Assembly: GCF_028583425.1 (NCBI RefSeq)
Contig: NC_072794.1
Coordinates: forward strand, 23,991,232 to 24,055,231
Reading direction: 5' to 3'
From: Eublepharis macularius
Taxonomy: Eukaryota; Chordata; Lepidosauria; Squamata; Eublepharidae
Length of the DNA stretch: 64,000 nucleotides
Part shown: positions 1 to 64,000 of the stretch, piece after piece
Position numbering within the stretch: the first letter of the stretch is position 1
How the letters are laid out: every line of letters begins with the position of its first letter
The notes under the pieces: generated by a model
Database searches by the model: none
What the model was told of the DNA's origin: nothing
The model's input: the letters and a program-made list of their open reading frames with translations, nothing else
Made by a program: the position numbers and the translations under genes

Positions 1-99
1 TATCGTAGAGAATACTATCCTTGATAAACCAAGGGTCTGACCCAGGATAAGGCAGCTTCATGTGCAGATTGGTGTAAATGGTTTGCTTTTATTTCCAAC

Positions 100-345
100 C
101 AGGGCTTTTTTTCGGGGAAAAGAGGTGGTGGAACTCAGTGGGTTGCCCTCAGAGAAAATGGTCACATGGCTGGTGGCCCGCCCCCTGATCTCCAGACAGA
201 GGGGAGTTTAGATTGCACTCCGCACAGAGGGCAATCTAAACTCCCCTCTGTCTGGAGATCAGGGGGCGGGGCCACCAGCCATGTGACCATTTTCAAGAGG
301 TTCCGGAACTCCATTCCACTGCGTTCCAGCTGGAAAAAAGCCCTG
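100..345. mobile_element. Non-autonomous hAT-like element (CAGGG family)
   Basis: The ends are inverted (CAGGGCTTTTTT at the left, AAAAAAGCCCTG at the right) and the copy is flanked by a perfect 8-bp duplication, TTTCCAAC, at 92-99 and 346-353. The interior is a long foldback built around ATGGTCACATGGCTGGTGG and its complement. The 8-bp TSD and short CAGGG end are characteristic of hAT transposons. No transposase is encoded; the small open frames here are by-products of the inverted repeat. It lies in the last intron of the first FMO gene. Confidence 0.8.
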
Positions 346-1460
346 TTTCCAACATAGGAATTGGTCTAAACAGCCTGCAATAAACACAACTATATTGTTC
401 ACCCAGTAGAGGAAAGTTTCAGCTTGTAAAGCCAGTTGAGCTCTTTGCAAAGCTCTGGAAGCAAGGCCGTTGGCTGAAAGGACCACAGGTCAAGCTAGAT
501 GTGACAGAGATCAAGAATCTCTGTTTGTCTTGTAAGGCAAATGGCAGTCCAATGCAGGTTCGTATCAAGGCTGCAAGAGGAGGGTAGAAGCTAAAGAAAC
601 TGGGTCTCCTGCATTGTTATTAGCCCTTAAAAGAAAAAAAAATGTGTACCTGGATTTTACGGGCCTTTTTCTTTAAAATGGAGGGTAATTTAGATTGGCA
701 AAACTGTGAAAGAGATCTCTGTCCAATGCAGTTCTAATCTAAGCAGAGGCCTTGTGTGGTTTCAATTCAGCTTTAAAAGAAACTAGGATGTCATAGATCT
801 CCCAGAGTCTCTTTTATTTTGATCCTAATTTAGAAAGACTCTTTTCAGTCATTACAATTTTGGTAATCTAATTGTGTGTAAGGGAAGATCACAGTACCTG
901 CACTCTTCCCGATATGTGTGGTTGCCATTGGATGTGAATAGAGGGCCATGCACATATTTTCCAGCTCCGCTATATACAGTCAAAAGCTCAGATTTGTTGT
1001 GAGTTCCATGTCCACAAGTAGCAGAGTTGGAAAATAAATGGGTTGCCTTCATCGCACATAATGTGGTGACTGCATATACTGAGAAGATTACTAGTAGCAC
1101 TGTCTCCTGGTATGCACAGTTTGAACACCGACGTTTGTAATTGTAACAACAAGGATAGCCATGCATTTCAAAATGACAGTGGTAGCATAGATTGGTGTGG
1201 GGATGGTTAACAATTTGTTATTTTCAACTCATTCATCTCTTTCCTGCTCGTGGAGGATTCAGCTTCCGATCTGCCAAAAGGGGTCATTGAATATATGAAA
1301 ATTCACATTTCTCTGCCATAGCTACTCCTGGGAATATGTATATTTTCCAACCCATATTGTCCTCCTCAAAAGACACAAATTCAGAGCAGGGTTTTTTCCA
1401 GCATCCTCCATGTCCATTTGAGATATTTCTCCACCTAACATTTTCCTCCATTTCTTTAAG
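346..1460 (+). other. Intron of FMO gene A, nothing recognised
   Basis: This is intronic sequence leading to the terminal FMO exon, ending in a pyrimidine-rich tract and AG at 1459-1460. I looked for the short 73-bp penultimate FMO exon here and did not see it, so it is presumably left of the window. No repeat was recognised. Confidence 0.5.
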
Positions 1461-1803
1461 GTATGGCCAGAGCGATACGCTGCAAACAGATTACATCACC
1501 TACATGGATGAACTCGCCTCTGTGATAGGCGTCAAGCCCAATGTTCCACTCCTCTTCCTGACAGACCCCAAATTGGCTCTGCAAGTTTATTTTGGCCCCT
1601 GCAGCCCATACCAGTTTCGCCTGATGGGACCAGGGAAGTGGGACGGAGCCAGAAATGCCATCCTGACCCAGTGGGACCGAACACTGAAGGCCACGAGGAC
1701 CAGAGTTGTACACAGTTCTCAGAACTCTTTCCCACTCTTTGCTTTGCTCAAAATATTGGTAATCTCTCTCCTCCTGGTTGCTATTTTTATGGTGTTCAAC
1801 TGA
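1461..1803 (+). CDS. Flavin-containing monooxygenase, terminal coding exon (gene A, partial)
   Basis: This is the last coding exon of a microsomal FMO, an FAD enzyme that uses NADPH and O2 to oxygenate nucleophilic nitrogen and sulfur. A splice acceptor AG at 1459-1460 follows a pyrimidine tract. The first base completes a codon begun in the previous exon, then the frame reads [19 protein letters not shown] and runs to a stop at 1801-1803. The FMO C-terminal block is clear: [37 protein letters not shown]. The last 22 or so residues (around [18 protein letters not shown]) are hydrophobic, matching the known C-terminal membrane anchor that holds FMOs on the ER. The exon layout (one split base, then about 114 codons) equals that of gene B downstream. 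Upstream exons are outside the window. Orthology within FMO1-4 is not resolved. Confidence 0.93.
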
Positions 1804-2423
1804 TTGATCTCTGGGCCGAACAAGATGCAACAGCAGCAGCTTCAACACTAGCTTTATCCAATTGTGCAGAAAGAAAGGGGAAAGAAAAAAGGGACTTGCA
1901 GGTGAGAGATGCAGAATCATCTCCCCACCGGTGCCTTACCTGATCTCCAAGTATCTCCCCCTAACTCATCAGTTCCAGCTTTACAGCTTTTGGGAGCTCC
2001 AGAAAGTTAAATCCAAAGTAGACAGGGCATGTGTGAATTCTGCACTGCTCATCTGCGTAGCCCTTTGCCTTTAAAAACTGGAAGCTCTCACTCTTGCTTT
2101 TTCTACATGAGTGTTTGTTTAAACACGAAGAACTTCCCCTGTCACATCTCGCTTGGTTCAAAGGGAAGGTAGCATACAGCAGATAACAAAAAGAGGAAGG
2201 AGGTCTTTTCAGTATATTGCAAAGCATGTGGTAGCCAAGATCGAGGCCGTGAGCTCAAAAACACCAGACGTAGGGGCAAATGCAAAAGGAAGGTAGGGGT
2301 ATAGCCTGGTTCTTACAGCTACCGCTTCAGACTTCAGGTGGGGCACAAGGACCAAATGCTCCTCTGACCCCCCAAAACGTTACTCCATATAGAAAATAGC
2401 ACTTCTGGAGTTCTAGCCTAATC
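1804..2423 (+). other. Likely 3' UTR and flank of FMO gene A
   Basis: No coding feature or recognised repeat follows the stop codon here. The stretch is probably 3' UTR, but no polyadenylation signal was seen within it. Confidence 0.35.
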
Positions 2424-2632
2424 TTAAAGGTAAAGGTAGTACCCTGTGCAAGTACCGAGTCATTGCTGACCCATGGGGGGGACGGCACATCACGATGTTT
2501 TCTTGGCAGACTTTTGTAACGGGGTGGTTTGCCATTGCCTTCCCCAGTCATCTACACTTTACCCCCAGGAAACTGGGTACTCATTTTACCGACCTTGGAA
2601 GGATGGAAGGCTGAGTCAACCTTGAACGTAGA
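2424..2632 (-). mobile_element. Sauria-type SINE, minus strand, partial
   Basis: Read on the minus strand, this carries the body of the squamate tRNA-derived SINE: GGATGGAAGGCTGAGTCAACC (here in complement), ACTGGGTACTCATTTTACC, GGGGTGGTTTGCCATTGCC and a tail of AAAGGTAAAGGTA units. The tRNA-like head is not recognisable. Three fuller copies of the same family occur at 16405, 17388 and 23780. Confidence 0.75.
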
Positions 2633-3886
2633 CTCCAACCAGTTGTTCATTTAGTCTCAGCATCCTGTATCCCACAGTGGCCAAGCGGTTGCTCTGGAGG
2701 GCCAAACAAATATGACACAAAGGCCAGTGTTATCTCCTGGCACCGGGGCTCAGTGATTTTCTGCATCTGGATGGGGAGGTTCCTTTTTAAAGTTATCTTG
2801 GCTAGTAGCCATTGATGGTCCTATCCTATCCTCCTTTAGTCTGTCTCTAATTCTTTTTTGAAGCCATCTGTGCAAGTGAACATAGAACATAAGATGTACA
2901 TTGCTGGATCAGACCAGTGGACACTCTAGACCACTCACACAGCGGCCAATGATTTGCCCTGGATGGCCAACACACAAGGCGAGAGAGGCCAAAGCTCCCC
3001 CTTACGTTGCCTCCTAGCACTGGTATTCAGAGGTTTACTGCTTTTGGAGATTCCCTTTAGCCATGATGCCTGGTAGCAATCATCACGTTTTCTGTGCCTG
3101 GAAATGTTTTGTACAGAAAAGCATTCAGTCATGTGACACCCCCACACACCACGGTACAGACTGGAACAAAAGTATATTTACTCATCTGCTATTTGTGAGA
3201 ACTATAGGTCCTAATCCTGGCTCCCTGCTGGTATACTTTCAGAAACAAACTAACTAATGTGAGAAAAGGCCCATTGAATATTGTATTAAACAAATAAAGG
3301 CGAGTCCCACACTTAATTCCTTGTCCCAAAGCCAATCTGCTTTGATGATATGCTGGTGCTAAAGAAGAAGAGAAAACAGGAGGAATGAGGAAGGGGAAAA
3401 AAATAAAACAATGTAAGGCTTACACCCCCTCAGAACTTAATAGCCTGGAAGAGCTGAAGACAGACCACCCTACACAATCGGGTTTCTAGTAAGGCAGGAC
3501 CACTTTTCCCAGACCCAAATCACTTCCTGTACAGCCACACAACAGCTGTGGGGAGTGGCATTTGCCCTCAGGGGTCCGATTCTTCTCAGGAGAATGACAT
3601 GAAGGGAGGGAGCTCCAAGCAGAATCAGCCCCCGTGGGCTTCTAAAATGCAGCTTGAATCGTGTAACTTTAGAGAAAAAGGGAGAGTGATAAAAACATGG
3701 TTCCCTGGATGTACCACTAATCATATAATTCATGTTATCCAATGCGGACTCTCTTTCTGCAAGATCAGCCCAGTTTCCTTTACCCAGGCCTGCTATGGGG
3801 TGTGTGATATTTTGCTGTTTGCCCACTTAACACTAAGAATTACATTGCAGACTTGATCTGTGAACCAAAAAGCTGTCAGTCCCAAG
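2633..3886. other. Intergenic, no recognised feature
   Basis: No gene or repeat was recognised. An AATAAA hexamer at 3293-3298 on the + strand could serve gene A if its 3' UTR is about 1.5 kb long. That is only a position-based guess. Confidence 0.3.
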
Positions 3887-4276
3887 TAGAGATGGGCACG
3901 AACCTGAAAAAAACCGAATCATGTGGTTCGTAGTTCGTCAAATTTCACAAACCATGAACCATGAACTTTCACGAACCTGCCCTTGGTTCGTGAACTGGTT
4001 CATTTGGTTCGTGAAAATGTCACATCCAGGTCAGAAAATCATCACTTTCGGGTCAGCAGAAGGTCTGCAGGATGTCTATCCCCTGTTACCTAGGAAACTG
4101 ATTGATTGGCACCAGGCTGTCTGCAGTGACAAACCAAAAAGTGAACCAAACGAACCAGCGTAAAATTTCATGGCAGTTTGTCAGAAATGGGATCTGACAA
4201 ACCCTGGTTCATGAACCACGAACCGGCCTGGTTCATGCTTAATTTTGGTTCATATTTCAGGTCGTGCCCATCTCTA
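3887..4276. mobile_element. Non-autonomous hAT element, TAGAGATGGGCACGAA family, copy 1
   Basis: The terminal inverted repeat TAGAGATGGGCACGAA pairs with TCGTGCCCATCTCTA at the right end. The flanking 8-mers GTCCCAAG (3879-3886) and GTCCCAAC (4277-4284) match at 7 of 8 bases, as expected of an aged hAT TSD. Many subterminal CACGAACC / GGTTCGTG words occur in both directions, a pattern typical of transposase-binding repeats. There is no transposase. Sister copies are at 37610, 43639, 49343 and 53168. Confidence 0.85.
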
Positions 4277-5122
4277 GTCCCAACCAGGACTGAACAGATC
4301 TGTTATCGAATCAAAATATCATGCCCCAAAAGCATTCTGATGACCAAAGTTTAGGAATTTTTAATTAGGTTTGCTGTGTGTCTAAGGGGTGGGGATGGAG
4401 GTGGGACAGGCAAAGATTCATGAGCTTGCAACTGATCAATAAAAGGTATGTATCACACGAATGCTTCCAGTGTGTTTTCTGTAAAAAGAGTTCAATAGTT
4501 CAGTGGCGATATTTCTACAGCCCCACATTATGGACAGACATTATTGGCGAGGGTTACAGGCATAAATATGCAATACTTTGTACTGGGAGGGTGCATGCAT
4601 TTGGATTGGGATCATCGTGTGCAGGAAGAGGGAGCTTTAAGCCCCAGGGAACCACAATTGCCCCCACTCGGGAAACTTAAATGTACCGGTGGACTACACA
4701 GGTATTAATGTCATGGGCTACACATGTAGACTACATTTCCCCAGTGGGGCAAATACTGGCTTCCTGGAGCTGTTTCAGGCTGGGGAGATGGTACTGGAGA
4801 TAGGCTTAAACCCACTCTCCTTGCACTCTATGGTTTTGATCCGAATTAGGCCTCTACACATATGAGAATCAAACTTCAGTTTCCTCTTCTGCTCTAATCA
4901 AGCTAATTACATCTTGCATTGTACCTTAACATCCCAGCTCTCTTCTTTGCAACAAATACAAAAGACTCTTCAGTTAACAAAGCTAGGCTGGCCGATTGAT
5001 CAACAAGCTCAGCTTTGTAACAATAAATAATAATTTTGAGGGAGATAAATACGGGGAATTCACTTATTATAACCGGAAGGCCGCAAGTGTGATTGATGAT
5101 ATATTAATATCACTGTCTCTGT
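4277..5122. other. Intergenic, no recognised feature
   Basis: No gene, RNA or repeat recognised by eye. Confidence 0.3.
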
Positions 5123-5240
5123 GGGCCAAGCTACACATGATGAATGACACTTGAACGGCAAGTGTATTTCTCCCTGTTCACTTGCCCTCCACTCAATCCA
5201 CTTGCCATTCAAGTGTCATTCGTCATGTGTAGCTTGGCCC
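5123..5240. mobile_element. Short MITE, GGGCCAAGCTACA family
   Basis: This is a 118-bp element with long inverted ends, GGGCCAAGCTACACATGATG and its near complement at 5221-5240. It belongs with the GAGCCAAGCTACAAGTG elements at 19856, 25397, 39209 and 50482. In the better-preserved copies the flanks are 3-bp repeats (TTA, TGA), which suggests PIF/Harbinger. The flanks here (TGT and TTT) do not match cleanly. Confidence 0.6.
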
Positions 5241-6404
5241 TTTGAGACAATGTATTACATTTTGAAGTAGGGTAACTATCGGAAAGTGACTACCAACCGC
5301 TTGTATTCTGTATTTGAATCTCTGAAGCTTTGCGAGACTGTGGGATGTTAGCACCTAAGTCTGGAATTACAGCTGATGTCAGTTGGAAATGGACCTATCC
5401 ACTCCTAAATGAATTGCAACAGACACTGGACAGTGAGCCGCTCTTTGAGCTCAGGGAAAAATCCTTGTAGCGCAAGATATTGAGACAGAAAATGAAAGTC
5501 AGGTACTTCTACCTTTAAGAATTGTACAACTAGGGGACTTGGGCAGGGGCAATTTTTCACACAAACAAGAGAGAAGTTGAAATTCCTTCTTGTGCCAACC
5601 AATTAACAGTATGGGAGCTCTTCCCTGTTTTTGCACCTGGGCCCTCCTAGGTATGGATTAGTACCTTTGTACGTTCTTAATTGTTAACAAATATTTTCAA
5701 GTGCCAGCATGAGAATGTTCTCGACCTCTTCCCAGAACACATTTTTGGCAGCTTGAGTTTAGCCACTAACTGGAGCTACCAGATTGGTAACATTTTGCAC
5801 CCAGATGTGTTGAGGGAACTTCTCATCATTTCAAACACTTTGGATTAGGAAGAGAGGGTAGAATGCATTGTGCTGAGCAAAAGGAAGCAGTTATTCATTT
5901 AAAAAATCATGCCATACAGAGTGTATGCTGTCAGTTCATATACTGTCAACAGTGTGAATGACATTACCGTATAAATTTAAGGAGGAGAAGCCACGTTCCT
6001 CATCCCATCATGCCAGTAGCTGTGACATAAAAAATTGGGGGAGCCAATAGAGATCTAGGGGGACTTGGCACCTCAGAAACGTTTACTTTCTCAGACGCTG
6101 GCAGGAGATGAGACCATAATAATTTGCCACAGCTGCTTTCCCCTTCCCCTGCTTTTTGTGTGGCACATCTGGAGACTTCCTTGCATGAGAGGGGAGGAGC
6201 AGATGAGAGAACAAGGAGAGGAACAAGAATCCATGTCTGGTTTATGTCTCTGCAGCAGTCAGGAACTAAAGTATGGTTGTTCTCCAGGCAGGGTAGCATC
6301 CTCAAGATTGGATGGTTTGCATATATGTTTACTAAATTTCCCATTTGTTGTGCTCTAGCTTTCACCCCCATATACTCTGTTTTTATGTATATGTCCTCCT
6401 CCTT
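5241..6404. other. Intergenic, no recognised feature
   Basis: No gene, RNA or repeat recognised by eye. Confidence 0.3.
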
Positions 6405-6520
6405 GATTCTAAGGAACTCAAGGCACTGTACATAGGCACTTGTGAGATAGGTTAGGTTGAGAGTGACTTGTCCAAAGTCATGCAATGAGTTTCATAGTGG
6501 AGGGGGGATTTGAAGCTGGA
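6405..6520 (-). repeat. Old tRNA-type SINE remnant, minus strand
   Basis: The stretch CTTGTCCAAAGTCATGCAAT followed by GGGGATTTGAAGCTGG resembles, on the minus strand, the anticodon-arm to body segment of the tRNA-derived SINE seen better at 20477 and 35499. It is diverged and its ends are not clear. Confidence 0.4.
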
Positions 6521-9238
6521 CCAGTGGACAGTGCAAGTAGAGTTACACCCTTCTAAGTGCATTGAAGTCAACAGCAACAACAACAATGTGCTTATATACT
6601 GCTCTTCTAGATCGATTAGGACCCCACTCAGATAAGTGAACAAAGTTAGCTGGGGATCTGGGGCTGAGGGGAGTGGCTTACCCAAGGCCAACTATTGCAA
6701 CCTAAGGATGGGGTCAAAACAACTGAAGGAGTTTACTGCCTGTCCACCTGACCCCTATCCTTCTTGGCTTATTGCATCTAGCCCGAGAAAAGTGACTAGC
6801 GGTGTCTGGCTGAGCAGCGGTCTCTTAATAAATCCACCTTCCAAGGATTGCTTTATTTCTTAGCCAGTTGCAAATCTACTTTGAAATAGATGCAGGTGAG
6901 ACAACTCCAGTCCCCGAGGGATGAGGTGGGTTTCTAGAACCCTTTTTTGATCTGGTTTCTGATCTAGGTTTGTCAGTGCTTTATAACAGAAGAGAGTCAG
7001 GGTGAATTCCGCCACTGAATCCCTGCAGAAATACATTCAGGCAGCCTCGAGGCGTTACATTGTCTATTCATTCCAGAAGTAAGCGAGAATCACCACAGTT
7101 ACATTCAAAAGGAAGGTTTCTCCCTCTTGTGAGCTGCCACAGTCTTACACAACAGCTAGAGTGTTCCTGATTTTTTGGGGACATTTTGACAAATCTGCCC
7201 TTTGGATCCAAGTTCCAAGAGATGTGTGGACTTCAGAAAAGTAATTAATCAGCTTCATTGCTTGTGCCAGAAAGACAGAGATGCACATGGTTGAGTTCAG
7301 CCCATTTGTCAAAAGAATCCGTAAAGCTCATAGGAGCGTTAGTTTCCTTCCAAACCCTGGACAAACAACTTGCTTATGCAAGCAGAAATAGGTAAGAAAT
7401 GCTCCGTTTTATTGTACTCTTCTTCGTCATTATTTCCCCTTGTAGTTCTTCCTTCTTTCCAAATGCCTGGGTTGAATTTTCCTGCCTTCTGCCCTCTGAA
7501 CGTGCATATTCTCTGTTCTTCATTTTTGCTTTTGCTGGAGTTGTTTCCCCAAGAGAGAGAGAGATATCAAACTAGTGGTTTAGTTTCCTTGATAACATTG
7601 TAGTCATCGTGTTGCATTTCAGTATATTTTGTGTTTTTTCAGAGTCAATTTGTCAGATTTAATTTTTTTTTAATTGCTTAATTGCAGTAAACCAAGATTT
7701 TTCTGTTGAACTCTGCTGCTCCTAAAACACACAGTACCATGAATTGGTTTTAAATATCTTGGTCACAGCTAGGTTGGACTTCGTATGTTATTGGAAACCA
7801 GTAAACTTTCTCCACAAGGCAAGGACAGTTAATTATGTGGGATTTGTTAAAATTAATTAACAGTTTTCACGGAAAGACAGGTAGCTGCAATAATCTGCTG
7901 TGGTAAAAATTAACAGGAATTGTGTGGCACCTAAAAGAGAAACCAAATTTTATTCCAATGTGAGCTTTCATGGACTAGAACTCACTTTGTACTCAGTGAT
8001 TTCCCATTGCTCCAGGTAGTTTTGTTTAGCAACAAGTGGCAACGTGGAAGTTAAATCCTGAAGGCAATGCCAACCCTGTATTTTTGTAGCCGCTCCTTGA
8101 TGCCATTTCAGGTTAGGGAAATGGCATTGGAGTGGTGGGGGGCAGGCTTAAGCCTTATGGAGTTATGGGTTGTTTAGCAACAAGTCTCCTTCCTTGTCCT
8201 CCAACCTCAGCCATGTAGTTTCTCTATAGGGCTGGTTTTTAGAGATTTGGGGTTTTAGACCGTCACTTCTCTGGCTTTCTCTCAAAAACAGCAATGTGGC
8301 TTTTAAATCCCCACATCTCTGAAATTCAGCCCTACATGTGGGGATTTGGAAATATTTTTAGGGGACTTTCACACTGCCTATGTAAACTGTTGTGGCTGCC
8401 GGTTACTGATTTTTTTTTAACCATTTCAGACACAAGTGACAGCATTGAGCCATATTTTCTGAAAACCCTTTTTTCCCGTTCTTAAGATCTAGGGTGCTTT
8501 TGATTTAATGTACAGTAATGTTTGAAATCTCTGCAGCACTTCTGAAAAGGCAGTCTTTTAATTCCCCCACCCCCACCCATTCCATTCCTTTGCAATATCT
8601 ATTGTGAAGGAATACTGCAATATCTATTGCAATATATTGCTATATCAATATATTACAAAAGTTGGAACCATTTTAAAAAAACAAAACAAAAACACTTCTG
8701 CAGCACCAGAAAAAGCAGCAGGGCTTGAAACAGAAATAGTGATTCATGTACGATTCATAAATGGATGTAAAGGCTGTTTAAGCCACATCGCTTCACACAG
8801 TCAGGGCAGTCTCTTCCTTAATTCATTACCCACACTGTAGTTACCCTATACCGTAACATTAGAGGTATCTGTGGGGCAAAGATAAAAACAATTAGCAACA
8901 TGTTCGTATGGAACCTCTGTGGAACGTAAGTAGGAAATAAGTATGGGGTTAGAGAAGGCAGGACGCAATAAAAAGTGCAGACAGTGGTAGCTTGGAGCAC
9001 TTCCCTCTACCGTGAAAGTACTGATAGAAATTGTTGTGTGAATGTGCTTCCCGGATCACCAGGTCAGAAGGTGGGGTGCTTTACGCCAGTCTGAGATGAG
9101 AAGTCTGCTCTTTCCTTTCCCTTCCTGTTATGTGGAAAAAAATCTCAACTGGCATAAAGAGTTAATCCTGTTTTTACTTCTGTCCTGAATTAACCATTAA
9201 TGTACCCTGATTCTTTTAATCATTAAGACACTCCTGCC
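6521..9238. other. Intergenic, mostly unrecognised
   Basis: No gene was found. A fragment at about 6590-6650 (TGCTTATATACTGCTCTTCT) resembles the 3' tail of an L2-mobilised SINE read in reverse. An AT-rich stretch at 8595-8660 repeats TATTGCAATAT. A short dispersed repeat at 7918-7990 is listed separately. Confidence 0.3.
7918..7990 (-). repeat. Short dispersed repeat (GGTGCCAC...GAAAGC family), minus strand
   Basis: Read on the minus strand, this runs from TCCATGAAAGCTCACATTGG to AGGTGCCACACAATTCC. Related pieces occur at 33878-34005, 46205-46320 and 49160-49230. I recognise it as a common reptile repeat but cannot name the family with confidence. Confidence 0.4.
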
Positions 9239-9951
9239 TAGGGATGCCAGACCCCTGGCAGGGGCGGGGGATCCCTTGCCCCCGCTCCCCACATCCTGTT
9301 CCCACTTACCTAACCAGTGTGGGGTGCGCACCTTCCCTGCGTGCTCCCCTGCAGTGCTGCATGCTCCCGTGCACAGCAGCCGCCAGGATTGGGCCTGTTT
9401 TGGCTTGGATCGGGGCCGCTGCGAGTGCAGGAGCTCTCCTGCGTTCCACAGCGCCTCAAAACAGGCCCGATCTGTGGCAAAATGGGCCCATTTCAGCATG
9501 GATAGGTCCCATTTTGAGGCGCTGCGAAGCGCAGGAACGCTCCTGTGCTCCGCAGTGCCTCAAAACGGGCTCTATCTGTGCCAAAACAGGCCCGTTTCAG
9601 CACGGATCGGGCCCGTGTGGAGCTCAGGAGCACTCCTGAGCTCCACAGCGCCTCAAAATGGGCCCAATCTGTGCTGAAACGGGTTCATTTTTGGTGCGGC
9701 AGAGCACAGGAATGCTTCTGCACCCCGCAGTGCCTCAAAACCAACCCCTTTTTGGCATGGATTGGGCCCGTTTTGCCCCTGCGAAGCCTGTGTGCACTCC
9801 CAGGGGCCACGCAATGATGTCACTCCCGAAGTGATGTCATCACGCTTGTGGGGGCATGCATGCGCGCTTTCCATGCATGACCCCCTCTCCTCCAAGGTAA
9901 GTGCCAGGCCCCTATCCCCCGCCAGGAGGTTGAGTGTGCCTGGCAACCCTA
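9239..9951. mobile_element. GC-rich non-autonomous hAT element, TAGGGATGCCAG family
   Basis: The ends TAGGGATGCCAG and TGGCAACCCTA are inverted, and a perfect 8-bp TSD, CTCCTGCC, flanks the copy (9231-9238 and 9952-9959). The interior is a GC-rich imperfect tandem array of units containing GGGCCCGTTT, GCAGTGCCTCAAAA and AGGAACGCTCCTG. Overlapping open frames on both strands come from these units and are not genes. No transposase is present. Confidence 0.8.
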
Positions 9952-12125
9952 CTCCTGCCATCTTATCTCTCCCTTTCCTGATTCCTGGATTGGGCCTGCA
10001 TAACAGAAGGCCTGCAGGCCAATTGTAGTCATCTTCATCTCTGCTTGGGAGCCTTCAGGGAATTAAGTTCCCATTGCTTGCAGCCTTTTCCTGCCTAAGT
10101 TCTGCCCGCCCAAGGCCTCAAAAGTAAGAGTTGGAATAGGAGAATGGCTATGTCTCCATGGCAGCATTGCTGTTCCTCCCCCAGGGTTCAGAGAAAGAAC
10201 TGAGTTGACATTGATTTTTTTCAGCACATGGTATAGAGCCAACAATGCTGCACAATTGCTGGGAGATAGCCTTGTGGGCTGTTGTCACTCACCAGTAAGG
10301 AAGACTGAAGATAAGAATGAGGGAAGAGATAAAGAAACAGGACCAAAAAAAACTCAAAAGGGGAAATGAAATCCTTGTGAGATGTTAACTTGGTGAGAAG
10401 AAGTCTAGGCTATCAGCTTGGAAAATTCCTGGAGATTTGGGGGTGGCACCTAGGGTTGCCGCATAGTTTCAATAAAAATACAGGACACACTTGATAAAGA
10501 TTTGTTGACATGGCTTGGCAAGGTGGCCTGCTGAGCAGAGAATCTGTGATGCAATTCTCCGCTGGGGAGAAGAGCAGTAGGTGGGATTCTTTCTCTCTCT
10601 CTCTCTTGCAAAAGGCCACCCTGGATTTCCTGTCTCCAGTTATGTCCCCACCCCACCCCGAGCTCCCTGAGGAAAACCCTAGCCAAGGCTTTTTGCAAGA
10701 CAGAGAGAGAGAATGATTCCCTAGTGGAGAATTGCATCAAGCGGCTGTAATTTGTAAGACTACACTGCCCAGGGAACCTTGCGGGAGCTGGCACATGAAG
10801 AACATGTGTCCAGTGTCTCGTGTAGTTTGGCTCTATGTTTTTGGCCAATTGTTAAATAATCTGCCCTGGCACAACACTGTCACTTCTGGGTTGCAACAGA
10901 AATGATGTCATGCAGTAATGAGAAACATATTCACCCTCCCCTCAATTTTGCTGGCGTGCCTCCGCCCACTGATCAGCTGGCAATTGGTGGGCAAAGACTT
11001 ACATTGCCAGGAGATTTTGAACTGTAAGTGGGCACCTGGCAAGCCCAGATGGGAAACAATGGAGATGCTAGCATTAGCTACAGTTTGCCTTCCACCAGCT
11101 CACCCTCCACAGCAAAGTCCTAGGGTTTGTTTTCTTTTTATGCTCCTGTATTTCCTCGCTCCTTTTCTACTTTAACCCTTGAGTTTTCCCTGTCTCAACT
11201 CTATCCCTTTGGAACTGCCTGTTTCTTGAAACAGTTAATTAGAAAATACCAGAAAATACCATATTTGTATGCCCAGTCTTTTCTCAAGTTATTTCATGGT
11301 CAGCAAGCACAAATTCTGGATTGTCTGGTTCAAAACTCGACATTTGGCAACTCAAGTGGTGCCTGGGGAGCATAGACTTTGGAGAGGGAGCTCAAAGGGG
11401 ATGACTTGCCATAAAATCAACCCTCCAAAACTGCTGTTGTGTTGCCATTTCCTATAGGCTATAGCAAGAGATGTCCTGGGCATTTCCATTGGCTTCCTCC
11501 AGTCCTTCACGGGCCAGCTGGGGGGAAATAGGCAGGATGTGCACTGACATCACTTCCAGCACAAAATTGGAAGTGATATCATGACGAGGGGTGGTGGTGA
11601 CAGGATATGTCAAATCCTATACTTTAATCATAGAGTTTTTGGTGACTTCTGCAGTGTCCCCTCCAATGTCATGCCATCACTTCTAGTTTTTCACTGGGAG
11701 TAATGTCACATACCATCATGATGCTGTTTCACCTGTCCCCCCCCCCCCCAACACAATCCTTCCTGTTTAGAGCTATAATTCTCAGGCCCTGCCTGGAGTT
11801 TGGCAACCCTCAGTGGGAATAAGGGGGACTCAGAGGTGGGGGTACAGAGTCCAGTAGTGTAAGGAAAGGGGAAAGACTTGCAGGATATGCTAAGCAAGAA
11901 AGAAAGTGACAGAGACGACTATGGAAAGGATAGAGGAAAGAAGTATAAACTGAGTACATTTAGGGAGATCTGTACAGTGAGACGAAAAGGAACACTTTAG
12001 GCCACAGAAAGATCTGTGGAGAGGGAAAACAGAAAAAGAAATGAGGCTGCAGAATTTATGATGATGTGTGGAGAAATAAAAGGGAGAAGAGTTACCAGAC
12101 AGAAGGCATTAAAGAGACCTGTGAT
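9952..12125. other. Intergenic, degraded repeats only
   Basis: No gene was recognised. Pieces near 10415-10470 and 11470-11790 resemble worn copies of the TAGGGTTGCCA elements. GAAGTGATATCATG-type words recur near 11540-11700. An inverted repeat at 10547-10739 is listed separately. The non-coding first exon and promoter of FMO gene B may lie here, but the sequence gives no clear sign of them. Confidence 0.3.
10547..10739. repeat. Inverted repeat / foldback
   Basis: TGATGCAATTCTCC at 10547-10560 is the complement of GGAGAATTGCATCA at 10726-10739. Inside them, TCTCTCTCTCTTGCAAAAGGC pairs with GCCTTTTTGCAAGACAGAGAGAG-type sequence in the right arm (each described here only by its key words). 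This is a MITE-like foldback of about 190 bp with no clear TSD. Confidence 0.5.
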
Positions 12126-12495
12126 CAGGGCTCATTTTGTGGGGGAACACACCGGAATGCAGTTTCAGCAGTTCCCCAAAGGGGTCACATGTCAGGTGGC
12201 CCCATCCACCTGGCTCTTGGCCGTTTTGGGCCCGTTTCAGCCTGGATTGGGGCCGAAACGGCCCGGATTGGGCCTCTGACGCCCCTTTTTGCCATTTTGG
12301 GCCCAATTTCGGCCCTGAACAGCCAGGATTGGGTCCAAAACAGCCAGGATAGGTGATGTCAGGGGGTGTGACATATGCAAATCAGTTATGCTAATGACAC
12401 ACTTCTAGTGATATCAAGGGGCATATACAAATCAGTTATGCTAATGAGTTATGCTAATGAGTTCCTCCAGCTCTTTTTCAACGAAATAACCCCTG
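12126..12495. mobile_element. Non-autonomous hAT element (CAGGG family) just upstream of FMO gene B
   Basis: The ends CAGGGCTCATTTTG and CGAAATAACCCCTG are flanked by a perfect 8-bp TSD, CCTGTGAT, at 12118-12125 and 12496-12503. A sister copy at 34756 shares the GGAACTCATTAGCAT end. The right half holds an exact octamer ATGCAAAT at 12375-12382 and three ATGCTAAT words (12388, 12438, 12451). It ends 194 bp before the first coding exon of gene B. Whether it affects transcription is unknown. Confidence 0.85.
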
Positions 12496-12689
12496 CCTGT
12501 GATAATACAGAGAGAGTACAAAAAGAGAAGAGGGAGTATGTGGATTCAAATGAAAACACCAGCTTAAAAGAAGTAACCAAAATGCTTACCGTGACATGTG
12601 GCCCTCTTGAATAATAAAAATGCTCCTTGGGATGCCACGAGTTATACCTCATGCTCAAGGAAGATGCTATTGATCTTTCCCTATTGCAG

Positions 12690-12827
12690 AGGACTATGGC
12701 CAAGAGAGTCGCTGTGATTGGGGCTGGTGTGAGTGGGCTGGCCTCCATCAAAAGCTGCCTGGAGGAAGGCCTGGAGCCAACATGCTTTGAGCGAAGCAGT
12801 GACATTGGAGGGCTATGGAGATTCACA
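12690..12827 (+). CDS. FMO gene B, first coding exon (FAD-binding)
   Basis: The acceptor AG is at 12688-12689, the ATG at 12696-12698 and the donor GTGAGT at 12828. It encodes 44 residues from [14 protein letters not shown] to WRFT and ends in phase 0. It carries the N-terminal Rossmann FAD motif. 37 of 44 residues match the equivalent exon of gene C. Confidence 0.95.
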
Positions 12828-15800
12828 GTGAGTAAAAGGCCGAAAGCTTCTAACGTCTCATAAACCACAGAGGTCCAATGAAAGATATTCAGAGAGGAGA
12901 CCAGGACTGGTGGTCAGTCAAAGGCTGACATATACACATGCTCTTTATTTACTGATGGGCAGCCCTAGTTTCTGATTTTTGTCCTTGGTAAACCAGTCCC
13001 TGATTTGCTTTTTTGGGGAAAGAGTCAGAGATGCTGGGAAAAAATATTTGGCTGTGAATTTTGTTCTTCAGATTTCAGCCTGGCCAATATTTGCGTTATC
13101 TAGTATCACAAGATGCTGCATGAAAATTTCAAAAAGTAGGGACTGGCCAGGGGGGTAAAACAGCTGACTGAGGGAGAGGGAGGGGAAACCAGGTGACTGG
13201 GCAGAGGGCAAAGGAAGGAAGATGCAAAACGGGAAGGGAGGAAATGGGAGCTGACAAGGGATGTGGGATTTCTTCCTCTGGTAAGTCCATTTTCTTTTAC
13301 TTGGTTTTAAAGTTTAAAATAATTTGTTTGTGTAAATTTCTTTGATAGCACCTCATAGTAAACAAACTCTCCAGGCAGATTACATTAAAAAATTCCATAA
13401 AACTATATTAAAACATTAATAAAAGCTGCAGCAAAGTTATATAAACATAAAACGATCAGCAATAAAATATGAAGCGTGTGGTAAGGATACACCGAGTGGT
13501 CCAATGACACATTACATTTTCTCTTCTGTTTTCATTTTAAAAGCCCTTTGATTCCTTCTGTAAAACTCTTTTACTCCTCTGCCATTTTCTATTGGAAACC
13601 AGCGGCTTTTATCTCCATGGGTGGGGGCTCTGGTGGGAGACATGCCTACCAATATTTTGGACTACTCATATTTTTCTCCAATGGAGGATATGGGCAGCTT
13701 CCTTTTTAAGGAAGGAAGTGAGAACGTGATGAATAGTTTAAAGAACCCACTTCTCTCCTCATACCAATTTTTGCCTTGAGAAAGCAGCCTAGGTAGCTGC
13801 ATTTGGAAAGGGGTGGGTGGGTGTGGAGAATTTTAAAATAAACACAGAAGAAATCTTCATGTGATCCTAATTGCCCCACACTGGGCCTTTTTCCACATCA
13901 GGGCCATTTCCACACAGCTTACCTCTCTTCGTAATGTCCCGGTAGATTGCGCAAAAAACGCAGAAGATCGCGTTTCCTCACGCGAGATTTGCACGACATC
14001 ACGTGACATGGCGCAAATCTCGCACGAGAAAATGCGATCTTCCATGTTTTTTGCACGATCTACCGGGACATTACGAAGAGAGGTAAGCTGTGTGGAAACG
14101 GCCCAGGTTTCTGTAGAAGAAGCTCAGTTTTCTGACTGCATTGTTCCCTCCACACATATTATCGTGTGCTCATTTTTGCTCTCCAGGTTTTTCCTCAAGT
14201 CTGCCCCCCCCTTTTGTTTGTTTAGACAAGTGGTCTGAAAAATTGTGGGAATACTTTAAAAAAAAAAAAACAAGGTTAGCAAAGACCAGTAAGCGATAAT
14301 GTGAGTAAAGGGGTGGGGGGAAGGATGCAGTTAAAAAGTTGAGCTGCAACAAAAAACCTGGTGTGGATAAGATGTATGTGAAAGTTGACATTAATTGGAA
14401 GAATGCTGGCAACCCCGGGCCTAATTCGAGCCAAAACAGGCCCGTTGCGGGGCGCCAGGGTGTGCCGCGGCACAGGGGCATGCTGCACTGCCCGGGGTGT
14501 GCCTATGCCACCAGGGGGCACCCTGGGGGACATGCCCCCCACTGGCCAGGTAAGTGGGGGTGGGGGGAGGAGGTGGGAATGGCCGTTCGCAGGGGAATGG
14601 CAAGCCTATGTTGTCAGCCTCTGGATGATTATTGTTGAAGATAAGATGCTGATGAGATGGGCCACAGGTCTGATCCATCAGGGATCTCCTTATGTTCTTC
14701 TCCTCTAGGAATATGTAGAGAAAGGCAGGGCAAGCATTTACAACTCGGTCTTCATGAATTCCTCCAAAGAGATGTCCTGCTTCAGTGACTTTCCGATGCC
14801 GGACCATTTTCCTAATTACTTGCACAACACCAAGTTTCTGGAATATCTGCGACTTTATGCCAAGCGCTTTGATCTGCTCAAATACATCAGGTTCAAGGTA
14901 TGTTGATTTAGAGTGGAGAGCAGCCTTTTCTACATCTGTTTCTTACTTAATTTCAGCAGACTTTAGGGAGACTTATTATAAAAACCAAATCCAATAGTAG
15001 ATAACATTGTATAAGCTAGGCTGTACATAGTACTCTGTCCTGGATGTGCTGTTGCCGTTGTTTGATCACTGGGGCAGACATATATTTTGGCAATTTTCAG
15101 TAATAATTATTGGGAAGAAGTTTGGGGATTAATCATGGACATGATGTGCTATAATTGTCTGATGAATCCTGCAGTTGCCTTGCAGGGGAGGTGTATGTAA
15201 AAAAGGTAGAGTCTATGAGGTGGATTTGGAAATTATATTGAACTTAATTATGGCCGCATGTGTGAAGATAGTTTCTTACTGGGAAAATGTACGGCTTCCT
15301 CTTGTTTCGCATTGGTACAAATGGGCTGCATTCACACATGTATTCACATTATTCTCGCACAGTTTGCAACTGGATTGTCTCTTCTGCACAAGAAAACCCA
15401 GTTGCAAAAGATTATTATTTAGCATACAAGACCCGACAATGTGTGGTTGTGGTCCAAGGATCTGTGAGGTCGCACAGATGTCAAACTGAATTTACCATTG
15501 AAAAACAGGTCACAAAACACTGAGAAATAAATTGATCAAACTTATGGGCAATGTTTGTGATGCTTTGGGATGGTAAGTATCTTCACAATGTACAGCCTAT
15601 GTTTTCTTTGCAATGTTGTAACTTAGGCTGTTTCCACACTACTCACCTTCATCCGGAACGGGGCGCAATGTCCCGAAAAAAAGGCAGAAAATAGCGTCTT
15701 CTTGCACGAGTTTTGCGCAATGCTGCGCAAAACTTGCGCGAGAAGACGCTATCTTCTGCGGGGGTTTTGCGACGTTGCACCCCGTTCCGGATGAAGGTGA

Positions 15801-18800
15801 GTAGTGTGGAAATGGCTTTAGTTTGCAGATTTTTATTTTATTTGTGTGTGTGTTTAGAAATAAATTAAAAATACTTAAAATGGTGAGTGGCTAAATTTCC
15901 AGTGGACCAAGAATCATCCCTCCCTACTGACTTAACTTTTAAAAGAAGGAACGTTGAAAGATGAAAGCATCCAGAGATGTATAATTTTAGCAGCAAACCT
16001 ACCCTTCAACAGCACAATTGCATTCAGGTCAAACATATTGGCTTGCATTTTACCCACTCTGCTTGACTGAGTTTGAAGCTGCCCCCTGCCTCAGCCCAAG
16101 GAGCCATCTCCTCGTGATCTTCTGAGCCTCTTCTAATGGAAGAAACCTTTGGGGGCCAGAGGAAGGCTTCAGATTTGGGTGAGCATGTGGGCCAAACTTC
16201 TTCTGTCACAGTCAGTGTCCTTGAGCCACAGCAAGGCATCGAATTTGGCCAAGCAGAGTAATAGAATACAAGTCTTTTTCACTGAATTTAGTGAATTCAC
16301 TGAACTCAGTCTTCCTCTTTGCAGCAGAAGTTAGCTGCATTGTAGCTCTGGATAGCTGGAAGGATGTGCCATCAGTAACTTACTTTCCCCTTCCCTATTT
16401 TTAAAGCAGGGTAAGGTAATGCACTGAGTCATTACTGACCCATGGAGGGGGGGAACGTCACATCACAATGTTTTCTTGGCAGACTTTTTACGGGGTGGTT
16501 TGCCACTGTCTTCCCCAGTCAGCTATACTTTACCCCCAGGAAACTGGGTACTCATTTTACCGACCTCAGAAGGATGGAAGGCTGAGTGAACCTTGAGCCA
16601 GCCATTTGAACCCGGCTTCCGCCAGGATCGAACTCTGGTCATGAGCAGAGCTTGGGCTGCAATACTGCAGCTTACCACTCTGTGCCACAGGGCTAGGAAA
16701 CATAAATTACCTGAATTAGAATGAATGTACTGGTGGTGCTTCAAAAGGGGGAACTTGAAAAGGTGCTTGAGAAGTGGAGAAGCAGGGCAAGACAGGTTAC
16801 TGAAGTAACATTCATTCAGTTGGCGGACTTACTCTTATGTCTGTCAATAAATGGCAAATTGGGGGCAGGGTGCTGCAACAGGTCGTGGTGTCTGTGTACA
16901 TTTGTACACACTTTGAGCTTGCATCAAAGGGCCTTCTTATACAGCAAGCTTACACTCACTTTTACACCAGTTTTAATGGCTCTTTTGCAATAATCCTGGC
17001 TGGGTAATGATTTGCTGCTGATACTGAGGATTCTGTATAAGGTATTCAGAGAATCTCAGCCCCTTCTCTCTCAAAATACAATTTCCTCTAGGAAGAAGGA
17101 ATGATCATTTTAAAAGCAATCCTACACAGAGTTACTCCATTCTAAGCCCATGGGCTTAGACTGGAGTAACTCTGCTTAGGATTTCACTGTAAATGTAGTT
17201 TCAGAGTCGTTGACTGTAAAACCAATATGTGCCAAGTCAGTGTGGCATGGTGGGCTGCGATCTGGTAGACCCGGGTTCAAATCCACAATCATCATAAAAT
17301 GCATTGGTTATCTTTAGGCTAGTCTCTCTCTGTCACACACAGACACAGCCTGGCCTACTTCACAGGGTTATTGTGAAGATAAAATAGAGCCCCGCAGTGC
17401 AGAGTGGTAAGCTGCAGTACTACAGTCCAAGCTCTGCTCACGACCTGAGTTCAATCCCAGTGGAAGCTGGGTTCAGGTAGCCGGCTCAAGGTTGACTCAG
17501 CCTTCCATCCTTCCAAGGTCAGTAAAATGAGTACCCAGTTTCCTGGGGGTAAAGTGTAGATGACTGGGAAAGGCAAACCACCCCGTAAAAAGTCTGCCAA
17601 GAAAATGTCGTGATGCAATGTCCCCCCATGGGTCAGTAATGACCCGGTGCTTGCACAGGGGACTACCTTTACCTTTAAAATAGGGGAGGGATAAAATTAT
17701 GTGTTCCATCCAGAACTCGCTGGAGGAAGAGCAGGGTTTAAAATGTACAAAAATAAATAATGTTCTTTTCTGGCTTCTTGGCAGACTGCTGTTATCAGTG
17801 TAGAAAAAACCAAAGATCACTCAGCTACAGGCCAATGGAAAGTTGCCACTCAGAGTGATGATAAGCAGGAGTCATTCGTCTTTGATGCTGTTATGGTCTG
17901 CATAGGTCACCAGATAGAAGCCTACATCCCACCGGCGGAGTGCTTTCCTGGTATGCTTTTGCTTAAGCATGTGATCCATGCATGTGAAAATCTGACAATG
18001 GTTCATCTGTTTATACTAAATGCTCCGATGTGGTCAATATGACCAGCCTATCCTGGTTGCTTCCACACCGCAAAGATTCTCCACATTCCTTCCATAGCAA
18101 CTGCAAATGCAAGTGTGTGTGTGCGGGCGATGGAGTGTCCCGCACATGACAGTTTTCTGTGCACTGTCCTCTTTGCACTGACTTTTCACTTCCACACAGT
18201 GACTCCACATAGGTCCTCACCAGGAAAAGTAGTTGCATGAGATTATCCCAAAGTAAAAATTCTTCTATAATGCTTGCCCTGTCATTGTGCTGTGTTTTAT
18301 GGCAGGTTTTGAAAAGTTCAAGGGTAAGTATCTCCATAGCCAAAACTACAAGAACCCAGAAGGATTCCAGGGGAAAACAGTAGTGATTATCGGAATGGGG
18401 AATTCAGCAGCGGACATTGCTGTGGAACTCTGTCGGAAGGCAAAAAAGGTATGCTTTTAGGAGAGTTGGGGGATGGTAAACTGGGTTGCCAGGTAGTGCC
18501 TGGCAACTGGCAAGAAGGCTGTGGGTGGGGGGCCCTGAGACGCTGGCTGTGACATCATGTCACTTTCAGTTTTTTAAAAAAGGAAGTGACACAAGTAGTT
18601 ATAGGAAAAACTATAGTTCTATCATAGAGTTTCTGATTATTCCTAGAGCCACCTTACATTACTTCCAGTTTCTTACAGGAAGTGACACGATGCTGCAGCA
18701 ATGGTGCAGTTTTTCCCCTCTCCTGCTACTGCTATGAGCAGTGGTGGGCAATGGGAGCAGGGAACAGGGGATCCTCTGCCCCCAGCAGGGGAATGGTCCC

Positions 18801-21800
18801 CTAGCAAGTAAAACACTTGAAATGGGTTCTGCAGATTCTGTTGTAATAGGTATTGTAGATAATATTATTAGTTTTCAGCTGAAATCACAATGTAGCCTAC
18901 AATGGTTATATCAGCAGTATTATGATCCTTGAAGTAGAGAGGGGTTGAGAAGAAGAAGCTGGGAATATAGAGAGAGGAAGACAGATCTAGGGGTGGGGTG
19001 GAGAATAAGGATTACATCATTAGTTTCAAAGATTTTGAAATTCACAGGGATAGTTAGATTATTATCAGTATAAACCAAAACTCATAATGTGGTATGTACA
19101 CTTCTGAGCTGCATGGAACTCTGCCTGAAGCAGGATATTCTAAAGCAATTGTACTTCTGGGCAAGTGCATGAAACCACTGCTAAGTGAAATTCTCTTACT
19201 ATTTTGTTTCTGATAAATTTTGTTTTGATTACAGAGAAACTTGAAAAGAGGGGGGGCAGGAAAGGAGGTTCAGCAAAATTTTAGAATTTCACTCTGTAGA
19301 TGCTTAGAGGCAAACAACATCTTCCCAAACCTTTCTATCCTCCTGCTAGAGCACCCCCTGGTGTGTAACATAAAACAACTGCAAGGGCTGAAGTTACAAA
19401 CAGGTGCATTGATTTTTGCACAAAGAGATTCTCTCTTTAAAGAAAAAAACAAGAGAATAAGAGGAATCAATGGTCCTACCTAAAAAAAGTGAAATTAGGA
19501 AAAAGAAATTCCCCTCCCTATAACAACGCTAGTGCATGGTGTGAACTGTGATGTTTCCAGAGAGTTTGAAAAACTGCTGCTGTCTGGCTGTGTTTGCAAA
19601 GTGTTATAACAAGTGTGCGCAAAGAGGCCCTGACCTGGATTGTCTAGGTGAGCCTGTTCTCGTCAGATCTCAGAAGCTAAGCAGGGTTGGCCTTGGTTAG
19701 TAATTGGATGGGAGACTTCCAATGAAGGCCAGGGTTGTAGAGGCAGGCAATGCAAACCACCTCTGTTAGAGTCTCTATAGATGAGATATCTTACACGAGG
19801 ATGATCAAGTGAAGAGAGATGCATTTTTAGCTGGAAAACGTAGAAGATAGGCTTAGAGCCAAGCTACAAGTGATGCCTGACACAGGTTGGACACTTGTCA
19901 GCTTCCCTCAAGTTTTGATGGGAAATGTAGGCATCCTGGTCTTGCAGCTGTAACGGAGGGCCAAGCTGTAAAACCAGGATGCCTACATTTCCCATCAAAA
20001 CTTGAGGGAAGCTGACAAGTGTCCAACCTGTGTAAGGCATCTCTTGTAGCTTGGCTCTTAGTCACTTTCACCTCTCTACAAAGAGGTGGGAGATCGCTCC
20101 TCAGAGAGTTTGTTTATTTCTTCTTTTCCTCCCCTGACTGGGAGATGAAATTAACATAGCCTTCAGGGAGGAGAAGGGGGAAGAGGAAATTAACAAACCC
20201 TCCAAGGAAGGATCTCCAAGTCTTTGTAGAGAGGTGAAAGCGACAAAGCCTTCTGCTGTGTCTCCAACATTTCCCAGCTAACAGTGCGTCTCTCTTCACT
20301 CGAGCATCCTCGTGTAAGATGTCTTGTCTATAGAGACTCTCAGTCTCTTGCCATGAAAGCCCCACCAGAGGTTGCCATAAGTCAGCTATGACTTGAGGGC
20401 ACTCTCCACCGCCACCATGTACAAAAAGAAGTTGTATATGCTCTATGGGGAAAGGTAGCTTCAAGACAGAGATCTTGAGCTGATGTGGTGCAGTGGATGA
20501 AGTGTTAGACTAGGATTGGGGACACCCAGGTTCAAGTCTGCACTCAGCCATGTAGCTTATTGAGTCACCTTGGGCCTATCAGTCTCATTCAACCTCACCA
20601 GGGTTATTGTGAGAACAAAACAGGAGAAGAACCATGTATAGTGATTGAACTCCGTGGAAGAATTCTGAGGTAAAAATGCATTCTTAGATCAATTGGGACA
20701 GCTGAATTCACTCTGGAATGTCATCAGCTTTCCTAATCTCCTTCTTTTGTTTTCCTGCAGGTGGTTCTGAGCTCTAGGGGGGGCTCCTGGGTGATGAGCC
20801 GTGTGTTTGACAACGGCTATCCCTGGGACGTTATCCTTCACACCCGCTTCAAAAACCTGCTCCTCAATCTCCTCCCTTTGGACATTGTGCGATGGATGGT
20901 AGAAAAGAAGATGAATGAATGGTTTAACCATGAAAACTATGGACTAGTGCCTCAAAACAGGTACATAAAGCTAGAAAAGAACCACTTCGAATGCTTTTGA
21001 TATCTCCAAGTTCAGCTGTCATCAATATTCTACCTTACAGGTTGGTTACAAAGTTGGCGTGGCATTCTGAGCCTGTTGAAAGAAGGGCGAGATTGAAATG
21101 TGACCAAATAATAATGTGATCCCCATTAATAATAATTGGTTTTGCTGTTTTCTGACCTCTTTTTTGTCTACCACTCCTCTCACTGTTGTGCTTTCTTTTA
21201 TCTCGATTTTTAAAAAACTATGCAGTCATTGGTTGTTGTGGGTTTTCCGGGCTTTATTGCCGTGGTCTTGGCATTGTAGTTCCTGACGTCAGGAACTACA
21301 ATGCCAAGACCACGGCAATACAGCCCGGAAAACCCACAACAACCATCGTTCTCCGGCCGTGAAAGCCTTCGACTATGCAGTCATTGCTTTTCAAACAGTG
21401 ACTTCTGGTTGGGTTGAGCTGTGTTCCAGCTGTGTGTGGCTGCTGCTCCGACAGATTTTGTTCAATTGCTAAATGCTTAGTTATCTTAGCTTTTCAAACA
21501 GGAATCTATAGTTGCCAACCTTCAAATTGGTACAAACAAAAAGAGGCTACTTTGTGAAAAGACCGAACCTAAGACAAAATGGGGTGTTTGCCCACCCAAC
21601 CAGAGGTTTAATTAATTAGCAACAAACAGTAATCTCACTAGATGGGTAATTCATAAGAAATTTATACAGCGTCAACTGCATCTGATAATAAGCGATTCTT
21701 ATATTCCCCTCAAGTAATCTTATACGCATCATTCATATACGCAGTATAAATGGAATCCCATGAAATTATCAATGTTCCTATATATAGCATTTACTCATAA

Positions 21801-22849
21801 TAAATACAATAAATATAATAAATATACAACAATGAATACAATAAATATACACAAATACACAATATGTATTATGGCCACTGTTCAAAGTCTCTTAGAGCAC
21901 AATAGAAATTCTCTTCTATTCTAATGGAATATGGCTGTTAATTGGGGTTTGCTGCTAAGATATATGCTGGTTGGGTGTGTTGAAATTCCCTTGGTGTGCA
22001 GATTTTGGTTTATATTATTATTACGCCCTTGATAAAGTTCCATGTACGAAACGAGCTAAGTTTGCTAGCTTCTTGTCGGGCCGGGAAGGGGAGGGGCACA
22101 TGCTCCTTTGCATGTGATGATCCATCCTGGAATAAGAACACAAAGATATCATTAAAAACTGAACTCTGTTTGTATGGGAATTACCCGGCCGTTTTCCACC
22201 GATGGCTCCTATCCCTTTAAGACCCTTATGATCTTCATCCTGGCATCTCTGCAAAAGAAGAGAAGAGAATTTCTATTGTCCTTTAAGAGATTTTGAACAG
22301 TGGCCATAATACATATTGTGTATTTGTGTATATTTATTGTATTCATTATTATATATTTATTATCGTCAAATAAGATCTTTCTAATGTTTTATGAATTTTA
22401 TGAATTTTTATGGCTCACTGTATATTTATTGCTGTATTGTGTTTTTAAATGATGTAATCTGCCCTGAGCCCACTTGCGGGGAGGGTGGAATAGAAATCCA
22501 ATGAAATAAATAAATATTTATCCCTGTAATGGTCCCTGATTCCAACTGTAAAGTGAACTCTCATTGGCTGTTTCCTACAATTTGATATTCCAGACATACA
22601 TGCAGGAAAGCCAGTTTGGTGTAGTGGTTAAGAGCAGCAGGACTCTAATCTGAAGAGCCAGGTTTGATTCTCCACTCCTCTGCTTGAAGCTAACTGGGTG
22701 ACCTTTGGTCAACCACAGGTTCTTGGAGATCTCTCAGCCCCACCCACCTCACAGGGTGATTGTTGTGGGGGTAATAATAATAACATACTTTGTAAACCAC
22801 TCTGAGTGGGCAATAAGTTGTTGAAAGGCCGTATATAAATTGAATGTTA

Positions 22850-22893
<44 letters not shown>

Positions 22894-25800
22894 TATGTGC
22901 ATGGTGTAATGTATGAACAGGGCATACGTGAAAGAACCAACATGTGTTCACTGTACAAATCCAACCATAGTCCAGTAATAGATAAATGTGGAGTTTCAAT
23001 CACATGTTCGGCTGTACATGCATTGAATGCAACGTAAGAATTATTGGATGCAGATATAAAGAAAAATCAAGTGTACACTCTATATGGATTGCGCATAGAT
23101 TCACTGTAACTTCTGGACAGGTCTACTAGTGTCTGTCACATATTTTAAAAATATGCCCATGGACTGCAGGGACAGCAGTTGTCTGAGGCTCAGAGGTTCT
23201 TAGCATTTCCCTGAGGGCCTAGCTATACAATATATGTGCCACAAGCCAGGTTGGAGGTCCCCTGACACTCAAATGTACCATCAGGGGACTCAGCTTACAA
23301 ACTGCTCTGTCAATTCATGGGAGAGGAGGGGTTTCCGCCTTCCCTCCCGTGCCATTTTCCCTAGTGGAAACAGCTGCAGGCAGCCCTGCTTGCTTCTTTC
23401 TTGGACTGCTCAGTCACATGATCTCAGGATACACAGATCCAATATAAGGCAAACAGCCCCTCCCCCATAGTTTTTTCCATATAGCTGGGACCTGAGGTTC
23501 AGCTCAGACATCAGGCAAAACACTAGTTTATTATAACCATGGTTTCAGTTCTCATATTAACAGACATAACTTGGTTTGCCTTGGTTTCATTGCTCTATTA
23601 TTATTTATTTAGAAAATTTCTGTGCCGCCTCTCCATGGAATCTTTCTCTGGAACCAGGGAGGGTATTGTTAGGGAATAAGCCAGAAGTAAGCCAGTATGC
23701 GTGCATTCGTACATCATGCAAAATTCTAGTTATTACTAGCTATGGTTAATAAACTGACTTCCAGATCTGATGGAGCCTAAGGTAAAGGTGCAAGCCTGTG
23801 CAAGCGCTGAGTCATTACTGACCCATGGGGGGGATGTCACATCATGACTTTTTTTGGCAGACTTTTTCTTATGGTGTGGTTTGCCATTGCCTTCCCCAAT
23901 CATCTACACTTTAGCCCCAGGAAACTGAGTACTCGTTTTAATGACCTTGGAAGGATGGAAGGCTGAGTCAACCTTGAGCCGACTACCTGAACCCGGCTTC
24001 CACCAGGATCAAACTCAGGTCATGAGGAGAGCTTGGGCTGCAGTACTGCAGCTTACCACTCTGCGCCATGGGGCTCTTTCTTGACGGAGCCTAGCTATTC
24101 ACAATTAGTGGCATGACCAACTTTCAGACAATCACCTTAACCACAGTTTGTTGAAATAAACCATTGTTTAGCATGAGAAATTGAGCCAATAGGTAAGACA
24201 TTTTGTATACTTCAAAATACTTTATGAATGCTTGCTTTATGATATTATTATTATTAACAACAACAATTTACCAACAGCATTCCTTCCAGTCTCTCAATAA
24301 TGTGCTGTCTCTTGCCTTCCAGGCTTCTATTGAAAGAGCCAGTATTCAATGATCACCTGCCAAGCCATATCATCTGTGGTGACGTGACGGTGAAACCAAA
24401 TGTCAAGGGATTCACTGAAACCTCCGCTCTTTATGACGATGGGACTGTGGAAGAGAATGTGGACGTCGTCATCTTTGCGACTGGCTACAGTACTATATTC
24501 CCCTTTCTAGACGAGTCAGTGATCAAGGTGGAAGAGAATCGTGCCCCATTGTATAAACATGTCTTCCCTCCTCACCTGGAGAAACCTACCTTGGCTGTCA
24601 TTGGCCTCATCCAGCCCCTCGGACCCATCATGCCCACCTCAGAGCTACAAGCACGCTGGGCTACACGAGTTTTCAAAGGTATGTACAGAATTGAGGGGCA
24701 GAGAGGGATTACGCATATTTAATCATTGTAATGAAATTTCGAAGGCCTGGGGAATAGGGCCTAGATGCAAAAACACCTCCCTGGCCAGTGTGCAGTAGAC
24801 GTGCTCCCGGCAGGAGCGATGATGTCACTTCCAGAAGGGATATCATTGCGCCCACTGGGTGCACCCTGGTTAGTGCCTGGTTCTCCCCTCCCTCCTGGAG
24901 GGTAAGGGCAACCATAATTCCAAAGCATCTGAAATTTCAAAGGTCAGATATTTTTTGTCATATCTTGTGCTGTAAAATCCAGTTTTGCCCTTGGAATGTG
25001 AACACAAATCGTTTCATCCAAAATAAGTAGTAACTTAGTTCAATAATGATTTTCAGCTAACCCAGATCTGGATAACTGCCTTGGATTTCTATCTATCCAG
25101 TACATTTTTATGCTATTCTTCTGTGCACATGGTTCTCTCTTTTATATGTGAAATAGGTTAGGCTAAGAGAAAGAGAGAGACTGACCCAAGGTCAACAAGC
25201 AAAATCCAAGGCAGCGTGGGGGTTCATCTTATCGCCATGTTATCTTCACAACAACCCTGTGAGGTAGAGTAGGCTGAGAGATCATGCCTGTCCCAAGGTC
25301 ACCCAGCAAACATTGTGGCCAAGTTTTGATTTGAACCTGTGGCAGTGATTCTCAGGCCCCCTCCTGGATTTTAGCCCAGGGCCCCAGAGTCACTGAGAGC
25401 CAAGGTACAAGTGACGCCTGACACAGGTTGGACACTTGTCAGCTTCCCTCAAGTTTTGATGGGAAATGTAGGCCTCCTGGTCTTACAACCTGGTTCTCCA
25501 TTTAATTGAAGTTTACAGAAGCCCCCCCCCCCACACACACACAGCGGATGGGAAGGGGGGCACCCAGCAAGAGCCTGACACCTGCACTCCCCTCCCGACT
25601 GCATGTTCTCCCTCCCATAGACTGCCGCTCTGTAAACTTCAATTAAATGGAGAGCAAAGCTGCAAGACAAGAATGCCTACATTTCCCATCAAAACTTGAG
25701 GGAAGCTGACAAGTGTCCAACCTGTGTCAGGCGTCACTTGTAGCTTAGCTCTAAGACACCCATGGGAGGGGGCACTGAGACTAAAAGAATGGGAACTTGT

Positions 25801-28800
25801 TAAAGTGAGCTTATATCTGAGGGGAGAATTGAATGAAGAACTTTACCGTTCATTCTCTTGGACATTATACAGCAGTATTTGAATAGATCAGGGCAAGGAA
25901 AGGAAATGAGAGGGTACAATTTTACTGTGGCTTAACACCTTGGAGGGAAATAACCAGAAGGGGAAGCAAGAATTATGGGAGGAGGGGATAGAAGGAAGAT
26001 GTTTTCAAAATTAGTCATGTGATCTGTCCCCGTCAAAGAGAGACACTCAGCCACTGACATTGTTGAGGCAACATTAGAACTCCTCAGTCTCAAGAACTGC
26101 TCAGGGGTTAAGACCAGGGGCGGCACAAGGGTTTTCAGCATTCGCGGCCGGCCGGCGGGCTCCGCCCCATGCACGCGCAAGCGTGCACGCACTGGCCTAC
26201 ATGATGACATCACGTGTGACATCATCACGGGAGCATGCATGCCGCTGCCAGCCCGATCACTGCGGCAGGCAGCTGTGACTGTGTGCGGGTGGCCTCTGAG
26301 CTCTCCCGCTCGGTTGCCTGCACTGCCGCAGATGCCTGCCCACGGCGGCTGCGCCTGGCCGGGGGCGTGTGCTCGTGGCGGCAGCTCGTGCGGGGTGGGA
26401 GGGATAGGAGGCTGCAGCTCTGTGGCGCGCGCTCCCACCCCCTGCGCCTCCTCCGACGCTCCTTACAGCACCCTGCACCTGAGGCCACCACCTACCTGGC
26501 CTCAATGGGCGCGCTGGCCCTGGTTAAGACCCAGTTAATTATATAATATATCCAAAGAACTTCATTGTCACTGCATTTTTGAGGGGCCCCTTTTCTCACC
26601 TGTGCCTGGCAATCCTCAGGTTTTTGAGGACAGGGCATAGGGAGTGTCACTCAACATGGCGATGTCACTTCTGGTGAAGACCCAGAAGTGACATCACCAT
26701 GTCATATGACACTCAAGACAATTCCTAGAGTGTTGCATGACACAGAAAACAGAAGCGACATCCTGCGTCTGTGGTATTACCTCCCCCCCAGATTCTCTCA
26801 TTGGGAGAGTTGGCGTGGGGTGAAAAGTGCCCACCCCTGGTAAGCCTGAAGGGAGGGGGAATTGCTGTTCTTTCTAAGCAGAATGTTCCTTTTAGCAGTG
26901 TCCAACAAGGCAACAGCATCACCTGCTGAATACAGCACAAAAGCATCTGAGGAAGTAAGCTTTTGAGCGGAAAAGTTCATACTGGAATAAATGTTGGTAG
27001 TTTTTAAAGCGTCACCACCTTTTTGTTTTATTTTGCTATAACGAACATGGCTACTCCACTGGCATTAAACAAATGACTATTCAGTGGAGTTTAGAGCAAC
27101 GGCTGTCAATCTTTGCAGATCTAGCTTTAATATCCACAAGTGCACATGGAGAACAAATGGTAGGGTGAGGGCGGTCTGGCCATGGGAAGAGCTATAAGGC
27201 AAGGAAGAGCTCTTGCAAGTGAGTTCTTGCCTGTGCTAAACAGAGCTAAGAGATACTGGGGAAACAGGGAGAAGTGGCCAAAGGGGGCTCCCCTTCCTCT
27301 TTTTTCAGTGCAAATGCAGATAGGACCCAATCCCATAGTAATCACTATACTCAGAAGCTGCACTAAGGGGGAAATCTTTTAATGACTACATTAGGTCTAC
27401 CATTCTAGTAAAAGGAAATCCATGCATATGGGAAAGACTTTTTGGGGGGAAAATGGGGAGTGAGGGGCAATGAAATGAAAGAAGGTTGGTCTCCTTTCTA
27501 AGGCTTCCTTAAGGGGGAAGTGCTGGAGCCATGCTTGTCTGGAACCTTACCCTTTCCCCTTACTTTTCTAGGACAGAGCGTGCTGCCTTCAGAGAGCACC
27601 ATGGTGGCTGACACTTCCAAAAGAAATGAAAAGAGGGTCAAATGGTAAGTGAAAGAGCCCGTGGTTTTGTTGTTGAGCTCAGCTAAGGATCTGGTAGGTG
27701 AGTTTGCACCCAGATACTCTCACTGTTACACATTTTCTAAGTAATATTGCTCAGGTGGACAGACAGAAGCACTTTCCTTGGATACAATCTGGACAGGGCT
27801 GGGAAGTGAAATTTACTTAGAAGACTTATATGCCACTTTTCCAGGAAAATAATGGAACTCTCAGGTGCTTTCAGGCTAGAAATTGAACCTTGTGAGAAAA
27901 TACCAGAGATTTGCAACCAGTAAACATGAGTTATAAATTTTAGAGCTAAACTACACAAGACGAATTACACAAGGATGCTCAAGTGAAGGGAGACTCACAA
28001 CGTTAGCCAGGAGATGTAGTTTGAATTTTACCTCTCTCTACAGGGCCAGCAAAGATCGCTCCTCAGAGGGCTTGTTAATAATTGACAGAGCCTTCAGGGC
28101 GGCAAAGAGGAAATTGCTTAGGATTGCACTGATTGTAACCGAAGATCTTGTTCCATTTATTTTGAAGCATCTTTCTTGACTCTTGTCATTTTAGGATTAT
28201 GTCATATATCCAATCATTTACATGTTTGCCCTTACTTATCAAGATTTGTTCAAGAGGCCTGACTCTCTTAAAGCCCTCTCTAACAAGCCTGTAATTTGAA
28301 GATATTCATAGACTCATCATAGAATCATAGGGATAGAAGGGACCACAAAGGTCATCTAGTCTAACCCCCTGCACAATGCAGGAAATTCACAAATACCTCC
28401 CCTTCACCACACACACCCAGTGACCCCTTACTCCATGCCCAGAAGATGGCAAAACACTGTCAGGATCCCTAGCCAAACCGGCCTGGGGGAAATTGCTGCC
28501 TGACTCCAAGGTGGTGATCGGCCTTACCCTGGACATGTAAGAAGGGGCCACAAGAACTAAGCACTGAAGTAACCCTTCCTGCCTTCCCTCTCATGATCTG
28601 CCTAGGTTCACAGAATCAGCGTTGCTGTCAGATGGCCATGTAGCCTCTGCTTTAAAAACTCCAAAGAAGGGGAGCCCACCACCTCCTGAGGAAGCCTGTT
28701 CCACTGAGGGACCGCTTTAACAGTCAGGAAGTTCTTCTTAATGATTAGCCAAAAACTCTTTTGATTTAATTTCATTTTGATCAATTTGATTTAATTTGAT

Positions 28801-30882
28801 TTTAATTTCATCCCATTGGTTCTGGTCCGACCTTCTGGGGCAGCAGAAAACTGCTCCACACCATCCTCTATATGACAGCTCTTCAAGTACTTGAAGATAG
28901 TTATCATATCACCTCTCAGTCGTCTTCTCTCCAGGCTAAACATACCAAGCTCCTTCAGAAATGCTTATTTGATTATTATGAATTACTTTACTTTCTCATA
29001 GGGGATTTCTTTATTATTTTCTTCCACCATAGAATGATATGAATTTATACTGAACCTGTCCCTTTTAATTAAGGCATATGACCGATAACCTTGTATTCTA
29101 GCCAGACCTCTAGCTGCAGAGGATAAAAGTGGAACATCAGAAGGTATTAACTTCCTTTTGATCTATCCCAATGGCAAAGAAGATTATTAATTACATTGTC
29201 ACTTGAATATACCTTTTTCCTTTCTGTTTTACTAATCCATTAAAAAAGATTTTAAAAGCATTCATACACTTTTCTGTTCAATGATCATTTGACTGGATTA
29301 CTTGTGGCTGAAAACCAACTAGGAAGCCATGATAGTTTAGCAGTATCATGATAGCAACAAATGTTAAGAATGCCACAGCCCTTATGGCCATTTACTCTAA
29401 ACAACAGTGTGAGAAACTCTTGGGGTTTCGCCCCCCCCCCCATCCCACATGAAAGAATTTAAAGTCTTCTGCCAAGCCTTCAGAGGTCTCTCTCTGGTAT
29501 CATAATTGGAATATTGGCAAGCAAATATGTTAACAGGGATAAATATAATTTTAACTGCATTAATTCTTCCTAATAAGGACAATTTAAGTGATTTCCATAA
29601 ATCCAGCTTGCTCACAGTGCCCCTTATTACTGCCTTAAAATAATTATCTATCAACTTAGAGTTTTGATTTTGCTACTACAGACTAACACGGCTAACTCCT
29701 CTGTATCAAGAATGACTCCTAAATAAGTAACATTAGTCTCTATTAATCTTAGATTTATTAACCAACTTTGAGATAGAAGCTGCCTATTTATCTTCCTAAA
29801 GGAAACTCATCTCTGCTCTGCTGGCCATCTGAGATGTTTTATTGCTTCATTCCCAGGAAAGAATGTTTTGTCTCAGACCAGGGCCTCCCTGAGTGTTCAT
29901 CAATGTGTCCTGTATTCCTCTATCATACTAATTTCTACAGTGCATATTATAGCTACAAGGAGCTTTTGCACCTACACAGTGGGTGAAATCAATTTTTTGC
30001 AGACACAGGTGAGAAGGAATAAACTACAACTCCCATGAAGCAGTGCAAAAATACATTTGTAGAAACGGCAACAGAGCAGAAGTAGTTTGGCAGACACCAA
30101 GCAGGTGTACAATGTAAAATGCTATTTTATTTTATTTATTTATTTCAACTGTATCCTTTTTAAATTGGGGGCAGGAAAATCACATGCCAGAAAACAAAAT
30201 GCATATGTGCACATGCACAGACTGTTATTGTTGTTGTTGTTGTTATTTTACTTTTGGACATGTTTGATCTATTCAGAAGCATCTGAAGAGCTCATGAACT
30301 GTTCATCTGATGGGACTTGAACCAGAGGATTATCGACCATGCGTACTACTGCTAATGTCCCATTTCTTATAGCTAGGCTTAATGTCTTTTTAGCTGGCTT
30401 CATGATGCTTCTGTTTTTGTTTTGCCACCAAGTTCATCCTCACCCACGCTGTTTTCCCTAGGTAAATGTACCTCCTCCCTGAAGATGGTGTTCTAATTTT
30501 ACCTCTCTGTCTCTCCCTTCCTCTACCAAGGTTTGGCACCAGCCGCAGCCAGTCAATACAAACAGAGTTCATCGGCTACCTGGATGAGCTTGCTACCGGC
30601 GTGGGAGCAAAGCCAAACCTGATCATGCTGCTACTGAAGGACCCCAAGCTGGCCCTGACTGTCTTCTTCGGGCCCTGCACCCCATTTCAGTTCCGCTTGA
30701 TGGGACCAGGGAAGTGGGCTGGAGCCAGACAGGCCATTCTCACCCAGACCGAACGGATTCTCAAGCCCACAAAAACTCGGATTGTGGCCAACTCTTTGGG
30801 CTACACTATGGTGTCTCTGCTGAAAATCCTTGGTCTTCTTGTTCTCTTGGCAGCCATTTTTCTTTCCTTTGGCCGGCACTGA
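12690..30882 (+). CDS. Flavin-containing monooxygenase, complete (gene B, 8 coding exons)
   Basis: This is a microsomal FMO: it binds FAD and NADPH and oxygenates soft nucleophiles on xenobiotics and metabolites at the ER. Coding segments are 12696-12827, 14709-14897, 17785-17950, 18306-18448, 20761-20960, 24323-24678, 27572-27644 and 30531-30882. Coding lengths are 132, 189, 166, 143, 200, 356, 73 and 352 with the stop, which is the usual FMO layout. All junctions are GT/AG and in phase, giving 536 residues (human FMO3 has 532). Motifs are GAGVSG (residues 9-14, FAD), N61 in NSSKEM, the FMO signature [11 protein letters not shown] (167-177), GMGNSA (192-197, NADPH), FATGY in the seventh segment, and a hydrophobic C-terminal anchor. 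The start has a good context (A at -3, G at +4). Nothing in the frame looks broken. Orthology among FMO1-4 is unresolved. Confidence 0.95.
12828..13901 (+). other. Intron of FMO gene B, no recognised repeat
   Basis: No exon or clear repeat seen; purine-rich near 13150-13280. Confidence 0.3.
13902..14103. mobile_element. Palindromic MITE, GGGCC-TTTCCACACAGCTTAC family
   Basis: The long inverted ends start GGCCATTTCCACACAGCTTA and are repeated in complement on the right. The 3-bp CAG repeats at 13899-13901 and 14104-14106 suggest a PIF/Harbinger-type insertion. It is related in its ends to the copy at 15626. Confidence 0.7.
14403..14600. repeat. GC-rich degraded hAT-like fragment
   Basis: GCTGGCAACCCCGGGCC followed by CCAAAACAGGCCCGTT resembles the interior and end of the element at 9239. 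It lies about 110 bp before the second coding exon. No TSD is visible. Confidence 0.45.
14709..14897 (+). CDS. FMO gene B, second coding exon
   Basis: It encodes 63 codons from [11 protein letters not shown] to LLKYIRFK, phase 0 to 0, with AG at 14707-14708 and donor GTATGT. It contains NSSKEM with the conserved asparagine 61. 36 of 63 residues match the gene C exon at 62861. Confidence 0.95.
14898..15625 (+). other. Intron of FMO gene B, no recognised repeat
   Basis: Nothing recognised by eye. Confidence 0.3.
15626..15817. mobile_element. Palindromic MITE, PIF/Harbinger-like
   Basis: The inverted ends GGCTGTTTCCACACTACTCA and TGAGTAGTGTGGAAATGGCT extend into a nearly complete foldback (GAAGACGCTAT in both arms). 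It is flanked by TTA on both sides (15623-15625 and 15818-15820), the usual PIF/Harbinger target repeat. Confidence 0.75.
16405..16694 (-). mobile_element. Sauria-type SINE, minus strand
   Basis: Minus-strand copy with the tRNA-like head at the right (GGCACAGAGTGGTAAGC in complement at about 16670-16690), the conserved body ACTGGGTACTCATTTTACC and the tail at the left. It lies in an intron of gene B. Confidence 0.8.
17118..17184. repeat. Short palindromic repeat
   Basis: AGAGTTACTCC and GGAGTAACTCT are arms around a CCCATGGG centre, bounded by CAATCCTA and TTAGGATT. Related words (TTGCTTAGGATTGCACTG) occur near 28110 and 34070, so this is a dispersed repeat. Confidence 0.55.
17232..17386 (+). 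mobile_element. tRNA-derived SINE, partial
   Basis: It has box-B-like GGGTTCAAATCC after an A-box-like head, and CTACTTCACAGGGTTATTGT downstream, the conserved body of the L2-tailed tRNA SINE also seen at 20477. It is followed directly by another SINE. Confidence 0.6.
17388..17678 (+). mobile_element. Sauria-type SINE, full-length, plus strand
   Basis: It has the tRNA-like head GAGTGGTAAGCTGCAGTAC and GAGTTCAATCCC, then the body with CCATCCTTCCAAGGTCAGTA, and a tail of ACCTTTACCTTT. AAAATAG words on both sides look like the TSD. Sauria SINEs are squamate retroposons with a Bov-B-like 3' end. Confidence 0.85.
17785..17950 (+). CDS. FMO gene B, third coding exon
   Basis: It runs from TAVISVEKT to AECFPG (last base of a Gly codon), AG at 17783-17784, donor GTATGC. 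It contains the [11 protein letters not shown] block. At 55 codons plus one base it is one codon longer than my recollection of the human FMO3 exon; the extra residue falls near AYIPPAECF. Confidence 0.94.
18306..18448 (+). CDS. FMO gene B, fourth coding exon (NADPH-binding)
   Basis: This 143-bp exon encodes [18 protein letters not shown], then [18 protein letters not shown]. It holds both the FMO-identifying motif (F-x-G-x3-H-x3-Y) and the second Rossmann motif. Confidence 0.95.
18449..19624 (+). other. Intron of FMO gene B, degraded hAT-like fragment then unrecognised
   Basis: 18485-18800 contains GGGTTGCCAGG and CCCCCAGCAGGGG with TGACATCATGTCACTTTC inside. This suggests a worn TAGGGTTGCCA element without readable TSD. 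The rest is not recognised. Confidence 0.3.
19769..20339. mobile_element. MITE inserted in the 5S SINE, PIF/Harbinger-like
   Basis: The inverted ends begin GAGTCTCTATAGA and continue through ATCTTACACGAGGATG. They are flanked by TTA (19766-19768) and TCA (20340-20342). The interior holds TACAAAGAGGTGGGAGATCG and CTTTGTAGAGAGGTG-type words. It is itself split by the element at 19856-20057. Confidence 0.75.
19856..20057. mobile_element. MITE, GAGCCAAGCTACAAGTG family, innermost layer
   Basis: The two arms are near-complete complements (GAGCCAAGCTACAAGTGATG at the left, TGTAGCTTGGCTC at the right), with TTA on both sides (19853-19855 and 20058-20060). It has the same structure as the copies at 25397 and 39209. 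Confidence 0.8.
20477..20640 (+). mobile_element. tRNA-derived SINE
   Basis: The head TGGTGCAGTGGATGAAGTGT, B-box-like GGTTCAAGTCTGC and the body CACCAGGGTTATTGTGAG mark the common squamate tRNA SINE with an L2-like tail. The tail is only partly present. Confidence 0.65.
20761..20960 (+). CDS. FMO gene B, fifth coding exon
   Basis: This 200-bp exon encodes [19 protein letters not shown] and on to [10 protein letters not shown], ending two bases into an Arg codon, with donor GTACAT. Confidence 0.95.
21232..21371. mobile_element. Palindromic retroposed insertion, Penelope-like terminal fragment (tentative)
   Basis: Positions 21231-21344 form a near-perfect palindrome of 57-bp arms with one mismatch and no spacer, centred on TGACGTCA. 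Unpaired sequence ending CCTTCGAC follows. A 15-bp direct repeat, ACTATGCAGTCATTG, brackets it at 21217-21231 and 21372-21386, which points to target-primed retroposition. From memory the right arm equals a widespread reptile repeat that I associate with Penelope-like elements. That naming is not proven here. Confidence 0.6.
21815..22370. mobile_element. Foldback element with a hammerhead-like loop (copy 1)
   Basis: The left arm (about 21815-21919) and right arm (about 22259-22370) are inverted copies: AATATGTATTATGGCCACTG on the left, CAGTGGCCATAATACATATT on the right, with AATAGAAATTCTCTTCT and its complement next to the loop. The loop of about 340 bp contains the ribozyme-like motif at 22025-22081. 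The overall design matches 33108-33825. Confidence 0.65.
22025..22081 (+). ncRNA. Hammerhead-ribozyme-like motif (degenerate)
   Basis: Stem I is GCCC (22025-22028) with GGGC (22078-22081). A TTGATAA core stands where CUGANGA is expected. Stem II is GTTC with GTAC around loop CAT, with one mismatch. GAAAC is at 22048-22052. Stem III includes AGCTA with TAGCT, and GTC is at 22075-22077. Two core bases differ from the consensus, so activity is doubtful. Confidence 0.5.
22371..22520 (+). mobile_element. LINE 3' end, L2/CR1 type
   Basis: GCCCTGAGCCCACTTGCGGG, then GGAGGGTGGAATAGAAATCC and AATAAATAAAT form the typical squamate LINE 3' end. A related copy is at 50720-50895. Confidence 0.65.
22606..22851 (+). 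mobile_element. tRNA-derived SINE with L2-like tail
   Basis: It begins TTTGGTGTAGTGGTTAAGAG, has GGTTTGATTCTCCACTCCTC and CCCACCTCACAGGGTGATTG, and ends GCCGTATATAAATTGAATG. A second copy is at 43446. Confidence 0.8.
22854..22893 (+). repeat. (GAT)n microsatellite
   Basis: About 13 perfect GAT units, grown from the 3' tail of the preceding SINE. The His and Met runs seen on translation are artefacts of it. Confidence 0.95.
22894..23779 (+). other. Intron of FMO gene B, mostly unrecognised
   Basis: Nothing clear except a LINE-tail-like piece at 23600-23660 (TTATTTATTTAGAAAATTTC then GTGCCGCCTCTCC). Confidence 0.3.
23780..24082 (-). mobile_element. Sauria-type SINE, minus strand, with TSD
   Basis: This minus-strand copy is flanked by GATGGAGCCTA (23769-23779) and GACGGAGCCTA (24083-24093), a 10 of 11 match. 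The tail AAGGTAAAGG is at the left and the tRNA head complement GCGCCATGGGGCT at the right. Confidence 0.85.
24323..24678 (+). CDS. FMO gene B, sixth coding exon
   Basis: This 356-bp exon encodes [14 protein letters not shown], then [27 protein letters not shown] and [17 protein letters not shown] and the GLIQPLG block are FMO hallmarks. Confidence 0.95.
24679..25396 (+). other. Intron with tRNA SINE remnant
   Basis: 25225-25345 reads, on the minus strand, as a tRNA SINE body (ATCTTCACAACAACCCTGTG, GGTCACCCAGCAAAC, GATTTGAACCTG). 24770-24915 looks like a worn hAT fragment with GATGTCACTTCC. Otherwise nothing. Confidence 0.4.
25397..25751. mobile_element. MITE, GAGCCAAGCTACAAGTG family, long form
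   Basis: It has the inverted ends of the family and is flanked by TGA (25394-25396) and TAA (25752-25754). A second, inner inverted pair (CTCCATTTAATTGAAGTTTA near 25497 and its complement near 25630) encloses a C-rich and CA-rich core, so this may be two elements, one inside the other. Confidence 0.7.
26115..26522. mobile_element. GC-rich non-autonomous hAT element
   Basis: The ends CAGGGGCGGC and CTGGCCCTG are flanked by a perfect 8-bp TSD, GTTAAGAC, at 26107-26114 and 26523-26530. The interior is very GC- and CpG-rich. The four overlapping open frames on both strands have low-complexity composition and no gene-like content. Confidence 0.8.
26531..27571 (+). other. Intron with degraded repeats
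   Basis: 26580-26870 resembles a worn TAGGGTTGCCA-type element (GTGCCTGGCAATCCTCAGG, paired GATGTCACTTCTGG). 26940-27060 holds the dispersed repeat with CATCTGAGGAAGTAAGC, GGAAAAGTTCATAC and AACATGGCTACTCC. Nothing else was recognised before the exon at 27572. Confidence 0.35.
27572..27644 (+). CDS. FMO gene B, seventh coding exon
   Basis: This 73-bp exon encodes [20 protein letters not shown] to KRVKW (split). It was found by matching the expected size and phases. AG is at 27570-27571 and the donor is GTAAGT. Confidence 0.92.
27645..28308 (+). other. Intron with a fragment of the MITE seen at 19769
   Basis: 27944-28110 begins TTAGAGCTAAACTACACAAG and continues with GGATGCTCAAGTGAAGGGAG and GATCGCTCCTCAGAGGGC. 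It matches the left part and interior of the element at 19769-20339. The right end is not found. Confidence 0.45.
28309..28965 (-). mobile_element. CR1 LINE 3' end, minus strand
   Basis: The left edge TCATAGAATCATAGGGATAG is the complement of the CR1 terminal repeat (ATTCTATGA). It is followed by GGTCATCTAGTCTAACCCCC and, further in, CACCTCTCAGTCGTCTTCTC and CAGGCTAAACATACC, all typical of the CR1 3' region read in reverse. An AT-rich expansion lies near 28755-28810. Confidence 0.8.
28966..29830 (-). mobile_element. L1 LINE ORF2 fragment, minus strand
   Basis: On the minus strand 29397-29654 reads [17 protein letters not shown] and, after a gap, [13 protein letters not shown], which match the region downstream of the L1 reverse transcriptase. 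Flanking AT-rich sequence probably belongs to the same decayed copy. A short unrelated piece with CTACTACAGACTAACACGGC lies at 29670-29705. Confidence 0.65.
29831..30530 (+). other. Intron before last exon of gene B
   Basis: An AT-rich piece at 30120-30160 (TTTTATTTATTTATTTC) and a GTT microsatellite at 30225-30245 are seen. The acceptor of the last exon follows a TCTCTCCC pyrimidine tract. Confidence 0.35.
30531..30882 (+). CDS. FMO gene B, last coding exon
   Basis: It encodes [20 protein letters not shown], then [27 protein letters not shown] and a hydrophobic tail ending in SFGRH. The stop is at 30880-30882. Confidence 0.95.
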
Positions 30883-31273
30883 GCTCAGCCCAATAATAAT
30901 GAGAGATTATATGCTAGCAAGCTGTCATATGTGCTTTCTATAATAATCAGACTCTTCTCTGAACATGCAGGCTTCAGTTGCGTTGCTCAGCCAGTTCTGT
31001 ATTCATCTCTCCCACCCGCTCCCCGCAATATAATTTAAGCTTGTTTTTGCAACTGGGAAAAGGTGAAAGGAGGAACCTGGAAAAGATTGCATGGGGATAT
31101 GAAACAGGAAGATGTGTGCAAATTGTTTTAAAAAGAGAGAAGAAGACAGAGATGCAGGGTGGGGGAATATCTTTGGCAGAGCCATCCTTTGGTCCCCCTT
31201 GTGAAGCTTTTGACAACTCTGTTCCTTTAATTTGGGCCAGTGTTTTAGACTGCTTAGCCCCCTCCAGAACTTA
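30883..31273 (+). other. 3' flank of FMO gene B
   Basis: Presumed 3' UTR. No AATAAA was seen close to the stop. Confidence 0.3.
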
Positions 31274-32160
31274 GAGTGGAAATACACATTGTGAACTACC
31301 TGGGGATGCTTAAGTGCAGGATTTTATGTGTGGTCCTCAATTCACATGCAGGCTGATCTTGCTCGGCGCTCATGCATGCAGGGCCAGATCAAGGGGGGCA
31401 GGGGGGTAGTCTGCCTCCAGCGCCACCATGGAGGGGGTGCCGGGAGCAGCTGCCAGCTGCCAGGAGCTTGCAGGTGGCAGTGCAGGCAGCCTCCCAGCCC
31501 CCCGTTCTGCCTTCCGCCTGCCCCGCAGGACAGGGGTCAGCCAGCTTGCCGCAAGGCAGGCAAAAGGCAGTGCGGGGGGCTGCGAGGCCACCCACGCCAT
31601 TCGCCTGCCCCATAGGAGAGGGGGCGGCCGGCCACCTCCTGTACTGCGGGGAGGCGAATGGCGCAGGCGGCTTCCCAGCCCCGCATGATGCCTCCGCTGG
31701 CGCACCTTGCAGGTGGCACGCTCCACCCTGCGTGATGATGTCACTGAAGTCAGGGGTCAGACTAGGGTTGCCCTGGGTGCCAGCAACCCTAGATCCGGCC
31801 CTGCATGCATGCTGCTTTCACAGAACTCCCTTTGTGTGATCGCATCTTCAAGTGAGTCCTCCTGAGTGCATTGCATCAATTCAGCTCTGTTTTTACTGGC
31901 TCCTTTGACTTGCCAATTTGCATTTCTTTAAGGTGTGAAAAAGTGTCAAGATCTGCATTTCAAAGGACGTGGGAAGTGGGGGAAACTGGGATACATTTAG
32001 CAGTTGAGGAGGAACTGATATGGAATGCGTGAATGTACTCACGGGGGGAGCAAACTGAAGTGTGACTGTGTGAGCGAGTGCAGGAGAAGTTGGACGGGTG
32101 GAAGGAGGTTCACTTGAGCTTCCCTAGGCACTTCACAACATGTAGAGAGAGACTGTTAGT
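31274..32160. mobile_element. DNA transposon, GAGTGGAAATACAC family, copy 1 (carries a hAT insertion)
   Basis: It starts GAGTGGAAATACACATTGTG after TTA at 31271-31273. It shares about 455 bp of collinear sequence with 60106-61274 (CTTGCCAATTTGCATTTCTT, CAAGATCTGCATTTCAA, GGTTCACTTGAGC). The right end is worn (ACATGTA at 32138). It contains the hAT element at 31379-31803. No transposase. Confidence 0.75.
31379..31803. mobile_element. GC-rich non-autonomous hAT element nested in the previous one
   Basis: The ends CAGGGCCAGATC and GATCCGGCCCTG are flanked by a perfect TSD, CATGCATG, at 31371-31378 and 31804-31811. The interior is GC-rich with overlapping spurious frames up to 155 codons. The empty version of the site is visible in the sister copy near 60205. 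Confidence 0.85.
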
Positions 32161-32598
32161 GTGGGCGGGAACTGGGGAGAAAGGAAGTTGTTGTCCCTGC
32201 AGCTCCACACAGAGAAAGAACCTGAGTCATTAAACCATGCTTCTGTTTGAAACTATGCTGCTTCCTTATTCTGGTGCCTAGCATTAAGAACAAAACACTC
32301 CAGTACCATTAACTTAAAATTAAATGCTTAGACTGCATTAGAATTAAATGCTATATTGGTCAATGCCACAATATTAGGTAAGAACTAACCAAGCTGTCAG
32401 TGATATTTAAGGTATTTAATCCTACAAATGTCAGATGCTGTTTCTGTCGTCCAGATTCCTTCCATATATAGGTTTCTCCATACTGTTTTTTCCTGTAATC
32501 CAGATTCTCATATTTTATGTGGATGGACAGAACTATTTAGCCCAGCATGAATTTCCCCCCTCTCTTGTGATCCTCAGCAATGTTCCACTGGGGATCAC
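32161..32598. other. Intergenic, no recognised feature
   Basis: Nothing recognised by eye. Confidence 0.3.
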
Positions 32599-32687
32599 AG
32601 TGGAACATTGGACAGAACATTGGAACAGTGGAACATTGGATAGAACAGTGGAACAGTGGAACATTGGATAGAACAGTGGAACAGTGG
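32599..32687 (+). repeat. Minisatellite of GTGGAACATTGGATAGAACA units
   Basis: Roughly three imperfect units of about 28 bp built from TGGAACA and TTGGA words. A preceding inverted GTTCCACTGGGGATCACAGT can pair with the first unit. Confidence 0.8.
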
Positions 32688-33107
32688 CTAGATCTTCAAC
32701 TATCCATTTTTTTAAAAAAACTTGTGCCAGCAATGCTGTTTTTGCACCTCCCAAATGCCACAGAAATCAAATAAGGGCTAAAAATTAATCTCACTCAAAG
32801 AAAGAAATGTTTGTATTGTTCATACATATGTCATCAGCTTGTTGGGAAAGGGGTGTGTCTTCTTGTACTCTGTAAAGGAACAGGGTAATATATAAATAAT
32901 AAATATTTCATTTGTATTATTTTAGTCACTCGTTTTAACCACTGATCCATGTGAATTACATCAGTGTACTTTCGGCCACTGGTTTGTACACACTCCCAGC
33001 CCAGCCAGACCAGCCGCAAACAGGATTTTTTTTAAACTCACAGTACAAATTTACAGTCCTAAACAGAGTTCCAGCGGAGTTGGCCATGTTAGTCTATAGT
33101 TGCAAAA

Positions 33108-33825
33108 TGTGAACAATGAGTCCGGGAATACACAATAAACCATCAGTTCTTTTTTTCTTTTTCCTATAAACACTGTATTAGTGCAAAGGTGCAAAAGTGC
33201 AAAGTGCAAATGAATAAATACAATATACAATAAATACAATAAGATCTGTTTCTTCTGTCCAAGTCGTTATGGAATAATAACAATGTCCAAAGGGAATGCC
33301 ATGAAAACCCACAATGGGGACTGAGCAATATACAAACGGAGAGTCACAGTCCGTGTTATTATAGTTGTGAATTCATGTTCGTTATGCACTGAAGCTGAGA
33401 AGAATACTATGAGTAGTCACATCGGAGCAATTAGCAAATTGGTGACCATCCAGGATTAATTGTGCCCAGGAAGAAGTATGATCTATACGAAACGGGAATT
33501 GTATAACATGCACGCATAATCCCGTCGGCACATTTGGATTTCTCTTCAACTTGGACTGGGGTCACCCCCCCTTCTAATACTGTGACTCTCCGTTTGTATA
33601 TTGCTCAGTCCCCATTGTGGGTTTTCATGGTATTCCCTTTGGACATTGTTATTATTCCATAACGACTTGGACAGAAGAAACAGGAGATCTTATTGTATTT
33701 ATTGTATATTGTATTTATTCATTTGCACTTTGCACTTTTGCACCTTTGCACTAATACAGTGTTTATAGGAAAAAGAAAAAAAAGAACTGATGGTTTATTG
33801 TGTATTCCCGGACTCGTTGTTCACA
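33108..33825. mobile_element. Foldback element with a hammerhead-like loop (copy 2)
   Basis: The left arm (33108-33350) and right arm (33579-33825) are near-identical inverted copies of about 245 bp. For example ACGGAGAGTCACAGT stands at the left loop edge and ACTGTGACTCTCCGT at the right; CAAAGGTGCAAAAGTGC and its complement lie nearer the ends. The loop of about 228 bp carries the ribozyme-like motif at 33461-33532. I suspect a Penelope-like origin because hammerhead motifs are known in the terminal repeats of that group. Confidence 0.7.
33461..33532 (+). ncRNA. Hammerhead-ribozyme-like motif, all three stems present
   Basis: Stem I is TGTGCC (33461-33466) with GGCACA (33527-33532), fully paired. 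The core is CAGGAAGA (33467-33474) where C-CUGANGA is expected. Stem II is GTAT (33476-33479) with ATAC (33485-33488), loop GATCT. GAAA is at 33489-33492. Stem III is CGGGA (33493-33497) with TCCCG (33520-33524). GTC is at 33524-33526, directly before stem I. The first two core bases depart from the consensus, so cleavage may be lost. Confidence 0.65.
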
Positions 33826-33877
33826 GTTTCTACTATCCAGGCGTTTTCCCTTGTTGTGTTCATTACTTTATAGCAAG

Positions 33878-34005
33878 AAGTCCAGTAGCACCTTTAAGAC
33901 TAACCAACTTTATTGAGGCATAAGCTTTCAAGAACCACAGCTATGGTTCTCAAAATCTTATGCCTCGATAAAGTTGGCTAGTCTTAAAGGTGCTACTGGA
34001 CTTTT
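33878..34005. repeat. Inverted pair of a short dispersed repeat
   Basis: AGTCCAGTAGCACCTTTAAG with ACTAACCAACTTTAT at the left is mirrored by ATAAAGTTGGCTAGT and CTTAAAGGTGCTACTGGACT at the right, around GAACCACAGC / GGTTCTC. It is a common reptile repeat present here as a palindrome. Confidence 0.65.
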
Positions 34006-34050
34006 TACTAATCAGAGTTGTGGCCTTCGAAGCCATTAGCTTCAATGAAT

Positions 34051-34485
34051 TTAGAAGAGTGTAACTTTGCTTAGAATTGCACTATTAGATTGGTAAGTTT
34101 TGAAAAACTTGGATTTTTTTTTCAAGTTTGGGAAAGACCATTTTTGCATCTTATCCCAATGTGAAAGTTTCACAAAATCCTGCTTCTGCTTCTCCAGTAC
34201 TCACCCAAGCTGTAAGCCTTGTGATTTTTTTTAGGTGGCTAACCGTACATGTCCTAAAAAGAGTACACCCCTTTAAGCCCATTGACCTTAATGAACCTAT
34301 AAGGGTGTGACTGCACTGTAAGAAATCTTCAGTCAGCCCCAGCATAAAATTGTGCTAAGAAAGTTTCAGAAGAGTATTTAGAGGAAGCATGGGCTCTAGT
34401 AAGGTCTTAAACTCTGTTTAAACATCCATCTGTTACTATTGCCAGGTAGTCGCCATCCTTTCGGGAAAGGTGAAGTTTGTGGCGT
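34051..34485. other. Intergenic, no clear feature
   Basis: 34262-34325 contains CACCCCTTTAAGCCCATTGA and a partial complement, a small palindromic repeat. Otherwise nothing. Confidence 0.3.
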
Positions 34486-34597
34486 TTATTTTTATTTTTA
34501 CTTCATTTTTATTTCATCTTTCTCCCGAATGTCAAAGCAAAATGGATTACATTGTTCTCTTCTCCATTTTATCCTCACAACAACCTTCTCAGGAAGG

Positions 34598-35498
34598 TGT
34601 CAGGTCTTGCCAGGTACTTCCCCAATCACTTCACTGCATCACTCCAGTGTATGAGTTAAAGATGATTTTATTAAGGAAAGATATCAGTTTCAAGGTACTG
34701 CAATATGGTCATTGACCGGAATGCCTAAAGGCAGGAAAGTCAGTTCAATTATAGGCAGGGGTTATTTCGTAGAAAACAGCTGGAGGAACTCATTAGCATA
34801 ACTCATTAGCATAACTCATCAGCATATGCCACACCCCTTGACATCACCAGAAGTGTGTCATTAGCATAACTGTTTTGCATATGCTACACCCCCTGACATC
34901 ACCTATCCTGGCTGTTTTGGACCCAATCCTGGCCACTCAGGGTGGAAATTGGGCCCAAAACGGCAAAAAGGGGCTGAAAATGGCCAAAAAGGGGCCCAAA
35001 ATGGTCAGGATCAGGCTGTTGCTGAGTGGGAGAGGGATCCACCACCCGTCAGAGGTCCATTCTGGGCTGTTTCTGCCCCAATCCACGCTGAAACAGGCCC
35101 AGAATGGCCAAGAGTCAGGTGGTTGGGGCCACCTGACATGTGACCTCTTTGGAGAACTGCCGGAACTGCGTTCTGGCGCATTCCCCCTCGAAATGAGCCA
35201 TGATTATAGGTCAGTGTCCCCCTCCCCCTCAGAAGGGAGAAAGTCAGTTAGGAGTTTAGGCACGCTTTGCCTGGGAAGAAGGGAGGGGGGAAGGAGAGGA
35301 GCACCACTCAGTCTGTGCAGTAGCTTCAAGGACATATTCCCAGTCTCAGCCAGAACTAGGAATCAATACACTTTGCCTGAAAGAGAAACAGTTAGCAACA
35401 GGTTCACATAACTCTGGTTCCCTCTGCACTCCCTCAGAGGTACTGAAGCAAAACACGAAACAGAAAAATGAAACAGGTATGCTGGGGCTTATCTGACA
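34598..35498 (-). mobile_element. Solo LTR (fossil), itself holding a hAT element
   Basis: It starts TGTCAGG and ends CTGACA and has a perfect 5-bp TSD, GAAGG, at 34593-34597 and 35499-35503. An AATAAA on the minus strand suggests that orientation. The LTR itself is about 446 bp once the nested hAT copy is set aside. Family (gypsy-like or ERV) not determined. Intact TSDs suggest it is not very old. Confidence 0.75.
34756..35202. mobile_element. Non-autonomous hAT element (CAGGG family) in the solo LTR
   Basis: It starts CAGGGGTTATTTCG, ends CGAAATGAGCCATG, and has a perfect TSD, ATTATAGG, at 34748-34755 and 35203-35210. It is the reverse-oriented sister of 12126-12495, with ATTAGCAT words at its left end. 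Confidence 0.85.
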
Positions 35499-35792
35499 GA
35501 AGGTTCGGCTAAGTGTGTGTGACTGTTCCAAGGTTACCCAGCCAAGCTTCCATGGCATAATGAGGATTTGAACCTGGGTCTCCCAGAGCCCCATTGATCA
35601 CTGTAACCACCACATTGTGCTGGCTTGTTAATGCAGGGGCAGAGGGAGAGACTGGAAAGAAGAGGTGCAGGCGCTTTGTGTATATGTGAGAGAAAGTGTG
35701 TGCCCTTGCATGTCCTCAACCATTACAAGTGTTTGATGTGGATGTTTGCAAAAACTCAAAGAGTTTTTCAAGTCACGCGTAGAGATGTCCAC

Positions 35793-36022
35793 TAGGTTTG
35801 TCAATCTCCAGGTGGGGCCTGGAGATCACCCAGAATTACAACTGTTCTTCAGAAGACACAGATGACACATTTTCTCCAAATCCTGGAGAAAATGGCTACT
35901 TTGGAGGGTGAACTCTAAGACTTTATACCCTCCTGAGGTCCTTCCTCTCCCCAAACCTTGACCTCCCCAGGCTCCAGTCCCCAAATCTCCAGGAATTTCC
36001 TAAGCCAGAGCTGGTAACTCTA
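35793..36022 (+). repeat. TAGGGTTGCCA-family element
   Basis: Body: CAATCTCCAGGTGGGGCCTG, GAATTACAACTG, GAAAATGGCTACTTTGGAGG, ending AGCTGGTAACTCTA. The family has inverted TAGGGTTGCCA-like ends and is probably hAT (compare the 8-bp TSD at 9239). Confidence 0.65.
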
Positions 36023-36677
36023 ATGTTCACTCTTTGCTTCCCATTTTCCTCATTTTGAAAGCGACAGCATGGAGAGATATGGCTGACATTCCACTTTGAA
36101 ATGTAGGATTTGTGCTTGGAATGCCAGCCAAGTGCTGGTAATTGGTGGAAGGTTTAGGGAACAGGGAGGTACAAATGTCCGGAGGGGGTGGAGAATAGGC
36201 ATTGTGGCAATGCCCCTTCTGGCACAAATCTGTAAGTAACATCATTGCATTGACGTCACACTTTAGGTTTAATCCTAAGGCGTTGTGCTGATGGGATAAC
36301 ATAACTTGTGGTTTTGTGATGCCTATCCCCCCACCCCACACACACACACTGCCCCTCTACCAAGTGGCAGCGAACACCCAAGGCTTCAGGTTCTCCAGCT
36401 TGTTCCCTGAGCATATATGACACATTTCATTTCAATATCTCAGTATTCAAAAAAGGTATCACTTTGCAAACAACAAAACAGGATGCTGAACCGTAAATTA
36501 AACCAAAGGCCTTAAACTGTCCAGTCAATAAAAATCATTATCAACGATCATAAACCCGCAGCCTTCAAAAGCCTGCCTATATTTATACATCTCATCTATT
36601 TTCTTTTGTACACTCATCTGGCCATCTTTGATGGGAAAGAGTTAATAGGTTTTATGAATAAAATGATGGTTTACAAG

Positions 36678-36887
36678 TAGGGTTGCCAACTCAAGGTTGT
36701 GAAATTCCTGGAAATTTGGGGGGGGGTGGAGCCTGGAGAGGGATGGGGAAGGACCTCAGCTGGTTATAATGCCATAAAGTCCACCCTCCAAAGCAGCCGT
36801 TTCTCCAGGGGAACTTCTCTCTGTGGACTGGAGATCAGTTATAATTCTGGAAGATCTCCAGCCACCACCTGGAGGTTGGCATCCCTA
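36678..36887 (-). repeat. TAGGGTTGCCA-family element, minus
   Basis: TAGGGTTGCCAACTC at the left, TTGGCATCCCTA at the right. The flanks TTTACAAG and CTTATAAG agree at 6 of 8 positions and may be the worn TSD. Confidence 0.65.
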
Positions 36888-37609
36888 CTTATAAGCACGC
36901 ACAAGTGAGCTCTGCTAGCAGAACATTCCAGAGTTCCAGGGTTATCATCAGAAAATTCTCCATTCTGACATCTCATTATTTTCACCTCCAGTCTGGTCTT
37001 CCCATGAAGCAAAATTGGGTGATACATTCCTGAGGTTGTTGTGTTGACTGTACCATTCCAGGCTGGGAGCCTGCCTAGAATTTCCACATGTACAAAGATT
37101 GGGTAATTTTGTCAATTCCCTCTTGCATGAGAAGCTTCTGACTCCCCGACCCGCTATTCCTGGGGGAGGGGGGTCCCTTTCCTCCAAGAACTGCATCTCA
37201 GTGAGCATTTGGGGCTGCTGCAGGAGGGGGGAAATTGGCACGTGGAAATTCTAAGTGAGAGCCAAGCCATGGGATGCTATTTTAAAATCTTCATATTTAT
37301 TTATTTGCAAGATTTCTACCCTGCCTATCTGCCCCAACAGGGCCCTCAAGGAGGCTAACAATTTTAAAACATACAAATGAAAATCTCATCTTAAAAGCCA
37401 TTACAACTAACACATAAATGCATCATTAAAACAATTTAAAACCAGGAGTTAAAATAAAAGATAAAAGCAACTCTTAAAAACAGGAGGGAGGAGGGATGGC
37501 TGAGGGTCTCTCTAGATGTGCATGTTTTTAAAGAGTTGGGCCTGGGTTTTCCAGACCCAACTTGGGTTTCTGTAGCTATATAGCAGTTAAAAAGTAAATG
37601 GCTGTTAAG
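36888..37609. other. Intergenic with LINE-tail fragment
   Basis: 37265-37480 on the minus strand resembles a LINE 3' region (TATTTATTTATTTGCAAGAT, TACCCTGCCTATCTGCCCC, then A-rich TTAAAAC words). The rest is not recognised. Confidence 0.35.
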
Positions 37610-38035
37610 TAGAGATGGGCACGAACCAAAATATGAACCAAAATTAAGCATGAACCAGGCCGGTTCGTGGTTTGCGAACTGCAGTTCGTCAGATACCATT
37701 TCTGATGAACCGCCACGAACTTTAGGCTGGTTTATTTGGTTCGTTTTTTGGTTCATGACTGCAAACAGCCTGGTGCCAATCAATCAGTTTCCTAGGCAAC
37801 AGGGGATGGTCTTCCTGCAGACCTTCTGCTGACCCGAAAGTGACCTTCACCTGGCCTGGAAGTGACCTTCTGCTGACTCAGAAGTGATGATTTTCTGACC
37901 CAGATGTGACATTTTCATGAACCAAATGAACCGATTCGTGAACCAGGTGCAGGTTCGTGAAAGTTCGTGGTTCATGAAATCTGACGAACCACAAACCGTA
38001 TGGTTCGGGTTTTTTCCAGTTCATGCCCATCTCTA
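37610..38035. mobile_element. Non-autonomous hAT element, TAGAGATGGGCACGAA family, copy 2
   Basis: Perfect TSD CTGTTAAG at 37602-37609 and 38036-38043. Subterminal GGTTCGTG and CACGAACC words are abundant. Confidence 0.88.
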
Positions 38036-39205
38036 CTGTTAAGAAATAAAGGAGAACCCAAATGGCCTCAGAATGCCTCCATGAAGGAAGGCATCCCCCA
38101 CTCCTCCTGCCTCCCTCAAGCTATTTCCCCATGTCACAATAGCACAGGGCGGGGATTCCCCACCCCTGTTTTTACTGCTCCACATGTACTGCTTCATGTG
38201 GAACAGAAAAAAACAGGAGGGGAACCTCCCTCCCATGCTATTTTGACATGGAGAAATGGCTTGAGGGGGGAGGGAGGAGTGCCTCCTTCCCTTGTGAAGG
38301 CATTCTGAGGCCGTTTGGGCTCTCATTTTTTTAACAGCTGTTCATCAAAGCTGCTGTGTAGCTGCAGGGAACCCAAGTTGGGTCTGGGGAACCCAGCCGG
38401 AAACAGACTGGGAGCCACTGGAGAGGAGCCAAGATTGCAGTGATGTGTTCCCTGTGTCCCACTCCAGTCAACATCCTGGCTGCAACATTCGGCGCCAGTT
38501 GAAGTTTCCGTATACTTTTCTTCCATGTGAAGAAAAACATCTGGAATCTTCAGCCCCAGGATTCTATCACCTTATCTTGCTGCATGTGTAGATCCACCCT
38601 TTGTTTCAGGGGTGGGGAGGGGGTGGGGGAGTCTTAAACAGGATTCTATTAGATGAGCTTAAAAACCTGGAATGTCGGCACTTGTGTGGAAATATAGTCC
38701 CTCTACACGTTACTTCACTCTACATTTTACACATTACTCTGCATGAGCACATAATACATCCACATGGAGCAGCAGAAATAGGGAAATGTCTCCCCTCCGC
38801 ACTGTTTTTGCATGGGGGGAAAGCTTGGGAGAAAAACAGGAGCTTTCCCTCCTCTGGCGGCAGCTTTCTGAGCCCATTTGTATGCTTTTTTAAAAATAGA
38901 AGCCAATCCCCGAGATGATGGGTGGCTGCGCAGAGCATGGATTGTCTCCTTGCAGAACTCGTAAAAGAAGCAATATGTAAAGTGACTGATAGTCTCTTGT
39001 GATCATCAAGGACAGCAGGCTTAAGGTCTTAATCAGTACTGTGGATTCATTAAAAAAAGTAACTAGCTTGTTCAGCAGCCACACAACAGGCTACATCTCT
39101 CCGTCTCACCAGTTAGGAGGCAGATAGTAGCAACATCTGATCTTTCTGAACTATCATCAAGGGCTAACCCACATTCATAGAAGTCAGTCCTTAAGAATGC
39201 CAAAC
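38036..39205. other. Intergenic, inverted GGGGAAATGGC-type repeats
   Basis: 38085-38260 holds two partly complementary blocks (CTATTTCCCCATGTCACAAT and ATTTTGACATGGAGAAATGG), an imperfect foldback. Nothing else was recognised. Confidence 0.35.
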
Positions 39206-39208
39206 TGA

Positions 39209-39410
39209 GAGCCAAGCTACAAGTGAAACCTTACACAGGTTGGACACTTGTCAGCTCACCTCAAGTTTTGAAGGGAAATGTAGGCGTCCTGGTTTTACAG
39301 CTTGGCTCTCCATTATAGCTGCAAGACCAGGATGCCTACATTTCCCATTGAAACTTGAGGGAAGCTGATAAGTGTCCAACCTGTGTCAGGCGTCACTTGT
39401 AGCTTAGCTC
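39209..39410. mobile_element. MITE, GAGCCAAGCTACAAGTG family
   Basis: Near-complete foldback with TGA on both sides (39206-39208 and 39411-39413). About the same length as the innermost element at 19856. Confidence 0.8.
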
Positions 39411-39413
39411 TGA

Positions 39414-40981
39414 GAGAGAGAGGCAGCTGTTGTAGCACCTCTGCCTTCCATAAAAGGTCCCTTTCCACAGATACTTTCCATATCTGCGCCCCTCCCCCCA
39501 AGTAGCAGAGATCGTTCCAGGTTTTCGAACTCCATCGAAAACCACATCGAAAACCACATCGAGAACAAGGAGACTCACAGCATCCCTGAAGCACTCAGAT
39601 AACCCTCCCATCATTTGATGATGGTTCTGTGCGTTTTCTACACAAGTCCCTGGGCTAGGGTAACATTTAAAGAGTTTTGATATTCATGAGAATCTAAGTA
39701 TGGGGCAGTTCCCTGGACCCCACATTCCCTTCACAGGACACGGAGTTTTCTGGATTGTTTTCCTGCAGCCCCTTCCAGCCCCTGGAAAAAACATTTCATG
39801 GGCTCACAGGACCTATACTGAGGAACAGCCCCATGAGATGGAATGAAGAAGGACAAGAGGTTAAATCACTCCTCCATCTTTAAAAGTACAGCTCTGCTGA
39901 AGATAGAGGGCGATTTCATTCCTGTGAAGAAAATGGCTGCTTTGGAGGGTGGACTTGAAGGCATTATACCCTGCTGAGTTCCCTCCCCTCCTCAAACCCA
40001 GCTCTCTCCAGGCTCTACATACAAAATCTCCAGGAATTTCCCAACCTCCTCCTCTTGTCAATCTATGCCTTTATTGGGCGAGCATGTAAACACCTATGTA
40101 AATTTTCCAGGTATCATTCTTCAAGGGAATACAAGTTTTGTTGTTGTTTTGCTGCCATGGGTTATCATGGCTACTCCTCCGGAACTCCAATGTTTAGTTA
40201 TTCTCGAAGCACATCTTGAGCCTCATGCTTTTGATTCTTCTTACTCAGAAGTTGCCCAAATGCTTCAAGCATCCTTCAGCTGCCAAAAATGTGTTCTCTG
40301 ACTGGGTTACAGAATGTCAAATTTCAGCATCAAAGGGACGTTTTTGGCAATGAAGATGTTGAAATTGTACAAGAGAAACCTTCGTTTGCACCATTTGAAC
40401 TTGTGGTTAGAGCCCAAAGGTAATAAAGACAATATGAAAGGGCCTCAATTTGTTGAAAAACTGGACGGATGTATCAGGGGAAACCAAAGTTTTACTAATT
40501 GGAGATTCAGCTGTTGATGGAAATGTTTACTTTTCTATTGTTCTAATAAGGCAAGGAAGTCCACGCCACAGAAATGTAAGGGTGGAATTAGATCTCAGGA
40601 GGGAAGCACAAGGTTCCCAGCTAATGTTTGCCTTGTAACCTAAGTATGTGAACGGGGGGGGGGGGGGACACTTACACACAATCAGCAAATAGGAGGGTGG
40701 AAGGTTATCCATTTCCCTGCCTGCCATAACGTGAAATGTCTCCCCCCCCCTCAAATGAGTTACAGAATAAGTTAGATGGGACGGGTGTAAGAGAAAGCTT
40801 GAGGGGAATTTGTATATGAGAAATTAGCAAGCATGGGAGAGATTACGCAGCCCCTCTTGCCTGCTGAGTCTCCTCAACAAATCCTTCCCCTCAACTCGAT
40901 TTTCATATTGCTGGGTTCCTAGGACAACGTAGAAGAATAGCTGTGTGGGATGAGGAGGGCTGGAGTGAGGAGGGACAAGAA
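39414..40981. other. Intergenic, little recognised
   Basis: 39920-40050 is a partial TAGGGTTGCCA-family element (AAAATGGCTGCTTTGGAGGG, AAATCTCCAGGAATTTCCC). A poly-G run lies at 40659-40668. No gene. Confidence 0.35.
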
Positions 40982-41185
40982 TAGAGATGCCAGCCTCCAG
41001 GGGGTGGCTAGAGATCTCCTAGAATTACAACTGATCTCCAGGCCACTGGAGAAAATGGCAGCCGTGGAGGGTGGACTCTGTAGCATTATACCCCACTGAG
41101 GTCTCTCCCTTCTCCAAACCCCACCCTCTCCAGACTCTACCTGCAGAATCTCCAGAAATTTCCCAACCTGGAGCTGGCAACCCTA
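40982..41185 (+). repeat. TAGGGTTGCCA-family element
   Basis: TAGAGATGCCAGCCTCCAGG at the left, GAGCTGGCAACCCTA at the right, with the family's ATTACAACTGATCTCCAGGC interior. TSD not seen. Confidence 0.65.
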
Positions 41186-41401
41186 ATTCCCACCCTGAGC
41201 TCCTGTTGCATATCACTTCTTCAAGTGCTTTTGGTGGTATTTGAAAAAGCCCAGTGTTGCAAATATGACTCATTTAACCATCAAGGGTGTTTTGTTTTAA
41301 CCTGAGATCTTCAAGGAAAGAATACCTTTGTATTCATCACCTGCCTCTTATTGTGACAATCCAGCAAGTATTCCTGGGAATTCTTACCAGGAAATGACAT
41401 G

Positions 41402-41807
41402 TAGGGATGCCAGTTCCCCTTCCCCTCCTGATGGGGGGGGGGGGGACATGACATTTACCTATGTGTTCTTCTTGCATGCTTGCAAAGCACGTGCTCTAAC
41501 CTGGTGTGATGTCATTGTGCTCAGCGGTGGGCATGCTCCTGCCCTTTAAAGACCAAATGTGGGCCAATTTTGATCTCTGTGAAGGATGGGAATATGTCCG
41601 CCAGCAGGCACAATGATGTCACTTCCAGAAGTAAAGTCATCACATCTGTGGGTAGCGCACCAGTTGCATGCTGGCCTGGGAGGTATCTTGCCTCCCAGGC
41701 CAATTCCCCAATGCATCCCCCACCCCCGCCAGCCAGGTGAGTGGCAGCAGGGGGCAGAGGCTGAGAGTGGAGGATCCCTGGCCCCCACCAGGGGACTGCC
41801 AGCCCTA
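41402..41807. mobile_element. hAT-like element, TAGGGATGCCAG family
   Basis: TAGGGATGCCAGTTCCCC at the left and GGGGACTGCCAGCCCTA at the right are inverted. The interior has ATGATGTCACTTCCAGAAG. The flanking 8-mers do not match, so the assignment rests on the ends. Confidence 0.55.
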
Positions 41808-42599
41808 AAGGTAGGGCACTGGAGACCTGGGTGTATAGGAACAGGATAGGCTGTGAATGGGGGATTAAATGTGAACACTGGGCTGTGTTCCACCCAACCG
41901 GGCCTCCTTGAGACAAGAAATGGCATTCTGTTATTTTGTTACTGGGCCTGCCTTGTAGGAGTAAGTTATGGGTGCCAGTCTGCTCTCACTTAAGGTTGCC
42001 AGCCTCCAGGTGGTGGCTGGAGGAGATCTCTTGGAATTACAATTGATCTCCAGGCCACAGAGATCAGCTCCCAGGGATCTCCCCCCCCCCAGAGTATGCA
42101 GGGCCTTCTCTTCCCCTGCTTACTTTGTCATTGGCTCCCCTTTTTGCTACTGTGCTTGATGCTTTCTCTTTGCCTTGGGTCTGAAATGAAACTGGCAATT
42201 TCCTGCAAGTCAGGCGGCAACCTTCCCCCTCCAGCTATGGGCAAGACTAAATGAGGGGGTGGGCCTTTGCACTTGATAATACAGCCCAATTTTACTAACT
42301 GCTCATGGTCCATGATGACCTTTTGCTCCCTGGGTACGGCACCATTTCCCTTAATGCTAATTTTTAAATAAGAAATAAAATAACATCCTAAAGGTAAAGG
42401 TTATATTGGGACAAGATGAAAGTTGGGTGGAAAATGAGGAGGACATGTGCTCATAGGTATACGCTTAAGAAGGTGAATATGTATTGGTAGCATAAAATTA
42501 GAGGCTGATGCAGTGCGGAACTATCGGTCTCTTCAGGTATACATTGGACAGGAACATAGAGGCTTATATACACATATGTGTGGATATGTGGCGGAGGGG
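41808..42599. other. Intergenic with TAGGGTTGCCA fragment
   Basis: 41990-42090 carries GGTTGCCAGCCTCCAGGTGG and ATTACAATTGATCTCCAGGC, a partial element. The rest is not recognised. Confidence 0.35.
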
Positions 42600-42805
42600 A
42601 GTTCTGTCGAGTGTTAGCTGACTCATAGCAACCCCAGGGGGATTTTCATGGCAAGAGACTAACAGAGGTGGTTTGCCATTGCCTGCCTCTGCAATCTTTG
42701 TTTTCTTTGGAGATCTCCCTTCCAATGACTAACAAAGGCCAACTCTTCTTAGCTTATGAGATCTGATGAGATCAGACTTGCCTGGGCTCTCCAGGTCAGG
42801 GCATA
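42600..42805 (-). mobile_element. 5S-rRNA-derived SINE, minus strand
   Basis: On the minus strand the 5S-like head (GATCTGATCTCATC region, AAGAAGAGTTGGCC) follows CCTGGAGAGCCCAGGC. The left end has CTAACAGAGGTGGTTTGCCA in plus orientation, the conserved SINE body. It is an undivided copy that shows what the split copy at 19625 should look like. Confidence 0.75.
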
Positions 42806-43445
42806 AGTGGGTATATTGGTCAGTATTTTTAATATTCCCTTAGGCAAGTATCCTTTCACAGGACAAACGTTTGCACTCATACACAAATATCTTTCTCTCT
42901 TATTTCCTGCAATAGTTTCCCTACCTTCCAGTTACTCCAAGGGAAGATTACCCTAACTGTAAGACAATCCCTTAAAACAAAAATGTTCCCCACAAAAGGT
43001 TTTGAATTACCATATATACTTATAACTTGTACATGAATTTAAGATGGCCCTCCCTCTTTTAGTTCTTGACAACTCACCCTAGAAAAAACCTCGTCTTCCT
43101 TTCATGTAAATACAGAATATTCCATTACAGCTTGTGGCATAACACACACAAACTTTGCAAGAGATAAGATTGTTTGGGAAATCACAATGCTGTGATCATG
43201 TTTCCTGTTAGTTCTTAGCAGTCCAAAAAAGACTGTCCTATGGCCAGCACAACTAGCATGCAGGAAGAGGGGAAAGAAAAATACAGTCTACTTGAAAGGA
43301 GTCCAGTTGGTGTCAGACATGCATGGCAACTCATAAATGATTGATAAATGACATATGTGCATTTGCTTTTGATCATTTGTTTATTTTTTGCCCTGCAGTT
43401 CAAACTCAGAGTAGCATACATGATTTTCCTTGCCTCCATTTTATC
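42806..43445. other. Intergenic, no recognised feature
   Basis: Nothing firm. TAAGATGGCCCTCCCTC near 43042 resembles a short repeat also seen near 58595. Confidence 0.3.
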
Positions 43446-43638
43446 AGTTTGGTGTAGTGGTTAAGAATGAGGGACTCTAAGCTGGAGAACCGGGTTTGAT
43501 TCCCCAGTCCTCCACTTAAAGCCATTTGGGTGACCATGGGCTAGTCAAAGCTCTCTGGAGCTCTCTCAGCTCCACCCACCTCACAGGGTGTTTTGTTGTG
43601 GGGATAATAATAACATACTTTGTAAACTGTGTCACAAC
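43446..43638 (+). mobile_element. tRNA-derived SINE, interrupted by a hAT element
   Basis: AGTTTGGTGTAGTGGTTAAG, GGTTTGATTCCCCAGTCC and CCACCTCACAGGGTG match the SINE at 22606. It stops where the hAT element begins. Confidence 0.75.
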
Positions 43639-44173
43639 TAGAGATGGGCACGAACCTAAATATGACCACAAAAAAACCATGAACCAGGCCGGTTCGGGGT
43701 TCGCAAACCAGGGTTATTGGAAGCTCCTTTTCACGGAACTTCCACGAACTGTATACTGGTTTGTTAGGTCATATTTACAGGGGCAGTTTAAATGGCCATT
43801 TCCCCAGGGAAATGGCCATTTAAACTGCCCCTTTAAGGGACTTGCAAGGGCAGGTCCCTTTAAACTATCAGCTGGCAGGCAGCAGGGGGGATAGTTTAAA
43901 GGGACTTGCCACGGCAGGTCCCTTTAAACTCCCCAAACCCCAGCCTCCCTACCCCCTTAATGGACCTGCCGCTTGCAAGGCAGAAAAGGGCTCTTTAAAC
44001 TGTTAAACGCCCCTTTCCCTGCCACTGTTAAGACCGGAAAAGGGTATTTAAACCCCACGAATCACAAACCATGAACTGGTTCGTAACTGGTCCAGTTCCG
44101 TGGTTCGTGGTTCGTGAAACCCACGAACCACAAACCTCCTGGTTCATTTTTTTTTGTTCCGTGCCCATCTCTA
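43639..44173. mobile_element. Non-autonomous hAT element, TAGAGATGGGCACGAA family, copy 3
   Basis: The flanks GTCACAAC (43631-43638) and GTTACAAC (44174-44181) agree at 7 of 8. The interior differs from other copies: it has a perfect palindrome at 43779-43832 and repeated CAGGTCCCTTTAAACT words. Confidence 0.85.
43779..43832. repeat. Perfect palindrome, 26-bp arms, 2-bp centre
   Basis: The left arm runs AGGGGCAGTTTAAATGG into CCATTTCCC and the right arm is its exact complement around CA. It lies inside hAT copy 3. Confidence 0.9.
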
Positions 44174-45380
44174 GTTACAACTTTATGGGTTTGGTGGGTT
44201 TGAGGCATTGGACCAGATCCTATAAGGGTGAGAGGGGCATTTGGGCAGCTCATGCCGACGGATCGGGAGGTAACAGCTGTCCAGCACGGCTGGCAGTGGA
44301 AGAATGCTTGCTGTGGTGCACCAGCATGGGGCTAGAGTGACATGCATCGGACAGTGAGTGGGCCTTCCAATGCCAATGAGGGTCTGTGCCCATATGCCTG
44401 GCCAATGCTCCGTCTAACTGTAACCAATAAAGTTGTGGCCATTCCAACCAAAGGATGGTGTCTGTGTGTTATTTGCTGGAATCCAGACTGATGTAGCACA
44501 TAGGTGACAAACAGCCAGAGGGTTTTCTGTGTCTTTGATGTGATATACAAGGATCAGCAGTGGAGATGTTTTGACAGAGTTAAAGTTATCACCTGTTGAT
44601 CTTAGAGTATGGAAGTTGATCTTAAAGGTGCAGAAGTGAAACCAGAACCACATTTGGCAGGTCTACTTGCACTTCAAGGGGATCATATAGGCTGTAGAAC
44701 CCGTTTGGGGATCATCCTTTCTTGCCAGACAAGTAATTTGGCACTATTGGTTTTGCAGATGCCACATCAAAACTGTTTATTGTTCTCAATTTAACAGGTA
44801 CCCCTAAGAATAAAGCTTGAGGGAGTCTGTTTTTCATCCTTTCCATCACAACTCAAGGGATTCTGATGTCTTTCAGTTTGGCATAAGTGCAAATTTGGGT
44901 CATTGGCATCCAATCTGGACAGTGATCAAAGGGTTCGTTTCCACATCCCGACAAAGTTCTCTTAGACAACACCACCCAGAAGGGGTGTTTTCTCAGCAGA
45001 AGGACTGCCTCCCTTCCCCATTGTCAGAACCAGCTTCTACATCTGCTTCTCAAATATTTGTGCGACTTCAGTTAGGAATAAATATATCCACAGCTGCCTA
45101 AGCAAGCTTGGGAAATCACTGCAGATTCCCACAAGGCATCCATCCACATTTGCAAAGGAGGTAAGGGAGAAGTAGTCTATCAGTTTCCCTGTCTAGAGAA
45201 GGATAATAGAAAAATGGTCATTTTGTATGTCTCTGCTTAAATGTGTGTGTGGAAGTGGGGGCAGGGGGTGGTATTTTCTTACAATGCATGCCCTGAAATC
45301 TTGATCACAGGGTTATAATGTGACTCCACATAGTCGTATATGTATATATAAGGTTCCAGTGGATATTTGTTGGTGTTCTC
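44174..45380. other. Intergenic, no recognised feature
   Basis: No gene seen. An AATAAA near 44427 sits in sequence that could be an LTR fragment, but no ends or TSD support it. Confidence 0.3.
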
Positions 45381-45870
45381 ATGATGTTAAAGCAGATCGG
45401 TTTCATATGTACAGAGATCCAACACTTCTGGGCTTTAATACTGAAATTAATACTTGAAGTTATTGGACAGGAGATTACTTTGAACCCTGAAGAAATTTTA
45501 GTGTGTTATCTCAAAGATGTGGTACAAAAAAAAAATCAGTTTAGAAATGGTGTTAAACCTGTTAATTACTGCACAATTATATATTACAATCTTTATTGGA
45601 AATGTACAGAAATTCCCACAACTTCAGAATGGTTGTACACAGTTTGGAAGATAGCATATTTGAGTAAATTAATATATTACAGATAGTAGTTATGTAATAA
45701 CAATTTATTTGTGGATGAATTTCTTGAACTTTGTAATCTTCTGGAAAAATAAGCTTAAGGAGGGTATCCAATCCTATGTCTTCTTTGAAAGGTTTTAATT
45801 TTCTTTCTTTTGTTTGTTTATTTGTTGAAACTCTCTGCTTTCTGTAAGATTAAAAAAATCTGAATTAAAA
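45381..45870 (+). mobile_element. L1 LINE 3' fragment
   Basis: 45381-45686 reads IQHFWALILKLI, then a tract and TTSEWLYTVWKIAYLSKL, the known C-terminal pattern of L1 ORF2. An A-rich tail (AAAAAAATCTG, AAAAAGAAAAGG) follows at 45850-45870. The copy is diverged. Confidence 0.65.
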
Positions 45871-46204
45871 AGAAAAGGTGCAAGGTTGTCAGCTGACCAG
45901 TGGCCAGACATGTTCTTGTGTCTTTAACAACTATGTGATATGAAGAAAATAGCTCTTGAAATTCTTCATACCATGGAAAGAGATATTATCATTTGCTAGT
46001 ACTTGTACATTAAGCAGATAACGGCACAGTTGAAAAGTTGACAATTTTTGCTGAAATGATAACAACCTTAGGTGGAACAAGATGGACACGAGGGATAAAT
46101 TTGTTTCTAACTGAAGCTGGGCATGTCCTGTGTTGGATTGCTACACTCTCATAGGGCCTTCAACAGCAGATTAATATCCTCTAGTGAAACTTTTTATGTC
46201 TGTG

Positions 46205-46320
46205 TAGTCAAACAAAACAGGAGTCCAGTGGCACCTTATAGATTAACAAAATGTATTTCAGAATCAGCGTTATGAGTCAGAGCTCACTTCAGCGGATGTA
46301 TTGGAATGTAAATCCATTGT
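46205..46320 (-). repeat. Short dispersed repeat, minus strand
   Basis: Complement of CTGAAGTGAGCTCTGACTCA and AAGGTGCCACTGGACTCC. Same family as 7918, 33878 and 49160. Confidence 0.5.
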
Positions 46321-46469
46321 GTTAATTCCTTTATATTCACAAGAGAAAGGCAATGGGGAGAGATAGCACAAGATTTATGACCTAATAAAAGTTGATGAAA
46401 TCTGAGGAAGTGGACGTTAGGCTTAAAATTTGCCCTTTGTGTCTGCTTGTGTTAAATTGGGCTGGGTTT

Positions 46470-46740
46470 ATTTCTTTATTATTTTTTATTTACGTTATTT
46501 ATATTCTGCCTTTCTCACTGAGACTCAAGTCAGATTACATAGTGTGACTCAGTATCAGTCAGTATCAAGGACATTTCAATACACATGCAATAGGTATACA
46601 CAATGCAAATTTGCAAAGATTTAAAAAATCAACAGAAATCCAATACGGAGCTGAAGAAATGCTGAAACAGAGCACCAGCAATTCTACGACTAACATATTA
46701 AACAACATACGAACTACCCAGTAGGATCCTACTTACAGCA
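46470..46740 (-). mobile_element. LINE 3' end, minus strand
   Basis: TTATATTCTGCCTTTCTCAC and TGAGACTCAAGTCAGATTAC are the complement of the LINE tail seen in plus orientation at 52260-52540 (TTTGAGTCTCAGTGAGAAAG). Confidence 0.6.
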
Positions 46741-46844
46741 GCAGTAGTGGAGTCTATGGTCCCTCAATGTTTCCAGCAATAAAGTCTGTGGTTCCTCCCT
46801 ATTCCTTTATGGATGGATGTCAAGTAGGTCTAGGAAGTAATAAA

Positions 46845-47730
46845 CACCTCTCTACAGAAGGATGTAATCCCAATGGCCTTGAAAGAGACAATTATGAAAC
46901 CCCGTCTGAAGAAGGAATCTCTGGCTCCCACTGACCTAAACGGCCACTGCCCAGTGATCAGCATTCCTTTTTTTGGGCAAGGTGATGAAGCAGGTGTTGG
47001 CTTCACGTTTTCAGGAATTCTTGGAGGAGATGGATTATCAAGATCCTTCAGGTATCCATCTTGTTCTCCATGCTGTTTAGCACCTACATAAAATTGCTTG
47101 GAGATTATTTGGACTAAAGTGCCACTAATATGTGGAAGCCACCCGCCTCTAGTTCTTCTTAACAGGTGGGTCTGAGGAAGTCCTGAAGAGGTGCCTGAAG
47201 AAGGTAGTGGGATGGATGATGGTTGATAAACTGAAATTCAGTCCTGATGAGGCTGAGGTGTTGTTGGTCAATGGAGAATTTGCTTGAGCACTGCGGAATC
47301 GGTCTGTCCTGGAAAGCGTTGCGTTCCCCCAAAGAAACAGGTTCATAGTTTGAGAGGGAGTTTGGATCCTGACATAGGCCTGGAGGCTCAGATCTCCTCC
47401 TTGGCATGTCCCATCTTTTATCAGCTTTGGCTGATATACCAGCTGTGGCCCTTCCTCGAAAAAGCAGGATCTGGCCATGGTCATCCCAACTCTCATTAAA
47501 TCCAGATTAGATTACTGTAATGAGTGCTATGTGGGGCTGCCTTTGAACACAGTCCAGAAACTACAGTTTGTCCAAAATGCGGCAGCCAGGTTATTTTTGG
47601 GAGGTGGATACAGGATCATATCACCCCAATGTTTTCTGCATGGCGGCCCATCTGTTTCCAGGCACAATTCAGAGCACTGATTCTTACCTTGTGGCCCTCA
47701 GTGGCTTGGAGGAGGAAGCAGTGGGTGAGC
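46845..47730 (+). mobile_element. L2 LINE ORF2 remnant
   Basis: Decayed L2 reverse transcriptase and C-terminal region. PVISIPFFGQ matches the L2 PVSNLPFLGK block, then FQEFLEE-like sequence. After a gap, 47477-47680 reads LIKSRLDYCNECYVGLPL and QFVQNAAARLF, a signature of the L2 C-terminus. Several frame changes; not functional. Confidence 0.8.
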
Positions 47731-49159
47731 TAATGCCTATTTTTGGCACCGCTGGGCTGATTTGGCCCCTGCAACTCTAGTTTGTAGCCCTGCTTTACAT
47801 GCCTTGCTCCAGGTCCAGTTTAGCTTCCTAGTCCAGTCCTGCATGCATGCATGCTTTTAGCTGGAGGCATAATCTTAAAAATGCAACAATCTGGTCTAAG
47901 ATTTCTGGTCTTTAGTTTGCCTCGTTCAGCTTGTCTTGTCCGAGTCCTTGTTGGCTCCCTTAAACATCTCGCCTTGTCTTCTGCTGCCTTTTCAATTTCT
48001 GCATGCAAAAATACAGCCGCGTCTCATCTCTCCATTTCTGATTTCTTTGCATTTGGTTTCTTTTTCTGTTTTGCATTTAATTTGAAAGTATGTTTTTTAA
48101 AAAAACAAAAAATCCATGTTTTAACTCTTGATTTTCCCCCCTTCTCTTAAAATATTCACTGTCTTCATTCTGTTGCTTTAGTTCTGTCTGGCATCTTTAT
48201 GCTTTGCAGGATTCACTGCCAGCAGCTATTTAGTTAACGAATTCTATGCCTGTGCATAAAAAACCCTCAAAACGCCAGCCAGCTTATGATCAAATTATTA
48301 TTATTTTTTAAAATGTTGGCAATTTCCTCCTTCAGTTTTTAATTATGCTTTGCTGTGTTTTGTGCAGCTGTGGACTCTTGGGGAAAGGTCTGCGATCCAA
48401 TGTGTTTTGCCTAACTTTTTTTTGGGAGATGCACAGCAACTAATTTTTTTTTAAAAAAAAATAGTTTTGAGAATATTGCAATGGAAGTAAACACTGATTG
48501 TTCCCATTAAAGCCGATTGCCTGCAATAACAAAGTTATAGGCCACTTTTATCTAAACCATGCCAATAAATATTCATAAATGCCAAAAATGCATCCCTTTT
48601 TGCTTAAAAAAAGAAGAAAACAACAGCAAAGCAAACAGGAGTCAAAAGGAGGACAATCATGAGGCTTATACTTGGAGACACTTTCAATCACATTCCTATT
48701 TACAATAGGCGAGCTAGCCTTGGGCTAAGCACAGTCTTTCTCCACCTAACCTGCCCCGCAAGTTCTTGGGAGTTACATAAGCTTTTGGAATAGGTTTAAA
48801 TAAGTAAACAAACGAAACCATTTTGCAGATTGCAAAATGTATTGTTTTCAGTCTTGTCTCTGATGTGACTTCAGTTGGGGAATAATTAAGGTGGATGGTG
48901 CTGTAAACTTACAATGCGAGCAAGCAAACTGAATCGACAAGAGGGTTGCCCTTTAAAGAGACTGAAGAGGCTTCAAAATAAGGAAAAGTTTTAATGTCAC
49001 AGGAAAGGGACATATTAGGCATTCATTTTAGAAAATATAATGTCCTGGTAATGTATTAAAAGTTGCTTTGGGGTTTTATGGTGTGTCTCTTCTTTTTATC
49101 GAGTATTTCTCATTCTTTCAATACAAAATGAGTGGCCAGAGGGTCTGAAGAGGGGAGAT
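47731..49159. other. Intergenic, AT-rich, unrecognised
   Basis: Poly-A/T rich near 48090-48110 and 48440-48470. No gene or repeat named. Confidence 0.3.
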
Positions 49160-49235
49160 GAGACTGTTGAAAGCTTACACTCTGAAAATCTTGTTGGTGT
49201 CTAAGGTGCCACTGGATTCAAGTCCTGCCAGCCTC
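49160..49235 (+). repeat. Short dispersed repeat, plus strand
   Basis: GAAAGCTTACACTCTG and CTAAGGTGCCACTGGATTCA. CTGAAGA stands just upstream at 49145. Confidence 0.5.
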
Positions 49236-49342
49236 CACTTGAGTCAAGCATAACAATTATTTGGCAATCTAGCTTTGTCCTTCAAACAACAGAGATACTG
49301 ACAACGGCATACTCTGCAGAGTTATGTCATTGGAGTCAGAAG

Positions 49343-49767
49343 TAGAGATGGGCATGAACCGGGAAAAACTGAACCATGCGGTTCATGGTTCATCAAATTT
49401 CACAAACCACGAACTTTCACAAACCTACACCTGGTTCGCGAACCAGCTAATTTGGTTCGTAGAAACGTCACATCTGGGTCAGAAAATCGTCACGTCTGGG
49501 TCAGCAGAAGGTCACTTCTGGGTCAGCAGAAGGTCACTTCCAGGTCAGCAGAAGTTCTGCAGGAAGTCCATCCCCTGTTGCCTAGGAAACTGATTGATTG
49601 GCACCAGGCTGTCTGCAGTCACGAACAAAAAAATGAACCAAATGAACCAGCCTAAAGTTCATGGCAATTCGTCAGAAATGGGATCTGACGAACTGCGGTT
49701 CGTGAACCATGAACCGACCTGGTTTGTGCTTAATTTTGGTTTGTATTTTGATTCGTGTCCATCTCTA
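49343..49767. mobile_element. Non-autonomous hAT element, TAGAGATGGGCACGAA family, copy 4
   Basis: Perfect TSD GTCAGAAG at 49335-49342 and 49768-49775. The interior has a short tandem of GGTCACTTCTGGGTCAGCAG units. Confidence 0.88.
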
Positions 49768-50481
49768 GTCAGAAGGTGTAACTCTGCATTGGATGGCACT
49801 TTCAGAGGATATGACTGCAAAATTGGTTGTAATTCTGTCATCAATGACATGAAGGCCTGTCCTTGCTGACACAGCTTCACAGGTTCTTTCTTTTTAAGCA
49901 AGATGCTGTGAAATGGTGAGTTACCTTGCATGGTTGTTAGAGTTCTTAATCATAGTAGCTCTACATGTTACTTCTTTTATGGGTTCTCTGCGGAATCAAC
50001 CTGTACTGTCAGGGACTGGCTTCTATTTTTTAAAAAATAGCATGCAAATGAAGTCAGAAAGCTGCTTCTAGGGGAGGGAAAGCTCCTGCCTTTCTCCCAA
50101 GTTTTTTTCTCAGTGCAAAAACAGTGTGAATGGGAGCGGAGATATTTCCCCATTTCTGCTGTTCCACATGGAGGTATTGTGCACTCCTGAGGCAGCATGG
50201 GGGGGGGAGCTTTATATTGATGACTTATGATTTTATGGTATTGTTGGCACTTGACACCCCCACCCCCCCACCAAACAAGACTTTAGAGAGACAGTTTGGG
50301 CTCCCGTCATCTGCCCCCACTGCAATCACAGATCTACCTAGAGCAGGTGGAGGATTGTGAAAATGATTTGAGGAATGTTCCTCTCAGCTCTTCAAATGGC
50401 TGCTGGAGGAAGAATTTCATTTCTCCAGGGATGACATATTGTCATCTGAGTGCTGGGAAAATTTATTATCTCCTACACATA
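49768..50481. other. Intergenic, no recognised feature
   Basis: 49980-50200 looks like the complement of 38720-38940 (CAGTGCAAAAACAG, AGCTCCTG, AGCATGCAAATGAAG), so it is a dispersed repeat of unknown family. Confidence 0.4.
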
Positions 50482-50564
50482 GGGCCAAGCTACAAGTGAC
50501 GAATGACACTTCAATGGCAAGTGAACAGACTCACATGCATTCCTCCCTGTTCACTTGCCCCTGA
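50482..50564. mobile_element. Partial MITE, GGGCCAAGCTACA family
   Basis: GGGCCAAGCTACAAGTGACG at the left and GTTCACTTGCCC near the right match the copy at 5123. The right terminus is not found. Confidence 0.55.
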
Positions 50565-50719
50565 GATGTTCTGCCAGGCACATGGTTGAGGCTGGTCCTG
50601 TATACATCTTGGTGAGCCTCTCTACCAGTCTCCTATCAGGGGATTGCATAGTCATCTTGGCCTCCCCACATGAGTTGTAGTGTGTACAGCAATGACTGTT
50701 CCCTCCCTGTGCATGGTGG

Positions 50720-50895
50720 CAGAGGTGGGCTGTACTAGTCGCTATCTTGAGAACTGTATTCTGTGATAATTATGATGTTTTTATTGTGATTTTAAAATGT
50801 ATTTATAATTGTCGTAAGCTTCTCTGAGCCCGCTCTGAGCCTTCTTGAGGGGAGGGCAGGCTAGAAGCCTAATAAATAAATAAATAAATAAATAA
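50720..50895 (+). mobile_element. LINE 3' end, L2/CR1 type
   Basis: TGAGCCCGCTCTGAGCC, GAGGGGAGGGCAGGCTAGAAG and an AATA tail (AATAAATAAATAAATAAA). Confidence 0.7.
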
Positions 50896-52259
50896 CTTTG
50901 CCTCCTCCCAGGCTATTGAAGTGGGTAACGAAAGACACAGCAAAGGGACTTGGAAGAATATCTGTCACTTTGTACTATCATCTTTGCCACCTTCATTCCA
51001 AAAACAGCAGCTGAGATGCCCACACGATCAGCTAGTCCAGCAATGAATGCTCCCCTGTGGCCAAAGACATCCAGTGGTTCTAGCTAGCCTACTGCTTAGC
51101 CACCTTTTGCCAACCCATGTTGGACTCAGGCTGCTTCCACACGTCCTTAATGGGACGGCCTGCCAACAGAACTCCGCATAATATAAAATAATATATATTG
51201 TTTATAGTTTAACATTGTATTCCCCGGTTGTGTGTTAGTGAGTTTTGCCAACGGAACTCTGGCAGGTTATCTCACTCATTACACACATCATCATTTCCCA
51301 TGTGTGAGTGGGTCATGATGATCCCAGTTTTTAAGCATATTTTGTGAAATCTGTTTTGGCCGTGTTTATTTTTGGTGCAGGTTTCCCATGCAATTATCCT
51401 TCCGTATCAATGCATGCAGAGCCTTTTTTGCGCTTCAGAAGAACTTTCCCACAAATCTCCAACACCTCCTCCTTTAAACATCACACATGTGTCTGGCTTA
51501 CGATTGTATAATTCCTCCCCTCTTTTTAAAACTTTTTTTGACAGTCCTTGAGCTATTACGATATCTATGTATACAATAGGAATCATGCTTGTTTCATTGG
51601 ATCACTCAGCAATTGGACTATCAGTCTAGCAACAACATTGAGAATGGAATGCCATTTCTGATTTTAAATCCCAAATCACGCAATTGGGCTACTCTACTGT
51701 TTGCATATTTATTAAACACTTCTGTATTTAAAACTTTGAGTGGGAAATCAGTGGTAGAGAATGGAGTACTATGCATGTGCAGTTTCTACAGAAGCGGAAA
51801 GACAGGAAAATGGTATATAGCGCAATCTCACAGGCGATAAAGTTGAGCGGGAATGCGCCAACGTCATTTGTGATAAGGCTCAGATAAAGAATGCATTTTC
51901 TGTTTGGGGACCTTATTTTTACGACAAACAGCTAAATGAAGCAGCTAAATCCTGAAGTGGGCTGTAAAATATTTACTCTCTCAGACTTGGAGAGAAGGTT
52001 GATAAAATGTGTATTTACGAAGGAAATACTTAGACAGTCCACTCAACATAGTTTTAAGTCCGCAAGTTTGTATAAATGGTACAGAAGCATTTTAAAATGG
52101 CTGCCCAAGAAGCTCAAACATCCACTTTTGAGTTAATTTTTAACTGGGGAATTTCTATGAAGTATCATCTATTTTCAAAAGGGTATAGCAGTCTTTCAGT
52201 TGTCAGGTGATATAACGGAATGCTGAAAACAAGATTTAGCCCTTAACTAGGGTTACCAG
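50896..52259. other. Intergenic, no recognised feature
   Basis: Nothing recognised by eye. Confidence 0.3.
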
Positions 52260-52540
52260 GTCCCTATGTGCTCCTATCTACCACCTGTTCCTTTAAGTAT
52301 GACCCTACTGGGTAGCTCTATGTTGTCTAATGTCAGTCCTAGAATTGCTTATGCTCTGTTTCAACATTTCTTCAACTCTGTATTGGATTTTTGCTTATAT
52401 CTTTGTAAACTCACATTTAATTACCCTATGGCATTGTTTATTGATATTGACTGTACTAATCTCACGCTATGTAATACACTTTGAGTCTCAGTGAGAAAGA
52501 TGGACTATAAATGATATAAATAAATAAAAATAAATGCCAA
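52260..52540 (+). mobile_element. LINE 3' end, plus strand
   Basis: CACTTTGAGTCTCAGTGAGA, then GGACTATAAATGATATAAAT and an AAAT-rich tail. Same family as 46470. Confidence 0.6.
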
Positions 52541-53167
52541 GGGATGGAGAGACTGACTGGATCATGTAGGGGGCTCACCAGCATTGTTATTATGTCACCA
52601 GCAATGTGCTGGCGTCACTCCCCATGCACCCAGAAGTGACATCAGTGAGTTGCAGGGATCACTCTGGCATTTTGACAAATTCTATGGTTTAACCATAGAG
52701 AGCATTCCCCTGTAATGTGCTGATGTCACTTCTGGGTGCATGGGGAGTGCCATCAGCATGCTGGAATCCTGCCTGTCCTCCCCCAGTTTCCTGTCCTCCT
52801 CCACTGGCCAGCTGAGCAGTGGCAAGAAGCACCAGCTGGTGGCAAGGAAGCACTCTCCAGTACCAGAGGAATGGCAGCCCTGTTGCCAAATGTAGTTTGG
52901 AAAATTCCTGGAGATTTGGAGACATTCTGTGGAGAACGCAAAAGTTGGGTAGGGGGAGGAGGTCAAAGGAGGGGTAATTCCATAGAGCCCCTCACCTGAA
53001 GCTGCCATTTCCTCTAGAGGAATTGATCTGTGTAGTCTAGAGAACAGTAATAATTCCAGGAGAATTGGTGCCCCTGTGCTTAAACAGGAGATACCTGGAA
53101 CGCTGGAAGGTGAAGCTGGCAGAGATGTCTTTTTTGGTGCCTCCACCACTGGAATCCTACTAGAGAG
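52541..53167. other. Degraded hAT-like repeats
   Basis: 52590-52750 has ACCCAGAAGTGACATCAG and its complement TGATGTCACTTCTGGGTGC, a foldback. 52890-53075 matches the TAGGGTTGCCA family on the minus strand (AAATTCCTGGAGATTTGG). Confidence 0.45.
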
Positions 53168-53752
53168 TAGAGATGAGCACAAACCACATTACGAACGTCA
53201 AAAAACCACGAAATTGGCGATCACGCGATCGTAATCTGGCGGTTTGTGATTGTCCACAGCCAATGAACCAGCGTTCGGGAGAGGCCTGGTTCGGTGCATT
53301 CGGCCACGGTTTGGGAACCCAGACAGTCAGGTGCCAGCAGTCAATTCCCCTGGCAATGGAGCTGGGGGAATGCCTGAACTCTGTCTGCGCTCCTTCTGTC
53401 GCCCTGGAAACCCAAATCAAAGCCCAGCTTACCTTGATTGGCAGGGCTTCCTTCCAACCATGGAGCTGCAAAGTGGTTACAAGTTGGGAGAAGACACCCA
53501 GGGGAGGGAGGGGGAAGGGGGTGTTCTGTAGCCATGGGCACTACAATCTCATCCCTGCGAACCCTGATAGGCAGCTCTGACGGCCAAACACAGACCTCCT
53601 GTGCTGCTCAATGGGACCTGTGCTTATAAATAGCCGTGGGCTCCCAGGCTGGGTTTCACTTTCAGCAAGCAGTGGAGTGGAACAGAGCTCTTGCTTGCCA
53701 CTTCCTAACCTTCGGGGAGAGAGACTGAGAGTATAATTGAGCTTGGATTTTT

Positions 53753-56278
53753 GTGGGAGTTTCCTGGGGGCCTTGGATTGGAGAGGGTATAACTCCAAAA
53801 TCCCTTTTGCAATCTTGTCCAAACTTGGGTGATAGTTGCCCGGTATGTCAGCAGGTGGGCCACAATAAAGATCACGCAAAGGCACCTCTTCAGAGGGTAC
53901 CAATTATTCCTGAGCCCTTTGCTGAGATTCAAGTGGATGTCCAAGGACCATTTCCAGTCTCACGGGCAGGTAAAAGATTTATTTTAGTTATAGTGGATCA
54001 TTTTTCTGGGTACCCCATAGCTGTCCCCTTGAGAACAGCTACAGCCGAAAATGTTGCCAAGGGTTTATTAGATCAAATTGCTATTTTTGGGTGGCCACAA
54101 GTTATCACCTCAGATAGAGGAAGTTGCTTCCTTAATAAGTTGATGCAAAAGCTGTATGAATTGGCTGGAGTAAGGCAAAATCTTTCAGCAGCATATCATC
54201 CTCAGTCCCATGGCTCAGCTGAACGTTGGGGGGGAACTCTTGTCCGCATGATAAAGGCATTTTGCCACGAAAAACAAGGCACATGGGACCAAAACTTACA
54301 GTTGTTGGTCTCTGCATACAGAGAGGCCCCTCATCCATCGTTAGGGGGCCTGTCACCAAACGAGGTAATGTTTGGTAGAAAGATTGCAGGACTGATGCAT
54401 CTGATACGTCAAAAGTGGGAGGGTGTAACAACCCTTGATCAATCAAAATCTGTTACCCAGTTTTTTGTTAATTTGCAAGAGAACTTAAAGCGAGTCCAAG
54501 CAATAGCTTTAGAGGCTTTGGAAGAAGCTCGAGGGAGGAATAAAGCCTATTTTGATAGGACAGCTAAGGTTAGAACCTTGCAGAAGGGGGACTTAGCATT
54601 GATTCTAACTCCTGGAATTCCTGGGAAGTTGGATCTTCAATGGGAGGGCCCTTATGAAGTTGTGGAGTGCTGTGAGGATAACAATTATAAGATTTGTGAC
54701 CCAGTTAAAGGCACCTTACTGTCTCATATAAACCGTCTGAAGAAATTTGTGCCAAGGACTGCTAAACAGTTCTCAGTAGCAACCTGGCCTGAGCAGGATT
54801 TTGAAATCCCTCACCTACTGGGTGACTGTGCGAGGCCTGATGGCATAGCTCAGTTGCCTATGGGAGAAAACTTGTCTGTTCAGCAAAAAGAGCAGCTGAT
54901 GATGTTGTTGAAAGACTATCAATTATTGTTTACTAACAAGCCTGGCAGGACACATTTGATTGAGCATGATTTGGACACTGGAGATGCTGAACCAGTAAGG
55001 AGCCCTATGCATCCGATCAGGGGGCCCCTGCGGCAAGTTGTGGAAAAGGAAATACAGCAAATGTTAGAGATGGGAGTTATTGAGCCAACTTCATCCCAGT
55101 GGTCTTCTAATCTCGTAATTGTGCCAAAGAAAAGGCTCAATGAAACAGATCCCTTGCAATACCGCCTGTGTGTGGATTATAGGAAGCTGAATAAGCTGTG
55201 CAAAATGGATCAGTATCCATCACCTAATGTTGAGGAGACTTTGGAGAGACTGGCCCATGCTAAATACATCTCCACTGTGGATCTTACAAGTGGTTATTGG
55301 CAGTTGCCGCTTTCTGAAAGTGCTAAAGAGAAGACTGCATTTTCTTGTTTCCTCGGACAGTTTCGTTTTACAGTCTTGCCCTTTGGAGTCTGCACAGCTA
55401 GCAAGGTGTTCCAAAGGTTGATGGATCAAGTCTTATCTGGACTAACATTTGCAGTGAGTTTTCAAGATGATATTGCAGTGATTAGTTCCACTTGGGAGGA
55501 ACACCTGAGACACTTGGATATGGTGCTCCAGAGGATCCAGCAAGCAGGACTTACTGTAAAGCCCCAAAAATGTCAACTTGCCAGCAGTAGCGTGCTATAT
55601 CTGGGACATCAAATAGGGGGTGGGAAAATAGCACCCCATAAAGCAAAGGTTGATGCCATAATGAACTGGCCTTCACCTATCACTAAAAAACAAGTCCAGA
55701 GTTTCTTAGGTGCTGCTGGGTTTTATCGTCGCTTTATTCCCAACTATAGTGATCTGGCAGCTCCTTTAACTGACTTGTGTAAGAAAGACGTTCCAATCAG
55801 AATTCGGTGGACTCCTGCTTGCCAACAAGCATTTGAGGCCATTAAACAATATCTAGCACATGCCCCTGTATTAAAACCTCCTGACTACACTGAACCCTTT
55901 ATTGTGAGAACTGATGCCTCAAGGAATGGGTTAGGTGTGGTGTTGCTGCAGAAGGGCTCAGATGATTGTCTTCATCCTGTAGTGTACCTCAGTCGTAAAC
56001 TTCTACCCAGAGAAAAGAGGTACAGTGTGGGCGAAATTGAGGCATTGGCCTTAACCTGGGGAATTAATAAATTGAGAACATATCTAAGGGGAACTCATTT
56101 CCATCTAGAGACAGATCATAATCCCCTTACATTCATCCACAGGATGAAGGAGACAAATTCCAGGGTGATGAGGTGGGCTTTAAGCCTGCAAGACTTCTCC
56201 TTTGATGTAATACACATCAAGGGGAAAGATAACATTTTAGCTGATGCCTTGTCCAGGTGTCATGAAGAAGATGACTAA
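53753..56278 (+). mobile_element. Gmr1-like (Ty3/gypsy) retrotransposon pol region, integrase before RT
   Basis: A fossil LTR-type element of the Gmr1 group, a Ty3/gypsy branch whose pol order resembles Ty1/copia. Order along the frame: integrase zinc-finger remainder (SCPVCQ), integrase core with D62, D121 and E157 (35 residues between the last two), a WEGPYEVVE GPY/F-like module near residue 300, reverse transcriptase (CVDYRKLNKL near 472; FQDD near 569), then RNase H (TDASRNGLG near 718, TDHNPLTF near 785). The element is incomplete as seen: gag, protease and a second LTR were not recognised. It lies inside the hAT element at 53168-57147, so it is younger than that copy. Confidence 0.85.
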
Positions 56279-56528
56279 GGCTGTAGTGAGCAGTGTAACT
56301 TGTATGATGCAGTGAGGTGTTATATCTGTAATTTATTTGAACCTTGGTGTATACAAGTGTACGTTTGTTATGCTGTTGCTAAAACTTGTTATTTTTGACT
56401 AACAGGCTGTGTAACCAGTATATAGAATTGTCATCTGTTATATGCTGACTGTAAGACCCTTGGATGATACCCTACTCAAGTGAATTCTCCACCATGTCCT
56501 GTATAGCCTTGTTGGAGAATTGGGGGGG

Positions 56529-56818
56529 ATGTCTAGAACGGCAGATAGTTAGTGAATTGAATGCACCTGGGCTGTGCCGAGATTAGGTGGTTCCTCCTCC
56601 TCGTTAAGATAAAGGGTTGGCGTGGGCGGGGAGGAGTTAGTTGGTCGACGCCAAGGACAAGCTTTGTACTCATCTGTTGGTTAGTGCTAGCCAAGTTAGA
56701 TTTGGGTTTTCCTTTCCTTTTGTTATTTATTGCCATTGCTGTTGCTTTTAGAGTGGCTTTATTTGATTTAATAAATAACTATTTTGCCTAAAGCTCGAGT
56801 GTCTGGCTGCTGTGTGCA
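56529..56818 (+). mobile_element. Putative 3' LTR of the Gmr1-like element (fossil)
   Basis: It follows a purine-rich tract (ATTGGGGGGGA), starts TGTCTAGAACGG, holds AATAAATAAC near 56769 and may end at GTGTGCA. The end point is a guess because no partner LTR was found for comparison. Confidence 0.5.
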
Positions 56819-57155
56819 GGGTCCTCCAGGCTAAGAACCCAGAGACTCCTGGCGGGTCTTGTGTGAAGCAGGTGAAATTACTCCTCTAAGTGCTTCTTGG
56901 AACCTGGGTGGCTGTTAGCAGCACCCAGCACGGAGCCAGAGGGGCACCTGCTCTTTACAAGCCTGCAAAAGACTCCCCGGGAATATGGGCTCTCTAAGTG
57001 CCACAGGGGCCGTTCTGCGCTCCACGAACCGCGAACCAGTTCAGCAACGGAAAATGTTCATTGCGGTTCGCGACCTCGGGATTGTTGTCGGCACCGAACC
57101 ACGAACCGCTGGTTCATTAATTTTTTTTTGGTTCGTGCCCATGTCTACTAGAGAG

Positions 57156-59147
57156 ACCAAGTTGCCCATAATGGCAGGCAACCTGTTACTCCCTGCCCCC
57201 AGGTTCCCACTGCTGCCAGGTGGAGCAGTGGGAGTAAAATGAGGGATTGGCATCCTGCAAAGCTGCAATGTTGCTTCTGGCCACGTATCTGAAAGTGATG
57301 TTGCACAATGCTCTGGGAATTCCCAAATCTCCACCTTGGGACAGTCACTGTCCTGCAGTCTAACCTACTTCACAGGGTTGTTGGATAAAATGGAGGCGGG
57401 GGGGGGGGGAAGGAGGATGTAATCTATTGGGGATAAAAAGCAGGGTATAAATATTTGAGTAAGTAAATAGTTCCTTTCTTTAAAATAAACCTGATACAGT
57501 CCTTGTATTTAATCACCAGCTCTAAACAAAGCCCTCAGTATTTACTGAGTGGGGAGTGGCTCCCCTGGGGTGCTAGTGATGCATTAGAACAGTCAAGGGA
57601 ATAAGAGACATCTGGGTCTTTTGGTGAGTCACTAAGGAGTTAGTCGACCAGCTGCAGAAGAGCAGAGAGATGAGGTGCAGGGGTTTTTATGCAAGTTATT
57701 AAGCACAAAAGGCAAAAGCCCTCTCTCTATAGTTCTTTTTTTCACATTGTTTATCTTAATCATGTTGCATTGATTCTCAGCCGCTGGGTACTTTGACATA
57801 ATACCTCATTGCCAATGATACAAATCTTAATATGCCCATTAGGCACCCAGCCTATGATTTTAAACCTGATAAATGTCACCAATTGCTTACCACTTTGGTT
57901 AATTGCTATACCGTAAAGGCATTGTAAGAGGCAGGAATCAAGTTGGACTCAATCCCTTTTCAGTCATTTCGGCCAATGTTGGGGCTCAAACCATGTGTAC
58001 ACCATGCAGAACACACTCGCCACGGTCTTCTTGATATGCACACTGGAAACTGAGCATGTGTTTTCCAGCTTTGGCATGCACAAGCAGGAGCAAGGAAACA
58101 TATTGGTGGATACCATCGCCATACCATAGTGCCACATTGAGGTTTGCTGGTTTTCATATTCTTAGTTATCACTTGGATACAGTACTTCCTGTGTGCGCTT
58201 TCATATATTTCCACAAGTAAAAAGGCTCTCTCCCATACAGAAATCCAGCTGCCCTGCTCTAATCCCAGTTTGAGGAATATCTCCTTGCTCTTGATGAAGA
58301 AACAGACATAATCTCTGAATTAGGAAACATCATCTATATAATCTTCCACTCACCCCCTTTATATCAGAACACTGCTATTCTTAATTCAGATAGAATATGA
58401 CTATTTATTCATAGACTTTAGATGTTCCCAAATTGCTTTGTAGAATGGCTACAGAATATTAACAAGTACATTATTTACTCAAACATGACTGTTTTTTTCC
58501 AGGTATGCCATCAAAAGGGAAAAGGGGTGTCTTATCTTTGCATACAAGTTACAGTTATGTCCCATAACATTTTTTTATGTATAACATTTTTAAGAGGGTC
58601 ATCTTACATTTGGGGTTGTCTTCCTTTCAAGTAAATACAGGATCTGTTATGGCCAACAGCAAATTTTTTAAACCATAAATTAATCAAATGAATTGATCAG
58701 CTAGGGAATCCCTAGCTCAGGCTTTGAATCATTTGAAAACTCACCTTTTAAACTTAGAAAAACCATGGTGATATCAAGGACTGTGAGGTTTACTGAGATA
58801 GTGTATGTGTGGTGCATTGAATGCATTAAGATGTTGTAAATACACATACATACACATACTGGGTAGGCGCCTCTGGATCTATTCCACTAGCAGAGGTGCT
58901 TTGTGGTCACAGAAAGAAACTTTCTCTCCATCTTGAGTCTTGCGCAACGTGAGAGGGTACATTTATTGAAGGATACTTCAGAAAATGGGCTTTTTAAAAA
59001 GGTGTGTTTTAAAAACTTGCAGTCTTTGAACAAGTGTGGCATTAAGGCTTATACTTCTTCATCAAGAGCCAGCCCCTATGAGGAACTGGTTCAGGAATGT
59101 CTTTCGCCTCTTAAATACCTGCTCTGTGTTTCCTCTTGTTCTTCAAG
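57156..59147. other. Upstream region of FMO gene C
   Basis: 57330-57475 is a worn tRNA SINE tail (TAACCTACTTCACAGGGTTG, GGATAAAAAGCAGGGTATAA). The rest is unrecognised. A non-coding first exon of gene C may lie here but cannot be pointed to. Confidence 0.35.
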
Positions 59148-59284
59148 GAACCATGGCCAAGAGAGTAGCCATCGTTGGGGCGGGTGTGAGTGGACTGGCC
59201 TCTATCAAGTGCTGCCTGGAAGAGGGATTGGAGCCCACCTGCTTTGAGAGGACAAGAGACATCGGGGGAGTTTGGCAGTTCACG
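59148..59284 (+). CDS. Flavin-containing monooxygenase, first coding exon (gene C, partial)
   Basis: AG at 59146-59147 after a CTTGTTCTTC tract; ATG at 59153-59155 in a good context (A at -3, G at +4); donor GTGAGC at 59285. It encodes 44 residues from [14 protein letters not shown] to WQFT with the FAD-binding GxGxxG, the same length and phase as gene B. It begins a third FMO gene running off the right edge; the reaction and location are those of the family. Confidence 0.94.
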
Positions 59285-59471
59285 GTGAGCTGGAATGGCA
59301 TGCATCTCCTGCACTGTCTCTGGGCCCGCTGACCCCTGGTGGCATATCTGGGGGAGGGCAAATGGGGCTGCAGGGTGAGGGGGGAACCATTAGGTTATGC
59401 AAGTACTATCCTGCTTGCCCTGGAGAGTGAAAAAAATCACATTCAAAAGTCAAGTTGTGAGCCATGTTAGG

Positions 59472-60065
59472 TGTTACGGAAAGTTTTTTTTAAAGGTACT
59501 CTACGTTCAGATTATATTTCTCAGCAGCCAACACCCACGATTAACTAAGACACCAAATAGTGATCCATAAAGAATTAATGAGCTTTATTTACAATAAAAC
59601 CCAGATGCTATGACATGTTCCGACATATGCATAAAATCAGCCATAGCAGAGAATCTTATATACTTTCCAAAGTTAATTGTTTACAGAAGAGAGATAAAAT
59701 TGTTATACAAAACTAGATACAAACAATTCTTCAGAATCAAATTCTTCAGGAGACATGGCACCAATATGGCCTGATTGATAAGACAGTAAACTCTCTCTGT
59801 AATATAAACATGCTCCATGTCTGGTGCCACAAAGGAATGTTGGGTATCTTCCCAAAAGGGAGCTTATTCAAGCTAAATTCTTGAGTACAAAGTCAAAACA
59901 AGAGAGATACTGTCCTTGCAATAGAGCTCTCTAACCTTACTTAACCACAGTGTCAGAAGGAATCTGCTTACAAGGAATAACTTTTGCCTTCTGTAAGAAA
60001 GGTCAACTTCAATAAATGCTCATACATAGGTCTTTTAGAATAGGGGTCATAGAAATTCCATAACA
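59472..60065 (-). mobile_element. Solo LTR (fossil) in an FMO intron
   Basis: It starts TGTTACGG, ends CCATAACA, and has a perfect 5-bp TSD, TTAGG, at 59467-59471 and 60066-60070. A minus-strand AATAAA near 59597 suggests that orientation. About 594 bp; family unknown. No internal region is present. Confidence 0.75.
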
Positions 60066-60105
60066 TTAGGTTACCCCAACTCCGCTCTTGTCCCATGTAA
60101 TGTTA

Positions 60106-61274
60106 GAGTGGAAATACACGTTGTAAATTATTTGGGGACACACAATTGCAGGATTTTACATGTAGTCATCAATTCATGTGCAGGCTGTTCTTGCTCTGTG
60201 CATGTGAATGCTGCTTTCACGGGAGCTCCTTTTTTGTGATTGCATCTGTAAGTGATTCTAGAGGACAGAGAGCCAATTCAGTAGGGGTATGCAACAAAAA
60301 AAAATTCAGGTTTCCTGCTTTGGAATTTCTGAAGCATGAAAAAGAGTCAGAAATAAGCGATTTCCAAAATGGCAAGCTGCTTCAGAAATTGCTTATTGAC
60401 CCACTTCAGTATGCTCTGTAAAGATTTGGAGCACACTGACAAACCTCTTGCCCTGCCGCTTATTTCACCCTATAGGAGGGGGGGGGGTTGCCCCTCCCCC
60501 ACTCGCCAGCTGAAGCAAGCCATGCGGGGGTTAATGCGCCCATTTCCATGCGCTTTACATTTTAAACCCATGTGGCTAGCTTCAGCAGGCCGGTGGGGAA
60601 GCCCCCCCCCCTGCTGGCCAACTGAAGCAAGCCGTGCGGGTTTAAAGTGCTCATTTCCACACACTTTACATTTTAAAACCTTTTCAGCTTGCTTCAGCTG
60701 GCTGGTGGGGAAGCCTCATCCTCCGCTGGCTAGCTGAAGCAAGCTTCGTGGGGTTTCAAGCATCCATTTCCATGCATGCAAACAGCAAAACAGTTTTTGC
60801 GAATGCAAACGCCAGCAAAGTGCTGCCAGCTGACCTGAATTGCTTTGGAAAGCTTTGATTTGGTATTTCCGAATTGGGGCGAGCATGCTGGACCCGATTT
60901 GGAAACCCTGAATCTTTATGAATCGGGTCCAATTCGAGTATTTATCCCAAACTGGAAACCCGAATCGCACATCCCCTGCAATTCAGCTCTGTTTTCTCTG
61001 TGAGAACAAGTACTGTAGGCTCCTTTGGCTTGCCAATTTGCATTTCTTCAAGGTGTGAAAAGTATCAAGATCTGCATTTCAATGAATGGACATGGGGGCA
61101 ACTGGGATATTTTTAGCTGTTGAGAAGGAACTGATATCAAATGAGTGAAGGTATCTACATGGAGCAAATTGAAGTGTGGCTGTGCAGGCAAGTATATGGA
61201 AAGTTGGAGGGGGAATACATGAAATGAGGTTCACTTGAGCATCCCTAGGTACTTAGTAACATGTATTTCCACTC
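60106..61274. mobile_element. DNA transposon, GAGTGGAAATACAC family, copy 2 (carries a hAT insertion)
   Basis: The inverted ends GAGTGGAAATACACGTTGT and ATGTATTTCCACTC are flanked by TTA (60103-60105) and TTT (61275-61277). About 465 bp of its own sequence matches 31274-32160. It is split by the element at 60282-60978. Confidence 0.78.
60282..60978. mobile_element. Non-autonomous hAT element nested in the previous one
   Basis: The ends TAGGGGTATGC and GCACATCCCCTG are flanked by a perfect TSD, CAATTCAG, at 60274-60281 and 60979-60986. The interior repeats blocks of about 110 bp with GCTGAAGCAAGC and TTTACATTTTAAA. The sister transposon at 31880 shows the empty site. Confidence 0.85.
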
Positions 61275-61277
61275 TTT

Positions 61278-62498
61278 GATAAATTCTCAGGGAACAACAC
61301 AGGGAGCAGAAGTAGGCAATCTGCATTTGCAGAAGGGAGTTGAAGAAATTGCCCTTCTTATCTACTGGCACAAGTGTCCAATTTGTCACCCACCCCAGTG
61401 AAATTTCTTATGGATCCCCAACTTGTAAGTTCCAAGCTACATGCTAGGCCAGAAGAAAGAACTATCTACAGTCCCCTCCCCTCATGTATTTTTATTATCA
61501 TTCAGAGGGAATTTCTATACTACTGACTGGCTCCAGACACGTTCCAAATCCTATGGGAAACCTGCTGCTGATTCATGCATCATATTCTTTGCCTCCCATA
61601 GCATGAGGATCCAATATGTATCATCACTGTATTGCATGGTAATTAAGCCTTCATCCCCCTACACCATTTTCCAAACCTGGAATGACTTCCAGGAAGCCTC
61701 TATTTGCCAACTGGAGAAGCTTAAATGTCCTGAATGTGAATGTCCCCAACAGGGTAAATATAGGGCCGTTTTAGGTCAGGAAAATGGTAGAGGGAAAGGA
61801 AGCCTTAGGCATTCTCTCCCTTTGCACGCTGTGCTCCCTGATCCAAACTGTGCCCCCACATGCTTGGGAGGTACAGTACTCAGGATCAGGTCTTTAAACA
61901 TATGTATTGATATAAACTGTAATACTGTAGAGTGGTTGGAGGATCCTCACAAAACTATAATTCTGCTATTACAACTTAGTACAGACGTGGCTGTCATTTC
62001 TTATCTTTTTTTTAATGCTGCATTTGATGGGGTGGGCGCTACTCTGCTGATGGTTTTGAAGTCCTTGTCACACCATACGCAGTCTTTGGTGTGAGAGGCC
62101 AACCCGATAAGCTGCAGTGTTTCTCAAACTTTTTGAAGGGAAGCAGGGATAGACTTCTCAACTCCCTCTACTGTTCACGACCCACTTGCGAGGAAACTCC
62201 AAGCTACTGTCATCCCCCTTCCTAACATAAAACACTGGAATCTTGCATCAATATTGAACAAGTTTATAATTTATTTTTAATTAGTAATTAATTAGCAATT
62301 CAGTAGTTTATTAACAATGTTGAACAGCAAGTGGAATTTCGTGGCCAGTTTTACATGTCCTGCAGAGGCAACCTAAATGTAAATTTGTCACTGAGCTTCC
62401 CAGAAACTCCTCTTCCCAGATGATTTTGTATCCTACTGTCCCTCTTGGCTTTGTGGCCTACCTGCATGAGAGTTTTGGACCACTTGGAGTTCTGTCCT
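61278..62498 (+). other. Intron of FMO gene C with an unexplained open frame
   Basis: 61441-62094 is open for 217 codons on the + strand, the longest frame in the window that is not an exon or transposon. It has no recognised domain; a cluster CPECECPQQ and a hydrophobic C-terminal part are visible. It is probably chance, but listed. The remainder is unrecognised. Confidence 0.3.
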
Positions 62499-62723
62499 TA
62501 GGGTTGCCAACTAGAGGTTGGGGAATTCCTGGAGATTTTGGGGGAGGAGCCTGGGACAGATGGGGTTTGGGGAAGGGAGGGACCTCAGCAGAGTATAATA
62601 CCATAGAGTCTACCTTCCATAGGGGCCATTTTCTCTATGGGAACTGACCCAAGTAGTCTGAAAATTGAAATTGATGTTGAAATTCCAGGAGCTCACCAAT
62701 ATCACTTGGAGGTTGGCAACCCT
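62499..62723 (-). repeat. TAGGGTTGCCA-family element, minus
   Basis: TAGGGTTGCCAACTAGAGGT at the left, GGAGGTTGGCAACCCT at the right, family interior. It ends 137 bp before the next FMO exon. Confidence 0.65.
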
Positions 62724-62860
62724 GCGCATTTTACAGTTTGAAAACTGCGATAAGGAAATCAAGAAGGTTAAGGCATTGAAAATGTCATGTTAAAGGATAT
62801 CCCTAAAAAGGTAATTAACTAGATTTTAAGAAAAGTCATGTGTTGCTGTTGCATGGACAG

Positions 62861-63049
62861 GAGTATGTGGAAGATGGAAGAGCCAGCATGTACAAATCTC
62901 TGGTTAGTAACACTTGTAAGGAGATGTCGGCATTCACAGACTTTCCCTTCCCAGAAGATTTCCCGGTCTTTTTACCCCATGCTAAGTTACTGGAATATTT
63001 GCATCTGTACACAAAACACTTCAATCTTCGGAAGCATATTCAGTTCCAG
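62861..63049 (+). CDS. FMO gene C, second coding exon
   Basis: It encodes 63 codons from [14 protein letters not shown] to HIQFQ, AG at 62859-62860, donor GTAAGC. NTCKEM keeps the conserved Asn61. 36 of 63 residues are identical to gene B. The following exons lie beyond the window. Confidence 0.94.
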
Positions 63050-64000
63050 GTAAGCAGTTGTGGCTTTGCTTCAATTCAAATTTGGACTAAATGTAATGTT
63101 TTGATGTGTGTGCCTTTGTTTATTTCAATTCAAACGCAAAAACTCCCAGAGGACTGGCAATGTCATCCTATGCACAGTTACACCCTTCTCAGCTGATTGA
63201 TTTCTATGAACTTAGGAGGACTGCACTACAGATTTTGCATGATCACCAAGTATGTCATCCATACTAGAAATTTCTAGTAAAATTATTTCCAGCGAGCTGT
63301 GTTGGTCCAGCTAAAAATCCAAAAACAAAAGCTATGGGGGATACCTTTTATTAAGACCATCAAAAAGCTAGCATACTGTTTTGTGTCATTTTTGTTGCTC
63401 TCTTATAAAGGTATTATGTGGCTTTTGTTTTGATATAAATAATGTTATTCAATCAATTATCTTTTATTGATTAGATGCAAACATCTATAAAAGCATTTCC
63501 AAAAACAGTCTTGTTATTCTAGGGAGTACTATCCGTGTGTTGTTTCTTCATTATTTAAAGGTAAACCTGCCCTTCTTAACTATGGCTATCTACAGAAAGA
63601 AGATCCATGGAAACAAGCACTGGTAACAAGGGGAAAAAATTCCACCGTGATTGTCTAACTACAAGCAATAAGAAACTTGATCACACAATATCTCCTTAGC
63701 ATTGATATTCCAAGTACTGGTTCCTCATTATGGCCACTTACAGGAGTCTTGATGAGATCTGCAGCATGCTCTTGATGAAGGGCTTGACTACTATGAAGCC
63801 TTTTGAGCTTTTTGATAAACATTAATTATTGCCTTTAAATTGTGATTTGTGTATAAGATATTGTGTGATCAAGTTTCTTATTGCTTGTAGTTAGACAATC
63901 CTGGTAGATTCCCCCCCCCCCTTATTACCACTCCTTACCTATGGCAGCATCCTATTATATAAAAGGCTAGCCGTGTTCCTGACAACTCACCTCCCACTCT
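63050..64000 (+). other. Intron of FMO gene C, unrecognised
   Basis: 63560-63700 and 63840-63910 contain partial complements (AATAAGAAACTTGATCACAC and GTGTGATCAAGTTTCTTATT, CTTGTAGTTAGACAATC), so a foldback of about 300 bp spans roughly 63640-63900. No exon seen. Confidence 0.45.

Follow-up and report, generated by a model that had tools for sequence, protein, structure and literature searches.

Does a foldback repeat in the genome of Eublepharis macularius descend from a Penelope-like element (PLE), and does its loop encode a hammerhead ribozyme? Both questions are raised by a window of 64,000 nucleotides (the whole stretch of DNA that was analysed; contig NC_072794.1, positions 23,991,232 to 24,055,231), for which a first-pass annotation, made from the letters alone, had proposed a PLE-derived foldback with a hammerhead fold in its loop. 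The descent of the foldback from a 5'-truncated PLE is strongly supported, and at 33461-33532 there is a genuine hammerhead-like fold that is unlikely to be a product of chance. Taken as a whole, we consider it fairly probable that a pLTR of a PLE, inserted here as a head-to-head truncated pair, encodes a hammerhead-type RNA with a likely role in self-cleavage in the parent elements.

Layout and origin of the foldback

The whole insertion lies at 33105..33866 on the plus strand and consists of two head-to-head, 5'-truncated pLTR copies. Its arms (33096-33350 and 33579-33836) are 96.5% identical, and its ends, at about 33105-33109 and at 33863-33866, were placed with the help of other copies and of locus L022, which holds an uninterrupted copy of the older host repeat that the insertion interrupts. 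Arm alignment and mapping of the pLTR unit place an inverted, shorter copy without tail at 33105..33350 on the minus strand; the sense copy, also 5'-truncated and with a tail on its outer end, lies at 33351..33866 on the plus strand. The loop region of the foldback has at least 51 matching pieces in the genome, the window's own included, and the unit was mapped in 37 other loci. Searches over the 2.24-Gb genome score the best candidates only, so that copy numbers are lower bounds. Beside the insertion, at 33871-34010, the host repeat forms a palindrome with 70-nt arms (89%) that draws spurious Rfam miRNA matches.

The pLTR unit is present in both orientations at 23 of the 38 loci (window included), and the plus copy follows the minus copy at every one of the 23; the heads therefore meet and the tails point outwards. 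Besides the window there are 22 two-sided loci. At 13 of them a long outer end (33857-33869) is combined with a short one (33812-33838); the remaining nine have one or both ends outside these ranges, and a pair of long ends occurs at none. The left end of the window copy is short, its right end being unmeasurable with the window as its own query. This asymmetry and a published 31-bp tail (PMC3846280) place the tail at 33825..33866 (plus strand), at the right end only. In that paper, the Penelope elements of Adineta vaga likewise have inverted pLTRs, mostly head-to-head, one of them 37 bp shorter, and the 31-bp tail is optional.

The coding capacity of longer relatives bears on the same question. 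Copies L050, L051 and L052 run upstream into a frame ending in a GIY-YIG-like domain; the endonuclease (EN) fragment of L050 matches Pfam GIY-YIG with an E value of 5e-6, above the cut-off, and has at least 150 scored matches in the genome. A tandem sister, L060, has a period of 3766 and comprises an EN end, a pLTR (610-1403), ORF1 (1404-2174) and ORF2 (2120-4375), with the motif at 971-1049 within the pLTR. ORF2 matches RVT_1 with an E value of 5e-9; its GIY-YIG match, at E 0.003, falls short of the curated cut-off. A PDB sequence search with the EN fragment and ORF2 returned no match. Reverse transcriptase and GIY-YIG endonuclease are thus both present in the coding region, and the pLTRs are tandem or inverted with an optional tail, as in PLEs. 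A Cys-rich stretch, CGDCNVC, was seen by eye upstream of the EN in L050 and L060, and a stretch of this kind is reported for Neptune elements in PMC3846280. In this feature the elements described here resemble the Neptune clade, whereas those of Adineta vaga belong to the Penelope/Poseidon group (PMC3846280). The PLE descent proposed by the first-pass annotation is strongly supported by the GIY-YIG frame upstream in L050, the sister with both domains and the motif in its pLTR, and the inverted layout with a tail. Given its truncated structure, the window copy is presumably a relic unable to process anything.

Two further observations concern the PLEs. Clusters of recently copied PLE motifs run as minus and then plus units, that is, as inverted tandem arrays growing from a centre, at six places in the genome assembly (G000): C4:92929358-92942025, C5:32169549-32176049, C2:180667465-180673059, C14:26248190-26255435, C7:120330276-120335990 and C17:29146314-29150445. 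In addition, a UUUUUUA heptamer lies at the ORF1/ORF2 overlap of L060 (2120-2126), in phase with ORF1, and ORF2 (the RT-EN frame) is in the -1 frame. Heptamer and -1-frame RT-EN are present in all seven copies examined (L060 and L204-L209, whose subfamilies are not all independent), and, judged by eye, a short stem may follow some 6 nt further on, its pairs not always the same (GGTC/GACC, GCCTC/GAGGC). The arrangement suggests programmed -1 frameshifting in these PLEs, and a literature search found no published account of PLE frameshifting by title.

Elsewhere in the window, an 845-aa open frame at 53741-56278 reads by eye as the integrase followed by the reverse transcriptase/RNase H of a retroelement. 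Sub-threshold mir-30-like matches lie at 19918-19995 and 39271-39348 (46.9 and 33.9 bits, cut-off 50.2), and a sub-threshold 5S-rRNA-like match at 19627-19745 (34.6, cut-off 38).

A conserved motif with three stems

The hammerhead-type motif (33461..33532, plus strand, as are all its parts) has the layout TGTGCC-CAGGAAGAA-GTATG-ATC-TATAC-GAA-ACGGGA-(22 nt)-TCCCGT-C-GGCACA. It was delimited from the sequence, the minimum free energy (MFE) fold, alignments of copies, a covariance model (R1), a descriptor scan and column counts. The 5' strand of stem I (TGTGCC, 33461..33466) pairs with its 3' strand (GGCACA, 33527..33532). Stem-loop II, GTATG-ATC-TATAC, occupies 33476..33488, with strands at 33476-33480 and 33484-33488. 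G12, A13 and A14 follow at 33489..33491, the GAAA being 33489-33492, and stem-loop III spans 33492..33525, with strands ACGGGA and TCCCGT at 33492-33497 and 33520-33525 and an inner TTGT/ATAA helix. Nucleotide C17 (33526) stands immediately before stem I, and cleavage is predicted 3' of it. Most rows of alignment A2 (see below) also have, by eye, a GCNNGC-like element in the loop of stem III (GCACGC, GCTGGC or GCTAGC; GCACGC at 33510..33515 in the window), which could be a kissing or protein site and is absent from some rows.

The first-pass annotation had thus placed all three stems, the GAAA and the GTC ahead of stem I correctly. Its claim of right spacing fared less well, since nine nucleotides (CAGGAAGAA) stand between stems I and II, compared with seven in CUGANGA; because this length was not counted, the statement that only the first two core bases deviate understates the difference.

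All three stems are present in the MFE structure of 33440-33550, the folding energy of which is the same as that of shuffled sequences (z 0.05). In the ensemble of 33449-33545, pair probabilities are 0.95-1.0 for stem I, about 0.6 for stem II (0.42 at its last pair) and 0.58-0.71 for stem III, and the inner helix of stem III is weak in this copy (0.16-0.20). The predicted fold of the window copy also has a bulge in stem I and a loop II, between which a tertiary contact of the hammerhead kind could form. A stem-based descriptor, its stem lengths fitted post hoc to this very candidate, matched once on the two strands of the 64-kb window and never in 200 Markov-1 windows.

Within the family, the motif forms an island of conservation. 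Among 42 family copies from 37 loci, the segment 33456-33535 has a mean identity of 96% to the window, and other segments of the unit 70-90%; the motif is more similar than the downstream segment 33579-33835 in every one of the 42, a contrast biased towards the motif because the search query contained it and partly due to truncations outside it. Sets chosen by their EN are free of this query bias. Ten and then 14 copies were picked from 150 EN-fragment matches listed, and eight from 78 GIY-YIG matches, by identity and open-frame length and before the motif was searched for in them. With the R1 model, built from 16 window-family copies and L060, the motif was found in 10 of 10 EN-chosen copies of 60-87% EN identity (E<=2.8e-5; one, L068, is without the 3' half) and, at E<=0.001, in 11 of the 14 further ones. 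It was not found in L073, L076 and L077, perhaps since just 311 nt were fetched. Three of the eight more distant GIY-YIG pieces reached E<=0.001 (L086, L090, L091), three scored more weakly (L085, L087, L088) and L089 and L092 gave none; L047, L048 and L049 scored E 0.05-0.06 and L046 gave no match.

The motifs of the window and L060 are 88% identical (70/80), and the sole long alignment elsewhere in the pLTR reaches 68% over 219 columns. Among 40 listed matches to the L060 motif, 14, L060 included, share 100% identity and are spread over six contigs, and the family has therefore been copied recently. Eight copies (L027, L030, L033, L035, L039, L040, L041, L042) hold some 80-120 extra bp between 33448 and 33449, just upstream of the motif.

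Paired changes were counted in two alignments. A2, fitted with R1, was given 27 sources and has 26 rows, L085 falling below threshold; left out were L068 (3' half missing), L080 (cut by the fetched end), L087, L088, L049 (its motif is that of L047), L046, L073, L076, L077, L089 and L092. A3 was aligned blind to structure and has 29 rows, L068, L080 and L087 being re-admitted. In A2, 92.2% of 502 cells are paired and changes on both sides occur at 13 of 21 pairs, in 43 cells, counts that ignore shared ancestry; none of 500 shuffles reaches any of five pair measures, and with the partners slid out of register 28-40% of cells are paired. In A3, 82.8% of 580 cells are paired and 37 cells change on both sides (again ignoring shared ancestry), and paired cells, two-sided cells and the covariation score all exceed every one of 500 shuffles; the 11 pairs with two-sided change were matched by 41 of the 500, and the number of pair types by 130. 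RNAalifold recovers 15 hammerhead pairs on A2; on the structure-blind A3 it gives six pairs only and the hammerhead is not recovered. The earlier expectation of paired changes across copies is thus borne out on the fitted alignment and more weakly on the other. An alignment of the window family with L060 (A1) has little covariation.

Two-sided paired changes occur in all three stems across subfamilies. Stem I appears as TGTGCC/GGCACA, ATATTGCC/GGCAATAT and TTGGC/GCCAA, and stem II, in which three of five pairs change on both sides, as GTATG/TATAC, GTGTG/TACAC, GTGTT/AACAC and GTGAA/TTCAC; stem II all but disappears in L047, L048 and L086. Of 26 copies folded singly by MFE, 12 contain all three stems; taken one by one, stem I is seen in 19, stem II in 12 and stem III in 18.

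A lengthened junction in place of the canonical core

Junction I/II of the window copy (33467..33475) is read here as Y3, two variable nucleotides, G5 A6 N7 G8 A9 and an extra A, a numbering that is our own reading. Invariant in all 26 A2 rows are G8, A9, the A added ahead of stem II, A13, A14 and the A15.1-U16.1 pair that closes stem III; G5 (24/26), A6 (25/26) and G12 (24/26) are nearly so. Position 7 is A in 22, U in 3 and G in 1. C3-U4 is replaced by Y-N-N in A2, the first place being C in 18 rows, U in 7 and G in 1, and the C3/U4 region is altered in every copy. The junction is nine nucleotides long in 23 of 26 copies, eight in L060 (CAGAGGAA) and L064 (CAGAAGAA), and six in L078, which has lost three nucleotides of the core. 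The junction CTGGATGAA, present in L081, L083 and L084, can be read as CUGAUGA with two single insertions; from the sequence, the register of the insertion is compatible with more than one placement and cannot be fixed.

In hammerheads, positions 7 and 17 are classically free or half-free, position 17 accepting any nucleotide but G. Position 17 is C in 18, U in 6 and A in 2 of the 26 copies, and never G; as read from these sequences, the pattern of constraint at positions 5-9 and 12-17 agrees with the hammerhead rules. The three-way junction with stems I, II and III and the GAAA with A15.1-U16.1 are likewise as in canonical hammerheads. The stretch between stems I and II is YNN-GANGA-A and not CUGANGA, and for this reason the motif is classed as hammerhead-type and not as a member of the canonical family. 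We call it a hammerhead-type variant with putative cleavage.

Rfam models agree with this placing. No Rfam hammerhead family reaches gathering in the window, and relaxing the limit to E<=10 brings none, whether 1001 nt, 131 nt or the whole window is scanned; ten relatives scanned at the same limit gave no match either. Canonical Rfam membership is rejected on these absent matches. As a control, 12 loci were scanned among 80 listed (110 found) bacterial and archaeal loci with the canonical core pattern, and two reached gathering, so that the models work but their sensitivity is limited. Genome searches with RF00163 and RF00008 gave none among the best 73 of 236278 and the best 68 of 282859 candidates, respectively, which says little because so few candidates were scored. 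The first-pass annotation had named two outcomes that would tell against it: the lack of an Rfam match in the window copy, which was found, and a consensus that breaks the stems, which was not, the stems being retained in most family copies. Its hammerhead reading thus stands for homology and fold, on the conserved island, the covariation of the fitted alignment and the constraint on the core, but not in canonical form. A scan of viral_contigs for the motif gave a single contig, where the pattern match falls within an apparent phage coding frame and R1 does not match.

Published PLE hammerheads resemble the motif in being hammerhead-type motifs of pLTRs, in tandem copies and many per genome (PMC6155905; PMC7761336). 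These reviews describe them as minimal type I motifs, usually without helix III and tertiary contacts, with an unknown role. In contrast, the motif described here has a stem III of 6 bp, followed by an inner helix whose loop is conserved, and its junction I/II is 8-9 nt long in 25 of 26 copies and not CUGANGA. HHmeta and HHphage also have extra nucleotides on the stem I side of the core. They are three saltern sequences, of which one was tested and found impaired without high salt or Mg (PMC3088659); here there are many copies in one large genome, and an additional A after A9. The same paper reports natural core variants of reduced activity, and describes cleavage as impaired in standard conditions when the core carries insertions close to C3.

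A viroid hammerhead described by De la Pena and Flores in 2001 reportedly also has an additional A after A9, in a core that is otherwise canonical; its host is unrelated.

Proposed cleavage, possible protein help and alternative readings

The data show the PLE origin, the conservation and the presence in recently copied elements, and support the fold; from here on we infer catalysis, help by a protein and a role in processing. On the best explanation, the pLTR was inserted as two head-to-head, 5'-truncated copies into the older repeat, and it encodes an RNA of type I topology in which stem III is long and junction I/II is lengthened to YNN-GANGA-A. The parent elements are arranged in tandem, with one motif per pLTR, and there the motif most likely serves the self-cleavage of tandem transcripts 3' of position 17. 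In L060, cleavage after C17 (nt 1040) would free unit-length RNAs whose first ORF1 ATG, at 1410, lies 370 nt downstream. The foldback itself could have formed from two cDNAs meeting at their truncated 5' ends, both strands having been cut and extended; for the inverted pLTR layout, PMC3846280 favours self-priming.

Cleavage may need the protein of the element, as in the Poseidon element of Anolis carolinensis (PAc). According to PMC11167929, the PAc hammerhead cleaves only with protein present and C3G abolishes its cleavage; in vitro the protein both cuts and extends the two strands of DNA, reverse transcription starts internally with the tail between two start sites, and no RNA ends were noted at the PAc cut site in public RNA-seq. 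PAc is likewise a PLE with a GIY-YIG EN, a pLTR and a hammerhead, and cutting and extension of both strands fits the head-to-head insertions seen here. The PAc hammerhead differs in overlapping the start of the ORF and in keeping C3 and G8 (PMC11167929), whereas the motif of L060 lies about 370 nt upstream of ORF1 with C3/U4 out of register.

Because of the published core variants (PMC3088659) and the Anolis results (PMC11167929), the reading we hold most likely is that the motifs are cleaving hammerhead variants, possibly assisted by protein, that cut tandem PLE transcripts. Against it stand the missing Rfam match, the displacement of C3/U4 from the standard position, the failure of RNAalifold on A3, the two A3 measures that shuffles reach, the z value of 0.05 and the 12 of 26 single-copy folds with all stems. 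The damaged core of L078, the poor stem II of L047, L048 and L086 and the lost 3' half of L068 also count against it, as do the effect of C3G and of published insertions near C3, the insertion by Anolis ribozyme mutants in vitro and the lack of RNA ends at the PAc cut site. In its strongest form, the motifs would be a separate self-cleaving lineage, in which C3/U4 gave way to three mostly free nucleotides and an A was added after A9, with activity kept by the PLE protein and/or the long stem III in recently copied PLEs. We put this forward tentatively, at somewhat less than even chances.

A serious rival, though a less likely one, is that the RNA is derived from a hammerhead and no longer cleaves; the PLE protein would bind the structure, which would be retained for packaging or for placing reverse transcription. 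Such a role would fit the alteration of the C3/U4 region throughout the alignment, and Anolis ribozyme mutants still insert in vitro (PMC11167929); yet the invariant G8, A9, A13 and A14 and the absence of G at position 17 look like catalytic constraint. Moreover, the same paper locates the Anolis protein-binding motif within the ORF's first 172 nt, and Anolis templates that lack most of the pLTR still work.

It is improbable that the conservation reflects a DNA element, such as a promoter or an endonuclease target in the pLTR. The near-invariant sequence within the window family, much of the loops included, could be explained in this way, and putative promoter motifs are mentioned for published pLTRs in PMC3846280, but two-sided changes in all three stems across subfamilies argue against it. 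Chance resemblance in a palindromic repeat, with no relation to hammerheads, would agree with the missing Rfam match and the shuffle-like folding energy; it is contradicted by the conserved island, the covariation, the motif in all ten EN-chosen relatives and the empty Markov windows of the post hoc descriptor, and has very little left in its favour. Hardly any weight remains on a DNA-transposon-type or twin-primed LINE foldback, since the long, nearly identical arms, which had first suggested a DNA-transposon or LTR origin, are outweighed by the GIY-YIG frame upstream of the unit, the uniform head-to-head order and the asymmetric tail.

Hammerheads in PLEs are already published, motifs in PLE pLTRs reportedly by Cervera & de la Pena (2014) and by Lunse et al. 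(2017); it is the YNN-GANGA-A core variant that may be new. A literature search over titles and the starts of abstracts, the text of these two papers lying outside it, found no account of this core. Standard models can miss a motif family present in many copies of one genome, and a separate lineage with an altered core, if true, would explain why they do so here and would widen the definition of the hammerhead core. The PLEs of this genome provide 26 or more related natural motifs in which the core departs consistently from CUGANGA and the rest follows hammerhead rules; with them it can be asked directly how much of the core a hammerhead can do without, and whether PLE proteins serve as ribozyme cofactors.
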